The notes below the pieces were generated by a model. The model ran no database searches and was not told the origin of the DNA. It saw only the letters and a program-made list of their open reading frames with translations. Of a stretch of 64,000 nt of DNA, positions 1-64,000 are shown piece after piece. This stretch comes from Streptomyces sp. NBC_00440 (GTDB lineage Bacteria; Actinomycetota; Actinomycetes; Streptomycetales; Streptomycetaceae), in assembly GCF_036014215.1 (NCBI RefSeq), contig NZ_CP107921.1, positions 2,675,501-2,739,500 on the forward strand. The letters are read 5' to 3'. Made by a program: the position numbers and the translations under genes. Numbering within the stretch: the first letter of the stretch is position 1; each line of letters opens with the position of its first letter.

Positions 1-147
1 CTTCACAGAGACGATCTCAACATCGGTCACGCCCTGGTCTGGCTCTTCAAGCTTCTGCTTGCGTCTTTCTGCGCTCGGCATGTCGTAGGCCACGACCGAA
101 ATATGCGGCTTCCCGGCCTTGACCCACTTCAGTCGGAAGTTCTTCAC
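1..147 (-). CDS. Partial hypothetical protein, cut by the left window edge
   Basis: The first 49 codons of a leftward gene are visible; the frame is open to base 1. The GTG start at 147-145 overlaps the stop of the upstream gene in a GTGA, with GGAGG about 10 nt before it, which points to translational coupling. The visible part is basic (VKNFRLKWVKAGKPHISVVA at the start), with a Lys/Arg/Gln-rich patch around residues 26-33. I do not recognise the family. It belongs to the leftward small-gene block of the integrated element. Confidence 0.55.
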   Translation of the reverse strand, partial: MKNFRLKWVKAGKPHISVVAYDMPSAERRKQKLEEPDQGVTDVEIVSVK

Positions 148-293
148 GAGCCCTCCGCCTCCGTCCGGCGTCCCCCGCCATGACCCCACGTACAAGCGAA
201 GTCGACGCACTTACGACAATGTCGGCACTCGGTGTGTCCGCTGTTCTCAGGCAGCCCGCCCCCGCAGTCCGCACAACGCTTCTTCTCAGCCAT
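144..293 (-). CDS. Small zinc-ribbon-like protein (49 aa)
   Basis: A 49-residue protein beginning MAEKKRCADCGGGLPE. CxxC at residues 7-10 and Cys/His residues further on (TECRHCRKC) make a likely zinc-binding ribbon. The ATG at 293 is preferred over the one at 299 because the GGAG lies 8 nt before it. The stop overlaps the next gene's GTG start. Small zinc ribbons of this kind are common in actinophage and plasmid early regions and usually have no assigned role. Function unknown; the metal site is inferred from cysteine spacing only. Confidence 0.55.
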   Translation of the reverse strand: MAEKKRCADCGGGLPENSGHTECRHCRKCVDFACTWGHGGGRRTEAEGS

Positions 294-390
294 CTTCATC
301 TCTCCTATGACTGGGCGCCCGCCCCCCGGCGGGTCAGACGCCCACACCGTATCTCTCGGGTCTGACAGTCCGATGTAAGCTCACGAAAGA

Positions 391-419
391 GGCCCCGGAC
401 ACTTCTCCTGTCCGGGGCC
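391..419 (-). terminator. Hairpin, copy 1 of the element's recurrent terminator
   Basis: A 10-bp perfect stem GGCCCCGGAC/GTCCGGGGCC surrounds the loop ACTTCTCCT. It lies just downstream of the leftward gene ending at 474. The same loop and stem core recur at 10,194-10,226 and 18,627-18,659. Confidence 0.75.
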
Positions 420-473
420 CTCTCTGTCCTCAGTTACTTGCTCTGCTGCCGTCCCGGCCTGCGACGCTGGGGC

Positions 474-2048
474 TCACCTGCCAGTCCTTCTGTACTCCTC
501 GCAGCGGCGGGTCCAGTAGGCCCGTGCCTGCGGGGTGTTGCCCTCTTCAGCCAACTCAAGCCAGTTCTCAGGCACCTCGTACGTCTGGGCCGCGGCCACG
601 GACTTCACCTCGGGCTCGCGGCGCTCCTGGTCCCCGTTCTCGACGGGTGCCGGTGCGGGCTTCTGCCCAGGGTCTGGGCTATCCAGAGGACCCCAGTGGA
701 GCAGGCTCCGCAGAGAACACGAAAGCAACTCATCACCGGTGGCCAGTTGGTTGATGACGTATCTCCCCTCTCCGGTGTAGACCACCTCGGCCCTCGTCCA
801 CCGGCCTGGCTCCGGGTTAAACCTTCCTGCCTTTCCACCGAACCAGATCAGCCGCGGCTTCGGCGTATTGCGGTGAGGGAGGTATCCAATCTCTTGAAGC
901 TTGGTCTGGTAGACCCGCTCCGGGCGCTCCTGATCGGGCTCCTGGCCCAGGTCCTCGTCGTCCTTCAGCGCCTCGCCCCCGTATATGCCGGCGAGCTGCT
1001 GGAGCTGCTGCCCGATGCCGCCCTTCAGTGGTGCTTCCGCATCCGGCCAGATTTGTCGAGCTGCCCTCACGTACCTCTCTCCACCAAGGACGGTGACCTT
1101 CGCGCCCTCCAGGCCCAGCTTCTTGGCCTGCTCACGCACACGCCCGAGTCGTACGGATCCCTTGTCGCCGATCTTCACGTCGTAGTTCTCGATCTCCTCA
1201 CTCAGAGGGATGAGCCCGTACTTCGCGCTGAGGACCATCGTTGCGCCGTCCATGACGTCTGAGGCAAGCCGGCAGGCGGTGAAGTAGTTCCCGGTGTAGC
1301 GCTCATCGGCGGGGATCCTCCCTGGCCGTTCCGACTTCTTTCCGCCGCAGGCGATGACCACCAGGCGCTTGGGCTGCTCGGCTTCGTCCCGGCCGTGAAT
1401 TGCTTCCATGAAGTCGGGCGCCTGGTCCTCGCCCTCATCCACCACCAGGTACCCGTTGATGAGCCTCTGAGTCTGCTGGTACGGCTCGGTGTAGGTGGCT
1501 ATGAACTTCTTCGCGGCCCTGGCCGTGGCCGGATGGGCGTTCTCCTTCAGTCTGTCCATCTTCCCGAGGAACCAGCCCAGAGTCTCAGCGCGGACGCGGC
1601 CGGATGCGCCGTTGGCCGTCCAACTCATGTTGCCCAGATCGGAGCGGACAGTTTTGCTCTCACGTGCGTGCTGCTTGGAGTCGAACCCGTACTGACCAGA
1701 GAAGTGCCCCGACAGGCTCTTGGGCATCTTGACCGCATGCCGGATCTCCCGAGGGTCGTCCGGCTCGTACTCCAGCTCGTACTTGAGCATCGACTTGCCC
1801 GCCATGACGTTGTTGCCGTTATCGCTGTCGAGCCAGCCACGAGCGATGTCGAGCGCGGATCCCACTGCATCGTTGGTCAGGTGGAGGTCAATGGTGTTCA
1901 GAGAGTTCATCCCCTTCGCCTCCAGCTCCTCGGCGCCTTCACGGCAAGCGTCCAGGAGATCCCCCTCCCCCTGGGTCTTCGGCTTCACGTTCTTGAGCAC
2001 GTGTCTACGGATCTGGCCAGGCACGGGGATAGTGACGATCTTCGGCAT
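474..2048 (-). CDS. DUF6884 / YaaA-like domain protein (524 aa)
   Basis: The central part, about residues 228-350, starts RLVVIACGGKKSERPG and continues with YFTACRLA, MVLSAKYGLIPL and KVTVLGGERYVRAARQIWP. This pattern (nucleotide-like GGKK loop, SAKYGLI, GG-Y) is the DUF6884/YaaA-like fold seen in phage and plasmid proteins. The N-terminal about 200 residues and the C-terminal Pro/Glu-rich part (around 440-500) are not recognised. YaaA relatives bind DNA and act in oxidative-stress protection, but that role should not be transferred to this long multidomain protein. The start is an ATG after AGGGG. It is the last large gene of the leftward block, with a terminator hairpin about 55 bp downstream. 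Family assignment is from memory of motifs. Confidence 0.6.
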   Translation of the reverse strand: MPKIVTIPVPGQIRRHVLKNVKPKTQGEGDLLDACREGAEELEAKGMNSLNTIDLHLTNDAVGSALDIARGWLDSDNGNNVMAGKSMLKYELEYEPDDPREIRHAVKMPKSLSGHFSGQYGFDSKQHARESKTVRSDLGNMSWTANGASGRVRAETLGWFLGKMDRLKENAHPATARAAKKFIATYTEPYQQTQRLINGYLVVDEGEDQAPDFMEAIHGRDEAEQPKRLVVIACGGKKSERPGRIPADERYTGNYFTACRLASDVMDGATMVLSAKYGLIPLSEEIENYDVKIGDKGSVRLGRVREQAKKLGLEGAKVTVLGGERYVRAARQIWPDAEAPLKGGIGQQLQQLAGIYGGEALKDDEDLGQEPDQERPERVYQTKLQEIGYLPHRNTPKPRLIWFGGKAGRFNPEPGRWTRAEVVYTGEGRYVINQLATGDELLSCSLRSLLHWGPLDSPDPGQKPAPAPVENGDQERREPEVKSVAAAQTYEVPENWLELAEEGNTPQARAYWTRRCEEYRRTGR

Positions 2049-2075
2049 AAGGACCCCTATTTACTTGATCTTGAA

Positions 2076-2297
2076 TTACTTGTCTTCGGGAATTGAGCGA
2101 TCCAGGACCAGCACCTTGTAGCCTGCCGGGCTCGGCTCGTACGAGAAACCAAAACGTCGGCCGAAGCCCTTCTCCGTGAAGTACTCGGCCCAGTAGGTGA
2201 CGCGAACTCTCGCGGTCTCAATGTCGTCAACGGTCTCCCACTCCTCGACCCGCTTTGCAGGACGGACGAGAGTGCCACCTTTATTTCCATTTGACAT
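2076..2297 (-). CDS. Hypothetical protein (73 aa)
   Basis: A 73-residue acidic/aromatic protein beginning MSNGNKGGTLVRPAKRVEEW, with no cysteine pairs or membrane segment. Its ATG lies 2 nt after the stop of the DUF3987-like gene, and the GAGGGG of its ribosome-binding site lies inside that gene's end, so the two are probably co-translated. Not recognised. Confidence 0.6.
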   Translation of the reverse strand: MSNGNKGGTLVRPAKRVEEWETVDDIETARVRVTYWAEYFTEKGFGRRFGFSYEPSPAGYKVLVLDRSIPEDK

Positions 2298-2299
2298 TG

Positions 2300-3616
2300 C
2301 TAGATAAGCCCCTCAAATATATTGCTGGCGACCGGAGGTGTCTGGATTGGCTTTGCCTTGCCCCTCAATTGGTCAATGTCAATCACCTTCGCGTTGGCCT
2401 GCGAGGGCTCCTCGCTCGCCTCGATCAGCCGGTACATGAGCTTGGGCGCCCCGCGGCCTGAGGTCTTCTCCGTCCACATCTCCACGTCGTCCATGCCCTC
2501 TACGGCCTCCTTGATGGCCGCCGCGTTAAGCCGCCCCCACAAGGGGCGGAGCAGGTCAGAAGCCTTCGCTTCGCCCCCACACCTCTTCAGCACGCCCCTG
2601 ATCAGGTCCTCGGGCGTCGTCATCGGTTTGGCACCGCCGCTGTTGCTGGCAGCGTCCTTCACCAGCTTCTCGACGCTGGCCATACTGAAAGAGACGAACG
2701 CCCAGGCAGCCTCTACCGCGTCGCGGCATACTTCTTCCTTCATCTCCGTGGCACTGAGCACTGCGGAGACGCGCTGAACCTGCTCAGCGGATCGCTCCAT
2801 GTACGAGGCCAGCAACTCGGGGAGCTCGGCCATGCGGTCCTCCACGATGGCTCGGATCTCATCGAAACGCTCGCCGGCCTCGACGCTGAAGCGCATCACC
2901 CGGTCCTCTTCCTCGGCCCACTCGTAGGCTTCCTTGAGCGCGGAAGTGTCCGGTACCTGGGGCTGGTTGTCGTACGGGAGCATCTTCGAGCGCTCGACCA
3001 GCACAGGGAGGAGCCGGTTGTACGATCCGCCCAGTGCCTCACTCGAAGAGACATATTTGCCCCACTCCCCCGGCGTGATGTGAGCGTGGAAACCGAGGAG
3101 GGGCCGAGCCACGCTCTGGAGCCCGTCCTTCTTGGTCCGGTTGGATATGGGCTTACCGTCCCAAGCTGTACGGAAGAACGTGCTGAATTTCGAGCACTTC
3201 TTCTGATCCTTCAGCACTGAGGCCCACTCCTCTTCGAGGAGCACACACCGGCCATCGATGCCTCCGTCCGCACCCATCGTGTCCAGCTCCAGCCCGGAGA
3301 GCATGTCAACCAGGGAAGGGCCACTCGATACACCAGATCGCTTACGGGAGTGGATGAAGCCCCCGATCGGCTTGCCGAGCAGAGCGGAGGCCGTACCGAG
3401 CGCATATCCCTTGCGCCCGATCGCACTCCGGCCGGCGAGAACGGTCCAGACCACGACCGGCCTCCGGTTGTCGAGCCGAACCCGTCGGCTGATCGCAGCC
3501 GAGTACAGGGAGAGACTTGCCGCCCAGACGCCGATGGGATCGGCCTCAGACGTTGGCATGGCGGACTTCACGGCCTCGCCCAGCGGGCCATAGGACATCA
3601 GGTCAAACGTGGTCAT
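2300..3616 (-). CDS. DUF3987-like P-loop ATPase, putative replication protein (438 aa)
   Basis: Residues about 52-75 read WTVLAGRSAIGRKGYALG, a P-loop of the GxxxxGRKG type found in DUF3987 proteins. About residue 130 there is a hydrophobic strand followed by acids (RCVLLEEEWASVL), a plausible Walker B. HITPGEW follows near 180. The C-terminal third is helical. DUF3987 proteins of phages and plasmids are usually treated as primase/helicase-related; whether this one is catalytic cannot be told. It is the second largest protein of the leftward block and the best candidate for a DNA-metabolism gene of the element. The start ATG is 22 bp after the stop of the upstream small gene. Confidence 0.6.
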   Translation of the reverse strand: MTTFDLMSYGPLGEAVKSAMPTSEADPIGVWAASLSLYSAAISRRVRLDNRRPVVVWTVLAGRSAIGRKGYALGTASALLGKPIGGFIHSRKRSGVSSGPSLVDMLSGLELDTMGADGGIDGRCVLLEEEWASVLKDQKKCSKFSTFFRTAWDGKPISNRTKKDGLQSVARPLLGFHAHITPGEWGKYVSSSEALGGSYNRLLPVLVERSKMLPYDNQPQVPDTSALKEAYEWAEEEDRVMRFSVEAGERFDEIRAIVEDRMAELPELLASYMERSAEQVQRVSAVLSATEMKEEVCRDAVEAAWAFVSFSMASVEKLVKDAASNSGGAKPMTTPEDLIRGVLKRCGGEAKASDLLRPLWGRLNAAAIKEAVEGMDDVEMWTEKTSGRGAPKLMYRLIEASEEPSQANAKVIDIDQLRGKAKPIQTPPVASNIFEGLI

Positions 3617-3638
3617 GAGGTGATCTCTGCTTTCTCGA

Positions 3639-3827
3639 TCAGGCGCTCAGTGCGGCGTCAACGGCCGGGGCCAGGGCGGCAGCGAGCTGGTCCCTGAACC
3701 GCGCTCCGTGCTCGTCGCACAGGTCGTAGCGGTCCCCCATGACCGTCAGGTTCACGGTTCCGGGAACCTCCAGCCCCTTCTTCGAGCAGGCGTCGCACGT
3801 CACAGACTCAATCACCTTGCGGGCCAT
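3639..3827 (-). CDS. Small CxxC protein (62 aa)
   Basis: The ATG at 3827 is chosen over the upstream ATGs because AGGAGAGG lies 8 nt before it. Residues VTCDACSKKG and YDLCDEHG give a CxxC plus C-x-x-H, a treble-clef-like zinc site, followed by an amphipathic C-terminal helix rich in alanine. Actinophage and Streptomyces element genomes often encode this type next to replication genes. Exact function unknown. Confidence 0.6.
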   Translation of the reverse strand: MARKVIESVTCDACSKKGLEVPGTVNLTVMGDRYDLCDEHGARFRDQLAAALAPAVDAALSA

Positions 3828-3869
3828 CAGTGATCCTCTCCTGGGCATCATACGTTCAAGAAATGCTCG

Positions 3870-3945
3870 TCACGGACTCAATTAAGAGGCCATGGCGAGA
3901 GACCGGGCATAACCCGGCCTCCACCATGGGGTCTCAAGCGGTCAA
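3870..3945. promoter_or_regulatory. Intergenic site with variant repeat motif and small hairpin
   Basis: TCACGGACTCAA at 3870-3881 is a one-mismatch relative of the TCACGGATTCAAG motif found elsewhere in the element. CCGGG-CATAA-CCCGG follows at 3903-3917, a short hairpin downstream of the leftward gene ending at 3946. Role inferred from position only. Confidence 0.35.
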
Positions 3946-4227
3946 CTAGCGTTCGGTACCTCGGTAGACGTCGCCCTCGACGTAGGTGATCCCCGAGCCG
4001 TCAGGCGCCTTCATCGCGTAGTGCTGCTCCCACTCGGCCCACACGTAGGACCAACCTGCCGTGATTAGGGACTCGCTCACGGCGTCGTCCCCACCCGATC
4101 CCGCGAAGAACGCCTCCCCCGCGCTGGGTTCGTCCTTCCCCAAGATGCGCATGACGTCGTCCGCGCCCTTGGCAGACTCAAGCTCCTTGAGCTGGGCGTC
4201 GATCAGCTTCCAGAAGTTGTCCCACAT
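3946..4227 (-). CDS. Hypothetical protein (93 aa)
   Basis: An acidic protein starting MWDNFWKLIDAQLKELESAK, with a clear ribosome-binding site (GGAG, 7 nt spacing). There is no recognisable domain. The central part is Gly/Ala-rich and the C-terminal half (YVWAEWEQHYAMKAPDG) is aromatic. The AT-rich stretch upstream (4,255-4,275) could hold its promoter, although I see no convincing -35/-10 pair. Confidence 0.55.
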   Translation of the reverse strand: MWDNFWKLIDAQLKELESAKGADDVMRILGKDEPSAGEAFFAGSGGDDAVSESLITAGWSYVWAEWEQHYAMKAPDGSGITYVEGDVYRGTER

Positions 4228-4275
4228 TTGTTTGCTCCGCTCTCGGCCAACTGGTCATATTTTGGGATACTTTTT

Positions 4276-4515
4276 TCAGATGTACTGGGACCCCAGAAGG
4301 CCCCTACGGGCTATCTGGAAGTCCAGGGCCACCCACCGGACCAAGTCCCTAGTGGCCAGGTCCGGGCAGTAGTAGGCGTTCGCCCGCTTCCCGCACTCCT
4401 CGAACACGGCAGTGAGGGCGTTGAGTCGATCCGCGGAGTTGTCCAAGAGGGCCGCGTGGGCGGCCTGCGTGCCCAGCTCGGTGAGGTCGACGTCCAGAAG
4501 CGCCATCAAGCTCAT
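4276..4515 (-). CDS. Hypothetical protein (79 aa)
   Basis: Start taken at the ATG that overlaps the upstream stop as ATGA (4512-4515); a longer reading would run deep into the neighbour. The protein begins MSLMALLDVDLTELGTQ and is largely helical; one cysteine pair is spaced too far apart to suggest a zinc knuckle. Not recognised. The coupling implies it is translated together with the 4512-4850 gene. Confidence 0.55.
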   Translation of the reverse strand: MSLMALLDVDLTELGTQAAHAALLDNSADRLNALTAVFEECGKRANAYYCPDLATRDLVRWVALDFQIARRGLLGSQYI

Positions 4516-4850
4516 GCGTCCGCCTCGAACCGTGCTCGGTCCGCGCGGGACATGCACGCTGGGCTGTCCCACTCGAAGTGCCCCGCGCCGGCCAGGCCCC
4601 TGATGAACCGGGCAGTGAAATCGTGGGAGTGTGAGAGTGCCCAAAAGACACGCTCTTCGATCGCGTGGGGCCGGGGGGCGATATCGAACGGCTCGGAGGA
4701 CCAGGTGTTCCAGACCTGCCCGTCGAGCACTTCATCACCCTTATAGATCTTGATGCCGAATCTCTGCTCACCGGGGGTGAACTCGACAACAACTGTGACG
4801 TTGGCCAGCCCCTCCGGCACGGACCCAACCGCCATATGCGTGTGCTTCAC
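4512..4850 (-). CDS. Hypothetical protein (112 aa)
   Basis: The GTG start at 4850 overlaps the stop of the Lsr2-tail gene as GTGA, with GGAGG 10 nt upstream. The N-terminal half alternates beta strands (NVTVVVEFTPGEQRFGIKIY); the C-terminal half is helical with His/Trp residues. No family recognised. It sits in a chain of three coupled genes (4847-5353, this one, 4276-4515). Confidence 0.55.
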   Translation of the reverse strand: MKHTHMAVGSVPEGLANVTVVVEFTPGEQRFGIKIYKGDEVLDGQVWNTWSSEPFDIAPRPHAIEERVFWALSHSHDFTARFIRGLAGAGHFEWDSPACMSRADRARFEADA

Positions 4851-5353
4851 AGCCCCTTCGCCTCCCTGTATGCGTTGATTACCTCGCTTGGGATACGGCC
4901 CCGAGTGCCGACGACATAGCCGTTCTCTCGGCCCCATTCCCGCATGTCCTTCATGAGCCACGTCTGATGTGCCGTGCGCTCTGCGGCAGCTCGGCTCTCA
5001 TTCGCTATCCGTTCCCATTTCTCGCGCTCTCCCTTCTTGCGTTCTATCTCAGCAAGGTGGGATGGGTATCGATCCTTGAACAGGCGGGCTTCCGGAGGGA
5101 GAAGTGGCGACTTATTTCCCTCTTCCCTGACTCCCCAGGCAATCAAGTGCTCTCGGACAAGGTCCGGGCACTCTGGCGGCCCAATCGTCTTGATGTATCG
5201 GTCCACTTTGGATTCGGCAAGCATCCGGGCCGCCGAATAATGCATGTTGGCATGGAGTCTGCTTGTAAGAATCTCCAGGAACACTGTGCTCTCGCTGTTT
5301 CGACGCTTGGCGTCGGCTGCGGCCTCGACATACCACTCATTGGTGAGGTACAT
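4847..5353 (-). CDS. Protein with Lsr2-type C-terminal DNA-binding domain (168 aa)
   Basis: The last about 35 residues (MREWGRENGYVVGTRGRIP, then SEVINAYREA) match the Lsr2 C-terminal domain: two helices around an RGR hook that enters the minor groove of AT-rich DNA. The N-terminal 130 residues are not the Lsr2 beta-sheet dimerisation domain but an unrelated helical segment with a basic coiled stretch (EIERKKGEREKWERI). The ATG at 5353 follows GGGAGG by 9 nt; a TTG precedes it directly. This is therefore a lone DNA-binding tail on a different body. A role as competitor or partner of the element's full-length Lsr2 is an inference. Confidence 0.65.
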   Translation of the reverse strand: MYLTNEWYVEAAADAKRRNSESTVFLEILTSRLHANMHYSAARMLAESKVDRYIKTIGPPECPDLVREHLIAWGVREEGNKSPLLPPEARLFKDRYPSHLAEIERKKGEREKWERIANESRAAAERTAHQTWLMKDMREWGRENGYVVGTRGRIPSEVINAYREAKGL

Positions 5354-5381
5354 CAATTCACGCCTCCCAGATCTGCGTAAC

Positions 5382-5564
5382 TCACGACAGCCTCTTGAGC
5401 GGGCGAGTGGTTACGCCCGCACCCCTGTAAGAGGTCCCGCACACGTCGCAGTACGGGAATGACGCGAAACGCTTCTCGCCGAATTTCTCGTAGTCGACCC
5501 ATCTCGTTGCAGGTCGCCCACAGTTCGAGGAGCAGTTTCCGCTGTAGTTCTTCGGGTAGGGCAT
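5382..5564 (-). CDS. Small zinc-finger-like protein (60 aa)
   Basis: The ATG at 5564 is preceded by AAAGGAATGCC. CSSNC in the N-terminal third and CDVC in the C-terminal third (residues about 44-47) suggest one zinc site. The protein ends in a basic tail (RPLKRLS). Not recognised. Confidence 0.55.
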   Translation of the reverse strand: MPYPKNYSGNCSSNCGRPATRWVDYEKFGEKRFASFPYCDVCGTSYRGAGVTTRPLKRLS

Positions 5565-5590
5565 GGCATTCCTTTCTCCAGTGGCCATGG

Positions 5591-5625
5591 GAGAGGCCCG
5601 GACGGAGATACCGTCCGGGCCTCTC
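5591..5625 (-). terminator. Perfect 15-bp hairpin terminator
   Basis: GAGAGGCCCGGACGG pairs with CCGTCCGGGCCTCTC around a five-base loop (AGATA). It lies downstream of the leftward gene ending at 5644. The stem core AGGCCCGGAC is shared with the other hairpins of the element. Confidence 0.75.
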
Positions 5626-5643
5626 GGCAAGGCGACTAGCGAG

Positions 5644-6027
5644 TTAGTTCCTGAAGCGTCCTCGATGCGCGGTAAATATCGCCTCGCGCATTGCTAGATT
5701 CTCGGGGAGGTAGTTGTCGTACAGTCCCCACTTCAGGACGATTCTCATCATGTTCAGCTCGATATCGGTGAACACCCACGGATCAAAGCCATCGGGTAGG
5801 TTGAACGAGAGACGGACAGCAGCGTTCACATACTCCGTACCGGAGAACCCTCCCGTGGCCGCGTGGCCGGCTGCCATGAACCGATTGATGCGGCACCGCA
5901 CGAAGGGGGCGTGCGTGGCCCTGGTCGGCGTGATGGTCACGGCCGGCTCGTCCGGGAACCACCCCCGGCCCGTCCGATGAACCTCGACCGGGATGTTCTC
6001 AACGTCGGGGATCTCGTGCGTCTTCAT
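5644..6027 (-). CDS. Hypothetical protein (127 aa)
   Basis: It starts at the ATG overlapping the upstream stop as ATGA. There is an acidic N-terminus, then a beta-rich centre with TITPTRATHAPFVRCRINRF and an aromatic stretch DGFDPWVFTDIEL. No domain recognised. Second of three coupled genes (6245-6739, 6024-6248, this one). Confidence 0.6.
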   Translation of the reverse strand: MKTHEIPDVENIPVEVHRTGRGWFPDEPAVTITPTRATHAPFVRCRINRFMAAGHAATGGFSGTEYVNAAVRLSFNLPDGFDPWVFTDIELNMMRIVLKWGLYDNYLPENLAMREAIFTAHRGRFRN

Positions 6028-6248
6028 TTGCCCTCACTCGGCGGGATTAGGGCTTCCAGCTCCTCCAGAAGCACGAACAGATCAATCTCTGATTCGTAGG
6101 CGTTATCGCTGCGGTCCTCGTCGTAAGCGGGGATGTTTTCCTCGCTTACCTCGCGCACCTCGTTGCGGTAGCAGTTGAGTTCGTCGTCCCTGGCTTTCAG
6201 CCTGCCCCGGTACTTCTCGACCAGTTCACGGATGGAAGATTCCATCAT
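6024..6248 (-). CDS. Hypothetical acidic coiled-coil-like protein (74 aa)
   Basis: It begins MMESSIRELVEKYRGRLKAR, followed by an acidic helical tail (FVLLEELEALIPP). It overlaps the stop of the 6245-6739 gene by ATGA and the start of the next by ATGA. The heptad-like Leu/Ile spacing in the first 30 residues suggests a short coiled coil. Function unknown. Confidence 0.6.
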   Translation of the reverse strand: MMESSIRELVEKYRGRLKARDDELNCYRNEVREVSEENIPAYDEDRSDNAYESEIDLFVLLEELEALIPPSEGK

Positions 6249-6739
6249 GCGGCCTTTCGAAGGTCGGTCCAGGCGTAAAGGGCCGTAGAAGCGGGAACAC
6301 CGCTCTCCACTTCTTCGACCCGGATCCAGACGGGAGTCTTGTACCTCTCCTTCAACTTCCTCCGGAGGAATTCCGTCGCCTGGAACTCGGCATGTGCACC
6401 GCTCTCGCCATCGGCAACTACGGTGTACTCACCCTCCGACTCGGCGTCATAACCCCCCGGCTGAAGGGTGAACGTCCAAACTCCGCGGCCCACGTGGTAG
6501 TGCGGGTAGTCGCAATCCTCGCCGTGGTCGGCGAGAATTTCTTCGGCCGTGTTCACGTAGCCGAAGGCTCGGAGAAGTGCTGCGAACGTCATGGCATCAC
6601 TGCAACCAAGCGGGCAGTCGTAATCCGGGATCAACGTGGACGCCATTCCTGAAGTCGTCCACGCGTCCACGAAGGCATCAGCAGCAGCGAGCTTGCGAGC
6701 GAATTCCTTACGGACCTTCTTAGGGTACTTGCGGGACAT
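6245..6739 (-). CDS. Hypothetical protein (164 aa)
   Basis: A basic N-terminal helix (MSRKYPKKVRKEFARKLAAA) precedes a cysteine/His-containing centre (DYDCPLGCSDAM; DHGEDCDYPHYHVG) and a beta-rich C-terminal half. It starts 2 nt after the stop of the preceding gene. The CxxxC and HxH residues could bind metal, but the spacing is not a known signature. Not recognised. Confidence 0.6.
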   Translation of the reverse strand: MSRKYPKKVRKEFARKLAAADAFVDAWTTSGMASTLIPDYDCPLGCSDAMTFAALLRAFGYVNTAEEILADHGEDCDYPHYHVGRGVWTFTLQPGGYDAESEGEYTVVADGESGAHAEFQATEFLRRKLKERYKTPVWIRVEEVESGVPASTALYAWTDLRKAA

Positions 6740-6741
6740 GA

Positions 6742-7014
6742 TCAGACCTCTTCCAGGATCTTGCGGGCCTGGGCCGCAAAGTCAGCGAACGTGTCACGCG
6801 CATCTATCGCGTATTCGAAGTCGCGCTCGTCGTAGTCGCCCATGTCCCTGTCAGTGCAGGGCTGTTCTCCGTCGACGGGGTCATACGATGGAATCTCTCG
6901 GAACGATTCCTCTCGGCCCGTCGCCCACCCGTCGTGGGCCTTGACGAGCTTTTCCAGCAACTCCAGTTGCTTGGCGCGCTTGCGCTTCATTCGCTTGGTG
7001 AACTTCCTCAACAT
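6742..7014 (-). CDS. Hypothetical protein with strongly basic N-terminus (90 aa)
   Basis: The start is the ATG at 7014, 7 nt after GAGAGGA; the longer frame upstream lacks a ribosome-binding site. Residues 1-15 are MLRKFTKRMKRKRAK, followed by an acidic C-terminal half (DRDMGDYDERDFEYAIDARD). A charge-segregated small protein like this may bind nucleic acid. Not recognised. Confidence 0.55.
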   Translation of the reverse strand: MLRKFTKRMKRKRAKQLELLEKLVKAHDGWATGREESFREIPSYDPVDGEQPCTDRDMGDYDERDFEYAIDARDTFADFAAQARKILEEV

Positions 7015-7091
7015 GCAATATTCCTCTCGGTCGGTTGCCCGTGGCGAACGGCCGGGATTTCCCGGCCGCCACCAAACAGGAACCGTCAGAG

Positions 7092-7442
7092 TCAGGCGCT
7101 CACGGGCTCGGCATCCTCGGTGGAGTTCGCGCGCTCCCACATCTCTGCGGCCGTAAACAGTCGGGCCGCCTGGAGCAGCCTCAGCAGGGGAGCAAGCTCC
7201 GTGTCGGTGAAGTGAGGTGAAGCACCAGACGCGAGCCACGGGTCATCGAGCGTGTGAGCTGCATCCATGGCTGCAATCACCAGGTGCTGGTTGCGCTGGC
7301 TCAGCTTGGTCAGCTCCTGCACCCGCTTGTTCAACTCCCACACCTCGTCATGGAGCTGAGAGTTCGACTTCGCAAGAGTGGTAAGGGGCGTGTCGGACAT
7401 CTGACGTCGAGCACGGTGGTTGGTAAGGAACGGGATGCGCAT
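7092..7442 (-). CDS. Hypothetical coiled-coil protein (116 aa)
   Basis: Residues about 20-60 form a probable coiled coil (LHDEVWELNKRVQELTKLSQ). The remainder is helical. The ATG follows GAAGGG with normal spacing. The stretch to the next gene (7,015-7,091) carries no clear feature. Function unknown. Confidence 0.55.
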   Translation of the reverse strand: MRIPFLTNHRARRQMSDTPLTTLAKSNSQLHDEVWELNKRVQELTKLSQRNQHLVIAAMDAAHTLDDPWLASGASPHFTDTELAPLLRLLQAARLFTAAEMWERANSTEDAEPVSA

Positions 7443-7479
7443 GGTGAGCCCTTCAATTTGGCGGGATGAGTGCCCATGG

Positions 7480-7514
7480 GAGAGGCCCGGACGCTTCTCC
7501 CGTCCGGGCCTCTC
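7480..7514 (-). terminator. Perfect 14-bp hairpin terminator
   Basis: GAGAGGCCCGGACG/CGTCCGGGCCTCTC closes a 7-nt loop CTTCTCC. It lies between the gene ending at 7533 and the start of the 7442 gene, and differs from the 5,591 hairpin mainly in its loop. Confidence 0.75.
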
Positions 7515-7532
7515 GGTGACGCTCCTCTGTGA

Positions 7533-7985
7533 CTACTTGCGGGCGCCGATCAGCGCCGCGTCCTGCTCCAGGCCGTTGTACGTCCGGATGTACTCGGGGA
7601 TGGTCATTCGCTCCCAGTCAGAGAAGACGTGACCGTGGCGCTCACACAGCAGCACGCGCACGCGCAGGCCCTTCGGTTCTCCCTCGCGATACGTATGCCT
7701 GACCATGGCGGCCTCGCCGGCACAGTGGCCCATGCCCACGCTCACGTAGACCTCGCAGACCCAGCCGAACTTGATGAGCCGTTCCAGGACGCCCTTCGCC
7801 TCCGGCTCGCTGTCTGTCACCCCGATCCAGTAGGTGTGCTGGTCTCCCTGATCGAAGGCGTAGGTGAACCACTTCTCAGGGTGTCCGCCAACGGTGCCCT
7901 GGACCCGCACCACGTACCCGCGGTAGTCCGGTGTTCCCTCCCGGCCGAGCTGCGGGTATCCAATCCTGTTGTGCCATTCGGTCAC
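7533..7985 (-). CDS. Hypothetical protein (150 aa)
   Basis: It is beta-rich in the first half (YRGYVVRVQGTVGGHPEKWF) and has Cys and His in the second half (GMGHCAGEAAMVRHTY; LLCERHGH). Its ATG overlaps the upstream stop as ATGA. Not recognised. First of a run of four coupled genes reading leftward from 8804 and ending here. Confidence 0.6.
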   Translation of the reverse strand: MTEWHNRIGYPQLGREGTPDYRGYVVRVQGTVGGHPEKWFTYAFDQGDQHTYWIGVTDSEPEAKGVLERLIKFGWVCEVYVSVGMGHCAGEAAMVRHTYREGEPKGLRVRVLLCERHGHVFSDWERMTIPEYIRTYNGLEQDAALIGARK

Positions 7986-8200
7986 TTTTCATTCCTCTCG
8001 TTGTGCATTCTCAGGACCAGTTGCTTCGCGTCGGCCTCCTTGACCTTGCAGCCGAGCCAGGTCTCCCCTCCCGGCTCGCCCACGAAGCACGAGGAGGTAA
8101 GGGTGAACTCTGCGCGGAGTACGCGGCCGACCTGCTTTCCGTTCGCCCTCAGAAACCAACCGGGGTGGTGAGGGTCGGTGCTTCGAACCCAACGGGCCAT
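7982..8200 (-). CDS. Hypothetical protein (72 aa)
   Basis: A basic, probably beta-barrel-like small protein (MARWVRSTDPHHPGWFLRAN). It is tied to the previous gene by TGATG and to the next by ATGA. No domain recognised. Confidence 0.6.
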   Translation of the reverse strand: MARWVRSTDPHHPGWFLRANGKQVGRVLRAEFTLTSSCFVGEPGGETWLGCKVKEADAKQLVLRMHNERNEK

Positions 8201-8433
8201 CAGAAACCTCTCTCAGCCTTGTACTCGTCGAGCGATTCCCCATAGTTCTCTCGTACGACCTCATCGAGGTCGGCGCTCATTCCCGACGTGAGGACGGAAA
8301 TGGTTGCGTTGACCAAGAGCGAAAGCAGGTCTTCAGAGTCGATGTCGCACTCGATTTCCTGAATGATCAGATCCCTGGCCGCATTCGCGGCCTCGCTCAC
8401 CCGCGACTCGGTGTAGGTCTTCACGTCACTCAC
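8200..8433 (-). CDS. Hypothetical acidic helical protein (77 aa)
   Basis: The GTG start overlaps the upstream stop as GTGA. The helical sequence (SEAANAARDLIIQEIECDID) has acidic ends. Function unknown. Confidence 0.6.
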   Translation of the reverse strand: MSDVKTYTESRVSEAANAARDLIIQEIECDIDSEDLLSLLVNATISVLTSGMSADLDEVVRENYGESLDEYKAERGF

Positions 8434-8804
8434 TTGCTGGCCTCCTTGATCCGCGTTGTCTTCACCGAGTAATCCCCCTGCCGACGCTCCACGTCCACGG
8501 GCGCGGGACCGTCAAGGAATCCACGCAGCAGCGCGGCCGTGTGGGCGTGGTAGCCGATGCCTTCATACGAGTAGCTTCCGAGGGTGCGAGCACGCGTGAT
8601 CGGATCCACTGGGCCGTCTTCAGCCGCCCACGTGCTGTTCGCACGGATGATGATGCGGCCGTAGTCGGTCGATAGCTTCAGGCCGTACCTGTACTGCCTC
8701 TCTGCGGCATCTGCGTTTCGAGCGTCGAACTCCGTAGCGAAGTTCTCGGGCTTCAGGAATTCCTCAGGAGGCAGGGAGTTCAGGACGATGTACGGTCGAG
8801 ACAT
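8430..8804 (-). CDS. Hypothetical protein (124 aa)
   Basis: AGGAG lies 5 nt before the ATG. The sequence has a YRYGLKLSTDYGRIIIRAN strand pair in the middle and a His-containing helix (GYHAHTAALLRGFLDG). First gene of the coupled 8804-to-7533 chain. Not recognised. Confidence 0.6.
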   Translation of the reverse strand: MSRPYIVLNSLPPEEFLKPENFATEFDARNADAAERQYRYGLKLSTDYGRIIIRANSTWAAEDGPVDPITRARTLGSYSYEGIGYHAHTAALLRGFLDGPAPVDVERRQGDYSVKTTRIKEASK

Positions 8805-8813
8805 GATCTCTCC

Positions 8814-9059
8814 TTAGTGCACACGCTTGGACAGGTTCTTGTACGTACGCCAGATCTCGGCATCCAGCACGTGTCCAGCGCCGGAGAAGTTGTAGTCCAT
8901 GCCCCTCTTGAAGATGTAGTTCTTCAACGTGCTGAGCTTTTCCGTATGAGTCTCACTCGCGGTCTCGCCTGTCCTGATGTTCCGCCAGATGAGTGTGTAC
9001 TCCTGGCTCGGCTTCTTGCCGGATCGAACTGTCCCCAAAGCATCGATCCGCAGGCTCAC
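8814..9059 (-). CDS. Hypothetical protein (81 aa)
   Basis: The GTG start at 9059 overlaps the upstream stop as GTGA and has GGAGGAG close upstream. The product is basic and beta-rich (VSLRIDALGTVRSGKKPSQE). No family recognised. Confidence 0.55.
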   Translation of the reverse strand: MSLRIDALGTVRSGKKPSQEYTLIWRNIRTGETASETHTEKLSTLKNYIFKRGMDYNFSGAGHVLDAEIWRTYKNLSKRVH

Positions 9060-9292
9060 TTCTCCTCCTTCGGGTAGGTGTTCTCGATGATCAGTTCCCA
9101 CGCCTCATTCAGCTCGGCGGTGGTCTCGTACTTGTGCAACCAAACGAATCCGCGAGAGTCCTCCGTGAGGATGATCGCTTCGAGCTGATAGAGGCCGTAC
9201 CAAGCAGGCCCTTCGGTGCTGTCACCGGCCTCGTCCTCAGGGGCGAGGTAGTACAGGGTCTTCGCCTCTTCGGTCTGGAACTTCGTTGACAT
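9056..9292 (-). CDS. Hypothetical protein (78 aa)
   Basis: An acidic, aromatic small protein (MSTKFQTEEAKTLYYLAPED). Its ATG overlaps the stop of the 9292-9483 gene as TGATG, and its stop overlaps the next GTG. Not recognised. Confidence 0.6.
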   Translation of the reverse strand: MSTKFQTEEAKTLYYLAPEDEAGDSTEGPAWYGLYQLEAIILTEDSRGFVWLHKYETTAELNEAWELIIENTYPKEEK

Positions 9293-9483
9293 CAGAAGCC
9301 CTTCGCGAAGTGCTGAAAGACATGGATGGCTCCAGCTCGGGAGAGCGTGCGGCCCGGCGTGACGGTTCCACCGATGGCCTCAGCCACTCGGTACCGGCCG
9401 GGAATTCGAGGCCGCCCCCAGCTGCGGATCGCCGGGGCCACCCCCACGTTCCTGCTGGGGTGCGTGAAGGCGCGTGCGCGCAT
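9292..9483 (-). CDS. Small basic hypothetical protein (63 aa)
   Basis: An ATG at 9483 follows GGAAGGAATATTC, a good ribosome-binding site, and the frame ends in TGATG coupled to the next gene. The product is rich in Arg and Pro (MRARAFTHPSRNVGVAP). The support is position, the RBS and the coupling rather than homology; without it a 230-bp hole would remain in an otherwise gapless block. Confidence 0.5.
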   Translation of the reverse strand: MRARAFTHPSRNVGVAPAIRSWGRPRIPGRYRVAEAIGGTVTPGRTLSRAGAIHVFQHFAKGF

Positions 9484-9524
9484 GAATATTCCTTCCGAGA
9501 GACGGTCTGCGGACGTGCAGACAA

Positions 9525-9560
9525 GGGGAAGCACCTCGACGCCGGCCGAGGTGCTTCCCC
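9525..9560 (-). terminator. Perfect 14-bp hairpin terminator
   Basis: GGGGAAGCACCTCG and CGAGGTGCTTCCCC enclose an 8-nt loop. It lies 15 bp downstream of the leftward gene ending at 9575. It is unrelated in sequence to the CCCGGAC family of hairpins. Confidence 0.75.
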
Positions 9561-9574
9561 CAATCCAGACGTAC

Positions 9575-9865
9575 TCAGTCCAGCTCAGGGAGTTCCGCCG
9601 TGATGAAACATGCTTCGAACTCGCGGACACGCTGAACCGTCTGCGCGAAGTTGTCCCCGTCGGATGACGGTCGCACCTTGAAGCAAACGGACAGTGGGGC
9701 GAGGCCATCCCAGTACTCCGGTCGCCGTTCAGTCATGACGCGAATGGCACCGTCGTCCATGACTGCGACCGTCGTACTCAGGAGAGCCACGGACTTACCC
9801 AGGACGAATGTCTTACGGCGAACCGGCTTGCTCAGGATGAGCTTGTTCGTGTCGAGGTCGAGCAC
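9575..9865 (-). CDS. Hypothetical protein (96 aa)
   Basis: The GTG at 9865 is 2 nt beyond the upstream stop and follows GGGAG by 7 nt. The protein is beta-rich (VLGKSVALLSTTVAVMDDGA). Not recognised. Confidence 0.55.
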   Translation of the reverse strand: MLDLDTNKLILSKPVRRKTFVLGKSVALLSTTVAVMDDGAIRVMTERRPEYWDGLAPLSVCFKVRPSSDGDNFAQTVQRVREFEACFITAELPELD

Positions 9866-9866
9866 G

Positions 9867-10166
9867 TCAGATCTCCCACTCCTGGCGACACGGGCCACAC
9901 TCGAAGTCCGATTCAGCTTGGCGTCCCGCACACGTCTGGCAGAGCCCCCTGTAGGCCCGCGCCTTGCGCTCGTATTCGGCTCTCACGATCGTGGTCAAGT
10001 GCGCTTCCCAGATGGGCCGCTTCTCCTGGCACTCCCAACACATGTATCCGTAGGTCGTCTTGCGGGACTCGCGTTTGCATAGCCAACAGGGCTCCTTCTT
10101 GTCCCTCATGAGGAACGCCGCCAACTCGTCTTCCTCACGAGTGGACGGCAGAAAGTACACGGGCAT
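9867..10166 (-). CDS. Double zinc-ribbon-like protein (99 aa)
   Basis: Four CxxC knuckles are visible: CWLC and CWEC in the first half, CQTC and CGPC in the second, enough for two zinc sites. The ATG at 10,166 follows AGAAGGG. Paired zinc ribbons of this size can bind nucleic acid, but no catalytic histidine motif of an HNH nuclease is evident. Function unknown. Confidence 0.6.
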   Translation of the reverse strand: MPVYFLPSTREEDELAAFLMRDKKEPCWLCKRESRKTTYGYMCWECQEKRPIWEAHLTTIVRAEYERKARAYRGLCQTCAGRQAESDFECGPCRQEWEI

Positions 10167-10193
10167 GGTCGAACCCTTCTGTCCGCTGACACA

Positions 10194-10226
10194 AACGGCC
10201 CGGACACTTCTCCTGTCCGGGCCGTT
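10194..10226 (-). terminator. Hairpin, copy of the recurrent element terminator
   Basis: A 12-bp stem AACGGCCCGGAC/GTCCGGGCCGTT surrounds the loop ACTTCTCCT, followed by CTTT on the + strand. The loop and stem core are identical to the hairpins at 391 and 18,627. It sits downstream of the gene ending at 10,240. Confidence 0.75.
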
Positions 10227-10239
10227 CTTTATGGATGTG

Positions 10240-10470
10240 CTAGATCAGTCCGAAGTACCTGTGAGGCATGGGGACGCCGAAAGCGTGTGAGGAGAATTGC
10301 CACTCGAACCATGCGACTTCGTTCCGGTGGAACAAGGCATCAGAGATTGCCTGTTCAGCCCACGGCATCGGCCGTGCGCACTGCTTCAGATGCTCGAAGT
10401 CGTCACAGAGTTCTTGCGTGGTCTTAGCGTCGAGATGTCCTCGCACCACCACCGCGGTCACGTGCGCCAC
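10240..10470 (-). CDS. Hypothetical protein (76 aa)
   Basis: The GTG at 10,470 is preferred because AAGGAACGAC precedes it; a GTG 18 codons upstream lacks such a site. Acidic helical middle (DDFEHLKQCARPMPWAEQ) and aromatic C-terminal part. Not recognised. Confidence 0.5.
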   Translation of the reverse strand: MAHVTAVVVRGHLDAKTTQELCDDFEHLKQCARPMPWAEQAISDALFHRNEVAWFEWQFSSHAFGVPMPHRYFGLI

Positions 10471-10584
10471 GTCGTTCCTTCCAGTCACCGGCTCCGCATG
10501 GACGCTTGCCGGATTCCACCGCACCCCGAAGGGCGCGATAGGACCCTGAGAGGGCCGGACGATGGCCAGAAGGTGCGGGAAGGT

Positions 10585-10785
10585 TCAGCGGTTCCGGGAC
10601 AGCCAGACGCAAGCGGGCTGGAAGCCCTGCTCGCAGTCGTCCTGCTTCGAGTCCGCGAAGCCGTCGTTGAACGGAGCTACGACGGACGTGGGTTTGGCCT
10701 CGGGCTTGTGCCCGTGGATGGAGCATCCGACGAGCGCGACAGTGGCGGTGATTGCGGACACGAGGGCACGGCGAAGGTTCTGCAT
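10585..10785 (-). CDS. Small predicted lipoprotein (66 aa)
   Basis: A short basic start (MQNLRRA), a hydrophobic stretch and VALVGC ending at Cys21 make a lipobox-type signal peptide. The mature part is about 46 residues, with two more cysteines that could pair. Lipoproteins of this size in mobile elements sometimes act in exclusion of related elements; nothing in the sequence shows this here. Two copies of the 13-bp element motif lie 10 and 28 bp before the start codon, making this one of the most obviously regulated small genes of the block. Confidence 0.6.
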   Translation of the reverse strand: MQNLRRALVSAITATVALVGCSIHGHKPEAKPTSVVAPFNDGFADSKQDDCEQGFQPACVWLSRNR

Positions 10786-10794
10786 GGTCTCTCT

Positions 10795-10825
10795 TCACGG
10801 ATTCAAGATGTATCACGGATTCAAG
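10795..10825. promoter_or_regulatory. Two direct copies of TCACGGATTCAAG, 18 bp apart
   Basis: Exact copies lie at 10,795-10,807 and 10,813-10,825. Further exact copies are at 12,148-12,160 (+) and 20,452-20,464 (-). Orientation relative to the nearest gene varies, so an operator or protein-binding site is more likely than a promoter element. No binding protein can be assigned from sequence. Confidence 0.5.
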
Positions 10826-10838
10826 TTTTTTGGCATGG

Positions 10839-11495
10839 CTATCTGTAGCGCGCGGCCTTGCGGTACTGCCGGATGCTCTCCCGAGCATGCTCGGCCACGT
10901 CCGCATCGCCTCTCGCCAGGGCCTCGCGCTCGACTCCGATGAAGTACCGCAGTCCACGCTTCGCTTCCTCACGCAGGCGCTCTTGCGTCTCCGCGATGTC
11001 ACGCAGACGTACGACCTCCACCCTCGCGTCGAACTCACGCTTCGTCTCCGCCTCACGCTCGGTCAACTGGCGCTTGGTCCATGTGGCCTTGCCGTCCGCT
11101 CTGCGACCGATACCGCGCCCCTGGAGCTGCTTGGTCATGCCGTTGTCCGTGCGGACGCGTGGCATCACGTTCCCGTCCTGGTCCCGCGAGATGCGCGGGA
11201 ACGGCTGCCCCTCCGCCTGGAATTCAGGCACGAACGGCAGGTGGTTCGCCTGCTCCGCCTTACTCAGGCGTCGGCCCACTTCCCGCTCAGCGCCGATGCG
11301 TCGATAGGGCAGATGTGGGATGTGCTCCACGTACCCTCGAAGGGACGTTGCCGCGATGCGGCTACCGGGGCGCGCAGTCACCGGAGCGGACGGGTACGGG
11401 CGGGCCTCACGCTTAGGTGCCTGACTTACAGCAGCTCGCTTCCGTGCGTGCTTACCCATGACGGGCAGCGGCTTGAGCTTCCATTCACCGGACAT
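10839..11495 (-). CDS. Basic hypothetical protein (218 aa)
   Basis: The ATG at 11,495 has AAAGGAG 6 nt upstream; the longer frame is not translated plausibly. The product is strongly basic: MSGEWKLKPLPVMGKHARKR, then an Arg/Pro-rich segment, and a long helical C-terminal part rich in Arg and Glu (ETKREFDARVEVVRLRDIAE). A charged helical nucleic-acid-binding or structural protein is possible. First gene of the leftward block after the 1.3-kb gene-free region. Family not recognised. Confidence 0.6.
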   Translation of the reverse strand: MSGEWKLKPLPVMGKHARKRAAVSQAPKREARPYPSAPVTARPGSRIAATSLRGYVEHIPHLPYRRIGAEREVGRRLSKAEQANHLPFVPEFQAEGQPFPRISRDQDGNVMPRVRTDNGMTKQLQGRGIGRRADGKATWTKRQLTEREAETKREFDARVEVVRLRDIAETQERLREEAKRGLRYFIGVEREALARGDADVAEHARESIRQYRKAARYR

Positions 11496-12174
11496 GATTT
11501 CTCCTTTGCGGTACGGAGTGTTGAACCTTGGGCAGTGAGCGACGGCCGTTTGACCAACCGTCGCCCTACAGTGAGTGCCCACACTGCAATGGGTAGGAAT
11601 TAATTCAGCACCGCCACGGCCTACCGACCGTGGCGCTACTGAACAAGCTTGCCCGCGCGTACGCATCGCTTAGTAGTACGCGACGCTTAAACGGGCCTTT
11701 ATAGACAGTGCATCATGTGTTCCGCCCGGCTTTCTACGGCCGACGTATGTACCTCACAGCAACACCCTTAGGCTACGACTCAAGGCCGGATGCACCATAG
11801 AACGCTTTCACGCGCAATCCACGCGCGCTAGCTGCTATCTCCTCCGCTTTCTAGCGGAACACAAAACACACTGTTCAGTTATCAAATGGGCACCGATCAT
11901 ATAGGCGGAATACCTATACCGAGCCCGGCTTACGGCACTACCCCTATAAGGGGTGTGTCCCGCGTAGGGTCACGCATAGCCCTGATTCACATTGACATGA
12001 GGGCATGCCTATTAGAGCCACATAGGCCCGCTTTGTTTCACATTCGGTAGGTCTGGCCTCTACCTCCGCGCCTTACCCCGCTTAGCGGGTGGCCCTGGGG
12101 GGAGTTTGTGCCTTTCCCTTTCCGACAAGACAAACAATACCAGTGCGTCACGGATTCAAGTTTTGCTGCATACC

Positions 12175-12215
12175 ATTATGCCCGTAATGCCCTTTTTTGA
12201 TGACCTATTATGCCC
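12175..12215. repeat. Short direct repeats around (A/G)T(T/A)ATGCCC
   Basis: ATTATGCCC (12,175-12,183) is followed directly by GTAATGCCC (12,184-12,192), and a second ATTATGCCC lies at 12,207-12,215, all in one direction. This is iteron-like but only three units long. Confidence 0.5.
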
Positions 12216-12225
12216 CAATATGGGC

Positions 12226-12239
12226 GTGACCCAGGTCAC
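12226..12239. promoter_or_regulatory. Perfect palindrome GTGACC-CA-GGTCAC
   Basis: Six-base arms with a 2-nt spacer, in AT-rich surroundings just after the ATTATGCCC repeats. This is the typical size of a dimeric repressor operator. No cognate protein can be assigned. Confidence 0.4.
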
Positions 12240-12730
12240 ATGGTTAAAACTGTGAGTGACCGCAGGGGCGCCTTTTCTTGCACACCGTGACGGGGGGAAT
12301 GAATTCAGAGAGTGACAGCTGCATTACTGCGCATGGATGTATTCACGTATTCAATTTCACGTAAGCAGAGAAACTATTCCCCATTTCGAATGCGTATCTC
12401 AACACGATAACGTGCATGCATATGGGGGTAATACTTTAATTCAATTGAACTGGACCCACCGGGGGTACCTTCCTGCCATCGTGTACGGGTTTAAAAAGTG
12501 CCACTACGCCCATTTGATTACCCTCCGAACCCAGTCTGCACCCGCCAGTGAACCCCTTGGGTCATGCGTACCCCTACGCGCGGGCCCGGAAGGAATGAAT
12601 TAACCCCCTCAGGGAGTGAAGTGGATCTCACTTGAAGGGGTTCGTGTATCAAGATCGGGAGATTGACACCGACATCTTTTATGGTGGGGGTTTATGCCCC
12701 CACCTGATCGCTAATCTCAGGGAAACAGGA

Positions 12731-12756
12731 GGGCCCCCTCCCGAGAGAGGGGGCCC
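12731..12756 (-). terminator. Terminator of the element lsr2 gene
   Basis: GGGCCCCCTC and GAGGGGGCCC form a 10-bp stem with a 6-nt loop, 21 bp after the leftward lsr2 stop. Confidence 0.75.
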
Positions 12757-12776
12757 TGATGGTGCAATCTGATCCT

Positions 12777-13133
12777 TTAACCACGTGCCTTGTCATACGC
12801 TTCGCGAACTGGTGCCGGTACGCGGCCCCGGTCGTTCACCTCGAAGCCATTCTCCTTAGCCCATTCACGGATCTGAGCAGCATCCCGCCTGGCGCCTGTA
12901 GCAATGGGACGGCTTTTGCCCTTGCCCGCCGGGGTAGCGGAGCCACCGCGGACCCGTCGAGCACCATCGGCGTGGAGGAACGGACGGAGAGCGTCCATGA
13001 GCTGGTCGTGGCTGCCCGGAGTGAGGTCAATCTCAACTCCCGCACCATCGATGAGGATGGTGTGCGTGCCGATCTCCTCCGACTCCTCGCCAGTAACGTC
13101 ATCAACTAGGGTGCGAATTACTCTTTGAGCCAT
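12777..13133 (-). CDS. lsr2: Lsr2-family nucleoid-associated protein (118 aa)
   Basis: Full-length Lsr2, close to the usual about 110 residues. It begins MAQRVIRTLVDDVTGEESEE, the beta-sheet dimerisation domain, followed by a charged linker (about 60-80) and the C-terminal domain IREWAKENGFEVNDRGRVP with the RGR minor-groove hook. Lsr2 bridges AT-rich DNA and silences foreign genes in actinobacteria; an element-borne copy may silence the element itself or interfere with the host protein. Upstream, TAGAAT lies 6 nt before the ATG and no ribosome-binding site is seen, so the mRNA may be leaderless. The neighbouring AT-rich region is an obvious target, but that is inference. Confidence 0.9.
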   Translation of the reverse strand: MAQRVIRTLVDDVTGEESEEIGTHTILIDGAGVEIDLTPGSHDQLMDALRPFLHADGARRVRGGSATPAGKGKSRPIATGARRDAAQIREWAKENGFEVNDRGRVPAPVREAYDKARG

Positions 13134-13162
13134 GGTCGTATTCTAGGCCGAGCAAAACCTAA

Positions 13163-13185
13163 GCCCCCACTCAGGGAGCGGGGGC
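13163..13185 (-). terminator. Probable terminator after the DUF397 gene
   Basis: GCCCCC and GGGGGC pair around an 11-nt loop, between the DUF397 stop and the lsr2 start. A short stem, therefore moderate confidence. Confidence 0.5.
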
Positions 13186-13208
13186 CGGCGTTTACCTCGG
13201 GAGCGTGA

Positions 13209-13430
13209 TCAAGGCAGGAGGTTGGACTGCCCTGCCCTGACGCTCTTGGTGAACAGGTTGTAATCCTCGCGGGAGACGATCAGAACCTGGGCGTCCGGAT
13301 CCCCCACGTCCACGGAGTCGCGCAGTGCCACGACTCCGTCCACGAACGCGACCTCCAGGCAGTTGTTGCCACCATTGGACATTTCGCTCTTGGCCCAGAC
13401 GGCGTTGGCCAGGTCGACCTTCTTGTTCAT
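13209..13430 (-). CDS. DUF397 protein, small partner of the XRE regulator (73 aa)
   Basis: WAKSEMSNGGNNCLEVAFVD followed by VVALRDS is the DUF397 signature. Streptomyces chromosomes carry many DUF397 genes directly beside a DUF5753 helix-turn-helix gene, as here (2 nt between stop and start). Some such pairs act as toxin-antitoxin-like or developmental regulators; the molecular role of DUF397 is not settled. The order and coupling with the regulator at 13,433 support a functional pair. Confidence 0.88.
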   Translation of the reverse strand: MNKKVDLANAVWAKSEMSNGGNNCLEVAFVDGVVALRDSVDVGDPDAQVLIVSREDYNLFTKSVRAGQSNLLP

Positions 13431-13432
13431 GT

Positions 13433-14296
13433 CTAGCAGTCCTTGATCAGTTCATGGATGAAGCGACGGGTCGCTTGGGCGTCGAGGGCTTGTGTACGGA
13501 GAGTATCGAGGGCAGTCCCGTACCGGTCCACGTCTCCATCTTCCTCCAGGTACACGGAGGTTGTCTTCGTCTCAACGAGAGCAACCGGCGGCCCCACCTG
13601 GAAGTGTAGGAGCTGGAACGGCCCGTCGATCCCTGCGTGAGCGCCTGCATCGAAGGGGAGGACCTGTATAGCTACATGACTGTACTCGTCTGTCACTTTG
13701 AGTAGCCATTCAAGCTGGCCCTTCATGACCTCGGGGCTACCCACGACGCGACGCAGCGCCGCCTCGTCCAGAATGCACCACAGGTTGAGCGGCTGGTCAC
13801 GGGTCAGGGCATCCTGCCGAGCCAATCGCAAGTCTACGAACCGGTTGACCTCTCGCTTCGAGGACCACACCTGACTGCGCTCAACGATCGAGACTGCGTA
13901 CTCCCTCGTCTGGAGCAGCCCCGGAACGACTTGGAGAAATGACTCAGACTTGGATGCCATCCCTTCAAGGTGGAGGTAGTCCTCGAACCCATGAGTTTGG
14001 ATCGCCTCTTTGTACTCGTCGAGCAGGTTGGTCCGCTTGCCCGAAGCAGCCAGGGCGGCCATAGCTTTGATCCGAGTCCTGGTGTCTTCCGGCTCCACGC
14101 CGTAGACCTGGAAGAAGGCGGTCAGGCCGAGGCCCGACACTCGCTGTTTGCCATTTTCGATCTTGCTTAGGGCTGGCTTGCCGGACAGCCCAAGGTGTTC
14201 TGCGGCGTCCTCCATGCTGAAGCCCGCGGCTATGCGGATGGACCGCAGCGCCGATCCGAGTCGACGCCTGTGCACGTTAGGTCGCGCTTCCGCCAT
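13433..14296 (-). CDS. XRE-family regulator with DUF5753 domain (287 aa)
   Basis: GGGAGG precedes the ATG at 14,296 by 6 nt. Residues about 10-70 form an XRE helix-turn-helix (RRLGSALRSIRIAAGFSMED, then GLSGKPALSKIENGKQRVSG); residues about 95-280 are a DUF5753 domain (LLQTREYA; HVAIQVLPFDAGAHAG). These proteins partner with DUF397 proteins and are often called Scr1/WhiJ-like. The upstream 14,365-14,459 region carries a cluster of GTTGC/GCAAC half-sites likely to be its operators. It is divergent from the HATPase gene at 14,531, a common arrangement in Streptomyces. Confidence 0.88.
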   Translation of the reverse strand: MAEARPNVHRRRLGSALRSIRIAAGFSMEDAAEHLGLSGKPALSKIENGKQRVSGLGLTAFFQVYGVEPEDTRTRIKAMAALAASGKRTNLLDEYKEAIQTHGFEDYLHLEGMASKSESFLQVVPGLLQTREYAVSIVERSQVWSSKREVNRFVDLRLARQDALTRDQPLNLWCILDEAALRRVVGSPEVMKGQLEWLLKVTDEYSHVAIQVLPFDAGAHAGIDGPFQLLHFQVGPPVALVETKTTSVYLEEDGDVDRYGTALDTLRTQALDAQATRRFIHELIKDC

Positions 14297-14364
14297 GACC
14301 AACCTCCCTCGGGCCCGCAGCGTATCGCGGGCCGCTGAGGGGTCATATGCCAACTTCTGATTCG

Positions 14365-14459
14365 AGCAACGTTTCTGTGATTCGGGGTTGCTAGCAACGT
14401 TTCTCATAGGCCATCGTTGCACATGGCAGAGCAACCGTGTGGCGACAGACGGTAGTTGC
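14365..14459. promoter_or_regulatory. Operator cluster between XRE and HATPase genes
   Basis: Six GTTGC/GCAAC half-sites lie within 95 bp. They include a perfect 12-bp palindrome GTTGCTAGCAAC (14,387-14,398) and an inverted pair with 10-nt spacer (14,416-14,420/14,431-14,435). AGCAACGTTTCT occurs twice (14,365 and 14,393). It lies between divergent genes, so it is the likely binding region of the XRE regulator; autoregulation is inferred. Confidence 0.6.
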
Positions 14460-14465
14460 TCTCAG

Positions 14466-14507
14466 GAGTGGGCTGTGCCCTGTCCCCCCTTCAGGGGCAG
14501 CCCACTC
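14466..14507 (+). promoter_or_regulatory. Leader hairpin ahead of the HATPase gene
   Basis: GAGTGGGCTG (14,466) pairs with CAGCCCACTC (14,498), with an inner CCCTG/CAGGG pairing. It ends just before the ribosome-binding site GGAGGG of the gene starting at 14,531, so it could modulate transcription or translation there. Confidence 0.4.
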
Positions 14508-14530
14508 AAGCCTTCTCGGAGGGATGACCC

Positions 14531-14953
14531 GTGCCTACGACTGCGACCCGGCCCAATGCCATTGGTGCCCCCGGCTATAGCGAGACCTGGCCCTGCGAGC
14601 CGGAGACCGCCAGTCGTGCCCGCAGCTTGGTCCGCGCGGCCTTATATACCTGGAAGCTCGATGTACTCGTTGACGACGGAGTGTTGATTGCTTCTGAGCT
14701 GGTGGGCAATGCCGTGCAGCACAGCAGATGCCGCCTCCTGCGGGCCAGTGTCGTCTTGCTGAGCCCCGGACGTGTACGTCTGTCCGTCTCAGACCGGTCA
14801 TTAGCTCTGCCGAAGGTGCAGGAAGCCGGTGAGGAGTCCGTGACTGGCCGCGGCCTGATGCTGATTGACGAGCTGGCTGACCGCTGGGACACAGATGTTC
14901 GGCGGTGGGGGAAAGTTGTATGGGCTGAACTCCACGTCAGTGGTGACGCCTGA
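14531..14953 (+). CDS. HATPase_c-type ATP-binding protein, anti-sigma-factor-like (140 aa)
   Basis: The GTG start follows GGAGGGATGACCC. The N-box is ELVGNAVQHS (about 56-65), the G1-type motif is SVSDRS and the G2-type GRGLMLIDELA. Small single-domain proteins with these GHKL motifs are abundant in Streptomyces and many resemble RsbW/SpoIIAB-type serine kinases, but no anti-anti-sigma partner is adjacent. The arrangement HATPase gene / operators / XRE-DUF397 pair is a recurrent Streptomyces neighbourhood. It overlaps the next gene as TGATG. Confidence 0.82.
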   Translation: MPTTATRPNAIGAPGYSETWPCEPETASRARSLVRAALYTWKLDVLVDDGVLIASELVGNAVQHSRCRLLRASVVLLSPGRVRLSVSDRSLALPKVQEAGEESVTGRGLMLIDELADRWDTDVRRWGKVVWAELHVSGDA

Positions 14954-15372
14954 TGGGCCGCGAATCGTACTGGTGCCAGTTATCGGCCGGCCCCGCCGAC
15001 CATTCCGCAGCGATCGTCCTTGGCTGCTCTCCGGTGAGAAACCGACGCCTTGCGCTTCGGTGGATGAGAGGACAGGCCCAACGGGTAGTTCGAGCCCTTG
15101 ATCCTGACCCGTCTGACTGGTGGGTCGCCAACGCTCCGCTGCACCAGGTGGACACGTCCTTCCACGCCCCTGACCCTGCGGAGGCTCTGCGGGTCTGGGT
15201 TGCCGATGCCTGGGAGCACGATGCGGTGATGCGTGTACTCAACAGAGGACAGCCGTACTCACTCACCGTTTACGACCAATCTGCCTACTACTCCCTCTCT
15301 GCCAGGCCAGCTTCAGTGGCCTTCGGGACGGAGTTACGCGACCCAAGACCTGTTCACTGCGCGGTCGCCTAA
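14953..15372 (+). CDS. Hypothetical protein (139 aa)
   Basis: Its ATG shares a base with the preceding stop (TGATG). It is rich in Arg and Trp (LALRWMRGQAQRVVRALDPD; DPSDWWVANAPLHQVDTSF). No domain recognised. Co-translated with the HATPase protein, so likely functionally linked. Confidence 0.6.
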   Translation: MGRESYWCQLSAGPADHSAAIVLGCSPVRNRRLALRWMRGQAQRVVRALDPDPSDWWVANAPLHQVDTSFHAPDPAEALRVWVADAWEHDAVMRVLNRGQPYSLTVYDQSAYYSLSARPASVAFGTELRDPRPVHCAVA

Positions 15373-15376
15373 TGCC

Positions 15377-15463
15377 CCGCTCTGGTCACGTGCTGTCTTT
15401 CACCCTCGGCCCACCTGGTGGTCGGGGACGACACCGGGCTCCCCCGCCCCGTGACCAGAGCGG
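15377..15463. repeat. Perfect 14-bp inverted repeat separated by 59 bp
   Basis: CCGCTCTGGTCACG (15,377-15,390) and CGTGACCAGAGCGG (15,450-15,463) are exact reverse complements. They lie between the 139-aa gene and the small-peptide gene. They may pair as a long-range RNA stem or serve as a looped operator pair. Confidence 0.6.
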
Positions 15464-15515
15464 TTCCAAGCTCCCGCCCAATTGCCTCATCAGCGGCAGT
15501 CGGGCGGGTGTACGA

Positions 15516-15540
15516 CGGCTCAGGGAATCTCCCTGAGCCG
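15516..15540 (+). terminator. Tight hairpin ahead of the peptide gene
   Basis: An 11-bp perfect stem CGGCTCAGGGA/TCCCTGAGCCG with a 3-nt loop ends 22 nt before the peptide ATG. It could terminate the upstream HATPase transcript or act as an attenuator for the cassette. Confidence 0.55.
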
Positions 15541-15562
15541 ACCGGAGAGAGAGGACGTTCCA

Positions 15563-15700
15563 ATGGAACAGGCAACCTCAGCCCAGCCCACGCCCGAGAG
15601 CAGCGATCTGCTGATCTCCCGCGAGCAGGTCACCGCGGCGCGGGCCCGGATGTTCGTCCCGTCCGACAACACCGCCGGCAAGTCCGACGGCAACGACTAA
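15563..15700 (+). CDS. 45-residue peptide, candidate substrate of the cassette
   Basis: MEQATSAQPTPESSDLLISR begins the product, and RMFVPSDNTAGKSDGND ends it. GAGAGAGGA lies upstream with slightly long spacing. There is no signal peptide or cysteine. The N-terminal two thirds look like a leader (acidic, helical LLISREQVTAARAR) and the last about 16 residues are polar Ser/Asn/Asp/Lys. It lies 15 bp before a JmjC oxygenase gene and heads a four-gene co-directional cassette, the layout of a RiPP precursor followed by tailoring enzymes. The reading as precursor peptide is inference; a small regulatory or ribosomal-mimic peptide is possible. Confidence 0.5.
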   Translation: MEQATSAQPTPESSDLLISREQVTAARARMFVPSDNTAGKSDGND

Positions 15701-15715
15701 CGGAACGGACCACAC

Positions 15716-16900
15716 ATGACCGCGCTTGATTCTGCGGTCGTCGCGCGCCTCGGTGAGGACTTCCTCGCCGAGGCGTTCGGCCGCAGCTACCGCCTGTCTC
15801 GCGGCGATGCCGCGTCTGTCGCCGACATCATTACTTGGGCCGATATCAACGAGGTCTTAGCCCGGCACCGCATGGAACCACCCCGGTTGAGGCTCTCGGC
15901 CGAGGGGGTGGCCCTCCCGCTCGACGCCTACACGGTTCCCGAGGTGGCCAAGCGTCGTACGGTCTTCCATCGGACCCACCCGGCCGCGCTGCACGAGCAG
16001 CTAGCCAACGGGGCCACGCTGGTCGTTGACGCTGTCGATGAGTTGTTCCCCGGTGTCGAAACCCTCGCCTCCGAGCTGGAGACCGCGTTCCGATCCAAGG
16101 TCCAGGTCAACTTGTACGCGTCCTGGACGGGCCGCGAGGGCTTCGGAGTGCATTGGGACGACCACGATGTGGTCGTGGTGCAGGTCGACGGCTCGAAGCG
16201 CTGGAAGCTCTACGGCCCCACCAGGTCGGCGCCCATGCATTTGGACATGGCAGAGCCTGAACAACCGCCCGAGGAGCCCGTAGCGGAGTTCGTTCTCACC
16301 CCCGGCGACGTGCTCTATCTCCCGCGCGGCTGGTGGCACGCCGTCTCCGCGTCCGAGGGCGAGCGGTCCCTTCACCTGACGTGTGGGCTGAGCGTGGCTA
16401 CAGGTGCCGACCTCATCGTGTGGCTATCGGAGATCCTGCGTGAGCACGAGATCGTGAGGGCGGACCTGCCACGCTTCGGTACCGACAAGGAGCGATCCGA
16501 GACCGCGTCGGCACTGCGGGACCTTCTCGTCGCCGAGCTGAGCGATCCGGAAGTGATCGGCCGGTACTTCACGCTCAAGGATGCGGACGAGCGGGTGAGG
16601 TTCCGCCCGAGTCTCCCGTATGTCTCCGGCCTACCAGCCGACCCGGACCTGGTGGCCCGCCTCCTCACCACACGCCACGACCTACGGCTCACTGCCGAAG
16701 GGAACGCAGTTCTCACGGCAGGTGGGGAGACGCTGACTCTTGCCGGGGCCGCTCACCCCCTGCTGCTGGCCCTGGCCGACCGGCAGCCTCACCGGCTCGG
16801 GGATCTCGCCTCTGCCGCCGAACTCACAGTTGAACAGGTCGCCGGGGTGGCGTGGGAGCTGGTAAAGGTGCAGATCGTCACAGTAGATGGTGCCCGATGA
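15716..16900 (+). CDS. JmjC-domain cupin oxygenase, ribosomal-oxygenase-like (394 aa)
   Basis: The fold is of the YcfD/MINA53/NO66 type: a double-stranded beta helix at about residues 60-225 with Fe(II) ligands His146-x-Asp148 (VHWDDHD) and His208 (PRGWWHAV), followed by helical dimerisation and winged-helix-like segments (about 250-394). Lysines in SKRWKLY (161-164) could hold 2-oxoglutarate. Family members hydroxylate Arg or His of ribosomal proteins; some bacterial relatives modify ribosomally made peptides. The adjacent peptide gene is the obvious substrate, but ribosomal protein targets are not excluded. The stop overlaps the next ATG (ATGA). Confidence 0.8.
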   Translation: MTALDSAVVARLGEDFLAEAFGRSYRLSRGDAASVADIITWADINEVLARHRMEPPRLRLSAEGVALPLDAYTVPEVAKRRTVFHRTHPAALHEQLANGATLVVDAVDELFPGVETLASELETAFRSKVQVNLYASWTGREGFGVHWDDHDVVVVQVDGSKRWKLYGPTRSAPMHLDMAEPEQPPEEPVAEFVLTPGDVLYLPRGWWHAVSASEGERSLHLTCGLSVATGADLIVWLSEILREHEIVRADLPRFGTDKERSETASALRDLLVAELSDPEVIGRYFTLKDADERVRFRPSLPYVSGLPADPDLVARLLTTRHDLRLTAEGNAVLTAGGETLTLAGAAHPLLLALADRQPHRLGDLASAAELTVEQVAGVAWELVKVQIVTVDGAR

Positions 16901-17793
16901 CCGCAAGTCTCGGCCTCGGAACCTACCGACTGCGCAGCCTTCCCGAAGCGGCGAAGGCCGCAGTGGCCCACGGAGCCGACTGGATCGACACGGCCCCCAA
17001 CTACCTGCACGGGCAGGCGGAGCAACAGCTCAAGCCCGTTCTCGCCGCCTATCCGCTGGTCCCCGTCTCCACGAAGGTGGGCTTCTTCACCCCCGAACAG
17101 GCGCGGCGGGCTCTCGCGGCCGGCGTCCTGACCAAGGAGGAAGCGGAGGCCGGCCACTGCCTCAGCCCGCGCGCTGTTCTCTGGCAGGCTCAGCAGAGCC
17201 GCGCCGCGCTGGGACGCGTCCCTGACATCACCTTCGTGCACAACCCGGAGCGCGGACTCCACACCCGCCGCGAGTTGGAACCACGGCTGTATGAGGCTTT
17301 CGTCGCGCTGGAGAAGTGCGTAGACCGTGGCCTCACCAAGGGCTACGGCGTCGCCACCTGGGGAGCGGTGCACGAAGGTCTCACCTCGATCAACCGCGTC
17401 GCCGAGATTGCCTGGCAAGCGGGACGAGGCAAATCCCGACTCAGGGGGATCCAACTGCCACTTTCCATCATCCAGATCGGCCCTCTGGCAGACGCCATGA
17501 ACGGGTACGGCGCACTGCCCAGTGCTCAAGTTCACGGCATCGACATCTTCGCCTCCGCACCCCTGCACGGAGGCGAACTCCTGGGAATGATCCCCGAGCC
17601 CGTTGCTGAAGAGCTGGCTCCGGGGTCAGGCCCGCTACGCGTAGCCCTCGGCTTTCCCGCGTCGGTGCAAGGTGTGAAGCGTCTGCTCCTCTCCGCCTCC
17701 TCTGCGCAACACTGGGCGGAAGCCGCGGAAGCCATCGAGGTACCACTCCCCGACAAGCACATGAAGGAAATCGCGAGTGCCTTCGCTCCCTGA
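16897..17793 (+). CDS. Aldo/keto reductase (298 aa)
   Basis: The catalytic tetrad is visible: Asp31 and Tyr36 (DTAPNYLHG), Lys60 (VSTKVGF) and His115 (FVHNPERG). The length fits a single (beta/alpha)8 NAD(P)H-dependent reductase. The C-terminal half lacks an obvious classical 2'-phosphate motif that I can name. It overlaps both neighbours, so it should be made with the JmjC oxygenase; a reductase acting on a product of an oxygenase is an attractive pathway logic, inferred from layout. Confidence 0.82.
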   Translation: MTASLGLGTYRLRSLPEAAKAAVAHGADWIDTAPNYLHGQAEQQLKPVLAAYPLVPVSTKVGFFTPEQARRALAAGVLTKEEAEAGHCLSPRAVLWQAQQSRAALGRVPDITFVHNPERGLHTRRELEPRLYEAFVALEKCVDRGLTKGYGVATWGAVHEGLTSINRVAEIAWQAGRGKSRLRGIQLPLSIIQIGPLADAMNGYGALPSAQVHGIDIFASAPLHGGELLGMIPEPVAEELAPGSGPLRVALGFPASVQGVKRLLLSASSAQHWAEAAEAIEVPLPDKHMKEIASAFAP

Positions 17794-18610
17794 TGACAGC
17801 AAGATCGTTGCGCGCATGTGCGCGCAACTCGATCACGCCGCTGACACCTTCGGGTGCAAGCGGGAAGTGGGCGGCACAGAAACGTGGGGCTGGGGCGGGC
17901 GATCGTTGTCCGCCCCGGTCATGTTCGAGGGCCGCCAGTACTGGCTTCGAGTTGCCGAGATGCCTCGCGGCAAGGGCCCCTCGTCGGCCTGGGACGGCCC
18001 CGAGGCCGCCGCGTTGCACATCCCCCGCAAGGTGCCGCGGCCTCGGTTCGCGGGGGCGCGTCGATGGGACCTTGCAGAGTTCTCCTACTACGCAGATCTT
18101 CATGCCCACCTGCGCGGTCGTCCACTTTCAAAAACCGCACTTCCGCCCGAGGGACTGCGGCCCACGGCCGACTGGTGGGACCGACTATCAGATGCCCTGA
18201 CCGCCATCTCCCGCGTCTCGACGTCGCGCGTCACGGTCCGCGCAGAACGGCTGACTTGGGCCATGCCACGCTTCCTCGGCGACGATGCCCCCGCGGAGCC
18301 ACCGAACTGGACCACTGCACACGGGGACATTCAATGGTCCAACCTGTCCGGCCCCACTCTGGAAATCATCGACTGGGAACGGTGGGGGCAGGCTCCGGAG
18401 GGCTACGACGCTGCCGTCCTGTACGTGTCCAGCCTTGCAGCCCCGGATGTGGCGCGTCAGGTCCGGGATCGTTTCGGCGAACTGCTGTCCTCACCGTCAG
18501 GCCGCTTCGCCCAGCTCTACGCGGCCAGTGAGTTCATCCAGGGATTCGAGCGCGGGAACAATCTGCTGCTCGAACCTCCCATCCGCAACCTGGTAGCCAG
18601 GCTGCTGTGA
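17777..18610 (+). CDS. Aminoglycoside-phosphotransferase-fold kinase-like protein (277 aa)
   Basis: The GTG start lies 17 bp inside the reductase gene. The C-lobe has the Brenner motif AHGDIQWSNL (His182, Asp184, Asn189) and the metal-binding IIDW Asp199, the arrangement of APH/choline-kinase-fold phosphotransferases. The N-lobe is shortened and lacks a clear lysine-glutamate pair, although YWLRVAE may hold the strand with a conserved-like residue. Substrate unknown: a small molecule, sugar or peptide hydroxyl. The placement as last gene of the cassette suggests phosphorylation of the cassette product or self-protection. Confidence 0.7.
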   Translation: MPSLPDDSKIVARMCAQLDHAADTFGCKREVGGTETWGWGGRSLSAPVMFEGRQYWLRVAEMPRGKGPSSAWDGPEAAALHIPRKVPRPRFAGARRWDLAEFSYYADLHAHLRGRPLSKTALPPEGLRPTADWWDRLSDALTAISRVSTSRVTVRAERLTWAMPRFLGDDAPAEPPNWTTAHGDIQWSNLSGPTLEIIDWERWGQAPEGYDAAVLYVSSLAAPDVARQVRDRFGELLSSPSGRFAQLYAASEFIQGFERGNNLLLEPPIRNLVARLL

Positions 18611-18626
18611 CGTGAATGAATGAATT

Positions 18627-18659
18627 AGAGGCCCGGACACTTCTCCTGTCCGGGCCTCT
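18627..18659 (+). terminator. Hairpin, copy of the recurrent element terminator
   Basis: A 12-bp stem AGAGGCCCGGAC/GTCCGGGCCTCT surrounds the loop ACTTCTCCT. It lies between the convergent cassette (ending 18,610) and DUF2637 gene (ending 18,672), so it can serve both strands. Confidence 0.75.
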
Positions 18660-18671
18660 GTCATTCGCTGG

Positions 18672-19424
18672 TCAGATCGTCAGGGGAAGCATCTCCCCCG
18701 CTGACTGCTCTGCCTCATGCTCGGCCACCTTCACAGCCTTCAGTTCGGCCCTCTTCATCTGGGCCATGTAGCGGCGGGCCGTACGGGGAGCCCGGCCAAG
18801 AACCTCCCCCAGGGTCTCGGGGGTCACGTCCCTCCCGGCCGCTTCCAGGTTGGCAATGGCCTTATTGACTTCGTCCTCGGACAGACCGGGGCGGCCAGGC
18901 TTGCCCTTCCGGCAAGGTGTCTCGGCCGCGTCGTCATCATCTTCGAATGTGTCCTCCAGCTCCTCGATTTCGACCTCAGATGCGGTGGACTCGGGAGCCG
19001 CGGCCATGTGAAGCATGTGGAAGGCGACCAGCGGCGGAATGGCCGACACGGCGCCGACCAGGAGCCAGGACGTGTTCATGTAGTCCTGCTGGATCAGGTG
19101 GGACACATCCTGAGCCGTCAGGGCCAGAAGCAGAGCGGCCACGGCACCCGCCACAGCGGACCTCTGATTAGGCAGGCAGAGACGCTTGGCCACATCCGCG
19201 ATGACCGCAGAGCAGGCCGCATAGACGGATACACAGACTGGCATGAGCCAGGCCACATTGAACGTCCAGAGGCCAAGCAGGTTCACGGAGTCCCATCCGG
19301 CCACTTTGGCCAGGTGGACTTCTCCGGGGATGGACATGAGGAGTGCGGTCAGAAGGACCACAGGGCGGCCGTATTTGAACACGACCTTCGCGTACGGAGG
19401 CAGGTCGATACTGACAGTGGACAC
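18672..19424 (-). CDS. DUF2637-type membrane protein with C-terminal HTH-like region (250 aa)
   Basis: Four hydrophobic segments lie in the first 150 residues ([65 protein letters not shown]), followed by an acidic linker and a helical tail TPETLGEVLGRAPRTARRYM resembling a helix-turn-helix. DUF2637 proteins occur on Streptomyces plasmids, integrative elements and phages near replication/transfer genes. The GTG start follows AGGGGA. Role unknown; a membrane-tethered regulator of element maintenance is conceivable. Confidence 0.7.
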   Translation of the reverse strand: MSTVSIDLPPYAKVVFKYGRPVVLLTALLMSIPGEVHLAKVAGWDSVNLLGLWTFNVAWLMPVCVSVYAACSAVIADVAKRLCLPNQRSAVAGAVAALLLALTAQDVSHLIQQDYMNTSWLLVGAVSAIPPLVAFHMLHMAAAPESTASEVEIEELEDTFEDDDDAAETPCRKGKPGRPGLSEDEVNKAIANLEAAGRDVTPETLGEVLGRAPRTARRYMAQMKRAELKAVKVAEHEAEQSAGEMLPLTI

Positions 19425-19457
19425 AACTGTCCCCTTCGTTTGAGCAGTTGGGGTTTG

Positions 19458-20381
19458 TCAGACGGTGGCGAACGCGCGCCGGGAGGAGCCCTTGATGGCC
19501 CCGGAAGAGCGGCGCTGGCGGATAGCGTCCACCAGGAAGGCAGCCTCAGCGGACTGGCCAATGAGAGTGGGTTCACTGGTGGTCGGCTGGACGCCGGCAC
19601 ACCGGCCACAGATGCCGGCCTTCTGGCCACGTGGCATGTAGCCGCCACACCGGGGGCACTCCACGAGCTTTTCGACCACGACCGGTACGGGCGGCATCTT
19701 CCGGTTGAGCCTGTCGGCCAGAAGAGCCCGAGGGCTCTTCACAGTGGCCGGAAGACCTTCGATCAGCTCGTTGCGAAGCTGGAGTTCCGACACTCCACGG
19801 GCTAGCCACTCGGCGGCCACTGGAGCGAGCTTCATGACGTCACTGGTCGAGAGGGTCAGCGGGGGCACAGCGGCGCCCAAGCGCCCGAGGAGAGCCGCAG
19901 CGCGGCCAATGTCGTGTGACTGCGGAGCATCCTCCCCCCTGTCCTCGCGCCTACCTTCGTCTGCAACCGAAGGCGTTCGAGGGGTAGGGGGGTTCTTTCC
20001 CTGGGTTCTTTCCCCGAAGGGGTTGATCCCGGAGACCCGAGGCTTCGGGTGGCCGGGCTTCGGAGTTTCGGGCTCCGGCTTCGATTCCGACTGGGGCAGG
20101 TCGAAGACCTCAACGTGTGTCGCCCAGTGGCCACGCTCGTTCTGCACGCGGGTGCATATGACGTAGCCACCCGCCTGGAGCTCCTTCATGGCGTTGGTGA
20201 CGCGCTTCTGGCCCTCGGCTACGTCCTCGGTCAGCTCTCTGACCGTGGCGGCTGTGTACTCGGGCTGTGAGATGAGCAGGCTCAGGAGACCGCGAGCCGT
20301 GAGGCTGAGCTTGCGGTGCTGGAGGATGGCGTTCGGGACGATGGTGAACCCGGACCGTTGTTGGGTACGCTTGATGCGCAT
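19458..20381 (-). CDS. Helix-turn-helix protein, element replication/regulation type (307 aa)
   Basis: The N-terminus (MRIKRTQQRSGFTIVPNAIL, then LSLTARGLLSLLISQPEY) forms a winged-helix domain typical of proteins near the integrase of Streptomyces integrative elements and phages. The middle is a Pro/Lys/Glu-rich linker (about 115-165). The C-terminal part holds a zinc ribbon (CPRCGG, then CGRC). It could bind origin DNA or act as a regulator; replication initiation is not proven. An exact element motif lies 71 bp upstream of its start. Confidence 0.6.
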   Translation of the reverse strand: MRIKRTQQRSGFTIVPNAILQHRKLSLTARGLLSLLISQPEYTAATVRELTEDVAEGQKRVTNAMKELQAGGYVICTRVQNERGHWATHVEVFDLPQSESKPEPETPKPGHPKPRVSGINPFGERTQGKNPPTPRTPSVADEGRREDRGEDAPQSHDIGRAAALLGRLGAAVPPLTLSTSDVMKLAPVAAEWLARGVSELQLRNELIEGLPATVKSPRALLADRLNRKMPPVPVVVEKLVECPRCGGYMPRGQKAGICGRCAGVQPTTSEPTLIGQSAEAAFLVDAIRQRRSSGAIKGSSRRAFATV

Positions 20382-20451
20382 CGAAGATCAACCTCTTCGG
20401 TGTCGGGCCCCCGGAGGTTGCAGCCTCGCGGGGGTCATTACGTGATCAGAA

Positions 20452-20464
20452 CTTGAATCCGTGA
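20452..20464 (-). promoter_or_regulatory. Element motif TCACGGATTCAAG upstream of the HTH gene
   Basis: An exact copy of the dispersed 13-bp motif, 71-83 bp before the ATG at 20,381, reading in the direction of that gene. Confidence 0.45.
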
Positions 20465-20557
20465 CGACCGTAGCATGATCGCTCTATGTCCGGTCAAGCC
20501 TCTTGAACACAGCCCCATGGAGCAGGGGGGCAGAACCTCGCGCTGGCGCTACGAGCA

Positions 20558-20582
20558 GGAGGGCCCCCGCTGGGGGCCCTCC
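20558..20582 (-). terminator. Terminator between the recombinase gene and the HTH gene
   Basis: An 11-bp stem GGAGGGCCCCC/GGGGGCCCTCC with a 3-nt loop, 19 bp downstream of the leftward recombinase stop. The T-run (CCTTTTCC) is on the + strand side. Confidence 0.7.
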
Positions 20583-20600
20583 TTTTCCCGGCCTGGGTGG

Positions 20601-22148
20601 TCACCCGACGGCGGAGACCTGGACCGACTTCACAACTTCACCCTCGATGATCAACGGACTCTCCATGGCCACCTTCTCCGGCCAAGCGGTGCCCTTGCCG
20701 ATCATCATCCGGAAGTTGGACTCCAGGAGTCGCTTCCGTTGGCCTTCGAGGTCCAGCGTGGCCCACAGCTCTGCATAGGTCATGCCTTGATCGATCTCAA
20801 CCCACCCAGACTTGATCACGGGCATGGCCTTCAGTTCGGTCCGGCGCCCCTTGAGACGGTTCATCCGCTGCCGGTACTCAGCGCGGTCGTCTTCCCAGTC
20901 ACCTTCCTCGTCCTGACGCATCAGGCGCCGGATCTTGGCCTCCACCTGATCCAGCTCCCGAGCGCTGTCGGAGCCAGCAACCCACACGCGCTTGGTCACG
21001 CGCTCGTGGCCGTGAAGCTGAAGGAACAGCACTTCCATCATCTCTTCCACGATCTCGGCCCGACAGCTGATGCCCTTACATCGCTTGGCGTTGGGCCAGT
21101 TACCGCACACGTAATACCGGTACTCCAGGCCGTTAGCGTGGCCTCGCGAGACCTTGTGGTTGCCGTTACTACCGCACCCCGAACAGATCGCGACTCCGTA
21201 TGCAGGGCTCGTCATGTTCACGCGGCGAGCCGTGGTCACGCTGCGCGCCCTTACCGCCGCCTGAAGCGTCTCCCACTCCTCCGTCGTGAACACGGGATCG
21301 GCGATCCGGACGGGGTCGCCGTTGTCATCCCTGAGCACCTTGCCTCGGTACTTCTTATAGCCAAGTAGCGCCTGGTTCGTCAGCAGCGCCTTTACCGAGC
21401 CGTTCGACCACAGCTCCCGGCTCCCCTCCTGGCTCTTCCGCAGCGCCGACTTGCTCTTGGTCGCCTTACCGCGGGCGACCCGCGCACGGTCCCGTGCGGT
21501 AAGAACGTCACCGCCATTGAGCTTGGCCTCAATGCCCGAGTGAGGTTCGTTGGCTACGGCCCACTCACGCATCCGATGAAGCCAGACCACCATCTCTTCG
21601 TCCAGCTCGATGAAGGCGACTTGTTTACCGTCCACGTAGCGGTGAACAATGCGGTACCCGAACGGGGCAATGCCTCCCGGCCAGCGGTTCGTGAAGCGCC
21701 GGCGGTCGTGTGAGTCCTGGATGCGCTGCTTGATGCGCTCCAGCTCCTTATGCGGACCGAGACTCTTCACGTGCAGAATCGCGCGACCTTCAGGGGTCTT
21801 CATCTGCTCCGTGAACGAGGGGTCATCTAGGACATGTATCTCCTTGCCCCATTCGAGCATTTTGAACACAAATGACATGAAGTGCGGCTCACTGCGGCTG
21901 AGCCTGTCCTGATTCGTAACCCACAGCTCATCCCACTCTTCACGCCTGTCTACGGCCAGCCACTCACCGAGAGCTGGCCTGTCGAACATGTCCACATCGC
22001 CGGACACGGACACGTCCGCCGTGATGCCAACAACGCGGGCCGCCTCTTCGGCGGCCCGCGTCTTCAGTCTGGCGTCTTGAGCCTCGATCGACTCACTCTT
22101 CTCGTCCCGGCTGTAGGAGATCCGTTCAGCCAGTAGCACACGTCTCAC
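20601..22148 (-). CDS. Large serine recombinase / integrase (515 aa)
   Basis: The N-terminal resolvase domain has the nucleophile serine in ISYSRDEKSESIEAQ, then VTNQDRLSR. A recombinase domain follows (WPGGIAPFGYRIV), then a zinc ribbon with CSGCG and CGN, KRCKG, and a coiled-coil C-terminal part (ELDQVEAKIRRLMRQDEEGD). This is the phiC31/TG1 type of site-specific integrase. The GTG at 22,148 is chosen because AAGGA lies at proper distance; a GTG two codons upstream is possible. Its gene lies at the element boundary, reading inward, about 50 bp from the disrupted helicase start. Confidence 0.9.
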   Translation of the reverse strand: MRRVLLAERISYSRDEKSESIEAQDARLKTRAAEEAARVVGITADVSVSGDVDMFDRPALGEWLAVDRREEWDELWVTNQDRLSRSEPHFMSFVFKMLEWGKEIHVLDDPSFTEQMKTPEGRAILHVKSLGPHKELERIKQRIQDSHDRRRFTNRWPGGIAPFGYRIVHRYVDGKQVAFIELDEEMVVWLHRMREWAVANEPHSGIEAKLNGGDVLTARDRARVARGKATKSKSALRKSQEGSRELWSNGSVKALLTNQALLGYKKYRGKVLRDDNGDPVRIADPVFTTEEWETLQAAVRARSVTTARRVNMTSPAYGVAICSGCGSNGNHKVSRGHANGLEYRYYVCGNWPNAKRCKGISCRAEIVEEMMEVLFLQLHGHERVTKRVWVAGSDSARELDQVEAKIRRLMRQDEEGDWEDDRAEYRQRMNRLKGRRTELKAMPVIKSGWVEIDQGMTYAELWATLDLEGQRKRLLESNFRMMIGKGTAWPEKVAMESPLIIEGEVVKSVQVSAVG

Positions 22149-22174
22149 GGTCACTTCCTTACTTTGACCTGCAC

Positions 22175-22200
22175 TTATGCGTTTGTCAAAGCACTGGGAT
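22175..22200. other. Approximate right attachment junction of the element
   Basis: The helicase-like reading frame loses its expected sequence after codon 14 (CGGATC then CCAGTG), so the recombination point is placed at about 22,186-22,200. The exact core cannot be defined without the left junction, which lies outside the window. Confidence 0.45.
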
Positions 22201-22239
22201 CCGCTCCAGGACCCCTTCCAGCACTGCCATGTTGGACAT
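22186..22239 (-). pseudogene. 5' fragment of a RecD-like (RecD2) helicase gene
   Basis: The frame reads MSNMAVLEGVLERIPVL then stop. The first 14 residues match, from memory, the start of the actinobacterial RecD-like ATP-dependent helicase (MAVLEGVLERIT...). The rest is missing, and the serine recombinase begins 38 bp further on, so the element most likely entered this gene after about codon 14. The remaining gene should lie at the left end of the element. Identification rests on a short match. Confidence 0.55.
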
Positions 22240-22362
22240 GGTGCGACGTTACCGCCGGGGTCCGACAGCCCGGTACGGGGAAGCGGCACCGGCCGGTGGG
22301 CGTGACCGTCCGGGCGCCCCGGCCGCACCGTCACGATCGGATTACGGAATGCCGGACTCCTC

Positions 22363-22412
22363 TTGACCGCCACCCATGTAATCGATTCCAATCTCCCGTG
22401 TAATCGATTCCA
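22363..22412 (+). promoter_or_regulatory. LacI-type double operator and promoter of the ribose operon
   Basis: TGTAATCGATTCCA occurs twice, at 22,377-22,390 and 22,399-22,412, 22 bp apart (two helical turns). Each is a near-perfect palindrome around a central CG, as for LacI-family operators. TTGACC at 22,363 can serve as -35; the -10 is not clear. It is upstream of the LacI gene, so autoregulation of the whole operon is likely. Confidence 0.7.
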
Positions 22413-22439
22413 TGCGGCCCACAAGGAGGTGGTCCAGCG

Positions 22440-23588
22440 ATGGCGAGCATCAAGGACGTCGCAGCCGGCGCGGAGGTCTCCGTCGCCACGGTGTCCCGGG
22501 TACTCAACGGTCATCCGTCGGTCAGGCCCGACACCCGCACCCGGGTGATGGCCGCCGTGGAGGCCCTCGGTTACCGGCCGAACGCGGTCGCCAGGTCGCT
22601 GCGCACCCAGCAGACCCGCACTCTCGGCCTGGTCATCAGCGATGTGCTGAACCCGTACTTCACCGAGCTGGCCCGCTCCGTCGAGGACGAGGCGCGGGCG
22701 CACGGCTACAGCGTGATCATCGGCAACGCCGACGAGCAGCCCGCCCTCCAGGACCACCACATCCGCACCCTCGTCGACCGCCGGATCGACGGTCTGCTGG
22801 TCAGCCCCACCGACGGCGGCTCACCGCTGATGCTCGACGCGGTCAGGGCAGGCGTGCCGATGGTCTTCGTGGACCGCTGGATCCCGGGCGTGGACGTCCC
22901 CGTCGTACGGGCGGACGGGCGCGAAGCCGTCCGCGACCTGGTCGCCCACCTGTACGCGCTGGGCCACCGCAGACTCGCCATCATCGCGGGCCCGGCCACG
23001 ACCACCACCGGCAGCGAGCGGGTGGACGCCTTCCGGGAGGCGCTGCGCGAGCACGGACTGCCGCTGCCCGACGCCCGGATCGGGCACGGCGACTTCCAGG
23101 CGGGCAGCGGGCACCGCGAGGCGACCCGGCTGCTGGCACTCGCCGAGCCCCCCGACGTGATCTTCGCCGCCGACAACCTGATGGCGCTGGGCGCGATGGA
23201 CGCGATCCGCGCCCACGGTCTGCGCATCCCGCAGGACATCGCGCTGGCCGCCTTCGACGACATCCCGTGGTTCGTGCACACCGACCCGCCGATCACCGCC
23301 ATCGCCCAGCCGACCGGCGAACTCGGCCGGGCCGCCGTACGCGCGCTGATCGACCGTCTCGATGGCCGCGAGCCGCACTCCGCGATCCTCCCCGCCCGGC
23401 TGGTGGTCCGCCGCTCGTGCGGCGAGCCGCCGGCCCCCGTGACCACGGCCCCCGCCGGCGCAACTCCCGCGCCCACGACCGGCGTCCGTGCGACGCCCGT
23501 GACCATGCCCCCCGCCGCGGCACCCGGCTCCACGACACCCCCCGCACCCCCGTCCCCCGCCCCCACGCCGAACAGGAGCAACCGGTGA
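22440..23588 (+). CDS. LacI-family transcriptional regulator (382 aa)
   Basis: The N-terminal helix-turn-helix (SIKDVAAGAEVSVATVSRVL) and hinge (AVEALGYRPNAVARSL) are followed by a periplasmic-binding-like effector domain (about 60-330). The last about 55 residues are an unusual Pro/Ala/Thr-rich tail with no LacI counterpart. AAGGAGG precedes the ATG. It heads the ribose transport operon with a tandem operator upstream. It probably senses ribose or a related sugar and represses the operon; effector unproven. Confidence 0.9.
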   Translation: MASIKDVAAGAEVSVATVSRVLNGHPSVRPDTRTRVMAAVEALGYRPNAVARSLRTQQTRTLGLVISDVLNPYFTELARSVEDEARAHGYSVIIGNADEQPALQDHHIRTLVDRRIDGLLVSPTDGGSPLMLDAVRAGVPMVFVDRWIPGVDVPVVRADGREAVRDLVAHLYALGHRRLAIIAGPATTTTGSERVDAFREALREHGLPLPDARIGHGDFQAGSGHREATRLLALAEPPDVIFAADNLMALGAMDAIRAHGLRIPQDIALAAFDDIPWFVHTDPPITAIAQPTGELGRAAVRALIDRLDGREPHSAILPARLVVRRSCGEPPAPVTTAPAGATPAPTTGVRATPVTMPPAAAPGSTTPPAPPSPAPTPNRSNR

Positions 23589-25135
23589 GCGTCCCCGACG
23601 AGTTGCTGCGTATCGAAGGCATACGCAAGACCTTCCCCGGAGTGGTCGCGCTCGACAGCGTCGACTTCGACCTGCGCCGTGGCGAGGTCCATGTCCTCCT
23701 CGGCGAGAACGGCGCGGGCAAGAGCACCCTCATCAAGATGCTCTCCGGCGCCTACCGACCCGACAGCGGCAAGATCTTCGCCGAGGGCCGCGAGGTCCGG
23801 ATCCACGGCGCGCAGGACGCCGAGCGGCTCGGGATCGCCACGATCTACCAGGAGTTCAACCTGGTCCCCGATCTGACGGTCGCCGAGAACATCTTCCTCG
23901 GCCGCCAGCCGCGCCGCTTCGGGATGATCGACCGGGCCCGGATGGAGCAGGACGCCGCCGGGCTGCTGGCCCGGGTCGGCCTCGACATCGCGCCCCGCAC
24001 CAAGGTCCGCGAACTGGGCATCGCCCGGCTCCAGATGGTGGAGATCGCGAAGGCGCTGAGCCTGGAGGCCCGCGTCCTGATCATGGACGAACCCACCGCG
24101 GTGCTCACATCCGGCGAGGTGGAGAAGTTGTTCGGGCTCGTCCGCGCGCTGCGCGACGACGGCGTCGGCATCGTCTTCATCACCCACCACCTCGAAGAGA
24201 TCGCCGCGCTCGGCGACCGCGTCACGGTGATCCGCGACGGCCGCAGCATCGACCAGGTGCCCGCCGACACCCCCGAGGACGAACTGGTCCGGCTGGTGGT
24301 GGGCCGCAGCATCGAGCAGCAGTACCCCCGGGAGCGTCCGGCCGCCGCGGACCCCGGCACCGAGGCCCCGCTGCTCTCCGTACACGGTCTGGGCCGGGAC
24401 GGCGTCTTCCACGACGTCAGCTTCGAGGTGCGGGCCGGTGAGGTGGTCGGCATCGCCGGACTCGTCGGGGCCGGCCGGACCGAGGTCGCCCGCGCGGTCT
24501 TCGGCGCCGACCCGTACGACAGGGGCACCGTCGACGTCATCGGCAGACGGCTTCCCCGGCACGACGTGAACGCGGCGATGGGCGCCGGGATCGGTCTGGT
24601 CCCCGAGGACCGCAAGGGCCAGGGCCTGTTGCTCGACGCCTCGGTCGAGGAAAACCTCGGCCTGGTCACGCTGCGCTCCGCCACCCGCGCGGGCCTCGTC
24701 GACATCAAGGGCCAGCAGGCCGCCGCGGCCCGGGTCGCCGGACAGCTCGGCGTACGGATGGCCGGGCTCGGCCAGCATGTGCGCACGCTCTCCGGCGGCA
24801 ACCAGCAGAAGGTCGTCATCGGCAAGTGGCTGCTCGCCGACACGAAGATCCTGATCCTGGACGAGCCGACGCGCGGTATCGACGTCGGCGCCAAGGTCGA
24901 GATCTACCAGCTCATCAACGAGCTGACGGCATCGGGCCACGCGGTCCTGATGATCTCCAGCGATCTGCCCGAGGTGCTCGGTATGAGCGACCGGGTGCTG
25001 GTGATGGCGCAGGGCCGGATCGCCGGTGAACTCCCCGCGCACGAAGCGACCCAGGACGCGGTGATGGCACTCGCCGTCAGCGCGGCAACCTCCCACAACG
25101 AAGTGAAGGAAGCAGAGGGTTCCCGTGACCACTGA
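23585..25135 (+). CDS. rbsA: Ribose-type ABC transporter ATP-binding protein (516 aa)
   Basis: The GTG start overlaps the LacI stop. Two NBDs in one chain are typical for RbsA. The first has Walker A GENGAGKST (40-48), a degenerate signature (ELGIARLQMVEIAKAL) and Walker B VLIMDEPTAVLT. The second has a degenerate Walker A (GLVGAGRTEVAR), a good signature LSGGNQQKV and ILILDEPTRGIDVGAKVEIY. It energises the permease encoded by the next gene, whose start lies 11 bp inside this one. Confidence 0.92.
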   Translation: MSVPDELLRIEGIRKTFPGVVALDSVDFDLRRGEVHVLLGENGAGKSTLIKMLSGAYRPDSGKIFAEGREVRIHGAQDAERLGIATIYQEFNLVPDLTVAENIFLGRQPRRFGMIDRARMEQDAAGLLARVGLDIAPRTKVRELGIARLQMVEIAKALSLEARVLIMDEPTAVLTSGEVEKLFGLVRALRDDGVGIVFITHHLEEIAALGDRVTVIRDGRSIDQVPADTPEDELVRLVVGRSIEQQYPRERPAAADPGTEAPLLSVHGLGRDGVFHDVSFEVRAGEVVGIAGLVGAGRTEVARAVFGADPYDRGTVDVIGRRLPRHDVNAAMGAGIGLVPEDRKGQGLLLDASVEENLGLVTLRSATRAGLVDIKGQQAAAARVAGQLGVRMAGLGQHVRTLSGGNQQKVVIGKWLLADTKILILDEPTRGIDVGAKVEIYQLINELTASGHAVLMISSDLPEVLGMSDRVLVMAQGRIAGELPAHEATQDAVMALAVSAATSHNEVKEAEGSRDH

Positions 25136-27101
25136 CACGCTCAAGAGCAATACGGGCGCGAGTGGCGCCTCTGCGGTCGTCCGCCGCATCCTGCTCGACA
25201 ACGGCGCGCTCAGCGCCCTGGTCGTCCTGGTGGTGGCGATGTCGCTGCTCTCCGGCGACTTCCTGACCACTCAGAACCTGCTCAACGTCGGTGTACAGGC
25301 CGCCGTGACCGCGATCCTCGCGTTCGGTGTCACCTTCGTCATCGTCTCGGCGGGCATCGACCTCTCGGTCGGCTCGGTCGCCGCGCTCTCCGCGACCGTG
25401 CTGGCGTGGACGGCGACCTCCGAAGGGATACCGGTCTGGATCGCGGTGATACTCGCCGTGGCCACCGGCATCGCCTGCGGCCTGGTCAACGGCGTACTGA
25501 TCTCGTACGGCAAACTCCCGCCGTTCATCGCGACGCTGGCCATGCTCTCCATCGGCCGCGGTCTCTCGCTGGTCATCTCGCAGGGCAGCCCGATCGCCTT
25601 CCCCGGCTCGGTCTCCTCGCTCGGTGACACGCTCGGCGGCTGGCTGCCGGTCCCGGTCATCGTGATGATCGTGATGGGGCTGATCACCGCGCTGATCCTG
25701 GCCCGTACGTACATCGGCCGCTCCATGTACGCCATCGGCGGCAACGAGGAGGCCGCCAGGCTCTCCGGGCTGCGGGTCAAGCGGCAGAAGCTCGCCATCT
25801 ACGCGCTCTCCGGGCTCTTCGCCGCCGCCGCGGGCATCGTCCTCGCGTCGCGGCTCTCCTCCGCGCAGCCGCAGGCCGCCGACGGGTACGAGCTGGACGC
25901 CATCGCCGCCGTCGTCATCGGCGGGGCCAGCCTGGCGGGCGGTGTCGGCAAGGCGTCCGGCACCCTGATCGGCGCGCTGATCCTGGCCGTGCTCCGCAAC
26001 GGCCTCAACCTCCTCTCGGTGTCGGCGTTCTGGCAGCAGGTCGTGATCGGCGTGGTCATCGCGCTCGCCGTCCTGCTGGACACGCTGCGCCGCCGTGCCG
26101 GGTCCGGTGCGGGCTCCGGTGCCGGTCAGGCCGGTGCGGGTGCCGGTGCCGGCGGCCCGGGCGGCAAGGGCAGGCAAGCGGCACAGGCGGGCATCGCCGT
26201 CGTCTGTGTGGCGGCCGTCGTCGGCGCCGTGACCTGGTTCAACTCCGGTTCGTCGTCGGGCGGCCGGACCAAGGTCGGGCTCTCCCTCTCCACCATGAAC
26301 AACCCGTTCTTCGTCCAGATGAAGGCGGGCGCCCAGCAGGAGGCCAAGGCCGAGAACGTCGACCTGACCGTCACCGACGCGCAGAACGACGCCTCCCAGC
26401 AGGCCAACCAGATCGAGAACTTCACCAGTGCCGGCGTCAAGGCCATGATCATCAACCCGGTGGACTCGGACGCAGCGGCCCCCTCCGTACGCGCGGCCGA
26501 CAAGGCGGGCATCCCGGTGGTCGCGGCCGACCGCGGCGTCAACAAGGCGGACACGGCGACCCTCGTCGCATCCGACAACATCGCGGGCGGCAAGCTCGCC
26601 GCGAAGACCCTGGCGGCCAAGCTCGGCGGCAAGGGCCGGATCGTCGTCCTCCAGGGCACCGCTGGCACCTCGGCCAGCCGTGAGCGCGGCCAGGGCTTCG
26701 AAGAGGGCATGAAGGCGTACCCCGGGATCAAGATCGTCGCCCGGCAGCCCGCGGACTTCGACCGCACCAAGGGCCTGGACGTCATGACCAATCTGCTCCA
26801 GGCGAACCACGGGCTCACCGGGGTCTTCGCCGAGAACGACGAGATGGGCCTCGGCGCCATCAAGGCGCTCGGCTCCAAGGCGGGCACGTCGATCCCGGTG
26901 GTCAGCTTCGACGGAACGCCCGACGGGCTCAAGGCCGTCAAGGCGGGCACCCTGTACGCCACGGTCGCGCAGCAGCCCGCTGAGCTGGGCAAGCTCGCGG
27001 TGCAGAACGCGGTCAGGGCCTCGCACGGCAAGAAGGTCGGCAGCATGGTGAAGGTGCCGGTCAAGGTCGTCACCAAGAAGAACGCCGCCGACTTCTCCTG
27101 A
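25125..27101 (+). CDS. Fused sugar ABC permease and substrate-binding protein (658 aa)
   Basis: Residues about 20-320 are an RbsC-type permease: many hydrophobic segments, VSAGIDLSVGSVAAL and GLRVKRQKLAIYALSGL. A Gly/Ala-rich linker (about 326-345) is followed by a hydrophobic segment, then an RbsB-type periplasmic-binding-protein domain (GLSLSTMNNPFFVQMKAGAQ; NPVDSDAA; VSFDGTPDGL). The usual binding protein is a separate lipoprotein; here it is covalently tied to the channel. No frameshift is seen and the linker is in frame, so this is a true fusion, known from memory in other Streptomyces. Confidence 0.9.
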   Translation: MTTDTLKSNTGASGASAVVRRILLDNGALSALVVLVVAMSLLSGDFLTTQNLLNVGVQAAVTAILAFGVTFVIVSAGIDLSVGSVAALSATVLAWTATSEGIPVWIAVILAVATGIACGLVNGVLISYGKLPPFIATLAMLSIGRGLSLVISQGSPIAFPGSVSSLGDTLGGWLPVPVIVMIVMGLITALILARTYIGRSMYAIGGNEEAARLSGLRVKRQKLAIYALSGLFAAAAGIVLASRLSSAQPQAADGYELDAIAAVVIGGASLAGGVGKASGTLIGALILAVLRNGLNLLSVSAFWQQVVIGVVIALAVLLDTLRRRAGSGAGSGAGQAGAGAGAGGPGGKGRQAAQAGIAVVCVAAVVGAVTWFNSGSSSGGRTKVGLSLSTMNNPFFVQMKAGAQQEAKAENVDLTVTDAQNDASQQANQIENFTSAGVKAMIINPVDSDAAAPSVRAADKAGIPVVAADRGVNKADTATLVASDNIAGGKLAAKTLAAKLGGKGRIVVLQGTAGTSASRERGQGFEEGMKAYPGIKIVARQPADFDRTKGLDVMTNLLQANHGLTGVFAENDEMGLGAIKALGSKAGTSIPVVSFDGTPDGLKAVKAGTLYATVAQQPAELGKLAVQNAVRASHGKKVGSMVKVPVKVVTKKNAADFS

Positions 27102-27176
27102 CAGGCCACCACCGGCCCTGTCACCGCCGCCGGTGAGAGCCGCTGAAAGACCGCCCACTCCGAAAGCAGGACTGAT

Positions 27177-28082
27177 ATGAACGACTACGACCTGCTGGTC
27201 GTAGGGTCGGCCAACGCCGACCTGGTGATCGGCGTCGAACGCCGCCCCGCGCCCGGCGAGACCGTGCTCGGCTCCGACCTCGTCATCCACCCGGGCGGCA
27301 AGGGCGCCAACCAGGCGGTGGCCGCGGCCCGGCTCGGCGCCCGCAGCGCCCTGCTGGCCCGGGTCGGGGACGACGCCAACGGGCGGCTGCTGCTGGAGTC
27401 CCAGCGCGCGGCGGGCGTCGACACCGTCGGCGTCCTCGTCGGCGGCGCGCCCACCGGTGTCGCCCTGATCACGGTGGACCCGTCGGGCGACAACAGCATC
27501 GTGGTCTCCCCCGGTGCCAACGCCCGGCTCACCCCGGCCGACATCCGCGCGGCGGGCAGCCTGTTCGAGGCGGCCAGGGTGGTGTCGACGCAGCTGGAGA
27601 TCCCGCTGGAGACGGTCACCGAGCTGGTACGGGTACTGCCCGACGGGACCCGGTTCGTACTGAACCCGTCCCCGCCGCAGCCGCTGCCCGACGAGATCCT
27701 CGCGGCCTGTGACCCGCTGGTGGTCAATGAGCACGAGGCCAGGACGGTGCTGGGCGACGCGGCGGGCGACTCCCCCGAGGACTGGGCGCGGGCGCTGCTC
27801 GCACTCGGGCCGCGCTCCGTGGTAATCACCCTCGGCGCGGCGGGCGCACTGGTCGCCGACGGCCGTACGGGGACGAGCGCGCACGTACCGAGCCTCAAGG
27901 TCGACGCGGTGGACACCACCGGTGCGGGCGACGCCTTCACGGCCGCGCTGGCCTGGCGCCTGGGACAGGGCGAGGACCTGGCGCAGGCCGCCGCGTTCGC
28001 CGCCCGGGTGGGCGCGACCGCCGTCACCAAGCCCGGCGCGCAGGAGTCCTATCCGACCGCCGACGAGGTGCGGCCGGAATGA
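27177..28082 (+). CDS. rbsK: Ribokinase (301 aa)
   Basis: PfkB family: the GG motif HPGGKGANQAVAAARLG near the N-terminus and the catalytic anion-hole motif DTTGAGDAF near residue 245. The length is normal for ribokinase. It phosphorylates imported ribose to ribose 5-phosphate. It ends in ATGA overlap with rbsD. Confidence 0.92.
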   Translation: MNDYDLLVVGSANADLVIGVERRPAPGETVLGSDLVIHPGGKGANQAVAAARLGARSALLARVGDDANGRLLLESQRAAGVDTVGVLVGGAPTGVALITVDPSGDNSIVVSPGANARLTPADIRAAGSLFEAARVVSTQLEIPLETVTELVRVLPDGTRFVLNPSPPQPLPDEILAACDPLVVNEHEARTVLGDAAGDSPEDWARALLALGPRSVVITLGAAGALVADGRTGTSAHVPSLKVDAVDTTGAGDAFTAALAWRLGQGEDLAQAAAFAARVGATAVTKPGAQESYPTADEVRPE

Positions 28083-28468
28083 AGAAGTCCGGAATCCTCA
28101 ACCGCCATCTCGCGGGCGCCCTGGCCGAGTTGGGCCACGGCGACGGTGTGCTGATCTGCGATGTGGGGATGCCGGTCCCGGACGGGCCCCGCCTGGTGGA
28201 TCTGGCGTTCCGGGCCGGGGTCCCGTCGTTCGCGGAGGTGCTCGACGGGCTGCTTGCGGAACTGGTCGTGGAGGGTGCGACAGCCGCCCACGAGGTACGG
28301 GAGGCGAACCCGGCGACGGCGGACCTGCTGGACGCCCGCTTCCCGGACCTGCGGCTGGTCCCGCACGACGACCTCAAGGACCTGTCGGCGGGCACCCGCC
28401 TGGTGGTCCGCACGGGGGAGGCACGCCCGTACGCGAATGTGCTGCTGCGGTGCGGGGTCTTCTTCTGA
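28079..28468 (+). CDS. rbsD: D-ribose pyranase (129 aa)
   Basis: MKKSGILNRHLAGALAELGH places the catalytic His20 in the family position; the C-terminal GEARPYANVLLRCGVFF matches the family's conserved end. It interconverts beta-ribopyranose and beta-ribofuranose before phosphorylation by RbsK. Last gene of the operon, followed by short repeats and a strong terminator. Confidence 0.92.
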   Translation: MKKSGILNRHLAGALAELGHGDGVLICDVGMPVPDGPRLVDLAFRAGVPSFAEVLDGLLAELVVEGATAAHEVREANPATADLLDARFPDLRLVPHDDLKDLSAGTRLVVRTGEARPYANVLLRCGVFF

Positions 28469-28478
28469 GCAGCAGCCT

Positions 28479-28516
28479 GTGCCGGTCTGTTCAGGACGTG
28501 CCGGTCTGAACAGAAC
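28479..28516 (+). repeat. Tandem 19-bp near repeat after rbsD
   Basis: GTGCCGGTCTGTTCAGGAC is followed directly by GTGCCGGTCTGAACAGAAC (three mismatches), just before the terminator. Confidence 0.6.
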
Positions 28517-28518
28517 GT

Positions 28519-28557
28519 GCGGAGGGGGCCCGGTCCACCGGACCGGGCCCCCTCCGC
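28519..28557 (+). terminator. Strong terminator of the ribose operon
   Basis: An 18-bp perfect GC stem with a 3-nt loop (GCGGAGGGGGCCCGGTCC and its complement). The following about 160 bp to the convergent methyltransferase stop holds nothing else I can identify. Confidence 0.8.
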
Positions 28558-28718
28558 ATTCCCCTCCCCTGACACCAGAGCTTCCCGTTTCCCCCCGGAT
28601 CCGTCCCCCTGAAGCCCTGATGCCACCTACGACTTCCGTTACGGGGCAAGGGTTGTACGGATGCGGGGAGTTATTTTTCCGGCTGTCCGGATCGGCTGCT
28701 CTCCGGGCGGTGGACCGG

Positions 28719-29597
28719 TCAGACGCGGTCGGCCGCGATCAGGAGGTACTGGAACGAGCCGTCCTTGTACGAGTTGATGAACGCCTCCTCGATGCCGGTG
28801 ACCAGCGAGGACGTGGCCCGCAGCTCCCAGTAGGGCAGCGTCGCCGCCGTCAGGTCGACGATGGCCTGCGGTACGAGACGGTTGTCGGCCATGGCCTTCA
28901 GGTACTCCCGGCGGGAGTGGATGTTGCACTCGAAGTGCGCGTTGATCTGCGAGACCCACTTCGAGGGCTGGCCGTAACGCGGGTTCCAGCAGCCGGTGAT
29001 GGTCACATAGCGGCCGCCGACCCCGAGGACACGGGAGTGCTCGGCCATGAGGTCGTCCAGGTCGACGTACATGCTCGACTCGTTGTTCCACGAGCCCGCT
29101 GCCTGCCCCGTCTCGAAGGGCGTGTCGAGCATGTTGCACACCCGGGCGTGGACGTGGTCGTCGATGCCGAGTTCATGCGCACGCCGGTTGCCGAACTCGG
29201 CCTGCTTGGCCGACAGGGTGACGCCCTCGACCTTGCATCCGAACCGTTGGTGCGCCATCACCATCGAACCGCCCCGGCCACAGCCGGCGTCCATGAGCAT
29301 GTCGTCACGCCCGATGGGGCCGAGGTGGTCCAGGAGGACTTCGGCCTGTGCCGACTCCAGGCGGTGCAACTCGGCGATCAGCCTCTTCTCGTACTCGCTG
29401 TCGCGAGCGTCCCCGAGTGCGGCGTGGTCGACGTCGCCGATGCCGTAGTGGTGGTGGTAGAGCCCGTCGACGTCGCCGAGACGCAGGTTCACGGGCCTGG
29501 CCTCACGGTCCCAGTATCGGGCGATGTCACCCTGGTACGGCGACGCCGGGCCCGGGATGTAAACGGGGGCGTCAGTGGTGAGCTCGGTGCTGGTCAT
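28719..29597 (-). CDS. Geranyl diphosphate 2-C-methyltransferase (292 aa)
   Basis: The SAM-binding motif is LMDAGCGRGGSM (101-112). WNNESSMYVDL and the C-terminal AFINSYKDGSFQYLLIAADR are as in the GPP methyltransferases of 2-methylisoborneol synthesis. It methylates geranyl diphosphate at C2 to give 2-methyl-GPP, the substrate of the synthase encoded 15 bp upstream. The length fits the family. It is the third gene of the encapsulin / 2-MIB synthase / methyltransferase operon. Confidence 0.93.
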   Translation of the reverse strand: MTSTELTTDAPVYIPGPASPYQGDIARYWDREARPVNLRLGDVDGLYHHHYGIGDVDHAALGDARDSEYEKRLIAELHRLESAQAEVLLDHLGPIGRDDMLMDAGCGRGGSMVMAHQRFGCKVEGVTLSAKQAEFGNRRAHELGIDDHVHARVCNMLDTPFETGQAAGSWNNESSMYVDLDDLMAEHSRVLGVGGRYVTITGCWNPRYGQPSKWVSQINAHFECNIHSRREYLKAMADNRLVPQAIVDLTAATLPYWELRATSSLVTGIEEAFINSYKDGSFQYLLIAADRV

Positions 29598-29612
29598 GGT
29601 GAAGTCCGCTCC

Positions 29613-30761
29613 TTACCAGAAATCGGGCAGGCTGTATCGGTAGGTGTTGGTCTGGTGCCAGTAGTGATTGCCGTCGACCCACGCGGCCACTCCCCGGAGG
29701 AAACGCAGCACGCTCGGGACGGGGCACTCGGCCGCCAGCGCGGCCGCTTCGCTTTCGAAGCCGTGCATGAGGTCGTTGTGGACCTCGACCGCCTTGAGAT
29801 AGGCGTCACGGTCGGAGACGCCCTCACGTTCGGCGATCACCACGGGCAGGTTCAGGTGTCTGCCGGGGCTGTTGAGTTCCTTGGTGTACGAATAAAGGTC
29901 GTTGACGATCGTGGTGGCGTTGCCCGCGAGCGCGATGACCCGCTGCATGGCCGGCTGGGCGTGCAGGTCGGCGGGCAGTTCGTAGCCGCCGACGGTGTCG
30001 GTGATGGTGGGGCAGGGGCGGAAGTTGTTGAACTGGCGCATCGCCAGGTACTCCCACACCTCGGGAACGTGATCCGTCTCGGCCCACGCGGCCTCGGCCA
30101 GATACCCCAGATGCAGACGGGCCATGTCGTGCCGGAACCGGTCGGCCTGCGAGGGGGTGGCCTGCCGGCAGAGGTACTCCATGGCCGAGCGGTAGGCCCG
30201 CCGGGGCGCGTCCGACTGGAGCGAGTCCGCCCACTCCGGCGCGTACTCCCCCGTCGTGTGCAGAGGGTCCAGAGCCGTGTGTGCCAGCAGGAGCCGGCTG
30301 CCGAGTCCGACGGGTGAGCCGCCGTGGTCCTCGCAGTAGCAGTCGTCGACCGCGTTCTCGGCGACCATCAGCCGGGTGGCGACCATCAGATGGTCGACGG
30401 TGGGCGCGTCCGGGTGGCAGGCGACCATGTAGCGGCCGACGGAGAAACCGTCGAACTGGTCCTCCCACTCCGGGGGGTACGCCTGGACCTCGTCCACCGC
30501 CCACACCTTGATGCGCCGGCTGACCTCCTCCACCCGCGCCGGGTCGGGGGGCGGCACCGGGTGGTAGTAGAGGCCCGGGATCGGGGTGCCCTCCACCGGC
30601 GCCTCGGCCTCGGTCCCGGGCTGGGTCCCGGGCTCGGCAGGAGCCGGCAGTTCCGCGCGCCGTCCCAGGTGCAGGCTCGCCGTACCCAGACCGCTGGGGC
30701 CGCACAGGATCCGTTGCAGAGCAGCGCTCGGCTGCAGAAGTGATGGCCCAGGATCGGGCAT
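29613..30761 (-). CDS. 2-methylisoborneol synthase (382 aa)
   Basis: The class I terpene synthase acid motif is DDCYCE (139-144, followed by DHGG), the NSE-like motif is NDLYSYTKE (287-295) and the C-terminal RY pair is in TYRYSLPDF. It cyclises 2-methyl-GPP to 2-MIB, an earthy odorant. The first about 60 residues are a disordered Pro/Ala/Glu-rich extension with MPDPGPSLLQPSAALQRILC; by published work on Streptomyces such N-termini target 2-MIB synthase to a family 2B encapsulin, whose gene lies immediately upstream. AAGGAG precedes the ATG. Confidence 0.95.
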   Translation of the reverse strand: MPDPGPSLLQPSAALQRILCGPSGLGTASLHLGRRAELPAPAEPGTQPGTEAEAPVEGTPIPGLYYHPVPPPDPARVEEVSRRIKVWAVDEVQAYPPEWEDQFDGFSVGRYMVACHPDAPTVDHLMVATRLMVAENAVDDCYCEDHGGSPVGLGSRLLLAHTALDPLHTTGEYAPEWADSLQSDAPRRAYRSAMEYLCRQATPSQADRFRHDMARLHLGYLAEAAWAETDHVPEVWEYLAMRQFNNFRPCPTITDTVGGYELPADLHAQPAMQRVIALAGNATTIVNDLYSYTKELNSPGRHLNLPVVIAEREGVSDRDAYLKAVEVHNDLMHGFESEAAALAAECPVPSVLRFLRGVAAWVDGNHYWHQTNTYRYSLPDFW

Positions 30762-30817
30762 CCGTAGCTCCTTGGTCAGGTGGGTGGACTGTCCCGGGAC
30801 TGGGGGCCGGACAGCCC

Positions 30818-32227
30818 CTAGGGCCTGCGGGCGATCTGTACGTTCTCCAGCACGCCGAGCGCGTCGGGCAGCAGGACGGCGGCGGAGTAGTAGGTGGTGA
30901 CCAGGTACGAGATGATCGCCTGCTCGTTCATGCCCATGAAGCGCACCGAAAGGCCCGGCTCGTACTCCTCCGGCAGGCCGGTCTGATGCAGCCCGATGAC
31001 GCCCTGGTCGTCCTCGCCGGTACGCATGGCAAGGATCGAGCTGGTGTTGTCCTTGCTGATGGGGATCTTGTTGCAGGGCAGGATCGGAACCCCGCGCCAG
31101 GCCGGGACCTGCTGGCCGCCGAGGTCGACGTGGTCCGGGTAGAGCCCGCAGGCGTTGAACCCGCGCCCGATCGCCGCGATCGTCCGGGGGTGGGCGAGGA
31201 AGAGCTTGGTGCCGCGGCGGCGGCAGAGCAGCTCGTCGAGGTCGTCGGGGGTGGGCGGTCCCGACTGGGTCTGAATCCGCTGCTTGAAGGAGGCGTTGTG
31301 GAGCAGACCGAACTCCCGGTTGTTGATCAGCTCGTGCTCCTGGCGCTCCCGCAACGCCTCGACGGTGAGCCTGAGTTGCTCCTCGGTCTGGTTCATCGGC
31401 CCGTTGAAGAGGTCGGCGACCCTGGTGTGGACGCGCAGAACGGTCTGCGCGACGGAGAGTTCGTACTCGCGCGGGTTGAGGTCGTAGTCGACGAAGGCAC
31501 CCGGCAGCACGGCTTCGCCGGTGTGGCCGGCCGACATCGCGATCTCGGCCTCGCCGTGCCGGGTCTGCGGCCGGAGAGCGAGCGAGCCGAACTGCTCCAG
31601 GTGGGCCTGGAGACCCGGCGCGCCGGACACCACGGCGTCGAAGTCCGCGCGGGACAGGGTGAGGAGGGTGCCGGAGGTCTCGGCAGTGGCCGTGTAGTCC
31701 CACCTCGCGTCGGTGTCCAGAAGGGCGTTCTCCCCGAACCGGTCGCCGTCGGCGAGCAGGGCCACGGAGACCTCGTCGCCGTACTTGCCCGCGGAGGTCT
31801 GCTTGATCCGGCCATGGGCGACCAGGTGGATCTGCTCGGCGAGGTTCCCCCGCTCGGCCAGCACCTCGCCCGCGCGGAAGTCGCGCTGGACGCACCGGTC
31901 GGCGATCGCGGTCAGCACGCCGACATCGTCGAAGCCGCGCAGCAGGGCCAGTTCGCCCAGCTCGCGGGGGATCACCCGGACTCCGGCACCGTCCTGGACG
32001 AACTCGATGAGTCCGTCACCGACGGTGTAGGTCAGACGACGGTTCACCCGGTAGGTGCCGCCCTTGGTCTCCACCCAGGGGAGCATCCGCAGCAGCCACC
32101 GCGAGGTGATCTCCTGCATCTGCGGGGCGGACTTGGTCGTGGTGGCGAGGTTGCGGGCAGCCGCCGTGCTCAGACTGGACTGCGGGGATGGCTCCAGCTG
32201 TGCTTCCGGGCCGGTCTCAACGGTCAT
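30818..32227 (-). CDS. Family 2B encapsulin shell protein with cNMP-binding-like domain (469 aa)
   Basis: The gene was often annotated Crp/cyclic-nucleotide-binding protein or EshA. Residues about 95-200 are a cNMP-binding fold ([35 protein letters not shown]); the rest, about 1-95 and 230-469, is the HK97-like encapsulin shell. The usual arginine of the phosphate-binding cassette is not in its standard place ([13 protein letters not shown]), so nucleotide binding is uncertain. AAAGGAG precedes the ATG at 32,227. Co-operonic with the cargo 2-MIB synthase, it probably forms an icosahedral compartment around it. Confidence 0.9.
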
Positions 32228-32254
32228 CAGGCGAGCTCTCCTTTGCGACGGCGT

Positions 32255-32278
32255 CGTTCGGCGCACGCGCGCCGAACG
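32255..32278 (-). promoter_or_regulatory. Inverted repeat upstream of the encapsulin gene
   Basis: CGTTCGGCGC and GCGCCGAACG with a 4-nt spacer, 28-51 bp before the ATG: either an operator or a leader hairpin. The remainder of 32,279-32,480 shows no gene or obvious promoter to me. Confidence 0.5.
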
Positions 32279-32480
32279 CTGGAAGAGGAACGAAGGGGGC
32301 GAATCGCAGGTAATCCGTCCAGATCCACGAGAACGGTAACGGCCTCTTCGCCCAACCCGCCCGGAGAGACAGCCGAGTTACTTCGATGCAGCGATCTCGC
32401 TCCGCATCAGGTTTATCGGGTGACCGACGAAATTCGGACAGTACGAGCAATGTGAGGGAGGGGCACAGCGGAAGGGGGTC

Positions 32481-32550
32481 ACAGCGAGGGGGCACAGCAA
32501 GAAGGGCGACCAGCCGGCTGGTCGCCCTTCTTGCTGTGCCCCCTCGCTGT
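32481..32550. terminator. Perfect 70-bp palindrome
   Basis: Two 35-base arms meet without a loop around AGCCGGCT; I find no mismatch. It is downstream of the leftward isomerase gene ending at 32,586, so a terminator role is natural, but the arm length is far beyond normal. Partial copies of its arm (GGGCACAGCGGAAGGGGG) lie just to the left. Confidence 0.75.
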
Positions 32551-32585
32551 ATTTCTGGCCTGCTGCGGCGCCGGTCCGCGGTCGG

Positions 32586-33419
32586 CTACAGCGCGTACCG
32601 CACGAACCGCTCAGCGGTCTCCCGCAGCAGTTCCACGCCGTCCCGCGCCCACAGCTCCTCGTTGAACAGCTCCACTTCGACCGGTCCCGTGTACCCGGCC
32701 GCGTCCACCCGCTCCCGCCACTCCCGCATGTCGACCGACCCGTCGCCGATCTGGCCGCGGCCGTTCAGGACGCCCGCCGGCAACGGGGTGGTCCAGTCCG
32801 CCAGCTGGAACGTGCAGATGCGGCCGCCGGCGCCCGCACGGGCCACCTGCGCCGGCGCCTGGTCGTCCCACCAGATGTGGTAGGTGTCCACGGCGACGCC
32901 CACCTGGTCGGCCGGGAAGCGTTCTGCCAGGTCCAGGGCCTGGGTCAGGGTCGAGACCACGCAGCGGTCCGCGGCGAACATCGGGTGCAGCGGCTCGATC
33001 GCGAGACGCACACCACGCTCGGCCGCGTACGGGCCCAGTTCGGCCAGCGCGTCCGCGATCCGCTCGCGTGCCCCGTGCAGATCCTTCGAGCCCGCCGGCA
33101 GGCCGCCCGAGACCAGCACCAGGGTGTCCGTGCCCAGCGCCGCCGCCTCGTCGACCGCCGTACGGTTGTCCGCCAGCGCCGCCGCCCGCCCGGCCGGATC
33201 GGTCGCGGTGAGGAACCCGCCCCGGCAGAGCGTCGTGACGCTCAGGCCGGCATCCCGTACGAGTGCGGCTGCCGCCTCCACTCCGTACTGCTGGACCGGT
33301 TCGCGCCAGAGCCCGATCCCCGGAACGCCCAAGTCGGTGCAGGCGGTGACGAGTTCGGGCAGGCTGAGCTGCTTCACGGTCATCTGGTTGATGCTGAAGC
33401 GGGCGAGGTCCGCGGTCAC
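32586..33419 (-). CDS. Sugar phosphate isomerase/epimerase, xylose-isomerase-like TIM barrel (277 aa)
   Basis: An AP-endonuclease-2-type barrel: metal-binding pattern in LAIEPLHPMF (Glu), VDTYHIWWDD (Asp/His), CTFQLADWTTP and VEVELFNEELW (Glu). The GTG start overlaps the upstream stop as GTGA. It belongs to the DUF993/Gfo-Idh-MocA operon. Substrate not identifiable; isomerisation of a keto-sugar or inositol-like compound is the family theme. Confidence 0.82.
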   Translation of the reverse strand: MTADLARFSINQMTVKQLSLPELVTACTDLGVPGIGLWREPVQQYGVEAAAALVRDAGLSVTTLCRGGFLTATDPAGRAAALADNRTAVDEAAALGTDTLVLVSGGLPAGSKDLHGARERIADALAELGPYAAERGVRLAIEPLHPMFAADRCVVSTLTQALDLAERFPADQVGVAVDTYHIWWDDQAPAQVARAGAGGRICTFQLADWTTPLPAGVLNGRGQIGDGSVDMREWRERVDAAGYTGPVEVELFNEELWARDGVELLRETAERFVRYAL

Positions 33420-34609
33420 TGGGCGACTCCGTACACACTGAGCAAGGACTTCATCCGGCTCTCCGCGAGCGCCGGGTCGGGGAAGAGGCCGAGGCGGTCG
33501 GCCAGTTCGTACGCCCGCGCCAGGTGCGGCAGTGAGCGCGCCGACTGGAGGCCGCCCACCATCGTGAAGTGCGACTGATGTCCGGCCAGCCAGGCGAGGA
33601 GGACCACGCCCGTCTTGTAGAAGCGGGTCGGGGTCTGGAAGAGGTGTCGCGACAGCTCGACCGTGGGGTCCAGGATGTCGCGGAAACCCTGGCTGTCCCC
33701 GGTGTCCAGGACGCGGACCGCCTCGGCGGCCAGCGGGCCGAGCGGGTCGAAGATGCCGAGCAGGGCATGGCTGAAGCCGCGCTCGTCGCCCGCGATCAGC
33801 TCGGGGTAGTTGAAGTCGTCCCCGGTGTAGCAGCGGACCCCGTCGGGGAGCCTGCGGCGCAGCTCCACCTCGCGTCGGGCGTCGAGCAGCGACACCTTGA
33901 TGCCGTCCACCTTGTCCGGGTGGGCCGCGATGACCTCCAGGAACGTGTCGGTCGCCGCATCCAGGTCCGGTGAACCCCAGTAGCCGTCGAGCGCCGGGTC
34001 GAACATCGGGCCGAGCCAGTGCAGGATGACCGGTTCGGCACACTGGCGCAGCAACTGCCCGTAGATCTCCAGGTAGTCGTCGGGGCTCTTCGCGGCGGCA
34101 GCGAGCCCGCGCGAGGCCATCAGGATCGCCTGCGCGCCGGTCTCCTCGACAACGCTGAGCTGTTCCTCGTACGCCTCGGCGACCTGCTTCAGCGTCACTT
34201 CGCCGGGCGGGAGCTGGTCGGTGCCGACGCCGCAGGCGATGGCACCGCCCGCCGACCTGGCCTCGGCCGCCGACCGGCGGATCAGCTCCGCCGCGACCGG
34301 CCAGTCCAGGCCCATGCCGCGCTGCGCGGTGTCCATGGCCTCCGCGACGCCGAGTCCGTGGGACCAGAGGTGGCGGCGGAAGGCGAGGGTGGCGTCCCAG
34401 TCGACGGCGGGCGGACCGTCGGGCGAGACATCGGCGCACGGGTCGGCGACGACGTGGGCGGCGGAGAAGACGGTACGGGAGGCGAGCGGCGCGCCGCCCA
34501 CGGTGAACGCGGCGGGTTCGGTGCGGGGCGTGTAGGCGTACGTACCGCCGGCGTCCCCGCCCGCGCCCGCGCCCGTGCCCGTGCCCGTGCCCGGAAGCAG
34601 GATGGTCAC
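33416..34609 (-). CDS. DUF993 protein, dihydrodipicolinate-synthase-like (397 aa)
   Basis: The recognisable part starts at SRTVFSAAHVVADPCAD and runs to the end. It has an aldolase/DHDPS-like barrel with ILMASRGLAAAAKSPDDYL and DGIKVSLLDA (Lys in the position of a Schiff-base lysine). The first residues after the start (LLPGTGTGTGAGAGG) are a hexanucleotide-repeat-encoded low-complexity stretch. DUF993 genes regularly travel with a Gfo/Idh/MocA dehydrogenase and a sugar isomerase, as here. GTGA overlap on both sides. Confidence 0.8.
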   Translation of the reverse strand: MTILLPGTGTGTGAGAGGDAGGTYAYTPRTEPAAFTVGGAPLASRTVFSAAHVVADPCADVSPDGPPAVDWDATLAFRRHLWSHGLGVAEAMDTAQRGMGLDWPVAAELIRRSAAEARSAGGAIACGVGTDQLPPGEVTLKQVAEAYEEQLSVVEETGAQAILMASRGLAAAAKSPDDYLEIYGQLLRQCAEPVILHWLGPMFDPALDGYWGSPDLDAATDTFLEVIAAHPDKVDGIKVSLLDARREVELRRRLPDGVRCYTGDDFNYPELIAGDERGFSHALLGIFDPLGPLAAEAVRVLDTGDSQGFRDILDPTVELSRHLFQTPTRFYKTGVVLLAWLAGHQSHFTMVGGLQSARSLPHLARAYELADRLGLFPDPALAESRMKSLLSVYGVAQ

Positions 34610-35757
34610 AGCGTGATCTCCGGAACGTCGAGACGGCGGCCCTCGGCGGAGGACTTCAGCCCCAGCTCGGCGAGCTGCACACCGCGCGCACCGGCCAGCA
34701 GGTCCCAGTGGTAGGGCTCGTCGAGTGCGATGTGGCGCAGGAAGAGTTCCCACTGGACCTTGAAGCCGTTGCCGAAGTCGCCGTTGTCCGGGACCTCCTG
34801 CCACTGGTCGCGGAACGCGTGAGTGGCGGGCAGATCCGGGTTCCAGACCGGCTTCGGAGTGGAACTGCGGTGCTGTACACGGCAGTTGCGCAGTCCCGCC
34901 ACGGCCGAGCCCTCCGTGCCGTCGACCTGGAACTCGACCAGCTCGTCGCGGTTGACCCGCACCGCCCAGGAGGAGTTGATCTGGGCGACCGCACCGCTCT
35001 CCAGCTGGAAGATGCCGTACGCGGAGTCGTCGGCGGTCGCCTCGTACGGCTCGGACCGCTCGTCCCAGCGCTGCGGGATGTGCGTGGTGGCGAGCGCCTG
35101 TACGGAGGTGACGCGGCCGAACAGCTCGTGCAGGACGTACTCCCAGTGCGGGAACATGTCCACGACGATGCCGCCGCCGTCCTCCGCCCGGTAGTTCCAC
35201 GAGGGGCGCTGCGCCTCCTGCCAGTCGCCCTCGAAGACCCAGTAGCCGAACTCGCCCCGGACGGAGAGGATCTTGCCGAAGAAGCCGCCGTCGATGAGCC
35301 GCTTGAGCTTCAGCAGGCCCGGCAGGAACAGCTTGTCCTGGACCACGCCGTGCTTGATCCCGGCGGCCCCGGCCAGCCGCGCCAGCTCCAGCGCGCCGTC
35401 GAGGCCGGTGGCGGTCGGCTTCTCCGTGTAGATGTGCTTCCCGGCGGCGATGGCCTTCCGCAGTGCCTCTTCACGGGCGGAGGTGACCTGGGCGTCGAAG
35501 TAGATGTCGACGGCCGGGTCGGCCAGGACGGCGTCGAGGTCGGTGGACCAGTGGTCGAGCCCGTGCTTCTCGGCCATCGCCCGGAGGGCGTGCTCACGCC
35601 GGCCGATCAGGACGATCTCGGGCCAGAGCACCGTGCCGTCGCCGAGGTCCAGGCCGCCTTCCTCGCGGATCGCGAGGAGGGAGCGCACCAGGTGCTGGCG
35701 GTAGCCCATCCGGCCGGTCACGCCGTTCATGGCGATCCGCACTGTCTTACGTGTCAC
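34606..35757 (-). CDS. Gfo/Idh/MocA-family oxidoreductase (383 aa)
   Basis: The GTG at 35,757 follows GGAGGG. The N-terminal Rossmann start is slightly atypical (VRIAMNGVTGRMGYRQHLVR). EKPTATGLDGALEL is the family's catalytic-lysine motif. The C-terminal domain (GAVAQINSSWAVRVN) completes the fold. NAD(P)-dependent oxidation of a sugar or polyol is expected. First gene of the leftward operon, with a LacI operator 25 bp upstream of its start and a LacI gene divergent at 35,943. Confidence 0.86.
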   Translation of the reverse strand: MTRKTVRIAMNGVTGRMGYRQHLVRSLLAIREEGGLDLGDGTVLWPEIVLIGRREHALRAMAEKHGLDHWSTDLDAVLADPAVDIYFDAQVTSAREEALRKAIAAGKHIYTEKPTATGLDGALELARLAGAAGIKHGVVQDKLFLPGLLKLKRLIDGGFFGKILSVRGEFGYWVFEGDWQEAQRPSWNYRAEDGGGIVVDMFPHWEYVLHELFGRVTSVQALATTHIPQRWDERSEPYEATADDSAYGIFQLESGAVAQINSSWAVRVNRDELVEFQVDGTEGSAVAGLRNCRVQHRSSTPKPVWNPDLPATHAFRDQWQEVPDNGDFGNGFKVQWELFLRHIALDEPYHWDLLAGARGVQLAELGLKSSAEGRRLDVPEITL

Positions 35758-35780
35758 GAAAGGTCCCTCCACACGGTCAT

Positions 35781-35794
35781 AGCAAGCGCTTTCT
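35781..35794. promoter_or_regulatory. LacI-type operator AGCAAGCGCTTTCT
   Basis: The core AAGCGCTT is a perfect palindrome around CG, the classic LacI-family site. It lies between the dehydrogenase start and the divergent LacI gene, hence likely controls both. Confidence 0.65.
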
Positions 35795-35829
35795 ACGCGG
35801 TAAGAAGCTAACCTGCGCACACCGGCCCC

Positions 35830-35893
35830 GACAAGAGGCACGGGCAAGCGGCACGCACAAGGGGCGCGGGCAAGAGGCGCGGACAGGCGCACG
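35830..35893. repeat. Five imperfect 13-bp tandem units
   Basis: Units follow GACAAGAGGCACG with substitutions; the fifth is 12 bp. They fill the space between the LacI operator and the regulator gene. No function visible. Confidence 0.55.
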
Positions 35894-35942
35894 GGCCGCG
35901 ACCACATGACAGGAGACGCGGGCGAGTGACACGGAGGCAGAG

Positions 35943-37004
35943 ATGACGGCGACCCTCTCGGATGTCGCGGCCCGCGCACGGGTGTCCCCGGCGACGGTGT
36001 CCCGGGTGCTCAACGGCAACTACCCGGTGGCGGCGGCCACCCGGGAGCGCGTGCTGGCGGCCGTGAACGAGCTGGACTACGTACTGAACGGCCCGGCGAG
36101 CTCACTCGCCGCCGCCACGTCCGACCTGGTCGGCATCCTCGTCAACGACATCGCCGACCCGTTCTTCGGCATCATGGCGGGCGCCGCCCAGTCGGAGATC
36201 AGCGGCCAGGAGGGCAGCGGGCGCGCGGGCGGCGAGAAGCTGGCGGTCGTCTGCAACACCGGCGGCTCCCCGGAGCGCGAACTCACCTACCTCACGCTCC
36301 TCCAGCGCCAGCGCGCCGCCGCGGTCGTGCTGACCGGCGGCGCCATCGAGGACCCGGAGCACACCGCGGCGGTCTCCGCGAAGCTCGCGAAACTCACCGG
36401 CGCGGGAACGCGTGTGGTGCTCTGCGGGCGCCCGTCGATCCCCGGCAGCGAGTCCACGGTGACCGCGCTGCCCTTCGACAACCGGGGCGGCGGACAGCGG
36501 CTCACCGAGCATCTGCTGACCCTGGGGCACCGGCGGATCGGTTACGTGGCCGGCCCCGCAGAACGGACGACGACCCGCGACCGCCTGGCGGGCCACCGGC
36601 TGGCCATGGCGGCGGCCGGCCTGCCCGACGGCCGGGCGGCGCTCACGGTCCACGGCCCCTACGACCGCCGCTCCGGCTACCACGCCACCCTCGAACTGCT
36701 GGGCAGAGAGCCGGGGTTGACCGCGATCGTGGCGGCGAACGACACGGTGGCACTGGGGGCGTGCGCGGCGCTGCGGGAGAAGGGGCTGCGGATTCCTCAG
36801 GACGTCTCGGTGGCCGGTTTCGACGATCTGCCGTTCTCGGTGGACGCCGTACCGGCGCTGACGACGGTGCGACTGCCGCTGTACGAGGCGGGGGCGCGGG
36901 CCGGACGGCTGGCGATGGGCCGCGAGGCGGTGCCGAAGGGTGGGGTCGCGGTGGTACGCGGCGAACTGGTCACCCGGGCGTCGACGGCTCCGCCCGGACG
37001 GTGA
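35943..37004 (+). CDS. LacI-family transcriptional regulator (353 aa)
   Basis: TLSDVAARARVSPATVSRVL is the helix-turn-helix, NELDYVLNGPASSLAA the hinge, and the rest a sugar-binding effector domain ending with a basic tail. GGAGG precedes the ATG. Divergent from the Gfo/DUF993/isomerase operon, which it most likely represses. Confidence 0.9.
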   Translation: MTATLSDVAARARVSPATVSRVLNGNYPVAAATRERVLAAVNELDYVLNGPASSLAAATSDLVGILVNDIADPFFGIMAGAAQSEISGQEGSGRAGGEKLAVVCNTGGSPERELTYLTLLQRQRAAAVVLTGGAIEDPEHTAAVSAKLAKLTGAGTRVVLCGRPSIPGSESTVTALPFDNRGGGQRLTEHLLTLGHRRIGYVAGPAERTTTRDRLAGHRLAMAAAGLPDGRAALTVHGPYDRRSGYHATLELLGREPGLTAIVAANDTVALGACAALREKGLRIPQDVSVAGFDDLPFSVDAVPALTTVRLPLYEAGARAGRLAMGREAVPKGGVAVVRGELVTRASTAPPGR

Positions 37005-37082
37005 CGGGGCATGCGGTGACGGGTCCGGCCGTGCGCCGGCCGGGGCGGTGAGCGGACCTGCCCGCGAGGCGGGCTACCGGGA

Positions 37083-37116
37083 ACACGTCACGTGTACCAA
37101 TGATGTGCTGGCATCA
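37083..37116. promoter_or_regulatory. Palindromes upstream of the 37,155 isomerase gene
   Basis: ACACGT-C-ACGTGT (37,083-37,095) is a perfect odd-length palindrome; TGATG/CATCA (37,101-37,116) is a second inverted repeat. They sit 40-70 bp before the TTG start, a typical operator position. Confidence 0.45.
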
Positions 37117-37154
37117 GCACCAGCACCTCTCAGCCTTCAGGAAGGAACAGTGCG

Positions 37155-37949
37155 TTGAAATTCGCGTTCTCCACCCTCGGAGTGCCAGGAATGACCGTCC
37201 CGGACGTGGTGCGGCTCGCAGCGGACAGCGGCTACCAGGGGGTCGAACTGCGCGCCCACGCCGAGGAGGCGCTGCACCCCGGCACCGGACTGCGGGAACG
37301 GGCCGCGGCGGTCGAGGAGTTCGCCGGCGGCGGCGTCGAGATCCTCGGGGTGGCCGGATACGTACGGGTGGCCGCGCCCGGCGACGACAAGGAGATCGAG
37401 GGCGACCTCGCCGAGCTGGTCTTCCTCGCCGCCGACCTCGGCGCCCCGTTCGTCCGCGTCTTCCCCGGTGGTGGCGGCCAGGATCCGGCCGAGGCCGACG
37501 CCGCCGCCGCCCGCAGGCTGGGAGCGGCCGCCGAAGTCGCGGCGGACAAGGGCGTACGGATCCTCCTCGAAACCCATGACTCGCACCGCACGGGTGCCGA
37601 CGCCGCCCGGGTGCTCGGACCGGTCGGCCACCGGAACGTCGGTGCGCTCTGGGACGTGATGCACACCTGGCTGGGCGGCGAGTCCCCGGCGGCCAGCCAT
37701 GCCGTCCTCGCGCCGCACCTCGGCTACGCACAGGTCAAGGACATCGCGTCGGCCGAGGACACCACCCCGCTGCCGCTCGGCGCCGGGGTGCTGCCGCTCG
37801 CCGAGTGCGTGGAGTTGCTCGCCCCGGGCCAGGGGTGGCTCTGCTGGGAGTACGAGAAGCGCTGGTATCCGCAGGCGGCCGAGCTGCCAGGCCTGCTGAC
37901 GGCGGGTCGGGAGCATCTGGAACGGCTGGCGGGCGGGACCGCGGCCTGA
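37155..37949 (+). CDS. Sugar phosphate isomerase/epimerase (264 aa)
   Basis: A TIM-barrel enzyme of the AP-endonuclease-2 superfamily: FSTLGVPGMTVPDVVRLAAD at the start, ILLETHDSH (Glu, metal ligand), GALWDVMHTW (Asp/His), and WLCWEYEKRW (Glu) near the end. The TTG start is inferred, with GGAAGGA upstream; no better start exists. Substrate unknown. It stands alone, with a strong terminator downstream. Confidence 0.82.
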   Translation: MKFAFSTLGVPGMTVPDVVRLAADSGYQGVELRAHAEEALHPGTGLRERAAAVEEFAGGGVEILGVAGYVRVAAPGDDKEIEGDLAELVFLAADLGAPFVRVFPGGGGQDPAEADAAAARRLGAAAEVAADKGVRILLETHDSHRTGADAARVLGPVGHRNVGALWDVMHTWLGGESPAASHAVLAPHLGYAQVKDIASAEDTTPLPLGAGVLPLAECVELLAPGQGWLCWEYEKRWYPQAAELPGLLTAGREHLERLAGGTAA

Positions 37950-37988
37950 CTGTCCCCTGCCGTGGCACCAGGTGACCTGGCCGACGGG

Positions 37989-38051
37989 CACGGCGGTCAC
38001 GACGGCCACGACGGTCACGACGGCCACGACGGCCACGACGGCCACGACGGC
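37989..38051 (+). repeat. Seven 9-bp tandem units (CACGACGGC)
   Basis: Consensus CACGACGGC/T, the first unit diverged (CACGGCGGT). One frame reads Gly-His-Asp repeats but lacks the marks of a gene. It lies in the 320-bp gap between the isomerase gene and the GH3 gene. Confidence 0.65.
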
Positions 38052-38078
38052 CACCAGCACCACGAACCGGCCGGGGCC

Positions 38079-38113
38079 CGGACCGTCCGCCACCCGCCGT
38101 GGCGGACGGTCCG
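38079..38113 (+). terminator. 15-bp hairpin terminator after the isomerase gene
   Basis: CGGACCGTCCGCCAC and GTGGCGGACGGTCCG pair across a 5-nt loop. The 160 bp from here to the GH3 start presumably hold its promoter, but no clear -35/-10 is seen. Confidence 0.75.
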
Positions 38114-38271
38114 CGTCCGGGCCGGGCCGGGCCGGGCCGGCTTGCTGCCAAACGGGCCAATGCCGCCCCGATCCGGCCCGCACCCTTGACCTGACAGTTA
38201 CTTTCCGGATATCGGTGCTGCTTGGAAGTTTCCTTCAGTTTCCTTGCGCAGCATGGCCGGAAGGGGCACCA

Positions 38272-40122
38272 GTGCAGTACCGCACCTCCAGACGCTCTCT
38301 GCTCACCGCCACCGCCGTCGCGGTCGCCGCAGCAGCCACGGGCGCCACCGGCGCCACAGCACACGCCGATCCCCGCCGCCCCGATCCCCACCGCCCCGGT
38401 CCTGGCCCCAGCGGTCACGACCGGCAGCTCAAGCAGCTCATCGGCCGCATGAGCATCGAGGAGAAGGTCGGCCAGCTCTTCGTGATGCGGGTGTACGGAC
38501 ACTCCGCCACCGCGCCCGACCAGGCCGACATCGACGCCAACCTGAAAGAGATCGGCGTCCGCACCGCCGCCGAGCTGATCGCGAAGTACCACGTCGGCGG
38601 CATCATCTACTTCAGCTGGGCGCACAACACCCGCGACCCGCACCAGATCGCCGCCCTCTCCAACGGCATCCAGCGCGCCGGTCTCGCCCAGCGCACCCCC
38701 GTACCGCTGCTGATCGCCACCGACCAGGAGCACGGCATCGTCTGCCGGGTGGGCTACCCGGCCGCTCTCTTCCCGGGCGCGATGGCGCTCGGCGCCGGGC
38801 GCTCGCGCGATGACGTCCGTACGGTCGGCCGGATCTCCGGGGCCGAGCTGCGGGCGATCGGCATCCGGCAGGACTACTCGACGGACGCCGACGTCAACGT
38901 CAACCCCGCCAACCCGGTCATCGGCGTCCGCTCCTTCGGCTCCGAACCGGCCGCCGTGGCCCGGCTGGTCGCCGCAGAGGTGCAGGGGTACCAGAGCTCG
39001 CAGGTCGCCGCCACCGCCAAGCACTTCCCCGGCCACGGCGACACGGCGGTCGACAGCCACACCGGGATCCCGGTCATCACCCACACCCGCGCACAGTGGG
39101 AGAGCATCGACGCCCCGCCCTTCAAGGCCGCCGTCGCCGCCGGGATCGACGCGATCATGACGGCGCACATCCAGTTCCCCGCACTGGACCCGAGCAACGA
39201 TCCGGCCACCCTGTCGCAGCCGATCCTCACCGGCATCCTCCGCCAGGAGCTGGGGTACGACGGCGTCGTCGTCACCGACTCGCTGGGTATGCAGGGCGTA
39301 CGGGACAAGTACGGCGACGACCGGGTGCCGGTCCTCGCGCTCAAGGCCGGTGTCGACCAGCTGCTGAACCCGCCGGACCTCGACACCGCCTGGCACGCGG
39401 TGCTCAACGCCGTGAAGAGCGGGGAGCTCACCGAGGAGCGGCTGGACGAATCGATCCTGCGGATCCTGCGGCTCAAGGACCGGCGCGCGCTCTTCAGCAG
39501 CCCGTACGTGGCCGAGGTCCGGATCGACAAGACGGTCGGCATCCCCTCCCATCTCGCGACGGCCGACCGGATCGCCGAGCGGACCACCACCCTCCTGGTG
39601 AACCAGGACCGGCTGCTGCCGCTCTCCCGGCGCAGCGCCCGGAGCCTGCTGATCGTCGGCCCGGACCCGGCGTCGCCCTCGGGGACGACGGGCCCGCCGA
39701 CAACCGTGCTCGGCAAGGAGCTGACCGGTCTCGGCTTCACCACCACGGTGCTCCCGACCGGCAGCGCACCCACCGCCGCCCTGATCGCCGACGCGGTGGC
39801 CGCGGCGGCGGGCAAGAGCGCCGTGATCGTCGGGACCTACGACGTGGCCGTGGGCGACGCGCAGTCCAAGCTGGTGGCGGCGCTGGTCGCCACCAAGGTC
39901 CCGGTGGTGCAGATCGCGATCCGCAATCCGTACGACATCGCGCAGCTCTCCGGAGTCCGGGCCGCGCTCGCCACCTACAGCTGGACGGACGTCGAACTCC
40001 GGGCGGCGGCACGGGTGATCGCCGGCCGGGTCTCGCCGCGCGGTGTGCTGCCGGTCCCTGTCCAGCGCGCGGACGATCCCACGAAGGTGCTGTATCCGGT
40101 GGGGCACGGCCTGACGTACTGA
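38272..40122 (+). CDS. Secreted glycoside hydrolase family 3, beta-N-acetylhexosaminidase-like (616 aa)
   Basis: A GTG start after GGAAGGGG gives a Tat-type signal (TSRRSLLTATAVAVAAAA, ending near AHA). Residues about 60-390 are the GH3 barrel: KHFPGHGDTAVDSH (the His/Asp loop typical of NagZ-type enzymes) and VVTDSLGMQGV (nucleophile Asp). A C-terminal alpha/beta domain follows. Expected to release N-acetylglucosamine from muropeptides or chitin oligomers outside the cell. Confidence 0.88.
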   Translation: MQYRTSRRSLLTATAVAVAAAATGATGATAHADPRRPDPHRPGPGPSGHDRQLKQLIGRMSIEEKVGQLFVMRVYGHSATAPDQADIDANLKEIGVRTAAELIAKYHVGGIIYFSWAHNTRDPHQIAALSNGIQRAGLAQRTPVPLLIATDQEHGIVCRVGYPAALFPGAMALGAGRSRDDVRTVGRISGAELRAIGIRQDYSTDADVNVNPANPVIGVRSFGSEPAAVARLVAAEVQGYQSSQVAATAKHFPGHGDTAVDSHTGIPVITHTRAQWESIDAPPFKAAVAAGIDAIMTAHIQFPALDPSNDPATLSQPILTGILRQELGYDGVVVTDSLGMQGVRDKYGDDRVPVLALKAGVDQLLNPPDLDTAWHAVLNAVKSGELTEERLDESILRILRLKDRRALFSSPYVAEVRIDKTVGIPSHLATADRIAERTTTLLVNQDRLLPLSRRSARSLLIVGPDPASPSGTTGPPTTVLGKELTGLGFTTTVLPTGSAPTAALIADAVAAAAGKSAVIVGTYDVAVGDAQSKLVAALVATKVPVVQIAIRNPYDIAQLSGVRAALATYSWTDVELRAAARVIAGRVSPRGVLPVPVQRADDPTKVLYPVGHGLTY

Positions 40123-40130
40123 TCCGCCGC

Positions 40131-40202
40131 CCACCGGAAAGACTGGGCCCATCGGAAGGACTGGCCCACCGGCAACGACTGGGCTCACCGGCAAAGGCTG
40201 TG
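40131..40202 (+). repeat. Four imperfect 17-19-bp tandem units after the GH3 gene
   Basis: Units resemble CCCACCGGAAAGACTGGG. They lead directly into the terminator at 40,197. Confidence 0.5.
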
Positions 40203-40232
40203 CCCGCCGCGGGACTTCGCGGCGGGCACAGC
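40197..40232. terminator. Bidirectional terminator between GH3 and S37 genes
   Basis: A 15-bp stem GCTGTGCCCGCCGCG/CGCGGCGGGCACAGC with a 6-nt loop, between convergent genes. Confidence 0.75.
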
Positions 40233-40288
40233 TCAATCCTCTTCCCTGAAGGGCCAATTACCCTCCGGGGCCGGGGCGGGGACCGGGG

Positions 40289-41722
40289 TCACGGACGCAG
40301 GGACGGTTCGCGCTCCATGCTCTTGCGGTCGAGTGTCGCGTCGTACGGGGCGAGCGGCTTGGCCCGCAGCGGGTCGGCCTGCACCGCTGCCGGGGCCACC
40401 CCGGCCCAGGCCAGGATGCGCGCGGTTGCCTTCGCCCTCTCGGCGGGGGCGAGGCCGTCGACGTTCGCGCCGTGGTTCATCCCGGGCGCGGTGAAGACGT
40501 AGCTGTCGTGCGGGTGCTTCCCGACGCTGAAGCGCTCGGCGCCCCAGGGGTCGTTCTGCCCGTACACGTACAGCATGTGGTCGGCGTGGTGCTTCACCCA
40601 GTTGTCCACGTCGGCCATCACACCGGGCTGGAAGCGCATCGGGATGGAGCTGGGTACGAAGTGCCGCGGCGGCTGGTAGCCGTAGCGGCTCAGCTTGCCG
40701 AGCCAGGGCTGCTTGATGTCCGGCGAGCCGAGCTGGGTACCCGCCTGGTAGTAGTACGGCGTGTACGCGTCGAGTCCCTGGTCGGTGTAGAAGGAGAACC
40801 CGGAGATCGTGTCGACGGAGTCCCAGATCTCCTGGTCGGTGGCGTGCGGGGCGTCGGCGGGGACGGTGTCGCAGTCGGAGAGCAGGCTGTACTGCCAGAA
40901 GCCCCAGATGTAGTCGAGCACCACGGCCTCGTACGCCTTGTCGAGTGACCCGACGGTGCTGAAGGTGTAGCCGTTGTCCTTGGCGTACTGGGCGTACGTC
41001 TTCTCCAGCGGCCCGCGCCGGATGAGCGCCTCGCGCTGGACGCCCTCCAGCCGGTCGCGGCACTCCTTGGTGCCGACGGTGCTGAGGAACCGGTCGTACG
41101 CCGAGTCCTCGTTGTTGACGACATCGTCGGGCGCGACGTACGCCACGACCCCGTCCATGTCCTTCGGGTAGTAGCGCTCGTAGTAGGTGGCTGTCATGCC
41201 GCCCTTGGAACCACCGGTGGTCAGCCAGTTCCGGGTGTAGATCTTCTTGAGCGCCGTGAACAGCCGGTGCTGGTCGCTGGCGGCCTGCCAGATGTCCAGC
41301 TTGGACCAGTCGGCGGGCTGCGGCCTGGACGGCGTGAAGTAGCGGTACTCCAGTGACACCTGGTTGCCGTCGACGATCCGGGTCGGCTCGGTGCGGCTGG
41401 GCGTGGTGGAGACGTTGTACCCGCCGGTGTAGAACACGGTCGGCCGGCTGGTGTCCTTGTGCAGCAGCGTGAAGCGCTGGTTGAAGGTGCCGTCCGACGG
41501 GTGCCGGTGGTCGATGGGCTGGGTGTACTGGAGAACGAAGAAGCGGTAGCCCGGGTAGGGCTTCTCATCGATGAGGCTCATGCCGGGAATCGCGAGGATC
41601 CGGGCCTTGATGTCCGTGGTGTCCGGTCCCGCGGCGGTGGCCGCACCGGCTGATGCCCCCGCCGCACTCAAGGTGCCTATGAGCACCACGAACGCGAGCA
41701 GCCATCTGAGCGACTTGCGCAT
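40289..41722 (-). CDS. Secreted S37-family peptidase (477 aa)
   Basis: A Sec signal peptide (MRKSLRWLLAFVVLIGTLSA, cleavage near residue 30). The alpha/beta-hydrolase serine lies in TTGGSKGGMTAT (Ser172); likely Asp and His lie in YGQNDPWGAE and APGMNHGAN. This is the PS-10 type of Streptomyces aminopeptidase (Peptidase_S37). It would trim N-terminal residues from extracellular peptides. Confidence 0.86.
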   Translation of the reverse strand: MRKSLRWLLAFVVLIGTLSAAGASAGAATAAGPDTTDIKARILAIPGMSLIDEKPYPGYRFFVLQYTQPIDHRHPSDGTFNQRFTLLHKDTSRPTVFYTGGYNVSTTPSRTEPTRIVDGNQVSLEYRYFTPSRPQPADWSKLDIWQAASDQHRLFTALKKIYTRNWLTTGGSKGGMTATYYERYYPKDMDGVVAYVAPDDVVNNEDSAYDRFLSTVGTKECRDRLEGVQREALIRRGPLEKTYAQYAKDNGYTFSTVGSLDKAYEAVVLDYIWGFWQYSLLSDCDTVPADAPHATDQEIWDSVDTISGFSFYTDQGLDAYTPYYYQAGTQLGSPDIKQPWLGKLSRYGYQPPRHFVPSSIPMRFQPGVMADVDNWVKHHADHMLYVYGQNDPWGAERFSVGKHPHDSYVFTAPGMNHGANVDGLAPAERAKATARILAWAGVAPAAVQADPLRAKPLAPYDATLDRKSMEREPSLRP

Positions 41723-41820
41723 TCAGCCCTCCCCTGGGGATCACAACGAGTAGCCGCGAACCTAGCCGGGGTAACACCAGGCACGCCAGACCCAGTTGAC
41801 CATCGGGAGCGATCACCCGC

Positions 41821-42303
41821 TCAGCACAGGAACCAGCCCGACGCCCCCTTCTTGCCGGAGACCGCGCCCACAGCCCGGACGCAGCGGTTCGCCGCACGGA
41901 CCCTCACCGGCCCCGCCAGACGGGTGAACCGCCCGCTGTCGGAGACCGGCAGACCGCCGCGCACCTGGAGCTGGACCGACATCTGCCTCCTGGCGCCCGG
42001 CTTCTTGGCGAGGGTGACGGCGCAGACGTACTGGCCGCTCCGGAAGACCTGGAGCCGACCGGTGGCGAAGCCCACGGACCTGACCTCGTGGCCGGGGCAC
42101 CCGGACGCGGCGCTCGCCGGGTGAGCGCCCGGCACCACCAGGGCGAGCGCCACCGCGGCCGCCGCCGTCAGGCCCGCGGCCCAGCGGCCGGCTCCCGGGC
42201 CGCGGGCGGGTGCCCGCACGGACTCGCGCACCGGCGGACGCACCGGTGCGGGCCCCACCCCGTGCTCCGGCCCGCTCTCCGGCTTTCGCCACAACTCGAA
42301 CAC
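41821..42303 (-). CDS. Hypothetical membrane-anchored/secreted protein (160 aa)
   Basis: The GTG at 42,303 follows AAGGGG. A Pro/Arg-rich cytoplasmic stretch (about 1-40) precedes one hydrophobic segment (WAAGLTAAAAVALALVVPGA), probably a signal anchor or signal peptide cut after ASA. The exported part has four cysteines (SGCPGH; YVCAVTL; NRCVRA; WFLC), enough for two disulfides. Family not recognised. Confidence 0.6.
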   Translation of the reverse strand: MFELWRKPESGPEHGVGPAPVRPPVRESVRAPARGPGAGRWAAGLTAAAAVALALVVPGAHPASAASGCPGHEVRSVGFATGRLQVFRSGQYVCAVTLAKKPGARRQMSVQLQVRGGLPVSDSGRFTRLAGPVRVRAANRCVRAVGAVSGKKGASGWFLC

Positions 42304-42505
42304 TTCTTCCCCTTCGGCCGCGCGAGCGTATGTGTGTACGGACGCAAGGGACAGTCCGCTGGTTGCGCCGCAGAAGCGGACAGATGATGACAGGTTCGGT
42401 GCAACCCATGCCATCCGCCCTGCCACCTGCCCGTGCGCCGGCAGACCGGACCCCCCGTGCACCGGCGGAACCGTCACGAACCGCCGAACCGTCGCCGCGA
42501 AACCG

Positions 42506-43666
42506 TCACCGGCCCGGTTCCGCCAGCGGAACCCCCGCACGGGCGCGTGGCCTGCGACGGCCCCGGACCCCGCCCCGGCCGCCCCGCTCGCGGACCGGCC
42601 ACAGCAGCACATACGCCGTGGACACCGCTACGAACGCCAGCCGCAGCAGACCGCGCAGGGCGTCGTCCGGAACGACGAAGACACTGCCGTACAGCGTCAG
42701 CAGCGCCAGCCAGCTCCACCACGGCACCAGCCGGCGCTGCCCGATGACGTCCCACAGCAGCGTGCCGAGCAGCACCGACGCCGTGTAGTACGTGTAGACG
42801 CTCGGGTCGAGCACGATCCGGGCGTTGGCACCGAGCAGGACCACCGCGGGCCAGCGGCCCCGCCAGACCGCCACCGTGCCGAGCACCAGGCCGAGGGCTG
42901 CCTGCGCGGGGCGGTCCCAGCCGGGCGTCTCCGGATCGCCGACCCCGAGCCAGCGCAGGGCCGACGCGGGATGGTTGGGGATGGCGAACTTGGCCGCGGC
43001 GAAGGACTGCGGGTCGCCGACGAAGAACGGCAGCCAGGCGACCGCCACCAGGCCCGCGCACCACAGGGCGGCCCGCAGCCAGTGCCGCCGGGGAAGGGCC
43101 AGCAGCAGCGGGAGGAAGGCCAGCGCGGTGGGTTTGGAGTCCATCGCCAGGGCGAGGAACGCGCCGGTGGCGGCCGGGGTGCCCCGGGTGACGGCCCGGA
43201 CCGCGAGCGCGGTGAAGAACAGCGCGAGTACGTCGTCCAGGTGCCCGAAGCGGACCGCGACCTCGATCCACATCGGGATGAAGGCGAGCCCGGCGATCAG
43301 TACCCGCTGGCGCAGCCGCTGGTGGTTGGTGCCGGTGCCCAGCAGATGGTGTGCGGCGCTGCGCCCGGCCAGAACGACGATGACCAGGCCGAGCAGGGAC
43401 ATCAGCGCGGCGGCGAGGAACTGGCCGGTGGCTTCCGGGAACGGGTTGAACAGTCCGGCGACGAGGAAGCTGACCGGGCCCATCTGGAGCTCGGGATGGT
43501 GGGCGTAGAGGTTGAGACCGCCGGAGCCGGAACCCTGGTAGAGCAGCTCGCCGCCGGCGCGCAGATAGTGCCAGGAGAAGCCGCCGTGCGGCTCCACCAC
43601 GGCGAACCACAGCACCGTCCAGGCGGTGAGCAGCACCAAGTGCATCCGCTGGCTGATCGTCGGCAC
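42506..43666 (-). CDS. Multi-spanning membrane protein, GT87/DUF2029-like glycosyltransferase (386 aa)
   Basis: About ten hydrophobic segments and an early periplasmic loop with acidic/His residues (WHYLRAGGELLYQG; NLYAHHPELQMG), followed by GHLDDVLALFFTALA, resemble polyprenyl-phosphate-mannose-dependent GT-C enzymes. The C-terminal about 30 residues are strongly basic. The GTG start follows GGGAG. Substrate unknown; glycosyltransferase reading is by overall pattern. Confidence 0.6.
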   Translation of the reverse strand: MPTISQRMHLVLLTAWTVLWFAVVEPHGGFSWHYLRAGGELLYQGSGSGGLNLYAHHPELQMGPVSFLVAGLFNPFPEATGQFLAAALMSLLGLVIVVLAGRSAAHHLLGTGTNHQRLRQRVLIAGLAFIPMWIEVAVRFGHLDDVLALFFTALAVRAVTRGTPAATGAFLALAMDSKPTALAFLPLLLALPRRHWLRAALWCAGLVAVAWLPFFVGDPQSFAAAKFAIPNHPASALRWLGVGDPETPGWDRPAQAALGLVLGTVAVWRGRWPAVVLLGANARIVLDPSVYTYYTASVLLGTLLWDVIGQRRLVPWWSWLALLTLYGSVFVVPDDALRGLLRLAFVAVSTAYVLLWPVRERGGRGGVRGRRRPRARAGVPLAEPGR

Positions 43667-43819
43667 CGTATCTCAGCTCCCGCTTCCGGTGTGTGCGCTG
43701 TCGGGGCTGCACATCCCGGTATGGAAGAGGGCCGAACGGGAGGAAAAGTTGTCCCGGCGGCGGACGTGCGGCCCCGGTAACGCTCTCATCCCGCACTCAC
43801 AGCACCTTCACGAGGGCCC

Positions 43820-43854
43820 CGGCCCCTCCCCTCTCCGAGGAAGGGGAGGGGCCG
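43820..43854 (-). terminator. Terminator of the ABC exporter gene
   Basis: CGGCCCCTCCCCT and AGGGGAGGGGCCG pair around a 9-nt loop, 22 bp beyond the stop. Confidence 0.75.
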
Positions 43855-43875
43855 GCCTGATCCAGACGAAATGCC

Positions 43876-46800
43876 CTACGCCACCACCTCCGCGGGCTCC
43901 CCGACGAAGGTCCGCCACAGCCGTGCGTAGCTGCCGTCCAGGGCCAGCAGCTCCTCGTGCGTGCCGTCCTCGACCACCCGGCCGTGGTCCATCACCACCA
44001 CCCGGTCCGCCCGTGCCGCGGTGGTCAGCCGGTGGGCGACCACCAGCGTGGTCCGCCGGCCGGCGATCCGGTCCGTGGCCTGGTTGACCTGGGCCTCGGA
44101 CGCCAGGTCGAGCGCGGCCGTCGCCTCGTCGAGCAGCAGGATGTCCGGGTCGACCAGTTCGGCGCGGGCCAGCGCGATCAGCTGGCGCTGACCCGCCGAG
44201 AGGTTGCGGCCGCGCTCGGCCACCTCGTGGAGGTAGCCGCCCTCCAGGGTCGCGATCATGTGGTGTGCGCCGACCGCCCGCGCCGCCGCCTCGACCTCGG
44301 CGTCGGTCGCGTCCGCCCGCCCGTACGCGATGGCGTCGCGGACCGTACCCGCGAAGAGGTACGCCTCCTGCGGGACGACCCCGAGCCGGTGGCGGTAGGC
44401 CGTCATGTCCATGTCCCGCAGATCGGTGCCGTCGGCGGTGACCCGGCCGGCTGTCGGGTCGTAGAACCGTGCGACCAGCTTGACCAGCGTGGACTTGCCC
44501 GCGCCTGTCTCCCCGACGAAGGCGACCGTCTGCCCGGCCGGGATCCGCAGATCGATGCCGCTCAGCGCCGCCTCGGCCACATCGGCTCCATCGGTCCCGT
44601 CGGCCGCCCCGTACGCGAACGAGACGCCCTCGAAGGCGATGTCGCCGCGCAGCGCGGTGACATCCAGCGGCACCGTGCTCGCCTCGGTCGACGTGGGCTC
44701 GGTGAGCAGCTCCTGGATGCGCTTGAGCGAGACGGTGGCCTGCTGGTAGCCGTCGAAGACCTGGGACAGCTGCTGCACGGGGGCGAAGAACAAGTCGATG
44801 TACAGGAGGTACGCGACCAGGGCGCCCGTGGTGAGGGTGCCGGCCTCGATCCGGTGCGAACCGACGATCAGCACGGCGGCCGCGGCCACCGACGACAGCA
44901 GCTGCACGAACGGGAAGTAGACGGAGATCAGCCACTGGCCGCGCACCCGCGCCTGCCGGTAGTGGTCGCTGCGGCCGGCGAAGCGGCCCGCGCCGGTGGA
45001 CTCGCGGCGGAACGCCTGCACGATCCGCAGCCCGGAGACGGACTCCTGGAGGTCGGCGTTGACGACGGAGATCCGCTCGCGCGCCAGCTCGTACGCCTGG
45101 ACGCTCTTCTTGCGGAAGACGTACGTGGCGACGGCCAGGAACGGCAGCGTCACGAAGACGACAAGGGCCAGCTGGACATCGATCACGAACAGCACCACGA
45201 GGATGCCGAAGAAGGTGACGACCGAGACGAACGCGGTGACCAGACCGGTCTGCAGGAAGGTGGAGAGCGCGTCCACGTCCGTGGTCATCCGGGTCATGAT
45301 CCGGCCGGTCAGCTCACGCTCGTAGTAGTCGAGGCCGAGCCGCTGGAGCTGCGCGAAGATCTTGAGGCGCAGCGTGTAGAGGACCCGCTCGCCGGTGCGT
45401 CCGGTCATCCGGGTCTCCCCGGTCTGCGCCAGCCACTGGACGGCCACGGTGACCAGGCCGAGCCCGGCCGCCGTCCACACCGCGCCGGTGGCGAGCTTGG
45501 TGACGCCCTGGTCGATGCCGTGCCGGATCAGTACGGGCAGCAGCAGCCCCATGCCCGCGTCGACCGCGACCAGGAACAGGCTGATGAGCAGGACGGGCCC
45601 GAAGCCGCGCAGCAGCCGGCGCAGCCCGTACGAGGTCTCGGCGGCGACGGCGTGCGCCTCGTCCACGTCCGGGGTGTCCGTGGCGGGCGGCAACGCGGCT
45701 ACCTGGGCGAGGAGTTCGGGCGTCGCGGGCATCCCGCCGGGGGCGGGGGCGGCGTCCGTGCCGGTGCCGGGGGTCTCGTTGCGTACCCAGAGCGGCGGGG
45801 TGATGCCCCGCTCGACGTCGAACTCGGCGTCCAGCTCCGCGCGTACGGAGGTGTCCTCCGGCTCGTCCGCCACGGGCCCGGTGTGGCCGGGCGAGACACC
45901 GCCCAGCTCGTCCGGGTCGGTGAGCAGCCGCCGGTAGAGCGCCGAGCGCTCCTCCAGCTCCGCGTGCGTGCCGACGTCGGCGAGCCGGCCCCCATCGATG
46001 ACCGCGATCCGGTCGGCGAGGTTGAGGGTGGAGCGGCGGTGCGCGATGAGCAGGGTGGTCCGGCCCGCCATCACCCCGCGCAGCGCCTCGTGGATCTCGT
46101 GCTCGACGCGGGCGTCCACGGCGGATGTGGCGTCGTCCAGGAGGAGCAGCCTGGGGTCGGTGAGGATGGCGCGGGCGAGCGCGACGCGCTGGCGCTGGCC
46201 GCCGGAGAGGGTGAGGCCGTGCTCGCCGACGGTGGTGTCGTATCCGGCGGGCAGCTCGGCGATGAAGCGGTCGGCCTGGGCGGCGCGCGCGGCAGTGCGG
46301 ATCTGCTCGTCGGTGGCGTCGGGGAAGCCGTAGGCGATGTTGGCGCGGACGGTGTCGGAGAACAGGAAGCTGTCCTCGGGCACGAGGCCGATGGCGGACC
46401 GCAGCGACTCCAGGGTCAGTTCGCGTACGTCGTGGCCGCCGATGAGGACCGCGCCCTGCGAGACGTCGTAGAAGCGCGGCAGGAGCAGCGAGACGGTGGA
46501 CTTGCCGCTGCCGGACGAGCCGACGACGGCGACGGTCTCGCCCGGCGCGATGGTCAGGGAGAAGCCGTCGAGCACGGGCCGGTCGTCGGTGTACCCGAAG
46601 GAGACGCCGTCGAACTCGACGGTGGCCTCGGCGTCCGCCGGGAGCGTCTTCGTACCGTCCTCGATGGACGGCTCGGTGTCGATCAGCTCAAGGACGCGCT
46701 CGACACCCGCGCGGGCCTGCTGGCCGACGGTGAGCACCATGGCGAGCATCCGGACCGGGCCGACGAGCTGCGCCAGGTAGGAGGAGAAGGCGACGAACGT

Positions 46801-47733
46801 CCCGAGGGTGATCTCGCCGCGGGTGGCCAGCCAGCCGCCGAGCGCCAGCATCGCGACCTGCCCGAGGGCGGGGACGGCCTGGAGGGCCGGGGTGTAGCGG
46901 GAGTTCAGCTTGATGGTGCGCAGCCGCCCGGCGAAGAGCCTGCGGCTGACCGTGCGGATCTTGCCGGTCTCCTGGTCCTCCTGGCCGAACCCCTTCACCA
47001 CGCGGACCCCGGTGACGGCTCCGTCGACGACGCCGGCGACGGCGGCGGCCTGCCCCTGGGCGTACCAGGTGGCGGGGAAGAGCCGGGTCCTGCTGCGTTT
47101 GGCGATGATCCACAGGGCGGGCGCCACGGCCACGGCGATCAGCGTGAGCAGCGGGGAGAGCCAGGCCATGATGACCAGCGAGATCACGAACAGCAGCACG
47201 TTGCCGAGGGTCATCGGCAGCATGAAGAGCAGACCCTGGATGAGCTGGAGGTCGCTGGTGGCGCGGCCGATGACCTGCCCGGTGGACAGCTCGTCCTGCC
47301 GGCGCCCGTCCAGCTTCATGATCGTTCCGTACATCTCGGTACGGAGGTCGTGCTGGACGTCGAGCGCGAGGCGTCCGCCGTAGTAGCGCCTGACGTAGGT
47401 GAGGACGTAGACGACGACGGCGGCGCCGATCAGCAGCCCCGTCCAGACGGCGAGGGACCGGGTGCCGTTGCCGATGACGTCATCGATGATCACCTTGGTG
47501 ACCAGCGGGACGAGCGCCATGACGGCCATCCCGGCGAGCGACGACCCGAGGGCCAGCAGCACATTGCGCCGGTACCGCCAGGCGTACCCGACGATCCGCC
47601 GAGCCCAGCCCTGCCGCCGCGCTCCCCCGGCCGCGGCGACCTGGGCCTTGTCCTGCTGCGCGCCGCCCTGCTGCGCACTGTCCTGTTGCGCGCTGTCCTG
47701 TTGCGCGGCGTCCTGTTGCGCGGCGTCCGCCAC
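43876..47733 (-). CDS. Fused double ABC exporter, TMD-NBD-TMD-NBD (1285 aa)
   Basis: Two complete half-transporters in one chain. The first NBD has VVGSSGSGKSTVSL, LSGGQRQRVALARA and LLLLDDATSAVD; Asp replaces the usual catalytic Glu after Walker B, so the first ATP site is probably degenerate. The second has FVGETGAGKSTLVK, a variant signature LSAGQRQLIALARA and ILLLDEATAALD. Each NBD follows a six-helix membrane domain. The N-terminal about 30 residues are AQQDx repeats. The GTG at 47,733 with GGGAGG is preferred to the ATG 21 nt upstream. Lipid or drug export is likely; substrate unknown. Confidence 0.88.
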   Translation of the reverse strand: MADAAQQDAAQQDSAQQDSAQQGGAQQDKAQVAAAGGARRQGWARRIVGYAWRYRRNVLLALGSSLAGMAVMALVPLVTKVIIDDVIGNGTRSLAVWTGLLIGAAVVVYVLTYVRRYYGGRLALDVQHDLRTEMYGTIMKLDGRRQDELSTGQVIGRATSDLQLIQGLLFMLPMTLGNVLLFVISLVIMAWLSPLLTLIAVAVAPALWIIAKRSRTRLFPATWYAQGQAAAVAGVVDGAVTGVRVVKGFGQEDQETGKIRTVSRRLFAGRLRTIKLNSRYTPALQAVPALGQVAMLALGGWLATRGEITLGTFVAFSSYLAQLVGPVRMLAMVLTVGQQARAGVERVLELIDTEPSIEDGTKTLPADAEATVEFDGVSFGYTDDRPVLDGFSLTIAPGETVAVVGSSGSGKSTVSLLLPRFYDVSQGAVLIGGHDVRELTLESLRSAIGLVPEDSFLFSDTVRANIAYGFPDATDEQIRTAARAAQADRFIAELPAGYDTTVGEHGLTLSGGQRQRVALARAILTDPRLLLLDDATSAVDARVEHEIHEALRGVMAGRTTLLIAHRRSTLNLADRIAVIDGGRLADVGTHAELEERSALYRRLLTDPDELGGVSPGHTGPVADEPEDTSVRAELDAEFDVERGITPPLWVRNETPGTGTDAAPAPGGMPATPELLAQVAALPPATDTPDVDEAHAVAAETSYGLRRLLRGFGPVLLISLFLVAVDAGMGLLLPVLIRHGIDQGVTKLATGAVWTAAGLGLVTVAVQWLAQTGETRMTGRTGERVLYTLRLKIFAQLQRLGLDYYERELTGRIMTRMTTDVDALSTFLQTGLVTAFVSVVTFFGILVVLFVIDVQLALVVFVTLPFLAVATYVFRKKSVQAYELARERISVVNADLQESVSGLRIVQAFRRESTGAGRFAGRSDHYRQARVRGQWLISVYFPFVQLLSSVAAAAVLIVGSHRIEAGTLTTGALVAYLLYIDLFFAPVQQLSQVFDGYQQATVSLKRIQELLTEPTSTEASTVPLDVTALRGDIAFEGVSFAYGAADGTDGADVAEAALSGIDLRIPAGQTVAFVGETGAGKSTLVKLVARFYDPTAGRVTADGTDLRDMDMTAYRHRLGVVPQEAYLFAGTVRDAIAYGRADATDAEVEAAARAVGAHHMIATLEGGYLHEVAERGRNLSAGQRQLIALARAELVDPDILLLDEATAALDLASEAQVNQATDRIAGRRTTLVVAHRLTTAARADRVVVMDHGRVVEDGTHEELLALDGSYARLWRTFVGEPAEVVA
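47657..47731 (-). repeat. Five 15-bp tandem units encoding AQQDx
   Basis: In-frame units at the 5' end of the ABC exporter gene (TGCGCGCTGTCCTGT-like on the + strand). Five codons per unit means copy number can change without frameshift. Confidence 0.7.
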
Positions 47734-47911
47734 TGGTGCCTCCCGTTGTCTCATACCACCGGAAGGATCCAACGCGGCGACCTGGGGATTTCATCCCGCT
47801 GCAACATTCCGGGGTACGGGTCCGTCCGAAGGACGTACGGGGACAGGTCTGCGGACCTAGGTCTTTCGTTTGGATCCTGCCGGGCTCGCGGCCTGATCCA
47901 GACGGACGGTG

Positions 47912-49021
47912 CTAGCGCGACTGCGCCCAGTCGTAGAGGCGGTGGGCGCTGTCACCGAAGCGCGTGGCGTAGAGCGTGGGGGTCGGCCCGCCCGCGAGTT
48001 CCTCGCTGGTGGTGGTGATGCCCACGACGGTGCCGGTGCCGGTGCGGGTGTCGAAGTGGGCCAGGTGAGGTCCACCGCTCGATCCGGCCGACATGTCGCA
48101 GGTCTCACCCCACAACAGGGGCACCTTGGGACCGGGGTGGCTCGTGCCCGCGCAGTGGATCATGCGGGAGCCGACGTACTTGTCCTTGGGATCGTTGAGT
48201 CCGTTGCTCGGGTATCCGAAGGTATGGATGAACTCGCCCTCGACGGGCTGACCGAACCCGATGTGCTGGCTTCCGGTGATGTCCGCGATCGGTTGTCCCC
48301 CGGCAGCCGGGTTCGCCACGAGGAGTCCCGTGTCGTAACCGGCGGCAGCGATGTCCGACGATTGCGTGGTGTCCGGGTCGGCGTTCCAGCGGGAAGAGGT
48401 GGCCATGGTCCTGATGCTGAAGCCACCGAGCGGTTTCGTTCCGTTGCGATAGCCGGGAACGAAGTAGAAGTTGTGGTTCCAGGTGTCGTCGCCGGAAGGC
48501 GAACCGACGCCTCTCAGACAGTGTGATGCCGTGACGACGGTACTGCGGTTGGCGCTCGTGACGACCGTCGCGGTGCAACTGCCGTCGTAGCCGTCGGAGA
48601 AGGTGAAGAACAGGCGGCCGACGTTCTTCACCACCGCCCCGCCGTGAGTCCACACGGACCCGGAGTCCGGCGTGTTCGCGGGAAGCGGCCGCGGGTCGTC
48701 CGGCGTGTCGTCGTCCTTGGGTACGGGGGTGATCTCGGGGACGACAGCGCTCGCCAGCTTCAGCCGCTCAGGGGTCCAGTAGGCGTCTGTCCGGTTGCGC
48801 TCCTGTGCGGTCGTGGCGCCGGCGTGGGTGGTGGTGGTGTCCGGTCCTGCCGCGCCGCCGCTGCTGGACGAGGGGTTGTGCGGTACGGCGTTGGCGGCCG
48901 CGGCCGGCGTGACCAGTGCGACGACGGCCGCCGACACCGTGACGGTGGCCCCGATCGCGCGGCGGAGGGTCCTGCGGGTGCTGCCCTGCTGACCGCAGGG
49001 GCGATGAGATGGAATGTGCAT
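47912..49021 (-). CDS. Secreted trypsin/V8-fold serine protease (369 aa)
   Basis: A Sec signal (basic start, hydrophobic ATVTVSAAVVALVTPA) and a Ser/Thr-rich propeptide-like stretch precede the protease domain. The triad is His167 (TASHCL), Asp230 (GYDTGLL) and Ser315 (MSAGSSGGP). Paired cysteines at 149/168 and 290/308 could form disulfides. The ATG has only a weak ribosome-binding site. Stand-alone gene. Confidence 0.86.
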   Translation of the reverse strand: MHIPSHRPCGQQGSTRRTLRRAIGATVTVSAAVVALVTPAAAANAVPHNPSSSSGGAAGPDTTTTHAGATTAQERNRTDAYWTPERLKLASAVVPEITPVPKDDDTPDDPRPLPANTPDSGSVWTHGGAVVKNVGRLFFTFSDGYDGSCTATVVTSANRSTVVTASHCLRGVGSPSGDDTWNHNFYFVPGYRNGTKPLGGFSIRTMATSSRWNADPDTTQSSDIAAAGYDTGLLVANPAAGGQPIADITGSQHIGFGQPVEGEFIHTFGYPSNGLNDPKDKYVGSRMIHCAGTSHPGPKVPLLWGETCDMSAGSSGGPHLAHFDTRTGTGTVVGITTTSEELAGGPTPTLYATRFGDSAHRLYDWAQSR

Positions 49022-49302
49022 GCGCCGGGACAGTAGTCACGCGATGTCAGGAAGCGGTCAGAGAAGCGTGCAGGCGGTGTCAGCACGGCGGGTCGGCGCG
49101 TCGGCGCGTCTTGCCGGACGGCGGGATGGTGGCCGAGCATCTCGCGAAGCTGCTGCGCGGGCGCCGCGAGCAGTTCGGGACCCGCCAGGATACTCACGCG
49201 CCGGCCGGCGCCCGCTGGTCCTGCACGAGCAGACGGCCTCCCCGAGGGTCTCCACATCCCGTAAAATCTGGTCGGTCCACCAAAAAGCAAGATCAACTTC
49301 TC

Positions 49303-49331
49303 TTGACCTCGGTGGCTTCAACCACTACTTT
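49303..49331 (+). promoter_or_regulatory. Candidate promoter of the xdh leader
   Basis: TTGACC, a 17-bp spacer and TACTTT give a housekeeping-sigma-like match, about 44 bp before the small leader ORF. The rest of 49,022-49,302 shows nothing I can support. Confidence 0.5.
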
Positions 49332-49374
49332 TCGATGAAGTAGACCTGTAATCACTGAAGGAGGCGACCAGCAG

Positions 49375-49452
49375 ATGTACACCTGCTCTGATGTCGCTCG
49401 CCTCGCCCGCCTCACGGTCTGGGCCCCGGGTCAGGTCGCACACGGCTGCTGA
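49375..49452 (+). CDS. Candidate leader peptide ahead of xdhABC (25 aa)
   Basis: MYTCSDVARLARLTVWAPGQ then VAHGC and stop. GAAGGAGG lies 9 nt before the ATG, one of the best ribosome-binding sites in the region. Two cysteines, three arginines absent of clusters; no obvious stalling codon run. Its stop is immediately followed by sequence that can fold in two exclusive ways (49,453-49,490). Could be an upstream ORF controlling xdh transcription, or a small unrelated peptide gene. Confidence 0.4.
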   Translation: MYTCSDVARLARLTVWAPGQVAHGC

Positions 49453-49492
49453 GCACGCCGTTCTGATGTGCCGCCTTCCGTGGCACGTTTCT
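49453..49492 (+). promoter_or_regulatory. Alternative hairpins after the leader peptide
   Basis: GCAC (49,453) can pair with GTGC (49,468), or GTGCC (49,468-49,472) with GGCAC (49,482-49,486), the latter followed by GTTTCTTTGATTT like an intrinsic terminator. Short stems, so tentative; the layout resembles an attenuator. Confidence 0.35.
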
Positions 49493-49657
49493 TTGATTTC
49501 CCCCTCACCATTCCCGGCACAGCGCTGACGCGTGCCGATGTGCGCCCGCCCCTGACGTGGCGCGTCCGAGCATAGAAAGCTGCCCGAAATTGGCGAACAT
49601 GATGAATCGACCTGCCCTGCAGCGAAATCCTGCCCCGCAGCGAATTGAAGGCCCGTC

Positions 49658-51150
49658 ATGATAGGGGCGCGCATCACGGTGAACGGGAAGGAAGCAGCGC
49701 TCGCACCGACCGCACCCCACACCACGGTGCTGGACTTCCTGCGCGAGCGTGGCCTCACCGGCACCAAGGAGGGCTGCGCGGAGGGCGAGTGCGGCGCCTG
49801 TTCGGTCCTGGTGGCCCGGCCCGGCGTGAACAAGCCCACCGACTGGGTGGCGGTCAACGCCTGCCTGGTCCCGGCCGCGGCACTGGACGGCCAGGAGGTC
49901 ATCACCTCCGAAGGTCTCGCCACCCCCGGCAAACCCGGAACACCACCCGAACTGCACCCGGTTCAGGAGGAGATGGCGGTCCGCGGCGGCTCCCAGTGCG
50001 GTTACTGCACACCGGGGTTCATCTGCAGCATGGCAGCCGAGTACTACCGCCCCAACCGCTGCGCGCACGCGGAACCGGCCGGCTCGGCGGGCGGCACCGA
50101 CACGGACGTCGATGCCGACACCGACGCCGAGCACGGTCCGAACGGATTCGATCTGCACGCGCTGAGCGGGAACCTGTGCCGTTGCACCGGTTACCGCCCG
50201 ATCCGCGATGCCGCGTTCGCCGTCGGTACGCCTGCCGACGAGGACCCGCTGGCGCAGCGTCGCGAGCAGTCGCCGCCCGCACCGGTTGCCACCGAATACA
50301 CCCGGGACGGCAGCTCGTTCCTGCGCAAGAGCACGCTGGCCGAGACACTGCAACTGCTGCGCGAGCGGCCCGACGCGGTGGTGGTCGCCGGCTCCACGGA
50401 CTTCGGCGTCGAGGTGAACATCCGTTCCCGCCGGGCGGATTGCGTGGTCGCCGTCGACCGGCTGTCCGAGATGCGGGAGCTGCGGGTCGCATCCGACCAC
50501 ATCGAAATCGGGGCGGCACTGACGCTCACCGAGATCGAACGCCGCCTCGATGGCAGCGTCCCGCTGCTGGCAGAGCTGTTTCCGCAATTCGCGTCCCGGC
50601 TCATCCGCAACGGGGCGACCCTCGGCGGCAATCTGGGTACCGGCTCGCCCATCGGTGACAGCCCGCCCGTGCTGCTCGCGCTGGACGCGTCGGTGGTGCT
50701 GGCCGACGCCGACGGTGAGCGCGAGGTCCCGCTGGCGGACTACTTCACCGGCTACCGGCAGAGCGTGCGCCGTCCCGGCGAGCTGATCCGCGCGGTGCGC
50801 GTCCCGCTGCCCCTGTCGCCGGTCGTGGCCTTCCACAAGATCGCCAAGCGGCGTTTCGACGACATCTCCAGCGTGGCCGTCGCCTTCGCGCTGGACATCC
50901 GGGGAGGGGTCGTCCGTACGGCACGCATCGGTCTGGGCGGCGTGGCCGCCACCCCGATCCGCTCCCTGGCCACCGAGGCGGCCCTGGAGGGCAAGCCGTG
51001 GACGGCGGAGACCGTCGAGGCCGCGGCCCCCGTACTGCGGGCCGAGGGAACACCGATGAACGATCACCGCGCCAGCGCCGACTACCGCTCCGCGATGCTC
51101 GGCCAGAGCCTGCTGAAGCTGTACGCGCAAACCACTGAGGCGGTGCCGTC

Positions 51151-51154
<4 letters not shown>
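49658..51154 (+). CDS. xdhA: Xanthine dehydrogenase small subunit: 2Fe-2S plus FAD domains (498 aa)
   Basis: The first [2Fe-2S] cluster is held by Cys40, 45, 48 (CAEGECGAC) and 69; the second by CGYC (114-117) and CRC (174-176). An unusual Asp/Thr-rich insert (TDTDVDADTDAEHG, about 147-160) lies between these two halves. Residues about 200-490 are the FAD-binding domain (VVVAGSTDFGVEVN; NGATLGGNLGTGSPIGD). ATG start after GAAGG. ATGA overlap with xdhB. Confidence 0.92.
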
Positions 51155-53638
<2,484 letters not shown>

Positions 53639-53646
<8 letters not shown>

Positions 53647-54475
53647 CATGACATGGGTCGCCGCGGTCGCACGGTTGCGAACACGCAGGGAGCCCGGCGT
53701 GCTGGCGACCGTCGCGACCGTGCGCGGCCATGCGCCGCGCGACGCCGGTGCGAAACTCGTCGTGGGTCGGACCGAGGCGTGGGGCTCGATCGGTGGCGGC
53801 AACGTCGAGGCCGTCACCATCGACCGGGCCCGGGAAATGATCACCACGTCCAAGCCGGAGCCGGAGCTGATTGATTTCGCCCTGAACGACAAGGTGACCA
53901 ACCGGCATGGCGTGCAGTGCTGCGGCGGCACGGTCTCGGTGCTGCTCGAACCGCTGCCGGTGGTACGGGCGGTGGCGGTCTTCGGGGTCGGGCACGTAGG
54001 GCTGGAACTGGTGCGCATCCTGGCGCGTCAGGATCTCGACCTCCATCTGATCGACACCCGTTCCGACATCCTCACCGAGCAGCGGCTCGGCGTGCTCGCG
54101 GACGCGGTGGCGGACGTGCACGTCCATCACACACCGCTGCTGCCCGAGGAGGTGCTGGAGACATTGCCACCCGGCACCCAGGTCCTGATCATGACCCATG
54201 ACCACGCCGAGGACGCCGCGCTGTGCGACGCCGCCCTGCGCACGCCCCATCTCGGTTCCATCGGGTTGATCGGGTCGGCGGCCAAGTGGGCACGGTTCCG
54301 CAAACGCCTTGCCACCGAGGGCGGTCATGACGAGGCCGCCATCAACCGGATCAAGACCCCGATCGGGCTGGCCGACATCACCGGCAAGGAACCCGCGACC
54401 ATTGCCGTGAGCATCGCGGCCGATGTGCTGCGCACCTTCGAAGCCCAGGAGGCCTCATCGCTCGTACGAGGGTGA
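53639..54475 (+). CDS. xdhC: Xanthine dehydrogenase accessory protein XdhC (278 aa)
   Basis: N-terminal XdhC/CoxI domain (GVLATVATVRGHAPRDAGAK; GSIGGGNVEAVTID; QCCGGTVSVLLEPL) and a C-terminal Rossmann domain (AVAVFGVGHVGLELVRILAR). XdhC binds and sulfurates molybdenum cofactor and hands it to XdhB. The GTG at 53,639 overlaps xdhB; an ATG three codons on is an alternative. Confidence 0.9.
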
Positions 54476-54482
54476 GGCCGGC

Positions 54483-54517
54483 CGTTCGGGTCAGGCCGGC
54501 CCGGCCTGACCCGAACG
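54483..54517. terminator. Bidirectional terminator between xdhC and the ThDP enzyme gene
   Basis: CGTTCGGGTCAGGCCGG and CCGGCCTGACCCGAACG are exact complements with a single base between. Convergent genes end on both sides. Confidence 0.75.
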
Positions 54518-54550
54518 AAAGGCCCTGTGCCGTGTCCCCACGGCCGCGCC

Positions 54551-56227
54551 TCAACCCAGATGCGTGGGCGCGAACATCTTCAGCACCGCCGGCAGCACGA
54601 CCACCGAAGGGCCCGGCTCCGCGAACGCCTTGGCCAGATCCTCGGTCAGGGTCTCCGGAGTCGTACGCAGTGCCGGGACCCCGAAGGACTCCGCCAGGGC
54701 CACGAAGTCCGGGCGGGTGAGTTCCGTGGCGGTGGCCTCGCCGAAGGCGTCCTCCATGTACTCGCGCAGGATGCCGTAGCCGCCGTCGTCCACGATCAGC
54801 CAGGTGACCGGCAGACCGTACTGGCGGGCCGTGGCCAGCTCCGCGATCGAGTACATCGCGCCGCCGTCGCCCGACACCGCGAGGACCGGTGTGGTGGGGT
54901 CGGCGACCGCTGCCCCCAGCGCGGCCGGGAAGCCGTAGCCGAGGCCGCCCGCGCCCTGGGCGGAGTGCAGGGCGCCGGGCCAGGCGGACCAGGCCCAGTA
55001 GGCGAGGATCGTCATGTCCCAGAAGCTGGGCGACGTGGCGGGCAGCGCGGCCCTGACCGAGGCCAGGATCTGCTGTTCCCCGTCCAGGTCCTGGCCCGCG
55101 ATCCGCTCCGCGACCTTGGCGAGGACGGTGCGTACGGCGTCGGCAGCGCCCGGGTCGGTGCGCTCCTCCACCGTATCGAGCAGGGCGGACAGCGCGATCC
55201 GGGCGTCCGCGTGGATGCCGAGCGCCGGGTGGTTGGACTCCAGCTTGCCGAGGTCGGCCTCGATCTGGACGACCCGGCCGCGTGGCTTGAACGTGTGGTA
55301 GTTCGAGGAGAGTTCGCCGAGCCCGGAGCCGACGACCAGCAGGACGTCCGCCGCCTCCAGGAAGTCCGTGGTGTGCCGGTCCTCCATCCAGGACTGGAGC
55401 GAGAGCGGGTGCTCCCACGGGAACGCGCCCTTGCCGCCGACCGTGCAGACGACCGGGGCGTCGAGGCGTTCGGCGAGCGCGAGCAGCTTTCCGGCCGCGT
55501 CGGACCGTACGACACCGCCGCCCGCGATGATCACCGGGCGCTCGGCGTGCGAGAGCAGGTGCGCTGCCACCGCGGTCAGTTCGGGGCGCGGCTCCAGCTC
55601 GCGCGGGGTCGCGTCCATCGCGGTGACGGGCGGGAGGGTCGTCTCCGCGAGCAGCACGTCCTGCGGGATCTCCACCCAGACGGGGCCGTGCGGGGCGGTC
55701 AGCGCGGACTCCCAGGCCGCCGCGATGGCGGAGGGGATCTGGGACGCGGTGCGCACGGTGTGCACGGACTTCACGATGTCGCGGAACGACGCCTTCTGGT
55801 CGCGGAGTTCATGCAGGTACCCATGGCGTCCGCCGCCGAGCCCGGCCGTCGGGACCTGGCTGGAGATCGCGAGCACGGGCGCGCTGGCCGCCGCCGCCTC
55901 CTGGAGCGCGGCGAGCGAGGTCAGTGCGCCGGGGCCGGTGGAGAGCAGCAGCGGGGCGACCTCGCCGGTGATCCGGCCGTACGCGTCGGCTGCGAAGCCC
56001 GCGTTGTTCTCGACGCGCAGCCCCACGTACGAGAGCGCCGAGCGGCGCAGCGCGTCGAACATGCCGAGCGCGTGCTGGCCGGGGAGGCCGAAGACCGTGG
56101 TGGCGCCCAGCCCTTGGAGGGTCTCGACGACCAGGTCGCCGCCGTTGCGCCCCGCCGGAGGGTTGAGCGCGGCGGCGGTCTGCTCCGCGGTGAGCCGTGG
56201 GGTCTCGTGGTGGTGGTCGTGCGTCAC
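54551..56227 (-). CDS. Thiamine-diphosphate-dependent enzyme, acetolactate-synthase-like (558 aa)
   Basis: Three-domain ThDP fold: the catalytic Glu of the N-terminal domain in [18 protein letters not shown], a central nucleotide-like domain, and the ThDP/Mg motif [20 protein letters not shown] through VDDGGYG. It starts [16 protein letters not shown]. It is co-operonic with a ureohydrolase (GTGA overlap) and a symporter, so catabolism of a guanidino or keto compound is more likely than branched-chain amino-acid synthesis. Substrate not identified. Confidence 0.82.
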
Positions 56228-57192
56228 TTGGCTCGGGCCTCGGCAATCTGGCGCGACATGATCGTGGTGAGTTCGTACGCCGTGTGGGAGGCGGCGACGG
56301 AGGTGATCTCGGCGTGGTCGTACGCCGGGGCGACCTCGACCAGGTCGGCGGAGACCAGGTGGCAGGAGGAGAGCCCGCGGACGATCTCCAGGAGTTCGCG
56401 GGAGGTCAGCCCGCCGGCCTCGGGGGTGCCGGTGCCGGGCGCGTGTGCCGGGTCCAGTACGTCGATGTCGATGGAGATGTACAGCGGCCGGCTGCCGATG
56501 CGCTGGCGCAGCTGGTCGGTGATCTCGTCCACCCCGCGCCGCATGACATCGGCCGACGAGACGATGCCGAAGCCCATCTTCGCGTCGTCGTCCAGGTCCT
56601 TCTTGCCGTAGAGCGGGCCGCGCGTGCCGACGTGCGAGAGCGCGGAGGTGTCGAGGATGCCCTCCTCGACGGCCCGGCGGAACGGCGTGCCGTGGGTGTA
56701 CTCGGCGCCGAAGTAGGTGTCCCAGGTGTCCAGGTGTGCGTCGAAGTGGAGCAGCGCGACCGGGCCGTGCTGCTTGGCGACCGAGCGCAGCAGCGGCAGC
56801 GCGATCGTGTGGTCGCCGCCGAGCGTCATCAGCCGGGCGCCGGTGGAGAGCAGGTCGTCGGCGGCGGCCTCGATGGTGTCGACGGCCTCGTTGATGTTGA
56901 ACGGGTTGGCCGCGATGTCGCCCGCGTCGGCGACCTGCGCCAGCGCGAACGGCGACGCGTCCTGCGCCGGGTTGTACGGGCGCAGCAGCCGGGACGCCTC
57001 GCGGATGGCGTTGCCGCCGAAGCGGGCGCCGGGCCGGTAGGAGACGCCGGAGTCGAAGGGCACACCGACAACGGCCACATCGGCGGTGCCGACCTCGTCG
57101 AGCCGGGGCAGCCTGGCGAAGGTCGCGGGGCCGGCGTACCGGGGGACGCGGGACGAATCGACGGGGCCGCGCGGCTGTTCGGTGCTGCTCAT
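56224..57192 (-). CDS. Agmatinase-family ureohydrolase (322 aa)
   Basis: The binuclear Mn site is complete: [21 protein letters not shown] and [22 protein letters not shown]. It hydrolyses a guanidino compound to urea and an amine; agmatine and 4-guanidinobutyrate are the usual alternatives and cannot be told apart from these motifs alone. GAAGAAGGG precedes the ATG. Middle gene of the operon symporter / ureohydrolase / ThDP enzyme. Confidence 0.88.
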
Positions 57193-57263
57193 GGGTGTGC
57201 CCTTCTTCTCTTTATTTCTGCGCTTTTGACGCGTGTTCGGTGCTTTTTGGGCCCGTGGGAACT

Positions 57264-58769
57264 TTAGCTGTGGGCCGGTACGGAATCGGAGGCGGAGCCG
57301 GGCCCGTTGGCTTCTTCAGCGCCGGACGCGCCGGATCCGTCCCGCCCGGCCAGCCGCTCCCGCCAGGCCGCGAGTACCGCCGCGTCCGTCGGCCTGGTGG
57401 CCAGTGAGACGACGACGTACACGACCAGGGAGCTGAGCAGCCCGTAGTAGATCGGCTCGTTGGCGAGGGCTCCGTACTTCACCATCAGGCCGAGGACGAC
57501 GAGCCCGCCCACCGTGACGGACGCCAGCGCTCCCTGCACGGTGCCGCGCTTCCACAGCAGACCGCCGAGAATCGGCACCAGCAACCCGCCGACCAGCAGG
57601 TTGTACGCGACGGTGAGCGCCTCGACGACGTTGTTCAGCGCGATGGCGATACAGATGACCAGGACACCCATGGCGAGGATGAAGGCCCTGTTGCCGCGTA
57701 CCTCGTCGTGGTCCTCGCCCTTCTTGCCCCCGCCGCCCCGTATCCCGCGCAGCCGCGACCAGATGTCGTTGTTGGCGACGGTGGCGCAGGCGATCAGGGC
57801 ACCGGACGAGGTGGACATCACCGCGGCCAGCGCGGCGGCGAGCACCAGTCCCCTTACGCCGATGGGCAGTTCGTCCTTCACGATGGTCGCGAAGGCCGCG
57901 TCGGAGCTCGGCAGCTTCGGGTACATGACCTTGGCGGCCGTCCCGATGACGGCGCCGGCGACCGCGTACACCAGGCAGTACGTACCGGCGACCGTGCCGC
58001 CGAGCCGGGCGACCTTGTCGCTGCGCGCGGTGAAGACCCGCTGCCAGATGTCCTGCCCGATCAGCATGCCGAAGGTGTAGATCAGGACATACGTGAAGAT
58101 CGTCTCGGCGCCGATGCCCAGCGGGTCGAAGTACGAGGTGGGCAGCTTGGCCTTCATCTCCGAGAAGCCGCCGGCCTTGACGATCGCGATCGGCAGCAGC
58201 AGGAGGAGCACGCCGATCGTCTTGACGACGAACTGCACCATGTCGGTGAGGGTGATCGACCACATGCCGCCGAGCGTCGAGTACGCGACAACGATCGCAC
58301 CGCCGAGGATGATCGCCACGGTCCGGTTCATGTCGAAGAGGACGTCGAAGATCGTGGCGTAGGCGATGGTCGAGGTGACCGCGAGCATCAGCGTGTACGC
58401 CCACATGACGACGCCGGAGATGATCCCGGCCCGGCCGCCGTAGCGCAGGTCGAGCATCTCGGAGACGGTGTAGACCTTCAGCCGGGCGATGCGCCCGGAG
58501 AAGAAGATGCTGAGCGCGAGGAGCCCCAGGCCGATGGTGAAGACCATCCAGGCGCCGGAGAGGCCGTACTGGTACCCGAGGCCCACACCGCCGATGGTGG
58601 AGGCGCCACCGAGCACGATCGCGGCCATGGTGCCGGAGTACATGGCGGGTCCGAGCCTGCGGCCCGCCACCAGGAACTCGGACTTGGACTTGGCGCGGCG
58701 CATGCCCCACCAGCCCATGGCGAGCATTCCGGCCAGGTAGGCCACGATCACCGCGTAGTCGACTGCCAT
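57264..58769 (-). CDS. Sodium:solute symporter family protein (501 aa)
   Basis: About 13 hydrophobic segments with the SSS pattern ([40 protein letters not shown]), a polar loop around residues 335-350 and an acidic/Ser-rich tail. GGGAG precedes the ATG. It probably imports the guanidino compound or keto acid handled by its operon neighbours; divergent from the PucR regulator. Confidence 0.88.
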
Positions 58770-58871
58770 GCGCGCTCCCTCTCATCGCGGGGGGCCGTAA
58801 CACCTCTGCCACCTGCGCCGGACTGCTTTCGAACGTTGACCCTAGGTGGCCTGAAAGCGACGTTGAAGTGT

Positions 58872-58912
58872 ACGTTCCATCCACTGAACCTCTCCACCGA
58901 TGGATGGAACGT
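58872..58912. promoter_or_regulatory. Perfect 12-bp inverted repeat upstream of pucR-type gene
   Basis: ACGTTCCATCCA (58,872) and TGGATGGAACGT (58,901) are separated by 17 bp and lie between the divergent symporter and regulator genes. Likely operator of the PucR protein. Confidence 0.6.
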
Positions 58913-58914
58913 CC

Positions 58915-60417
58915 ATGCCGGACCTCGCCGCTCCCCCCACCGCCCCCGTCCAGCTGTCGGCCCTGCTCGCCCGGCGGGACCTCGGACTGCGCCAGGTCGC
59001 GGGCCCTCCGGCCGGGGAAGGCGGCGGTGCTGCGGTGCACTGGGTGCACACCAGTGAGATGGCCGACCCGTATCCGTATCTGCTCGGCGGTGAGCTGCTG
59101 CTGACCGCCGGGGTGCAGCTCGCCGACGACCCGGACCGGTACGCGGCCCGCATCGTCGCGGCGGGCGGAGCGGCGCTCGGCTTCGGGCTCGCGCCGGTGT
59201 ACGACACGGTGCCGGATGCGCTGGGCGCCGCGTGCGACCGCCATGGCCTGCCACTGGTGGAGGTGCCGACCAGGACCCCCTTCACGGCGGTGGCCCGCGC
59301 GGTGTGGGGCCTGATGGCGGAGGCCCGCCACCACGAGCTGCGCCGGGTGTCCCAGGCCCAGCAGGGCCTGGCAGCGGCGGCGGCCCGCCCGGACCCGGTA
59401 CCGGCGGTACTGCGCCAGCTGGCCACCCGGCTCGGCGGCCGGGCGGTACTGCTCGCCCCGGACGGTACGGCGCTCCAGGCGGCGGGACGCGAGCCGGAGC
59501 CCGGGGCGCGCGAGGCACTGGCGGCACTCGCCCGGGTCGTACGGCCGGGGGCAGGTGCGCCAGGGGCGGGCACGCCGGGGGCGCAGCCGCCCCCTTCCCC
59601 GGCGCCCGGGGCCGGTCCGGCCGGCCCGCGCCCCGCCCCCACGTCCGCCACCGACACGGCGGGCTCCGCGCACCTCGCGGCGTACGCGGTGGCGGGCGGT
59701 GAGGGACTGGTGCTCGGCGTGGCCACCACCTCACGCGAACCGGGCGACCACACCATCGCCGGGGTCGCAGTCGTCCTGCTCTCGCTGCTCACCGCCCCCC
59801 GGCAGGGCGCCGATGAGGCGGCGCGCTCGTCCGCGCTGGTCCGGCTGCTGCTCGGCGCCGCACCCGCCGACGTGTCGCCACTGCTGGGCGAGGGCCCCTG
59901 GACGGTGGTGCACGCCCATGGCACGGGGGCCCCGCCCGCACTCGGCAGCCCGCTGGTGGACACGTCGGCCGACACCGTGCGCATCCTGCTGCCCGCCGAC
60001 CGCGAGGTCGCCCGCCACCCCGGCTGGACGCTCGGGCTGAGCGCCCCGGCCGCGCTACGGGACCTCCCGGCGGCCGACGCCCAGGCCGGCCGGGCCCTGC
60101 GCCACGCGAAGGCGACCCGCACCCCGCTGTCCCGGCACGGCACGACGGGCCTCGCCGCCCTCCTCGACCCGACGGAGGCAGCGGCCCACGCTCGCACTCT
60201 CCTCGCCCCGCTCGGCGACCCGCCACCGCCCGCACTGCTGGAGACGCTGCGCACCTGGCTCGCACTGCACGGCAGTTGGGACCGTACGGCGGTGGCCCTG
60301 GCCATCCACCGCAACACGGTCCGCCAGCGCATCGGCCGCTGCGCGACACTGCTCGGCTCCGACCTGGACGACATGGACGTACGGACGGAGCTGTGGTTCG
60401 CGCTGCGGCAGGGGTGA
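58915..60417 (+). CDS. PucR-family transcriptional regulator (500 aa)
   Basis: The N-terminal PucR domain (LSALLARRDLGLRQVAGP; HWVHTSEMADPYPYLLGGEL) senses an intracellular ligand; a long middle with Pro/Ala/Gly-rich insert (about 200-245) follows; the C-terminal helix-turn-helix is in WDRTAVALAIHRNTVRQRIG. PucR proteins control purine, allantoin or amine catabolism. The ATG at 58,915 is preferred since an ATG at 58,900 would place the right operator arm inside the gene. Likely regulates the divergent symporter/ureohydrolase/ThDP operon. Confidence 0.86.
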   Translation: MPDLAAPPTAPVQLSALLARRDLGLRQVAGPPAGEGGGAAVHWVHTSEMADPYPYLLGGELLLTAGVQLADDPDRYAARIVAAGGAALGFGLAPVYDTVPDALGAACDRHGLPLVEVPTRTPFTAVARAVWGLMAEARHHELRRVSQAQQGLAAAAARPDPVPAVLRQLATRLGGRAVLLAPDGTALQAAGREPEPGAREALAALARVVRPGAGAPGAGTPGAQPPPSPAPGAGPAGPRPAPTSATDTAGSAHLAAYAVAGGEGLVLGVATTSREPGDHTIAGVAVVLLSLLTAPRQGADEAARSSALVRLLLGAAPADVSPLLGEGPWTVVHAHGTGAPPALGSPLVDTSADTVRILLPADREVARHPGWTLGLSAPAALRDLPAADAQAGRALRHAKATRTPLSRHGTTGLAALLDPTEAAAHARTLLAPLGDPPPPALLETLRTWLALHGSWDRTAVALAIHRNTVRQRIGRCATLLGSDLDDMDVRTELWFALRQG

Positions 60418-60669
60418 ACCGAACCGCAGGCGATTCCCGCCGCGTCCCTGTGCCGCTGGGACAGCATGACCGACCAGGCTATTCCGGACTCCGCCTCGGT
60501 GAACGGCCGGCGCAGGTCGTCGTACGGCAACGTCGAAGGTGGCGGCCGCATCGAGCAACCAGCGGTGCGGGATCAGCTGTCACCCTGGCGCCGGGGGGAA
60601 GGCGGCGGTTCGGGCCGGTCCGCGCGCAGTCGTAGGGCCGCGAGCGGACCGGCCGGGGTGTGACGGGCT
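60418..60669. other. Intergenic gap without a supported gene
   Basis: 252 bp between the rightward PucR gene and the leftward effector gene. A 65-codon rightward frame (60,466-60,663) has no convincing ribosome-binding site. No terminator hairpin of note seen. Confidence 0.4.
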
Positions 60670-61752
60670 CTACCAGTCGTCACTGTCCCGGCGCCGGTAC
60701 CGCGGTCGGCGGGCCGGACTCAGGGAAGGGCTGCGCGAACTGCGCGAACTCGCCCGCCTCAAACGATCCTGCTCCCAGTCGTCGTACTCCGGAACCACAC
60801 CGGCGTCCAGCCCCGACACCACCTGACGCGCCGCGGCGTACTGCGCCTGCCTGCGGATTTCGTTGGTGTGCGGGAGATCTCCCCGCCGTTCGCGCTCTGC
60901 GGCCGTTCGGGTGTCGAAGGGATCGAGCCTGGTTGAGAACGGTTCGCTGCCCAGGGGCTCATGGGGCGACCTCATGGAATATTCCAGGTCGCGGTAGATG
61001 CTGCTTCGGCCGACCCGTCGGCTCATACCGGCCTGCGTGATCGGAATTCCGTGCATATCGACCGGGGAGGCATACTGCGGGACCCGCGAACTCTGGTATC
61101 GCGGGACGCTTCCACGGACATCCACCATGGGCATCTGGTGCCCCGAGTTGGCGTACTCGTAGCGGCGATGCGAGAGGTTCGTGCCATCGGTGCCGGGGGC
61201 CAGGTTCGATGACCGCTGAGGTGTGCCGTACACCGGGTCACCGTGGCTGTAGGCGGCCGCGAGGTGCAGGTGGGACACCGGGCCGCCGGGGTGTACGCCG
61301 GCGTCCCGCATGTGACGGGCCGCCGAGCGATTGTTCATCACACTGTTCTGGGAGGGGTGCCTCCGGGTGGGCTGGCGCCCCAGGTAATCACGGTCGATGT
61401 AGCTCGATTCCGTGCGGTCGTACAAGGGTGACTCACCGTAGTACTCATCGTACTCATCGGAGTAGCGACTGCTCCTCCGGCTGCTACCGGCCCGCTGCAC
61501 CGTCGGGGCGTTGCCACCCGTCGTGCCGGTGGTGCCGCCTCGCCCCCTGCTCAGAGCAGCGGTGAGACCGGCGTTGCCGACACTGCGCTGGAGGACGCCC
61601 ATCGACGCGGCGGTGGGGTGCGCCAGGCTCGCGGCGGCCTGTGCCGCGTCATTGGCATGGGTGGGGGGAGAGAACGCCTGCGAGGGACGCCGTACTGGCC
61701 CTTTGGCCTTGGTCCAGTCGGCATCCCCTGCCGGGCCTACATGAGAGTGCAT
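60670..61752 (-). CDS. Putative eCIS-associated effector (360 aa)
   Basis: Residues 51-60 MGVLQRSVGN, followed by AGLTAALSR and, near 85, TVQRAG, match the LQRSxGN...VQR leader seen in actinobacterial proteins encoded beside extracellular contractile injection systems (eCIS). The middle is low-complexity (Ser, Tyr, Asp, Arg). A core at about 157-200 (PVSHLHLAAAYSHGDP, SNLAPGTDGTNLSH) resembles the histidine/asparagine layout of toxin nuclease domains. The C-terminus is basic, RRPRYRRRDSDDW. The neighbour is the eCIS-type AAA ATPase. Effector and nuclease readings are inference. Confidence 0.6.
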   Translation of the reverse strand: MHSHVGPAGDADWTKAKGPVRRPSQAFSPPTHANDAAQAAASLAHPTAASMGVLQRSVGNAGLTAALSRGRGGTTGTTGGNAPTVQRAGSSRRSSRYSDEYDEYYGESPLYDRTESSYIDRDYLGRQPTRRHPSQNSVMNNRSAARHMRDAGVHPGGPVSHLHLAAAYSHGDPVYGTPQRSSNLAPGTDGTNLSHRRYEYANSGHQMPMVDVRGSVPRYQSSRVPQYASPVDMHGIPITQAGMSRRVGRSSIYRDLEYSMRSPHEPLGSEPFSTRLDPFDTRTAAERERRGDLPHTNEIRRQAQYAAARQVVSGLDAGVVPEYDDWEQDRLRRASSRSSRSPSLSPARRPRYRRRDSDDW

Positions 61753-61973
61753 GGAGTGGCCTCTGCGATGGGGGATTTCGAACGATCAGTCCTGGCAGCG
61801 TACTTCGCTCACTTGAGAGCCGTACAGCGGCGTCAGGATTCCTTTCCAGGGCTCGCTGGTTACGCCCCGGCGCACCGGGATCGGCGGGCCTACGGGCTTA
61901 CGGTGAAGCGAAGTTGACCGACGAGCCGGCCGATACCGGCCGGCTGCACAAGCGGCCCGACGGGCCCGTCCGC

Positions 61974-64000
61974 TCACCAGCCGGTGTCGCCCACGACCAG
62001 GCGTCCGGCCTTGCGGTATTCCCTCTGCGCACCGGCCAGCAGGTCGTCCGAGGTGACAGAACCGCCGCGGGTGGCCGCGGCGTAGGCGGCGGTCACCACG
62101 GCGCTGCGGATCGAGCCACCGGCCAACTCGAAGTCCCGGGCGCACAGTGCCGGGTCGATGTCGTCCGCGCACGGAACGTGGGCCAGGCTGTGCCGCCACA
62201 GGGCCAGCCGCTGGTCCTCATCGGGGAAGGGGAAGTCGACCACCAGATCCAGCCTGCGGGTGAAGGCGTCGTCGATGTTGGCGCGCAGGTTGGTGGTGAG
62301 CACGGCGATGCCGCTGAACGACTCCAGGCGTTGCAGCAGGTAGGCGCTTTCGAGGTTGGCGTACCGGTCGTGGGCGTCCTTCACGTCGGAGCGCTTCCCG
62401 AACACGGCGTCGGCCTCGTCGAAGAGGAGCACGGCGTCGGTGCGGTCGGCCTCGCTGAAGATCCGCTCCAGGTTCTTCTCCGTTTCACCGACGTATTTGT
62501 CCACCACGGACGACAGCTGCACGACGTAGAGGTCCAGGCCGAGGTCGGCGGCGATCACTTCCGCGGAGAGCGTCTTCCCGGTACCGGACTCCCCGGCGAA
62601 CATCGCGAGGACGCCCCGGCCCCGGCCTCCCCCGGCGCTCAGCTGCCAGTCCCCGAGCACCCGTTCGCGGTGCCGGGCGCGCTGGGCCAACTCGTGCAGA
62701 TGTTCCAGCGGAGCCTTCGGCAGGACCAGGTCATGCCAGCCGACGGCCGGCATGATCCGGCGGGCGTGCCGTTCCAGCCCCGACGCGGACTGCTGTCGGG
62801 CGGCCAGTCGCAGGTGCTCGGCCGTCACATCGGTGTCGTCCAGAGCGGCGAGATCCAGCGCCGAGTGGGCGGCCCGGCGAATCCGGTCGCCGTCCAGTCG
62901 GTAGGTGGCGACCGTCCCGGCCAGATCGAAGCCCAGGTCCTGCGCCGACTCCACTCCGAGGGCGGCGGCCCAGAGCCCCACCCTGTCCGACGTCGAACCG
63001 GGTGCGTCCAGGACGAGCGGGTCGGGATCGCACCACTGAGGGTCGTACGGCGCCGCTCCGATGAGGATCATCGGCACGTCGCCTGTGTCGAGCGAGCGGA
63101 TCAGGTCGGCCGGCTGCTCCGGCAGCGGGTACACCACGATCGCGCAGCCGCGCAGCCGGGCCTCAAGCAGCAGTTGCGGCAGCGGACTGTGGGCGTGCGT
63201 ACCGCCGGACCGTTCGTCGCCGCTGTCGCGTTGCTCGCCGGTCTCCCGTGAGCGTGTCTCCGCCGCGGTGGTGAGGTGCAGCGCGGGTCGGCCCGCGGCG
63301 GTGAGGGCCGCGGCCGCGCAGGCCAGACCGTCGCCTTCCCGACGCTCGCGCAGGTAGATCACAGGAGGGTCGGGTTGGGCGAGGGGCTTGGCCAACTTGT
63401 CCGTCAGCGGATCGCCCGCTCCGGCGGGAGAGGCCCGCAAGGCGCGGACATGCCCCTCCAGCGCGGCGTCGGGGGTGTCGTTGCCGATCAGGTGGGCGGC
63501 CAGCCGGTCGGGTACGCGCAGCGTGCGGCCGAGGAAGGGAGCGTCCGGTTCCTCGACCCGCAACAGACCGAACCAGGAGAGCGGCGCGGTCGGATGGAAG
63601 AGGTCGCGGGCTGTGGCGTCCAGGGCGGGCAGGCCGCACACGTCGAGCACCAGCCCGACGGTCGCCCGCCGACGGCTGACGTCGTTGTTGAGGTAGCCGT
63701 ACAGCTGCTCGAAATCGCGGTCGAGATCCGGGGCGAGGGCAAGGAGCAGGGTCGTGGTTTCCAGATCGGTCAGCCCCATCCGCGCGGCCAGGCCGGCGAG
63801 CCGGTCGGCGGGACCGAGCGGCGCGCGCCCGGCGACGACGACGCGCTGCGCGGGATCCTCCCGTTCGGGGCCGGACTTCTCCAGAAGGTGCTGTACGGCG
63901 TCCTTTGACAGATACAGCCCGCGCAGCGGGTCGTCGGCCGTGGGGTCATCGGCGGACCGCTCCCGGACCAGGGCGGCGACCCGCTCACGCTGGGCGGCGA
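61974..64000 (-). CDS. eCIS-type AAA+ ATPase, 5' end beyond the window
   Basis: The frame is open to base 64,000 (674 codons visible). The N-terminal visible part reads RGLYLSKDAVQHLLEKSG, then LTDLETTTLLLALAPDLDRD and FEQLYGYLNNDVSRRRATVG, a helical domain typical of the large AAA proteins of actinobacterial contractile-injection loci. The ATPase module has Walker A AGESGTGKT, Walker B VLLFDEADAVFGKR, sensor TTNLRANIDDAF and arginine finger RRLD. Role in assembly or loading of the injection particle is inferred from family context; structural genes would lie to the right. Confidence 0.82.
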   Translation of the reverse strand, partial: AAQRERVAALVRERSADDPTADDPLRGLYLSKDAVQHLLEKSGPEREDPAQRVVVAGRAPLGPADRLAGLAARMGLTDLETTTLLLALAPDLDRDFEQLYGYLNNDVSRRRATVGLVLDVCGLPALDATARDLFHPTAPLSWFGLLRVEEPDAPFLGRTLRVPDRLAAHLIGNDTPDAALEGHVRALRASPAGAGDPLTDKLAKPLAQPDPPVIYLRERREGDGLACAAAALTAAGRPALHLTTAAETRSRETGEQRDSGDERSGGTHAHSPLPQLLLEARLRGCAIVVYPLPEQPADLIRSLDTGDVPMILIGAAPYDPQWCDPDPLVLDAPGSTSDRVGLWAAALGVESAQDLGFDLAGTVATYRLDGDRIRRAAHSALDLAALDDTDVTAEHLRLAARQQSASGLERHARRIMPAVGWHDLVLPKAPLEHLHELAQRARHRERVLGDWQLSAGGGRGRGVLAMFAGESGTGKTLSAEVIAADLGLDLYVVQLSSVVDKYVGETEKNLERIFSEADRTDAVLLFDEADAVFGKRSDVKDAHDRYANLESAYLLQRLESFSGIAVLTTNLRANIDDAFTRRLDLVVDFPFPDEDQRLALWRHSLAHVPCADDIDPALCARDFELAGGSIRSAVVTAAYAAATRGGSVTSDDLLAGAQREYRKAGRLVVGDTGW

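Follow-up and report, generated by a model that had tools for sequence, protein, structure and literature searches.

What does a gene for a 45-residue peptide do at the head of a tightly packed row of three enzyme genes in a Streptomyces prophage? In the window, by which we mean the whole 64,000-nucleotide stretch of Streptomyces sp. NBC_00440 DNA that was analysed, the peptide gene and its three neighbours are arranged as follows:

15544..15555, plus strand: purine-rich ribosome-binding stretch ggagagagagga, read from the sequence, preceding the peptide ATG
15563..15700, plus strand: peptide gene (45 aa, coding 15563-15697 plus stop), with leader-like LLISREQVTAARAR and core-like PSDNTAGKSDGND
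15716..16900, plus strand: Fe/2OG oxygenase of the JmjC (ROX-like) type, whose C-terminal domain (model residues 313-391) is winged-helix and RRE-like
16897..17793, plus strand: aldo/keto reductase (AKR), D31/Y36/K60/H115 intact
17777..18610, plus strand: APH-fold kinase-like protein, GTG start, HGD/N189/D199 intact
18627..18659, no strand: 13-bp perfect inverted repeat agaggcccggaca/tgtccgggcctct with a loop of 7, 3' of the last gene, terminator-like without a T run

The four-gene order and its junctions (a 15-bp gap between the peptide and JmjC genes, an ATGA overlap between the JmjC and AKR genes and a 17-bp overlap between the AKR and kinase genes) agree with the preliminary description and occupy 15563-18610; its start at 15377 has to be moved, since only upstream DNA precedes the peptide gene at 15563. 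GAGG lies 8 nt 5' of the peptide ATG, and purine-rich stretches precede the peptide start in most relatives, where starts were chosen by a procedure that favoured such stretches. A scan of 15300-18800 for promoters and for terminators with a T run returned none, and the inverted repeat behind the last gene was not called because that scan demands a T run. We read this locus, with a probability of about 0.85, as a RiPP-type cassette: the 45-aa peptide would serve as precursor, and the enzymes that modify it would come from the three genes downstream. Behind this reading stand the order and coupling of the genes, their co-conservation, the intact catalytic residues and the conserved leader-like part and core.

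The peptide family is defined by a leader-like LLVARRxIxAARxR followed by the core SDGGSTGRSDGND, with the C-terminal consensus SDxxxxG(K/R)SDxND. That the peptide is conserved at the amino-acid level is borne out by 41 chosen sequences, in which D35, G39, D42, N44 and D45 are invariant and Cys is absent. Selection on the last 27 codons appears only moderate (pN/pS 0.52 over 943 pairs), and the closest pair, the window peptide and that of locus L031, has 10 differences (4 at first, 1 at second and 5 at third codon positions) and by itself shows no coding constraint. Pfam gave no match for the window peptide, and NCBIfam matched neither it nor seven related peptides. The locus presents a genetically encoded, precursor-like peptide whose leader and core are both conserved, adjacent to genes for the putative modifying enzymes.

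The three enzymes carry the catalytic motifs attributed to them earlier, and these are nearly invariant in relatives. The oxygenase matches PF08007 (JmjC_2, E 2.2e-30), and each of H146, D148, H208 and K161 is present in 110 of 110 relatives. Its C-terminal end is ordered E313 E322 E331 E338 H344 H361 H372 E388 (E strand, H helix) in the AF2 model, an order that would include the strand-strand-strand-helix-helix-helix of an RRE plus one extra strand at each end, no solved RRE having been compared. The AKR matches PF00248 (E 1.2e-17), has no solved relative by sequence at E 0.001, and retains its tetrad in relatives (D31 98/99, Y36 98/98, K60 98/99, H115 98/99). No Pfam family matches the window kinase; its AF2 model (pLDDT 94) matches APH(4)-Ia in Foldseek (E 1.4e-9). 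Four related kinases were scanned as well: that of L144 gives no PF01636 match, whereas the other three do (E 1.2e-5 to 0.0085), L034 alone exceeding the curated cut-off. H182 and D184 are kept in 107/107 relatives, N189 in 105/107 and D199 in 104/105.

The deciding test set out beforehand was whether peptide and JmjC gene are conserved together, and they are. Among 110 loci chosen by their JmjC gene, which include near-duplicates (e.g. L003/L034) so that counts are not independent, the peptide core lies directly upstream in 108 (107 by pattern, L103 by eye), and the other two (L022 and L110) keep a vestige, the last peptide codons upstream of the JmjC gene. The reverse search gave the same picture: in 394 genomes of the class, all 13 strong peptide matches adjoin JmjC genes of the window clade, which number 14 in total; these searches scored the top candidates from a permissive initial pass (18 per genome, or 4), so peptides may have been missed. 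JmjC genes without such a peptide, previously named as counter-evidence, do exist, but they are mostly long-branched and lie outside the window clade.

The other two enzymes accompany the pair less strictly, with a kinase match in 107 of the 110 loci and an AKR match in 99. Since the AKR is missing from 11 loci, and since L136 is a related peptide/AKR/kinase locus without a JmjC gene, the parts of the cassette are separable. Several copies are damaged: the AKR is split into two pieces in L012, L042 and L095, the last of which has only the core of the peptide in the matched frame; L031 has a truncated AKR and a kinase match 4 kb away; and L103, with neither AKR nor kinase, is degraded and has Ala in place of G39. 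The idea that the AKR targets the second Ser/Thr of the core was rejected as a rule. Among the nine AKR-less loci keeping the peptide, eight (L011, L017, L047, L052, L059, L071, L075 and L084) have Gly there and the degraded L103 has Ser, but L126 and L132 have Gly and yet carry the AKR. The four AKR-less loci placed in the tree group together as one clade, and the gene may therefore have been lost just once. No protease or exporter was recognised among the gene groups present in at least 5 of 80 loci, in a survey that used rough gene calling and named groups mostly by eye.

The pattern extends more widely. We surveyed 100 loci, of which 98 remained after removal of L135 and L136 (no JmjC match). 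An Asp-rich short ORF lies directly upstream of the JmjC gene in 87 of the 98, compared with 17 of the 451 gene starts taken as controls, by a rule fixed after the peptides had been seen; the first rule gave 52/98 against 4/451. Other JmjC clades retain this ORF despite sequence change, down to tandem repeats. The tandem-repeat cores (DGGADGG..., GTADGGSNPEGHDGGADGT...) adjoin Suc_Fer-like ferredoxins, and a peptide ending in SSSDFI adjoins an FhuF-like ferric reductase.

The carrier had been taken for a mobile element, rightly so: it is a prophage of about 58 kb, with the empty site present in a relative. Its left end is outside the window, about 36.1 kb to its left, and its right end is near 22198. 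The genes and sites that frame the cassette are:

13209..13430, minus strand: DUF397 protein (PF04149, E 1.6e-11)
13433..14434, minus strand: XRE-type regulator with DUF5753 (PF19054, E 4.9e-52; Sco1979-family model below cut-off)
14531..14953, plus strand: HATPase_c_2 protein (PF13581, E 4.3e-9), with relatives near some other cassette copies
14953..15372, plus strand: 139-aa protein, encoded behind the HATPase gene and ahead of the peptide gene (no Pfam match; phrog_32738, a family of unassigned function, E 1.6e-14)
20601..22150, minus strand: large serine integrase at the prophage right end, starting near 22150 and not 22760 (approximate)
22198..22212, no strand: right attachment region, 15-base GATCCGCTCCAGGAC common to the left end

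In the 20604-22604 reading the Resolvase domain starts at residue 165, which falls near 22112. We take the DUF397 protein to be the probable partner of the XRE regulator, and the HATPase_c_2 protein probably regulates the cargo. Together with the cassette these genes form cargo of the prophage, near its serine integrase. Two other assignments were tried and rejected. For a defence system, six cassette-region proteins gave no PADLOC match at E 0.01. A known phage gene was dismissed after tblastn against 50,697 phage records gave no JmjC relative and an IMG/VR pattern scan none that was confirmed. Among PHROG families of unassigned function, phrog_8014 (E 2.6e-27) and three others with weaker scores do match the JmjC part, so phages hold distant JmjC-like proteins, and the AKR matches phrog_8735 weakly (E 5e-6).

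Could the association have another meaning? The JmjC protein has the ribosomal oxygenase (ROX) fold, i.e. JmjC fold, HxD...H and C-terminal winged helix, and the solved structures nearest to it in fold are NO66, MINA53 and bacterial YcfD/RoxA, which would suit an enzyme acting on a ribosomal protein, with peptide, AKR and kinase as chance neighbours. The two-way co-occurrence in the 394 genomes points instead to the peptide, and the patchy spread of the gene (a match below E 1e-85 in 36 of 295 Streptomyces genomes), carried on a prophage here and in cassette relatives on plasmids, is unlike that of a housekeeping enzyme; we regard this explanation as very improbable. We give slightly less credence still to a mere translational leader (uORF or attenuator) of the JmjC gene, as the short ORF, 8-15 nt ahead of the next gene in most loci, might suggest: its amino-acid motif is conserved across families that differ in length and spacing, and differences in the last 27 codons are commonest at third positions (7931 against 4534 and 4623 at the other two).

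An unlikely explanation, if less so than these two, is that the peptide, though translated, serves as a partner and not as a substrate (a regulatory subunit, an antitoxin-like or an immunity peptide), the enzymes acting elsewhere. No product is known, kinase and AKR families usually use small molecules, and the mobile carriers and adjacent regulator-like genes would fit such a role. Conservation is nonetheless concentrated in the polar C-terminal stretch and a short leader-like segment, and the Asp-rich ORFs of other JmjC clades vary down to repeats, as a substrate core would.

We thus retain the precursor reading: the recurrence of the same peptide and enzymes in many actinobacteria makes the cassette look like an uncharacterised route to a modified acid-rich peptide. 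The RRE-like end of the JmjC protein would hold the leader segment LLxxxxxIxAARxR while its catalytic domain, in the mechanism we favour, would add a beta-hydroxyl to Asp or Asn of the C-terminal core. The kinase and AKR would act after that. With less confidence, the APH-fold enzyme may phosphorylate a core hydroxyl, which could belong to a native Ser/Thr or be the newly added beta-OH, and the AKR may reduce or oxidise a carbonyl or alcohol that has formed there. As no conserved protease or transporter lies nearby, trimming and export, if any, would use host functions, or the product would stay intracellular. More speculatively, and with the odds somewhat against it, the cassette might be a branch of one actinobacterium-wide RiPP class in which ROX-like JmjC enzymes act on Asp-rich cores to yield metal-binding beta-hydroxyaspartate peptides, the metal being iron or another; this class would span the tandem-repeat cores and the SSSDFI-ending peptide, the window branch having added kinase and AKR and been taken up by prophage and plasmids.

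These results offer a concrete candidate substrate for a set of bacterial JmjC enzymes whose sole annotation is 'cupin domain-containing protein' (30 listed plasmid records), and a precursor family not recognised by current family libraries. If Asp-rich cores are hydroxylated as proposed, a whole JmjC branch would be linked to ribosomal peptide chemistry. As RiPP enzymes, the AKR and the APH-fold protein would be unusual. The prophage copy adds a possible lysogeny-borne biosynthetic function.

How much of this is new? NO66, MINA53 and YcfD/RoxA share with the window JmjC protein the fold, the HxD...H triad and a structural match over the full length including the C-terminal end, whereas identity is about 20% and the genomic partner in the window is a small peptide. 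Class V lanthipeptide and thioamitide clusters contain APH-like kinases, as this cassette does; the 41 peptides without Cys and the absence of a lyase family among the cassette genes set it apart from class V. The cassette had been called undescribed, which holds for its precursor family and enzyme set within the open-licence literature, where the listed titles and abstract openings gave nothing on this peptide family or on a JmjC/AKR/kinase RiPP, but not for JmjC enzymes in RiPPs (PMC12707348) or for fusions of RRE-like domains with PF08007 (PMC12710340), going by the accessible parts of these sources. According to the portions available of PMC12707348 and PMC12257519, the biphenomycin BipG/BpmG pathway likewise encodes a JmjC Fe/2OG enzyme with its precursor peptide, and BipG hydroxylates an Orn side chain in that precursor. 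Biphenomycin has a Phe-Arg-Phe core, an MNIO, a B12-rSAM enzyme, an arginase and a TldD protease there, in contrast to the Asp/Ser/Asn-rich core, AKR and APH-fold kinase of the window, whose cassette genes include no MNIO or B12-rSAM and whose core is SDxxxxGxSDxND, not FRF. The accessible text of PMC12710340 reports PF08007 JmjC proteins with RRE-like domains, and bacterial homologues (about 30% identity) in RiPP-like neighbourhoods; they share the family and a putative RRE-like domain with the window protein but, unlike it, come in that text without a described precursor family, AKR or kinase partners or Asp-rich cores. Its reference 45 (JACS 2025), which deals with macrocyclisation by 2OG-dioxygenase, could affect how new the cassette is. 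The proposed chemistry itself has parallels with other enzymes. PesH, for one, is an MNIO-type enzyme and not a JmjC protein. As far as the available text goes, PesHI in nitrilobacillins (PMC13060819) and SmaO, as cited in PMC13097080, beta-hydroxylate Asp on RiPP precursors, so that in clusters that differ from ours they make the beta-hydroxyaspartate that we propose for the window.

On genomic criteria, the cassette of the window (15563-18610, + strand; genes for a 45-aa peptide, a JmjC oxygenase, an aldo/keto reductase or AKR, and an APH-fold kinase) appears to work like a RiPP cassette. JmjC relatives were gathered from 295 Streptomyces genomes (116 with a match at E <= 1e-20, a good number of these distant, and 36 below 1e-85; 30 loci used) and from the species genomes of GTDB (at least 163 found, the best 80 of these retained), which gave 110 loci, the window locus included, in two sets that overlap in species. 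The named hosts include Streptomyces, Kitasatospora, Streptacidiphilus, Actinacidiphila, Wenjunlia, Actinomadura, Spirillospora, and Actinocorallia. A short ORF matching the core pattern stands immediately 5' of the JmjC gene in 107/110 loci, although only the core sits in the matched frame in L095. In L103, the pattern missed a core that is also upstream of JmjC, with Ala replacing G39; L022 and L110 have just GKGDGND-stop left ahead of the JmjC start.

The consensus of the peptides pairs a leader-like segment, GLLVARRxIxAARxR, with the C-terminal PSDGGSTGRSDGND. Among 41 sequences, hand-picked from the upstream peptides of the 110 loci, M1, L16, D35, G39, D42, N44, and D45 are invariant, A25, A26, R27, R29, and S34 are almost invariant, the N-terminal part varies freely in both residue type and count, and Cys is absent. 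Third positions change most in the last 27 codons, with a pN/pS of 0.52 (943 pairs at >= 60% identity; the window/L031 pair taken alone is uninformative on coding constraint). The invariant residues and this only moderate ratio point to conservation at the amino-acid level, whose absence the preliminary description of a peptide-modifying cassette had named as a refutation. Neither the window peptide nor any of seven relatives has an NCBIfam model. For six Streptomyces plasmid regions, five of the gene tables call the peptide a 'hypothetical protein' and the sixth omits it, and every one of them labels the kinase 'hypothetical protein'; our profiles recover peptide, JmjC, and kinase in 6/6 and AKR in 5/6.

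The association also holds in reverse. The peptide profile (A3), built from the 41 sequences, gave 15 matches in 394 genomes of the class, 13 at E < 1e-13 and two weak, and the JmjC profile, run on a draw matched in size and composition, placed 14 genomes at >= 431 bits, the next being at 337; both searches score only the top first-look candidates per genome (18 for the peptide, 4 for JmjC). By coordinates, all 13 strong matches adjoin one of the 14 JmjC genes, and the one JmjC gene lacking such a match (G173) is the L022 case. Co-conservation, the check initially suggested, is thus observed in both directions, with L103 added to the pattern-based count. Nine of these loci, taken with wide flanks, all contain the four genes, the AKR of L130 being split over two frames. 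Of the weak matches, L136 (4085-6171) encodes a related peptide, an AKR, and a kinase, with no JmjC found within about 6 kb, and L135 has no cassette enzyme genes within the 6.8 kb examined.

Counting matches at E <= 1e-8 on the strand of the cassette, the kinase is found in 107/110 loci and the AKR in 99/110. The kinase match is missing in L012, L066 (both truncated by the locus or contig end), and L103, and the AKR match in L011, L017, L022, L047, L052, L059, L071, L075, L084, L110, and L103; four AKR-less loci included in the tree of 120 JmjC proteins form one clade within the window type. AKR matches are fragmented or misplaced in L012, L031, L042, and L095. The closest relative, L031 (7182-7802; Streptomyces sp. 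AC1-42W; JmjC 86%), has an intact peptide; its AKR reading ends prematurely, at the point where DNA homology stops, and its kinase match, 4 kb further along, is only 48% identical.

The JmjC metal ligands and K161 are invariant across the 110 loci; K161 aligns with a lysine of NO66 and is presumably the 2OG-binding residue. The AKR tetrad and the kinase HGD...N...D residues are also retained in relatives. ROX-type JmjC enzymes (ribosomal oxygenases) hydroxylate peptidyl side chains, and the unvarying core residues are Asp, Asn, and Gly. Our leading proposal from these sequences, to which we give about an even chance, is therefore that the JmjC enzyme would beta-hydroxylate Asp/Asn of the core. 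JmjC and the peptide apart, no partner in this clade is as constant as the kinase, which therefore likely phosphorylates a core hydroxyl; of this we are less sure. The idea that the AKR is tied one-to-one to the second core Ser/Thr was rejected, because L126 and L132 have Gly there yet contain the AKR.

Recognisable recurrent neighbours outside the cassette are regulator-like. One such family occurs in 44/80 loci, and in 32 an opposite-strand member ends <1 kb upstream of JmjC. In all six plasmid regions (L146-L151), a gene of 413-473 aa lies upstream of the peptide, divergent from the cassette; 5/6 belong to that family. Scans of five such genes gave HTH_31 matches in three (E 5.9e-6 to 0.017) and matches to TPR models in four, mostly below curated cut-offs. 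This gene, of HTH/TPR type where scanned, could sense the cassette product. XRE/DUF5753-like, HATPase, and other small families, named partly by resemblance to window proteins, occur in fewer loci. In the window, the gene that separates the peptide from the HATPase gene (14953-15372) encodes a 139-aa protein whose PHROG match has no known function.

JmjC relatives (E <= 1e-20) occur on 42 plasmid records, 37 from Streptomyces, with >= 80% query coverage in 20. The window cassette itself lies inside a low-GC element of ~58 kb that begins about 36.1 kb to the left of the window and extends to 22198. Its two ends have the 15-base GATCCGCTCCAGGAC in common and its empty site is present in the relative G023, which bears out the description of the cassette as mobile-element cargo. 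PHROG matches of ten proteins, eight encoded left of the window and two inside it, include portal, major head, tape measure, tail, DNA polymerase, and ribonucleotide reductase, with primase matched weakly, which marks the element as a siphovirus-like prophage. Its portal shares 79.6% identity with the portal of Streptomyces phage Ponzi, and it also encodes a serine integrase. The GC content of the cassette (0.64-0.67) exceeds that of the surrounding prophage (0.56-0.64 in most 2-kb windows).

We surveyed other kinds of JmjC in 100 loci (L126-L145, L182-L261; nine window-type), 98 with a JmjC match. An Asp-rich short ORF lies immediately 5' of 87/98 JmjC genes vs 17/451 control gene starts drawn from these loci, by a rule fixed after inspection and among sequences related to each other. 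Four kinds of upstream peptide stand out:

Kind 1: the window-type peptide
Kind 2: ending in SDGTDSSSDFI or near it; family f17
Kind 3: DLVVAVExLxxVxDRxD...SDSDGSDG and variants; family f18, some Streptomyces
Kind 4: tandem repeats of DGGADGG or GTADGGSNPEGHDGGADGT; several families

A second JmjC clade, in family f17 (L166-L175, L177-L181, L182-L187), has a strongly conserved upstream peptide of ~35 aa, e.g., MDPIEVEVEDLAEVTSRDITAGGDSDGTDSSSDFI; in L182, a prolyl oligopeptidase gene precedes and a FhuF-like gene follows. Tandem Asp-rich repeat ORFs, possibly multi-core precursors, precede JmjC in L197, L199, L200, L201, and many of L198 and L216-L261; in the JmjC tree (built by a quick search and rooted at the midpoint, with long branches flagged), these loci and some unlabelled ones stand apart from the rest. 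Suc_Fer-like neighbours occur in L189 and in the four tandem-repeat loci scanned (PF06999; L197, L199, L200, L201); elsewhere the neighbour is an AKR, in some cases together with a divergent kinase. The scans covered eight neighbour proteins. Because some neighbours are iron-related, one may speculate that Asp-rich peptides bind metal. Eleven JmjC loci have no Asp-rich ORF by the rule (L137, L138, L139, L141, L194, L208, L143, L145, L227, L254, L260), although L208 does have one with one ambiguous base. JmjC by itself is thus no predictor of a peptide, whereas clades near the window clade do predict one; JmjC genes without such a peptide, initially held to count against the proposal, do exist and are mostly long-branched ones outside the window clade.

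In the literature searched, neither this precursor family nor the JmjC/AKR/APH set nor the Asp-rich JmjC class is reported, and to that extent the cassette is undescribed. Its novelty is reduced, since JmjC enzymes in RiPP pathways are known, BipG among them (PMC12707348), and PF08007 proteins fused to domains like RiPP recognition elements have already been noted (PMC12710340).
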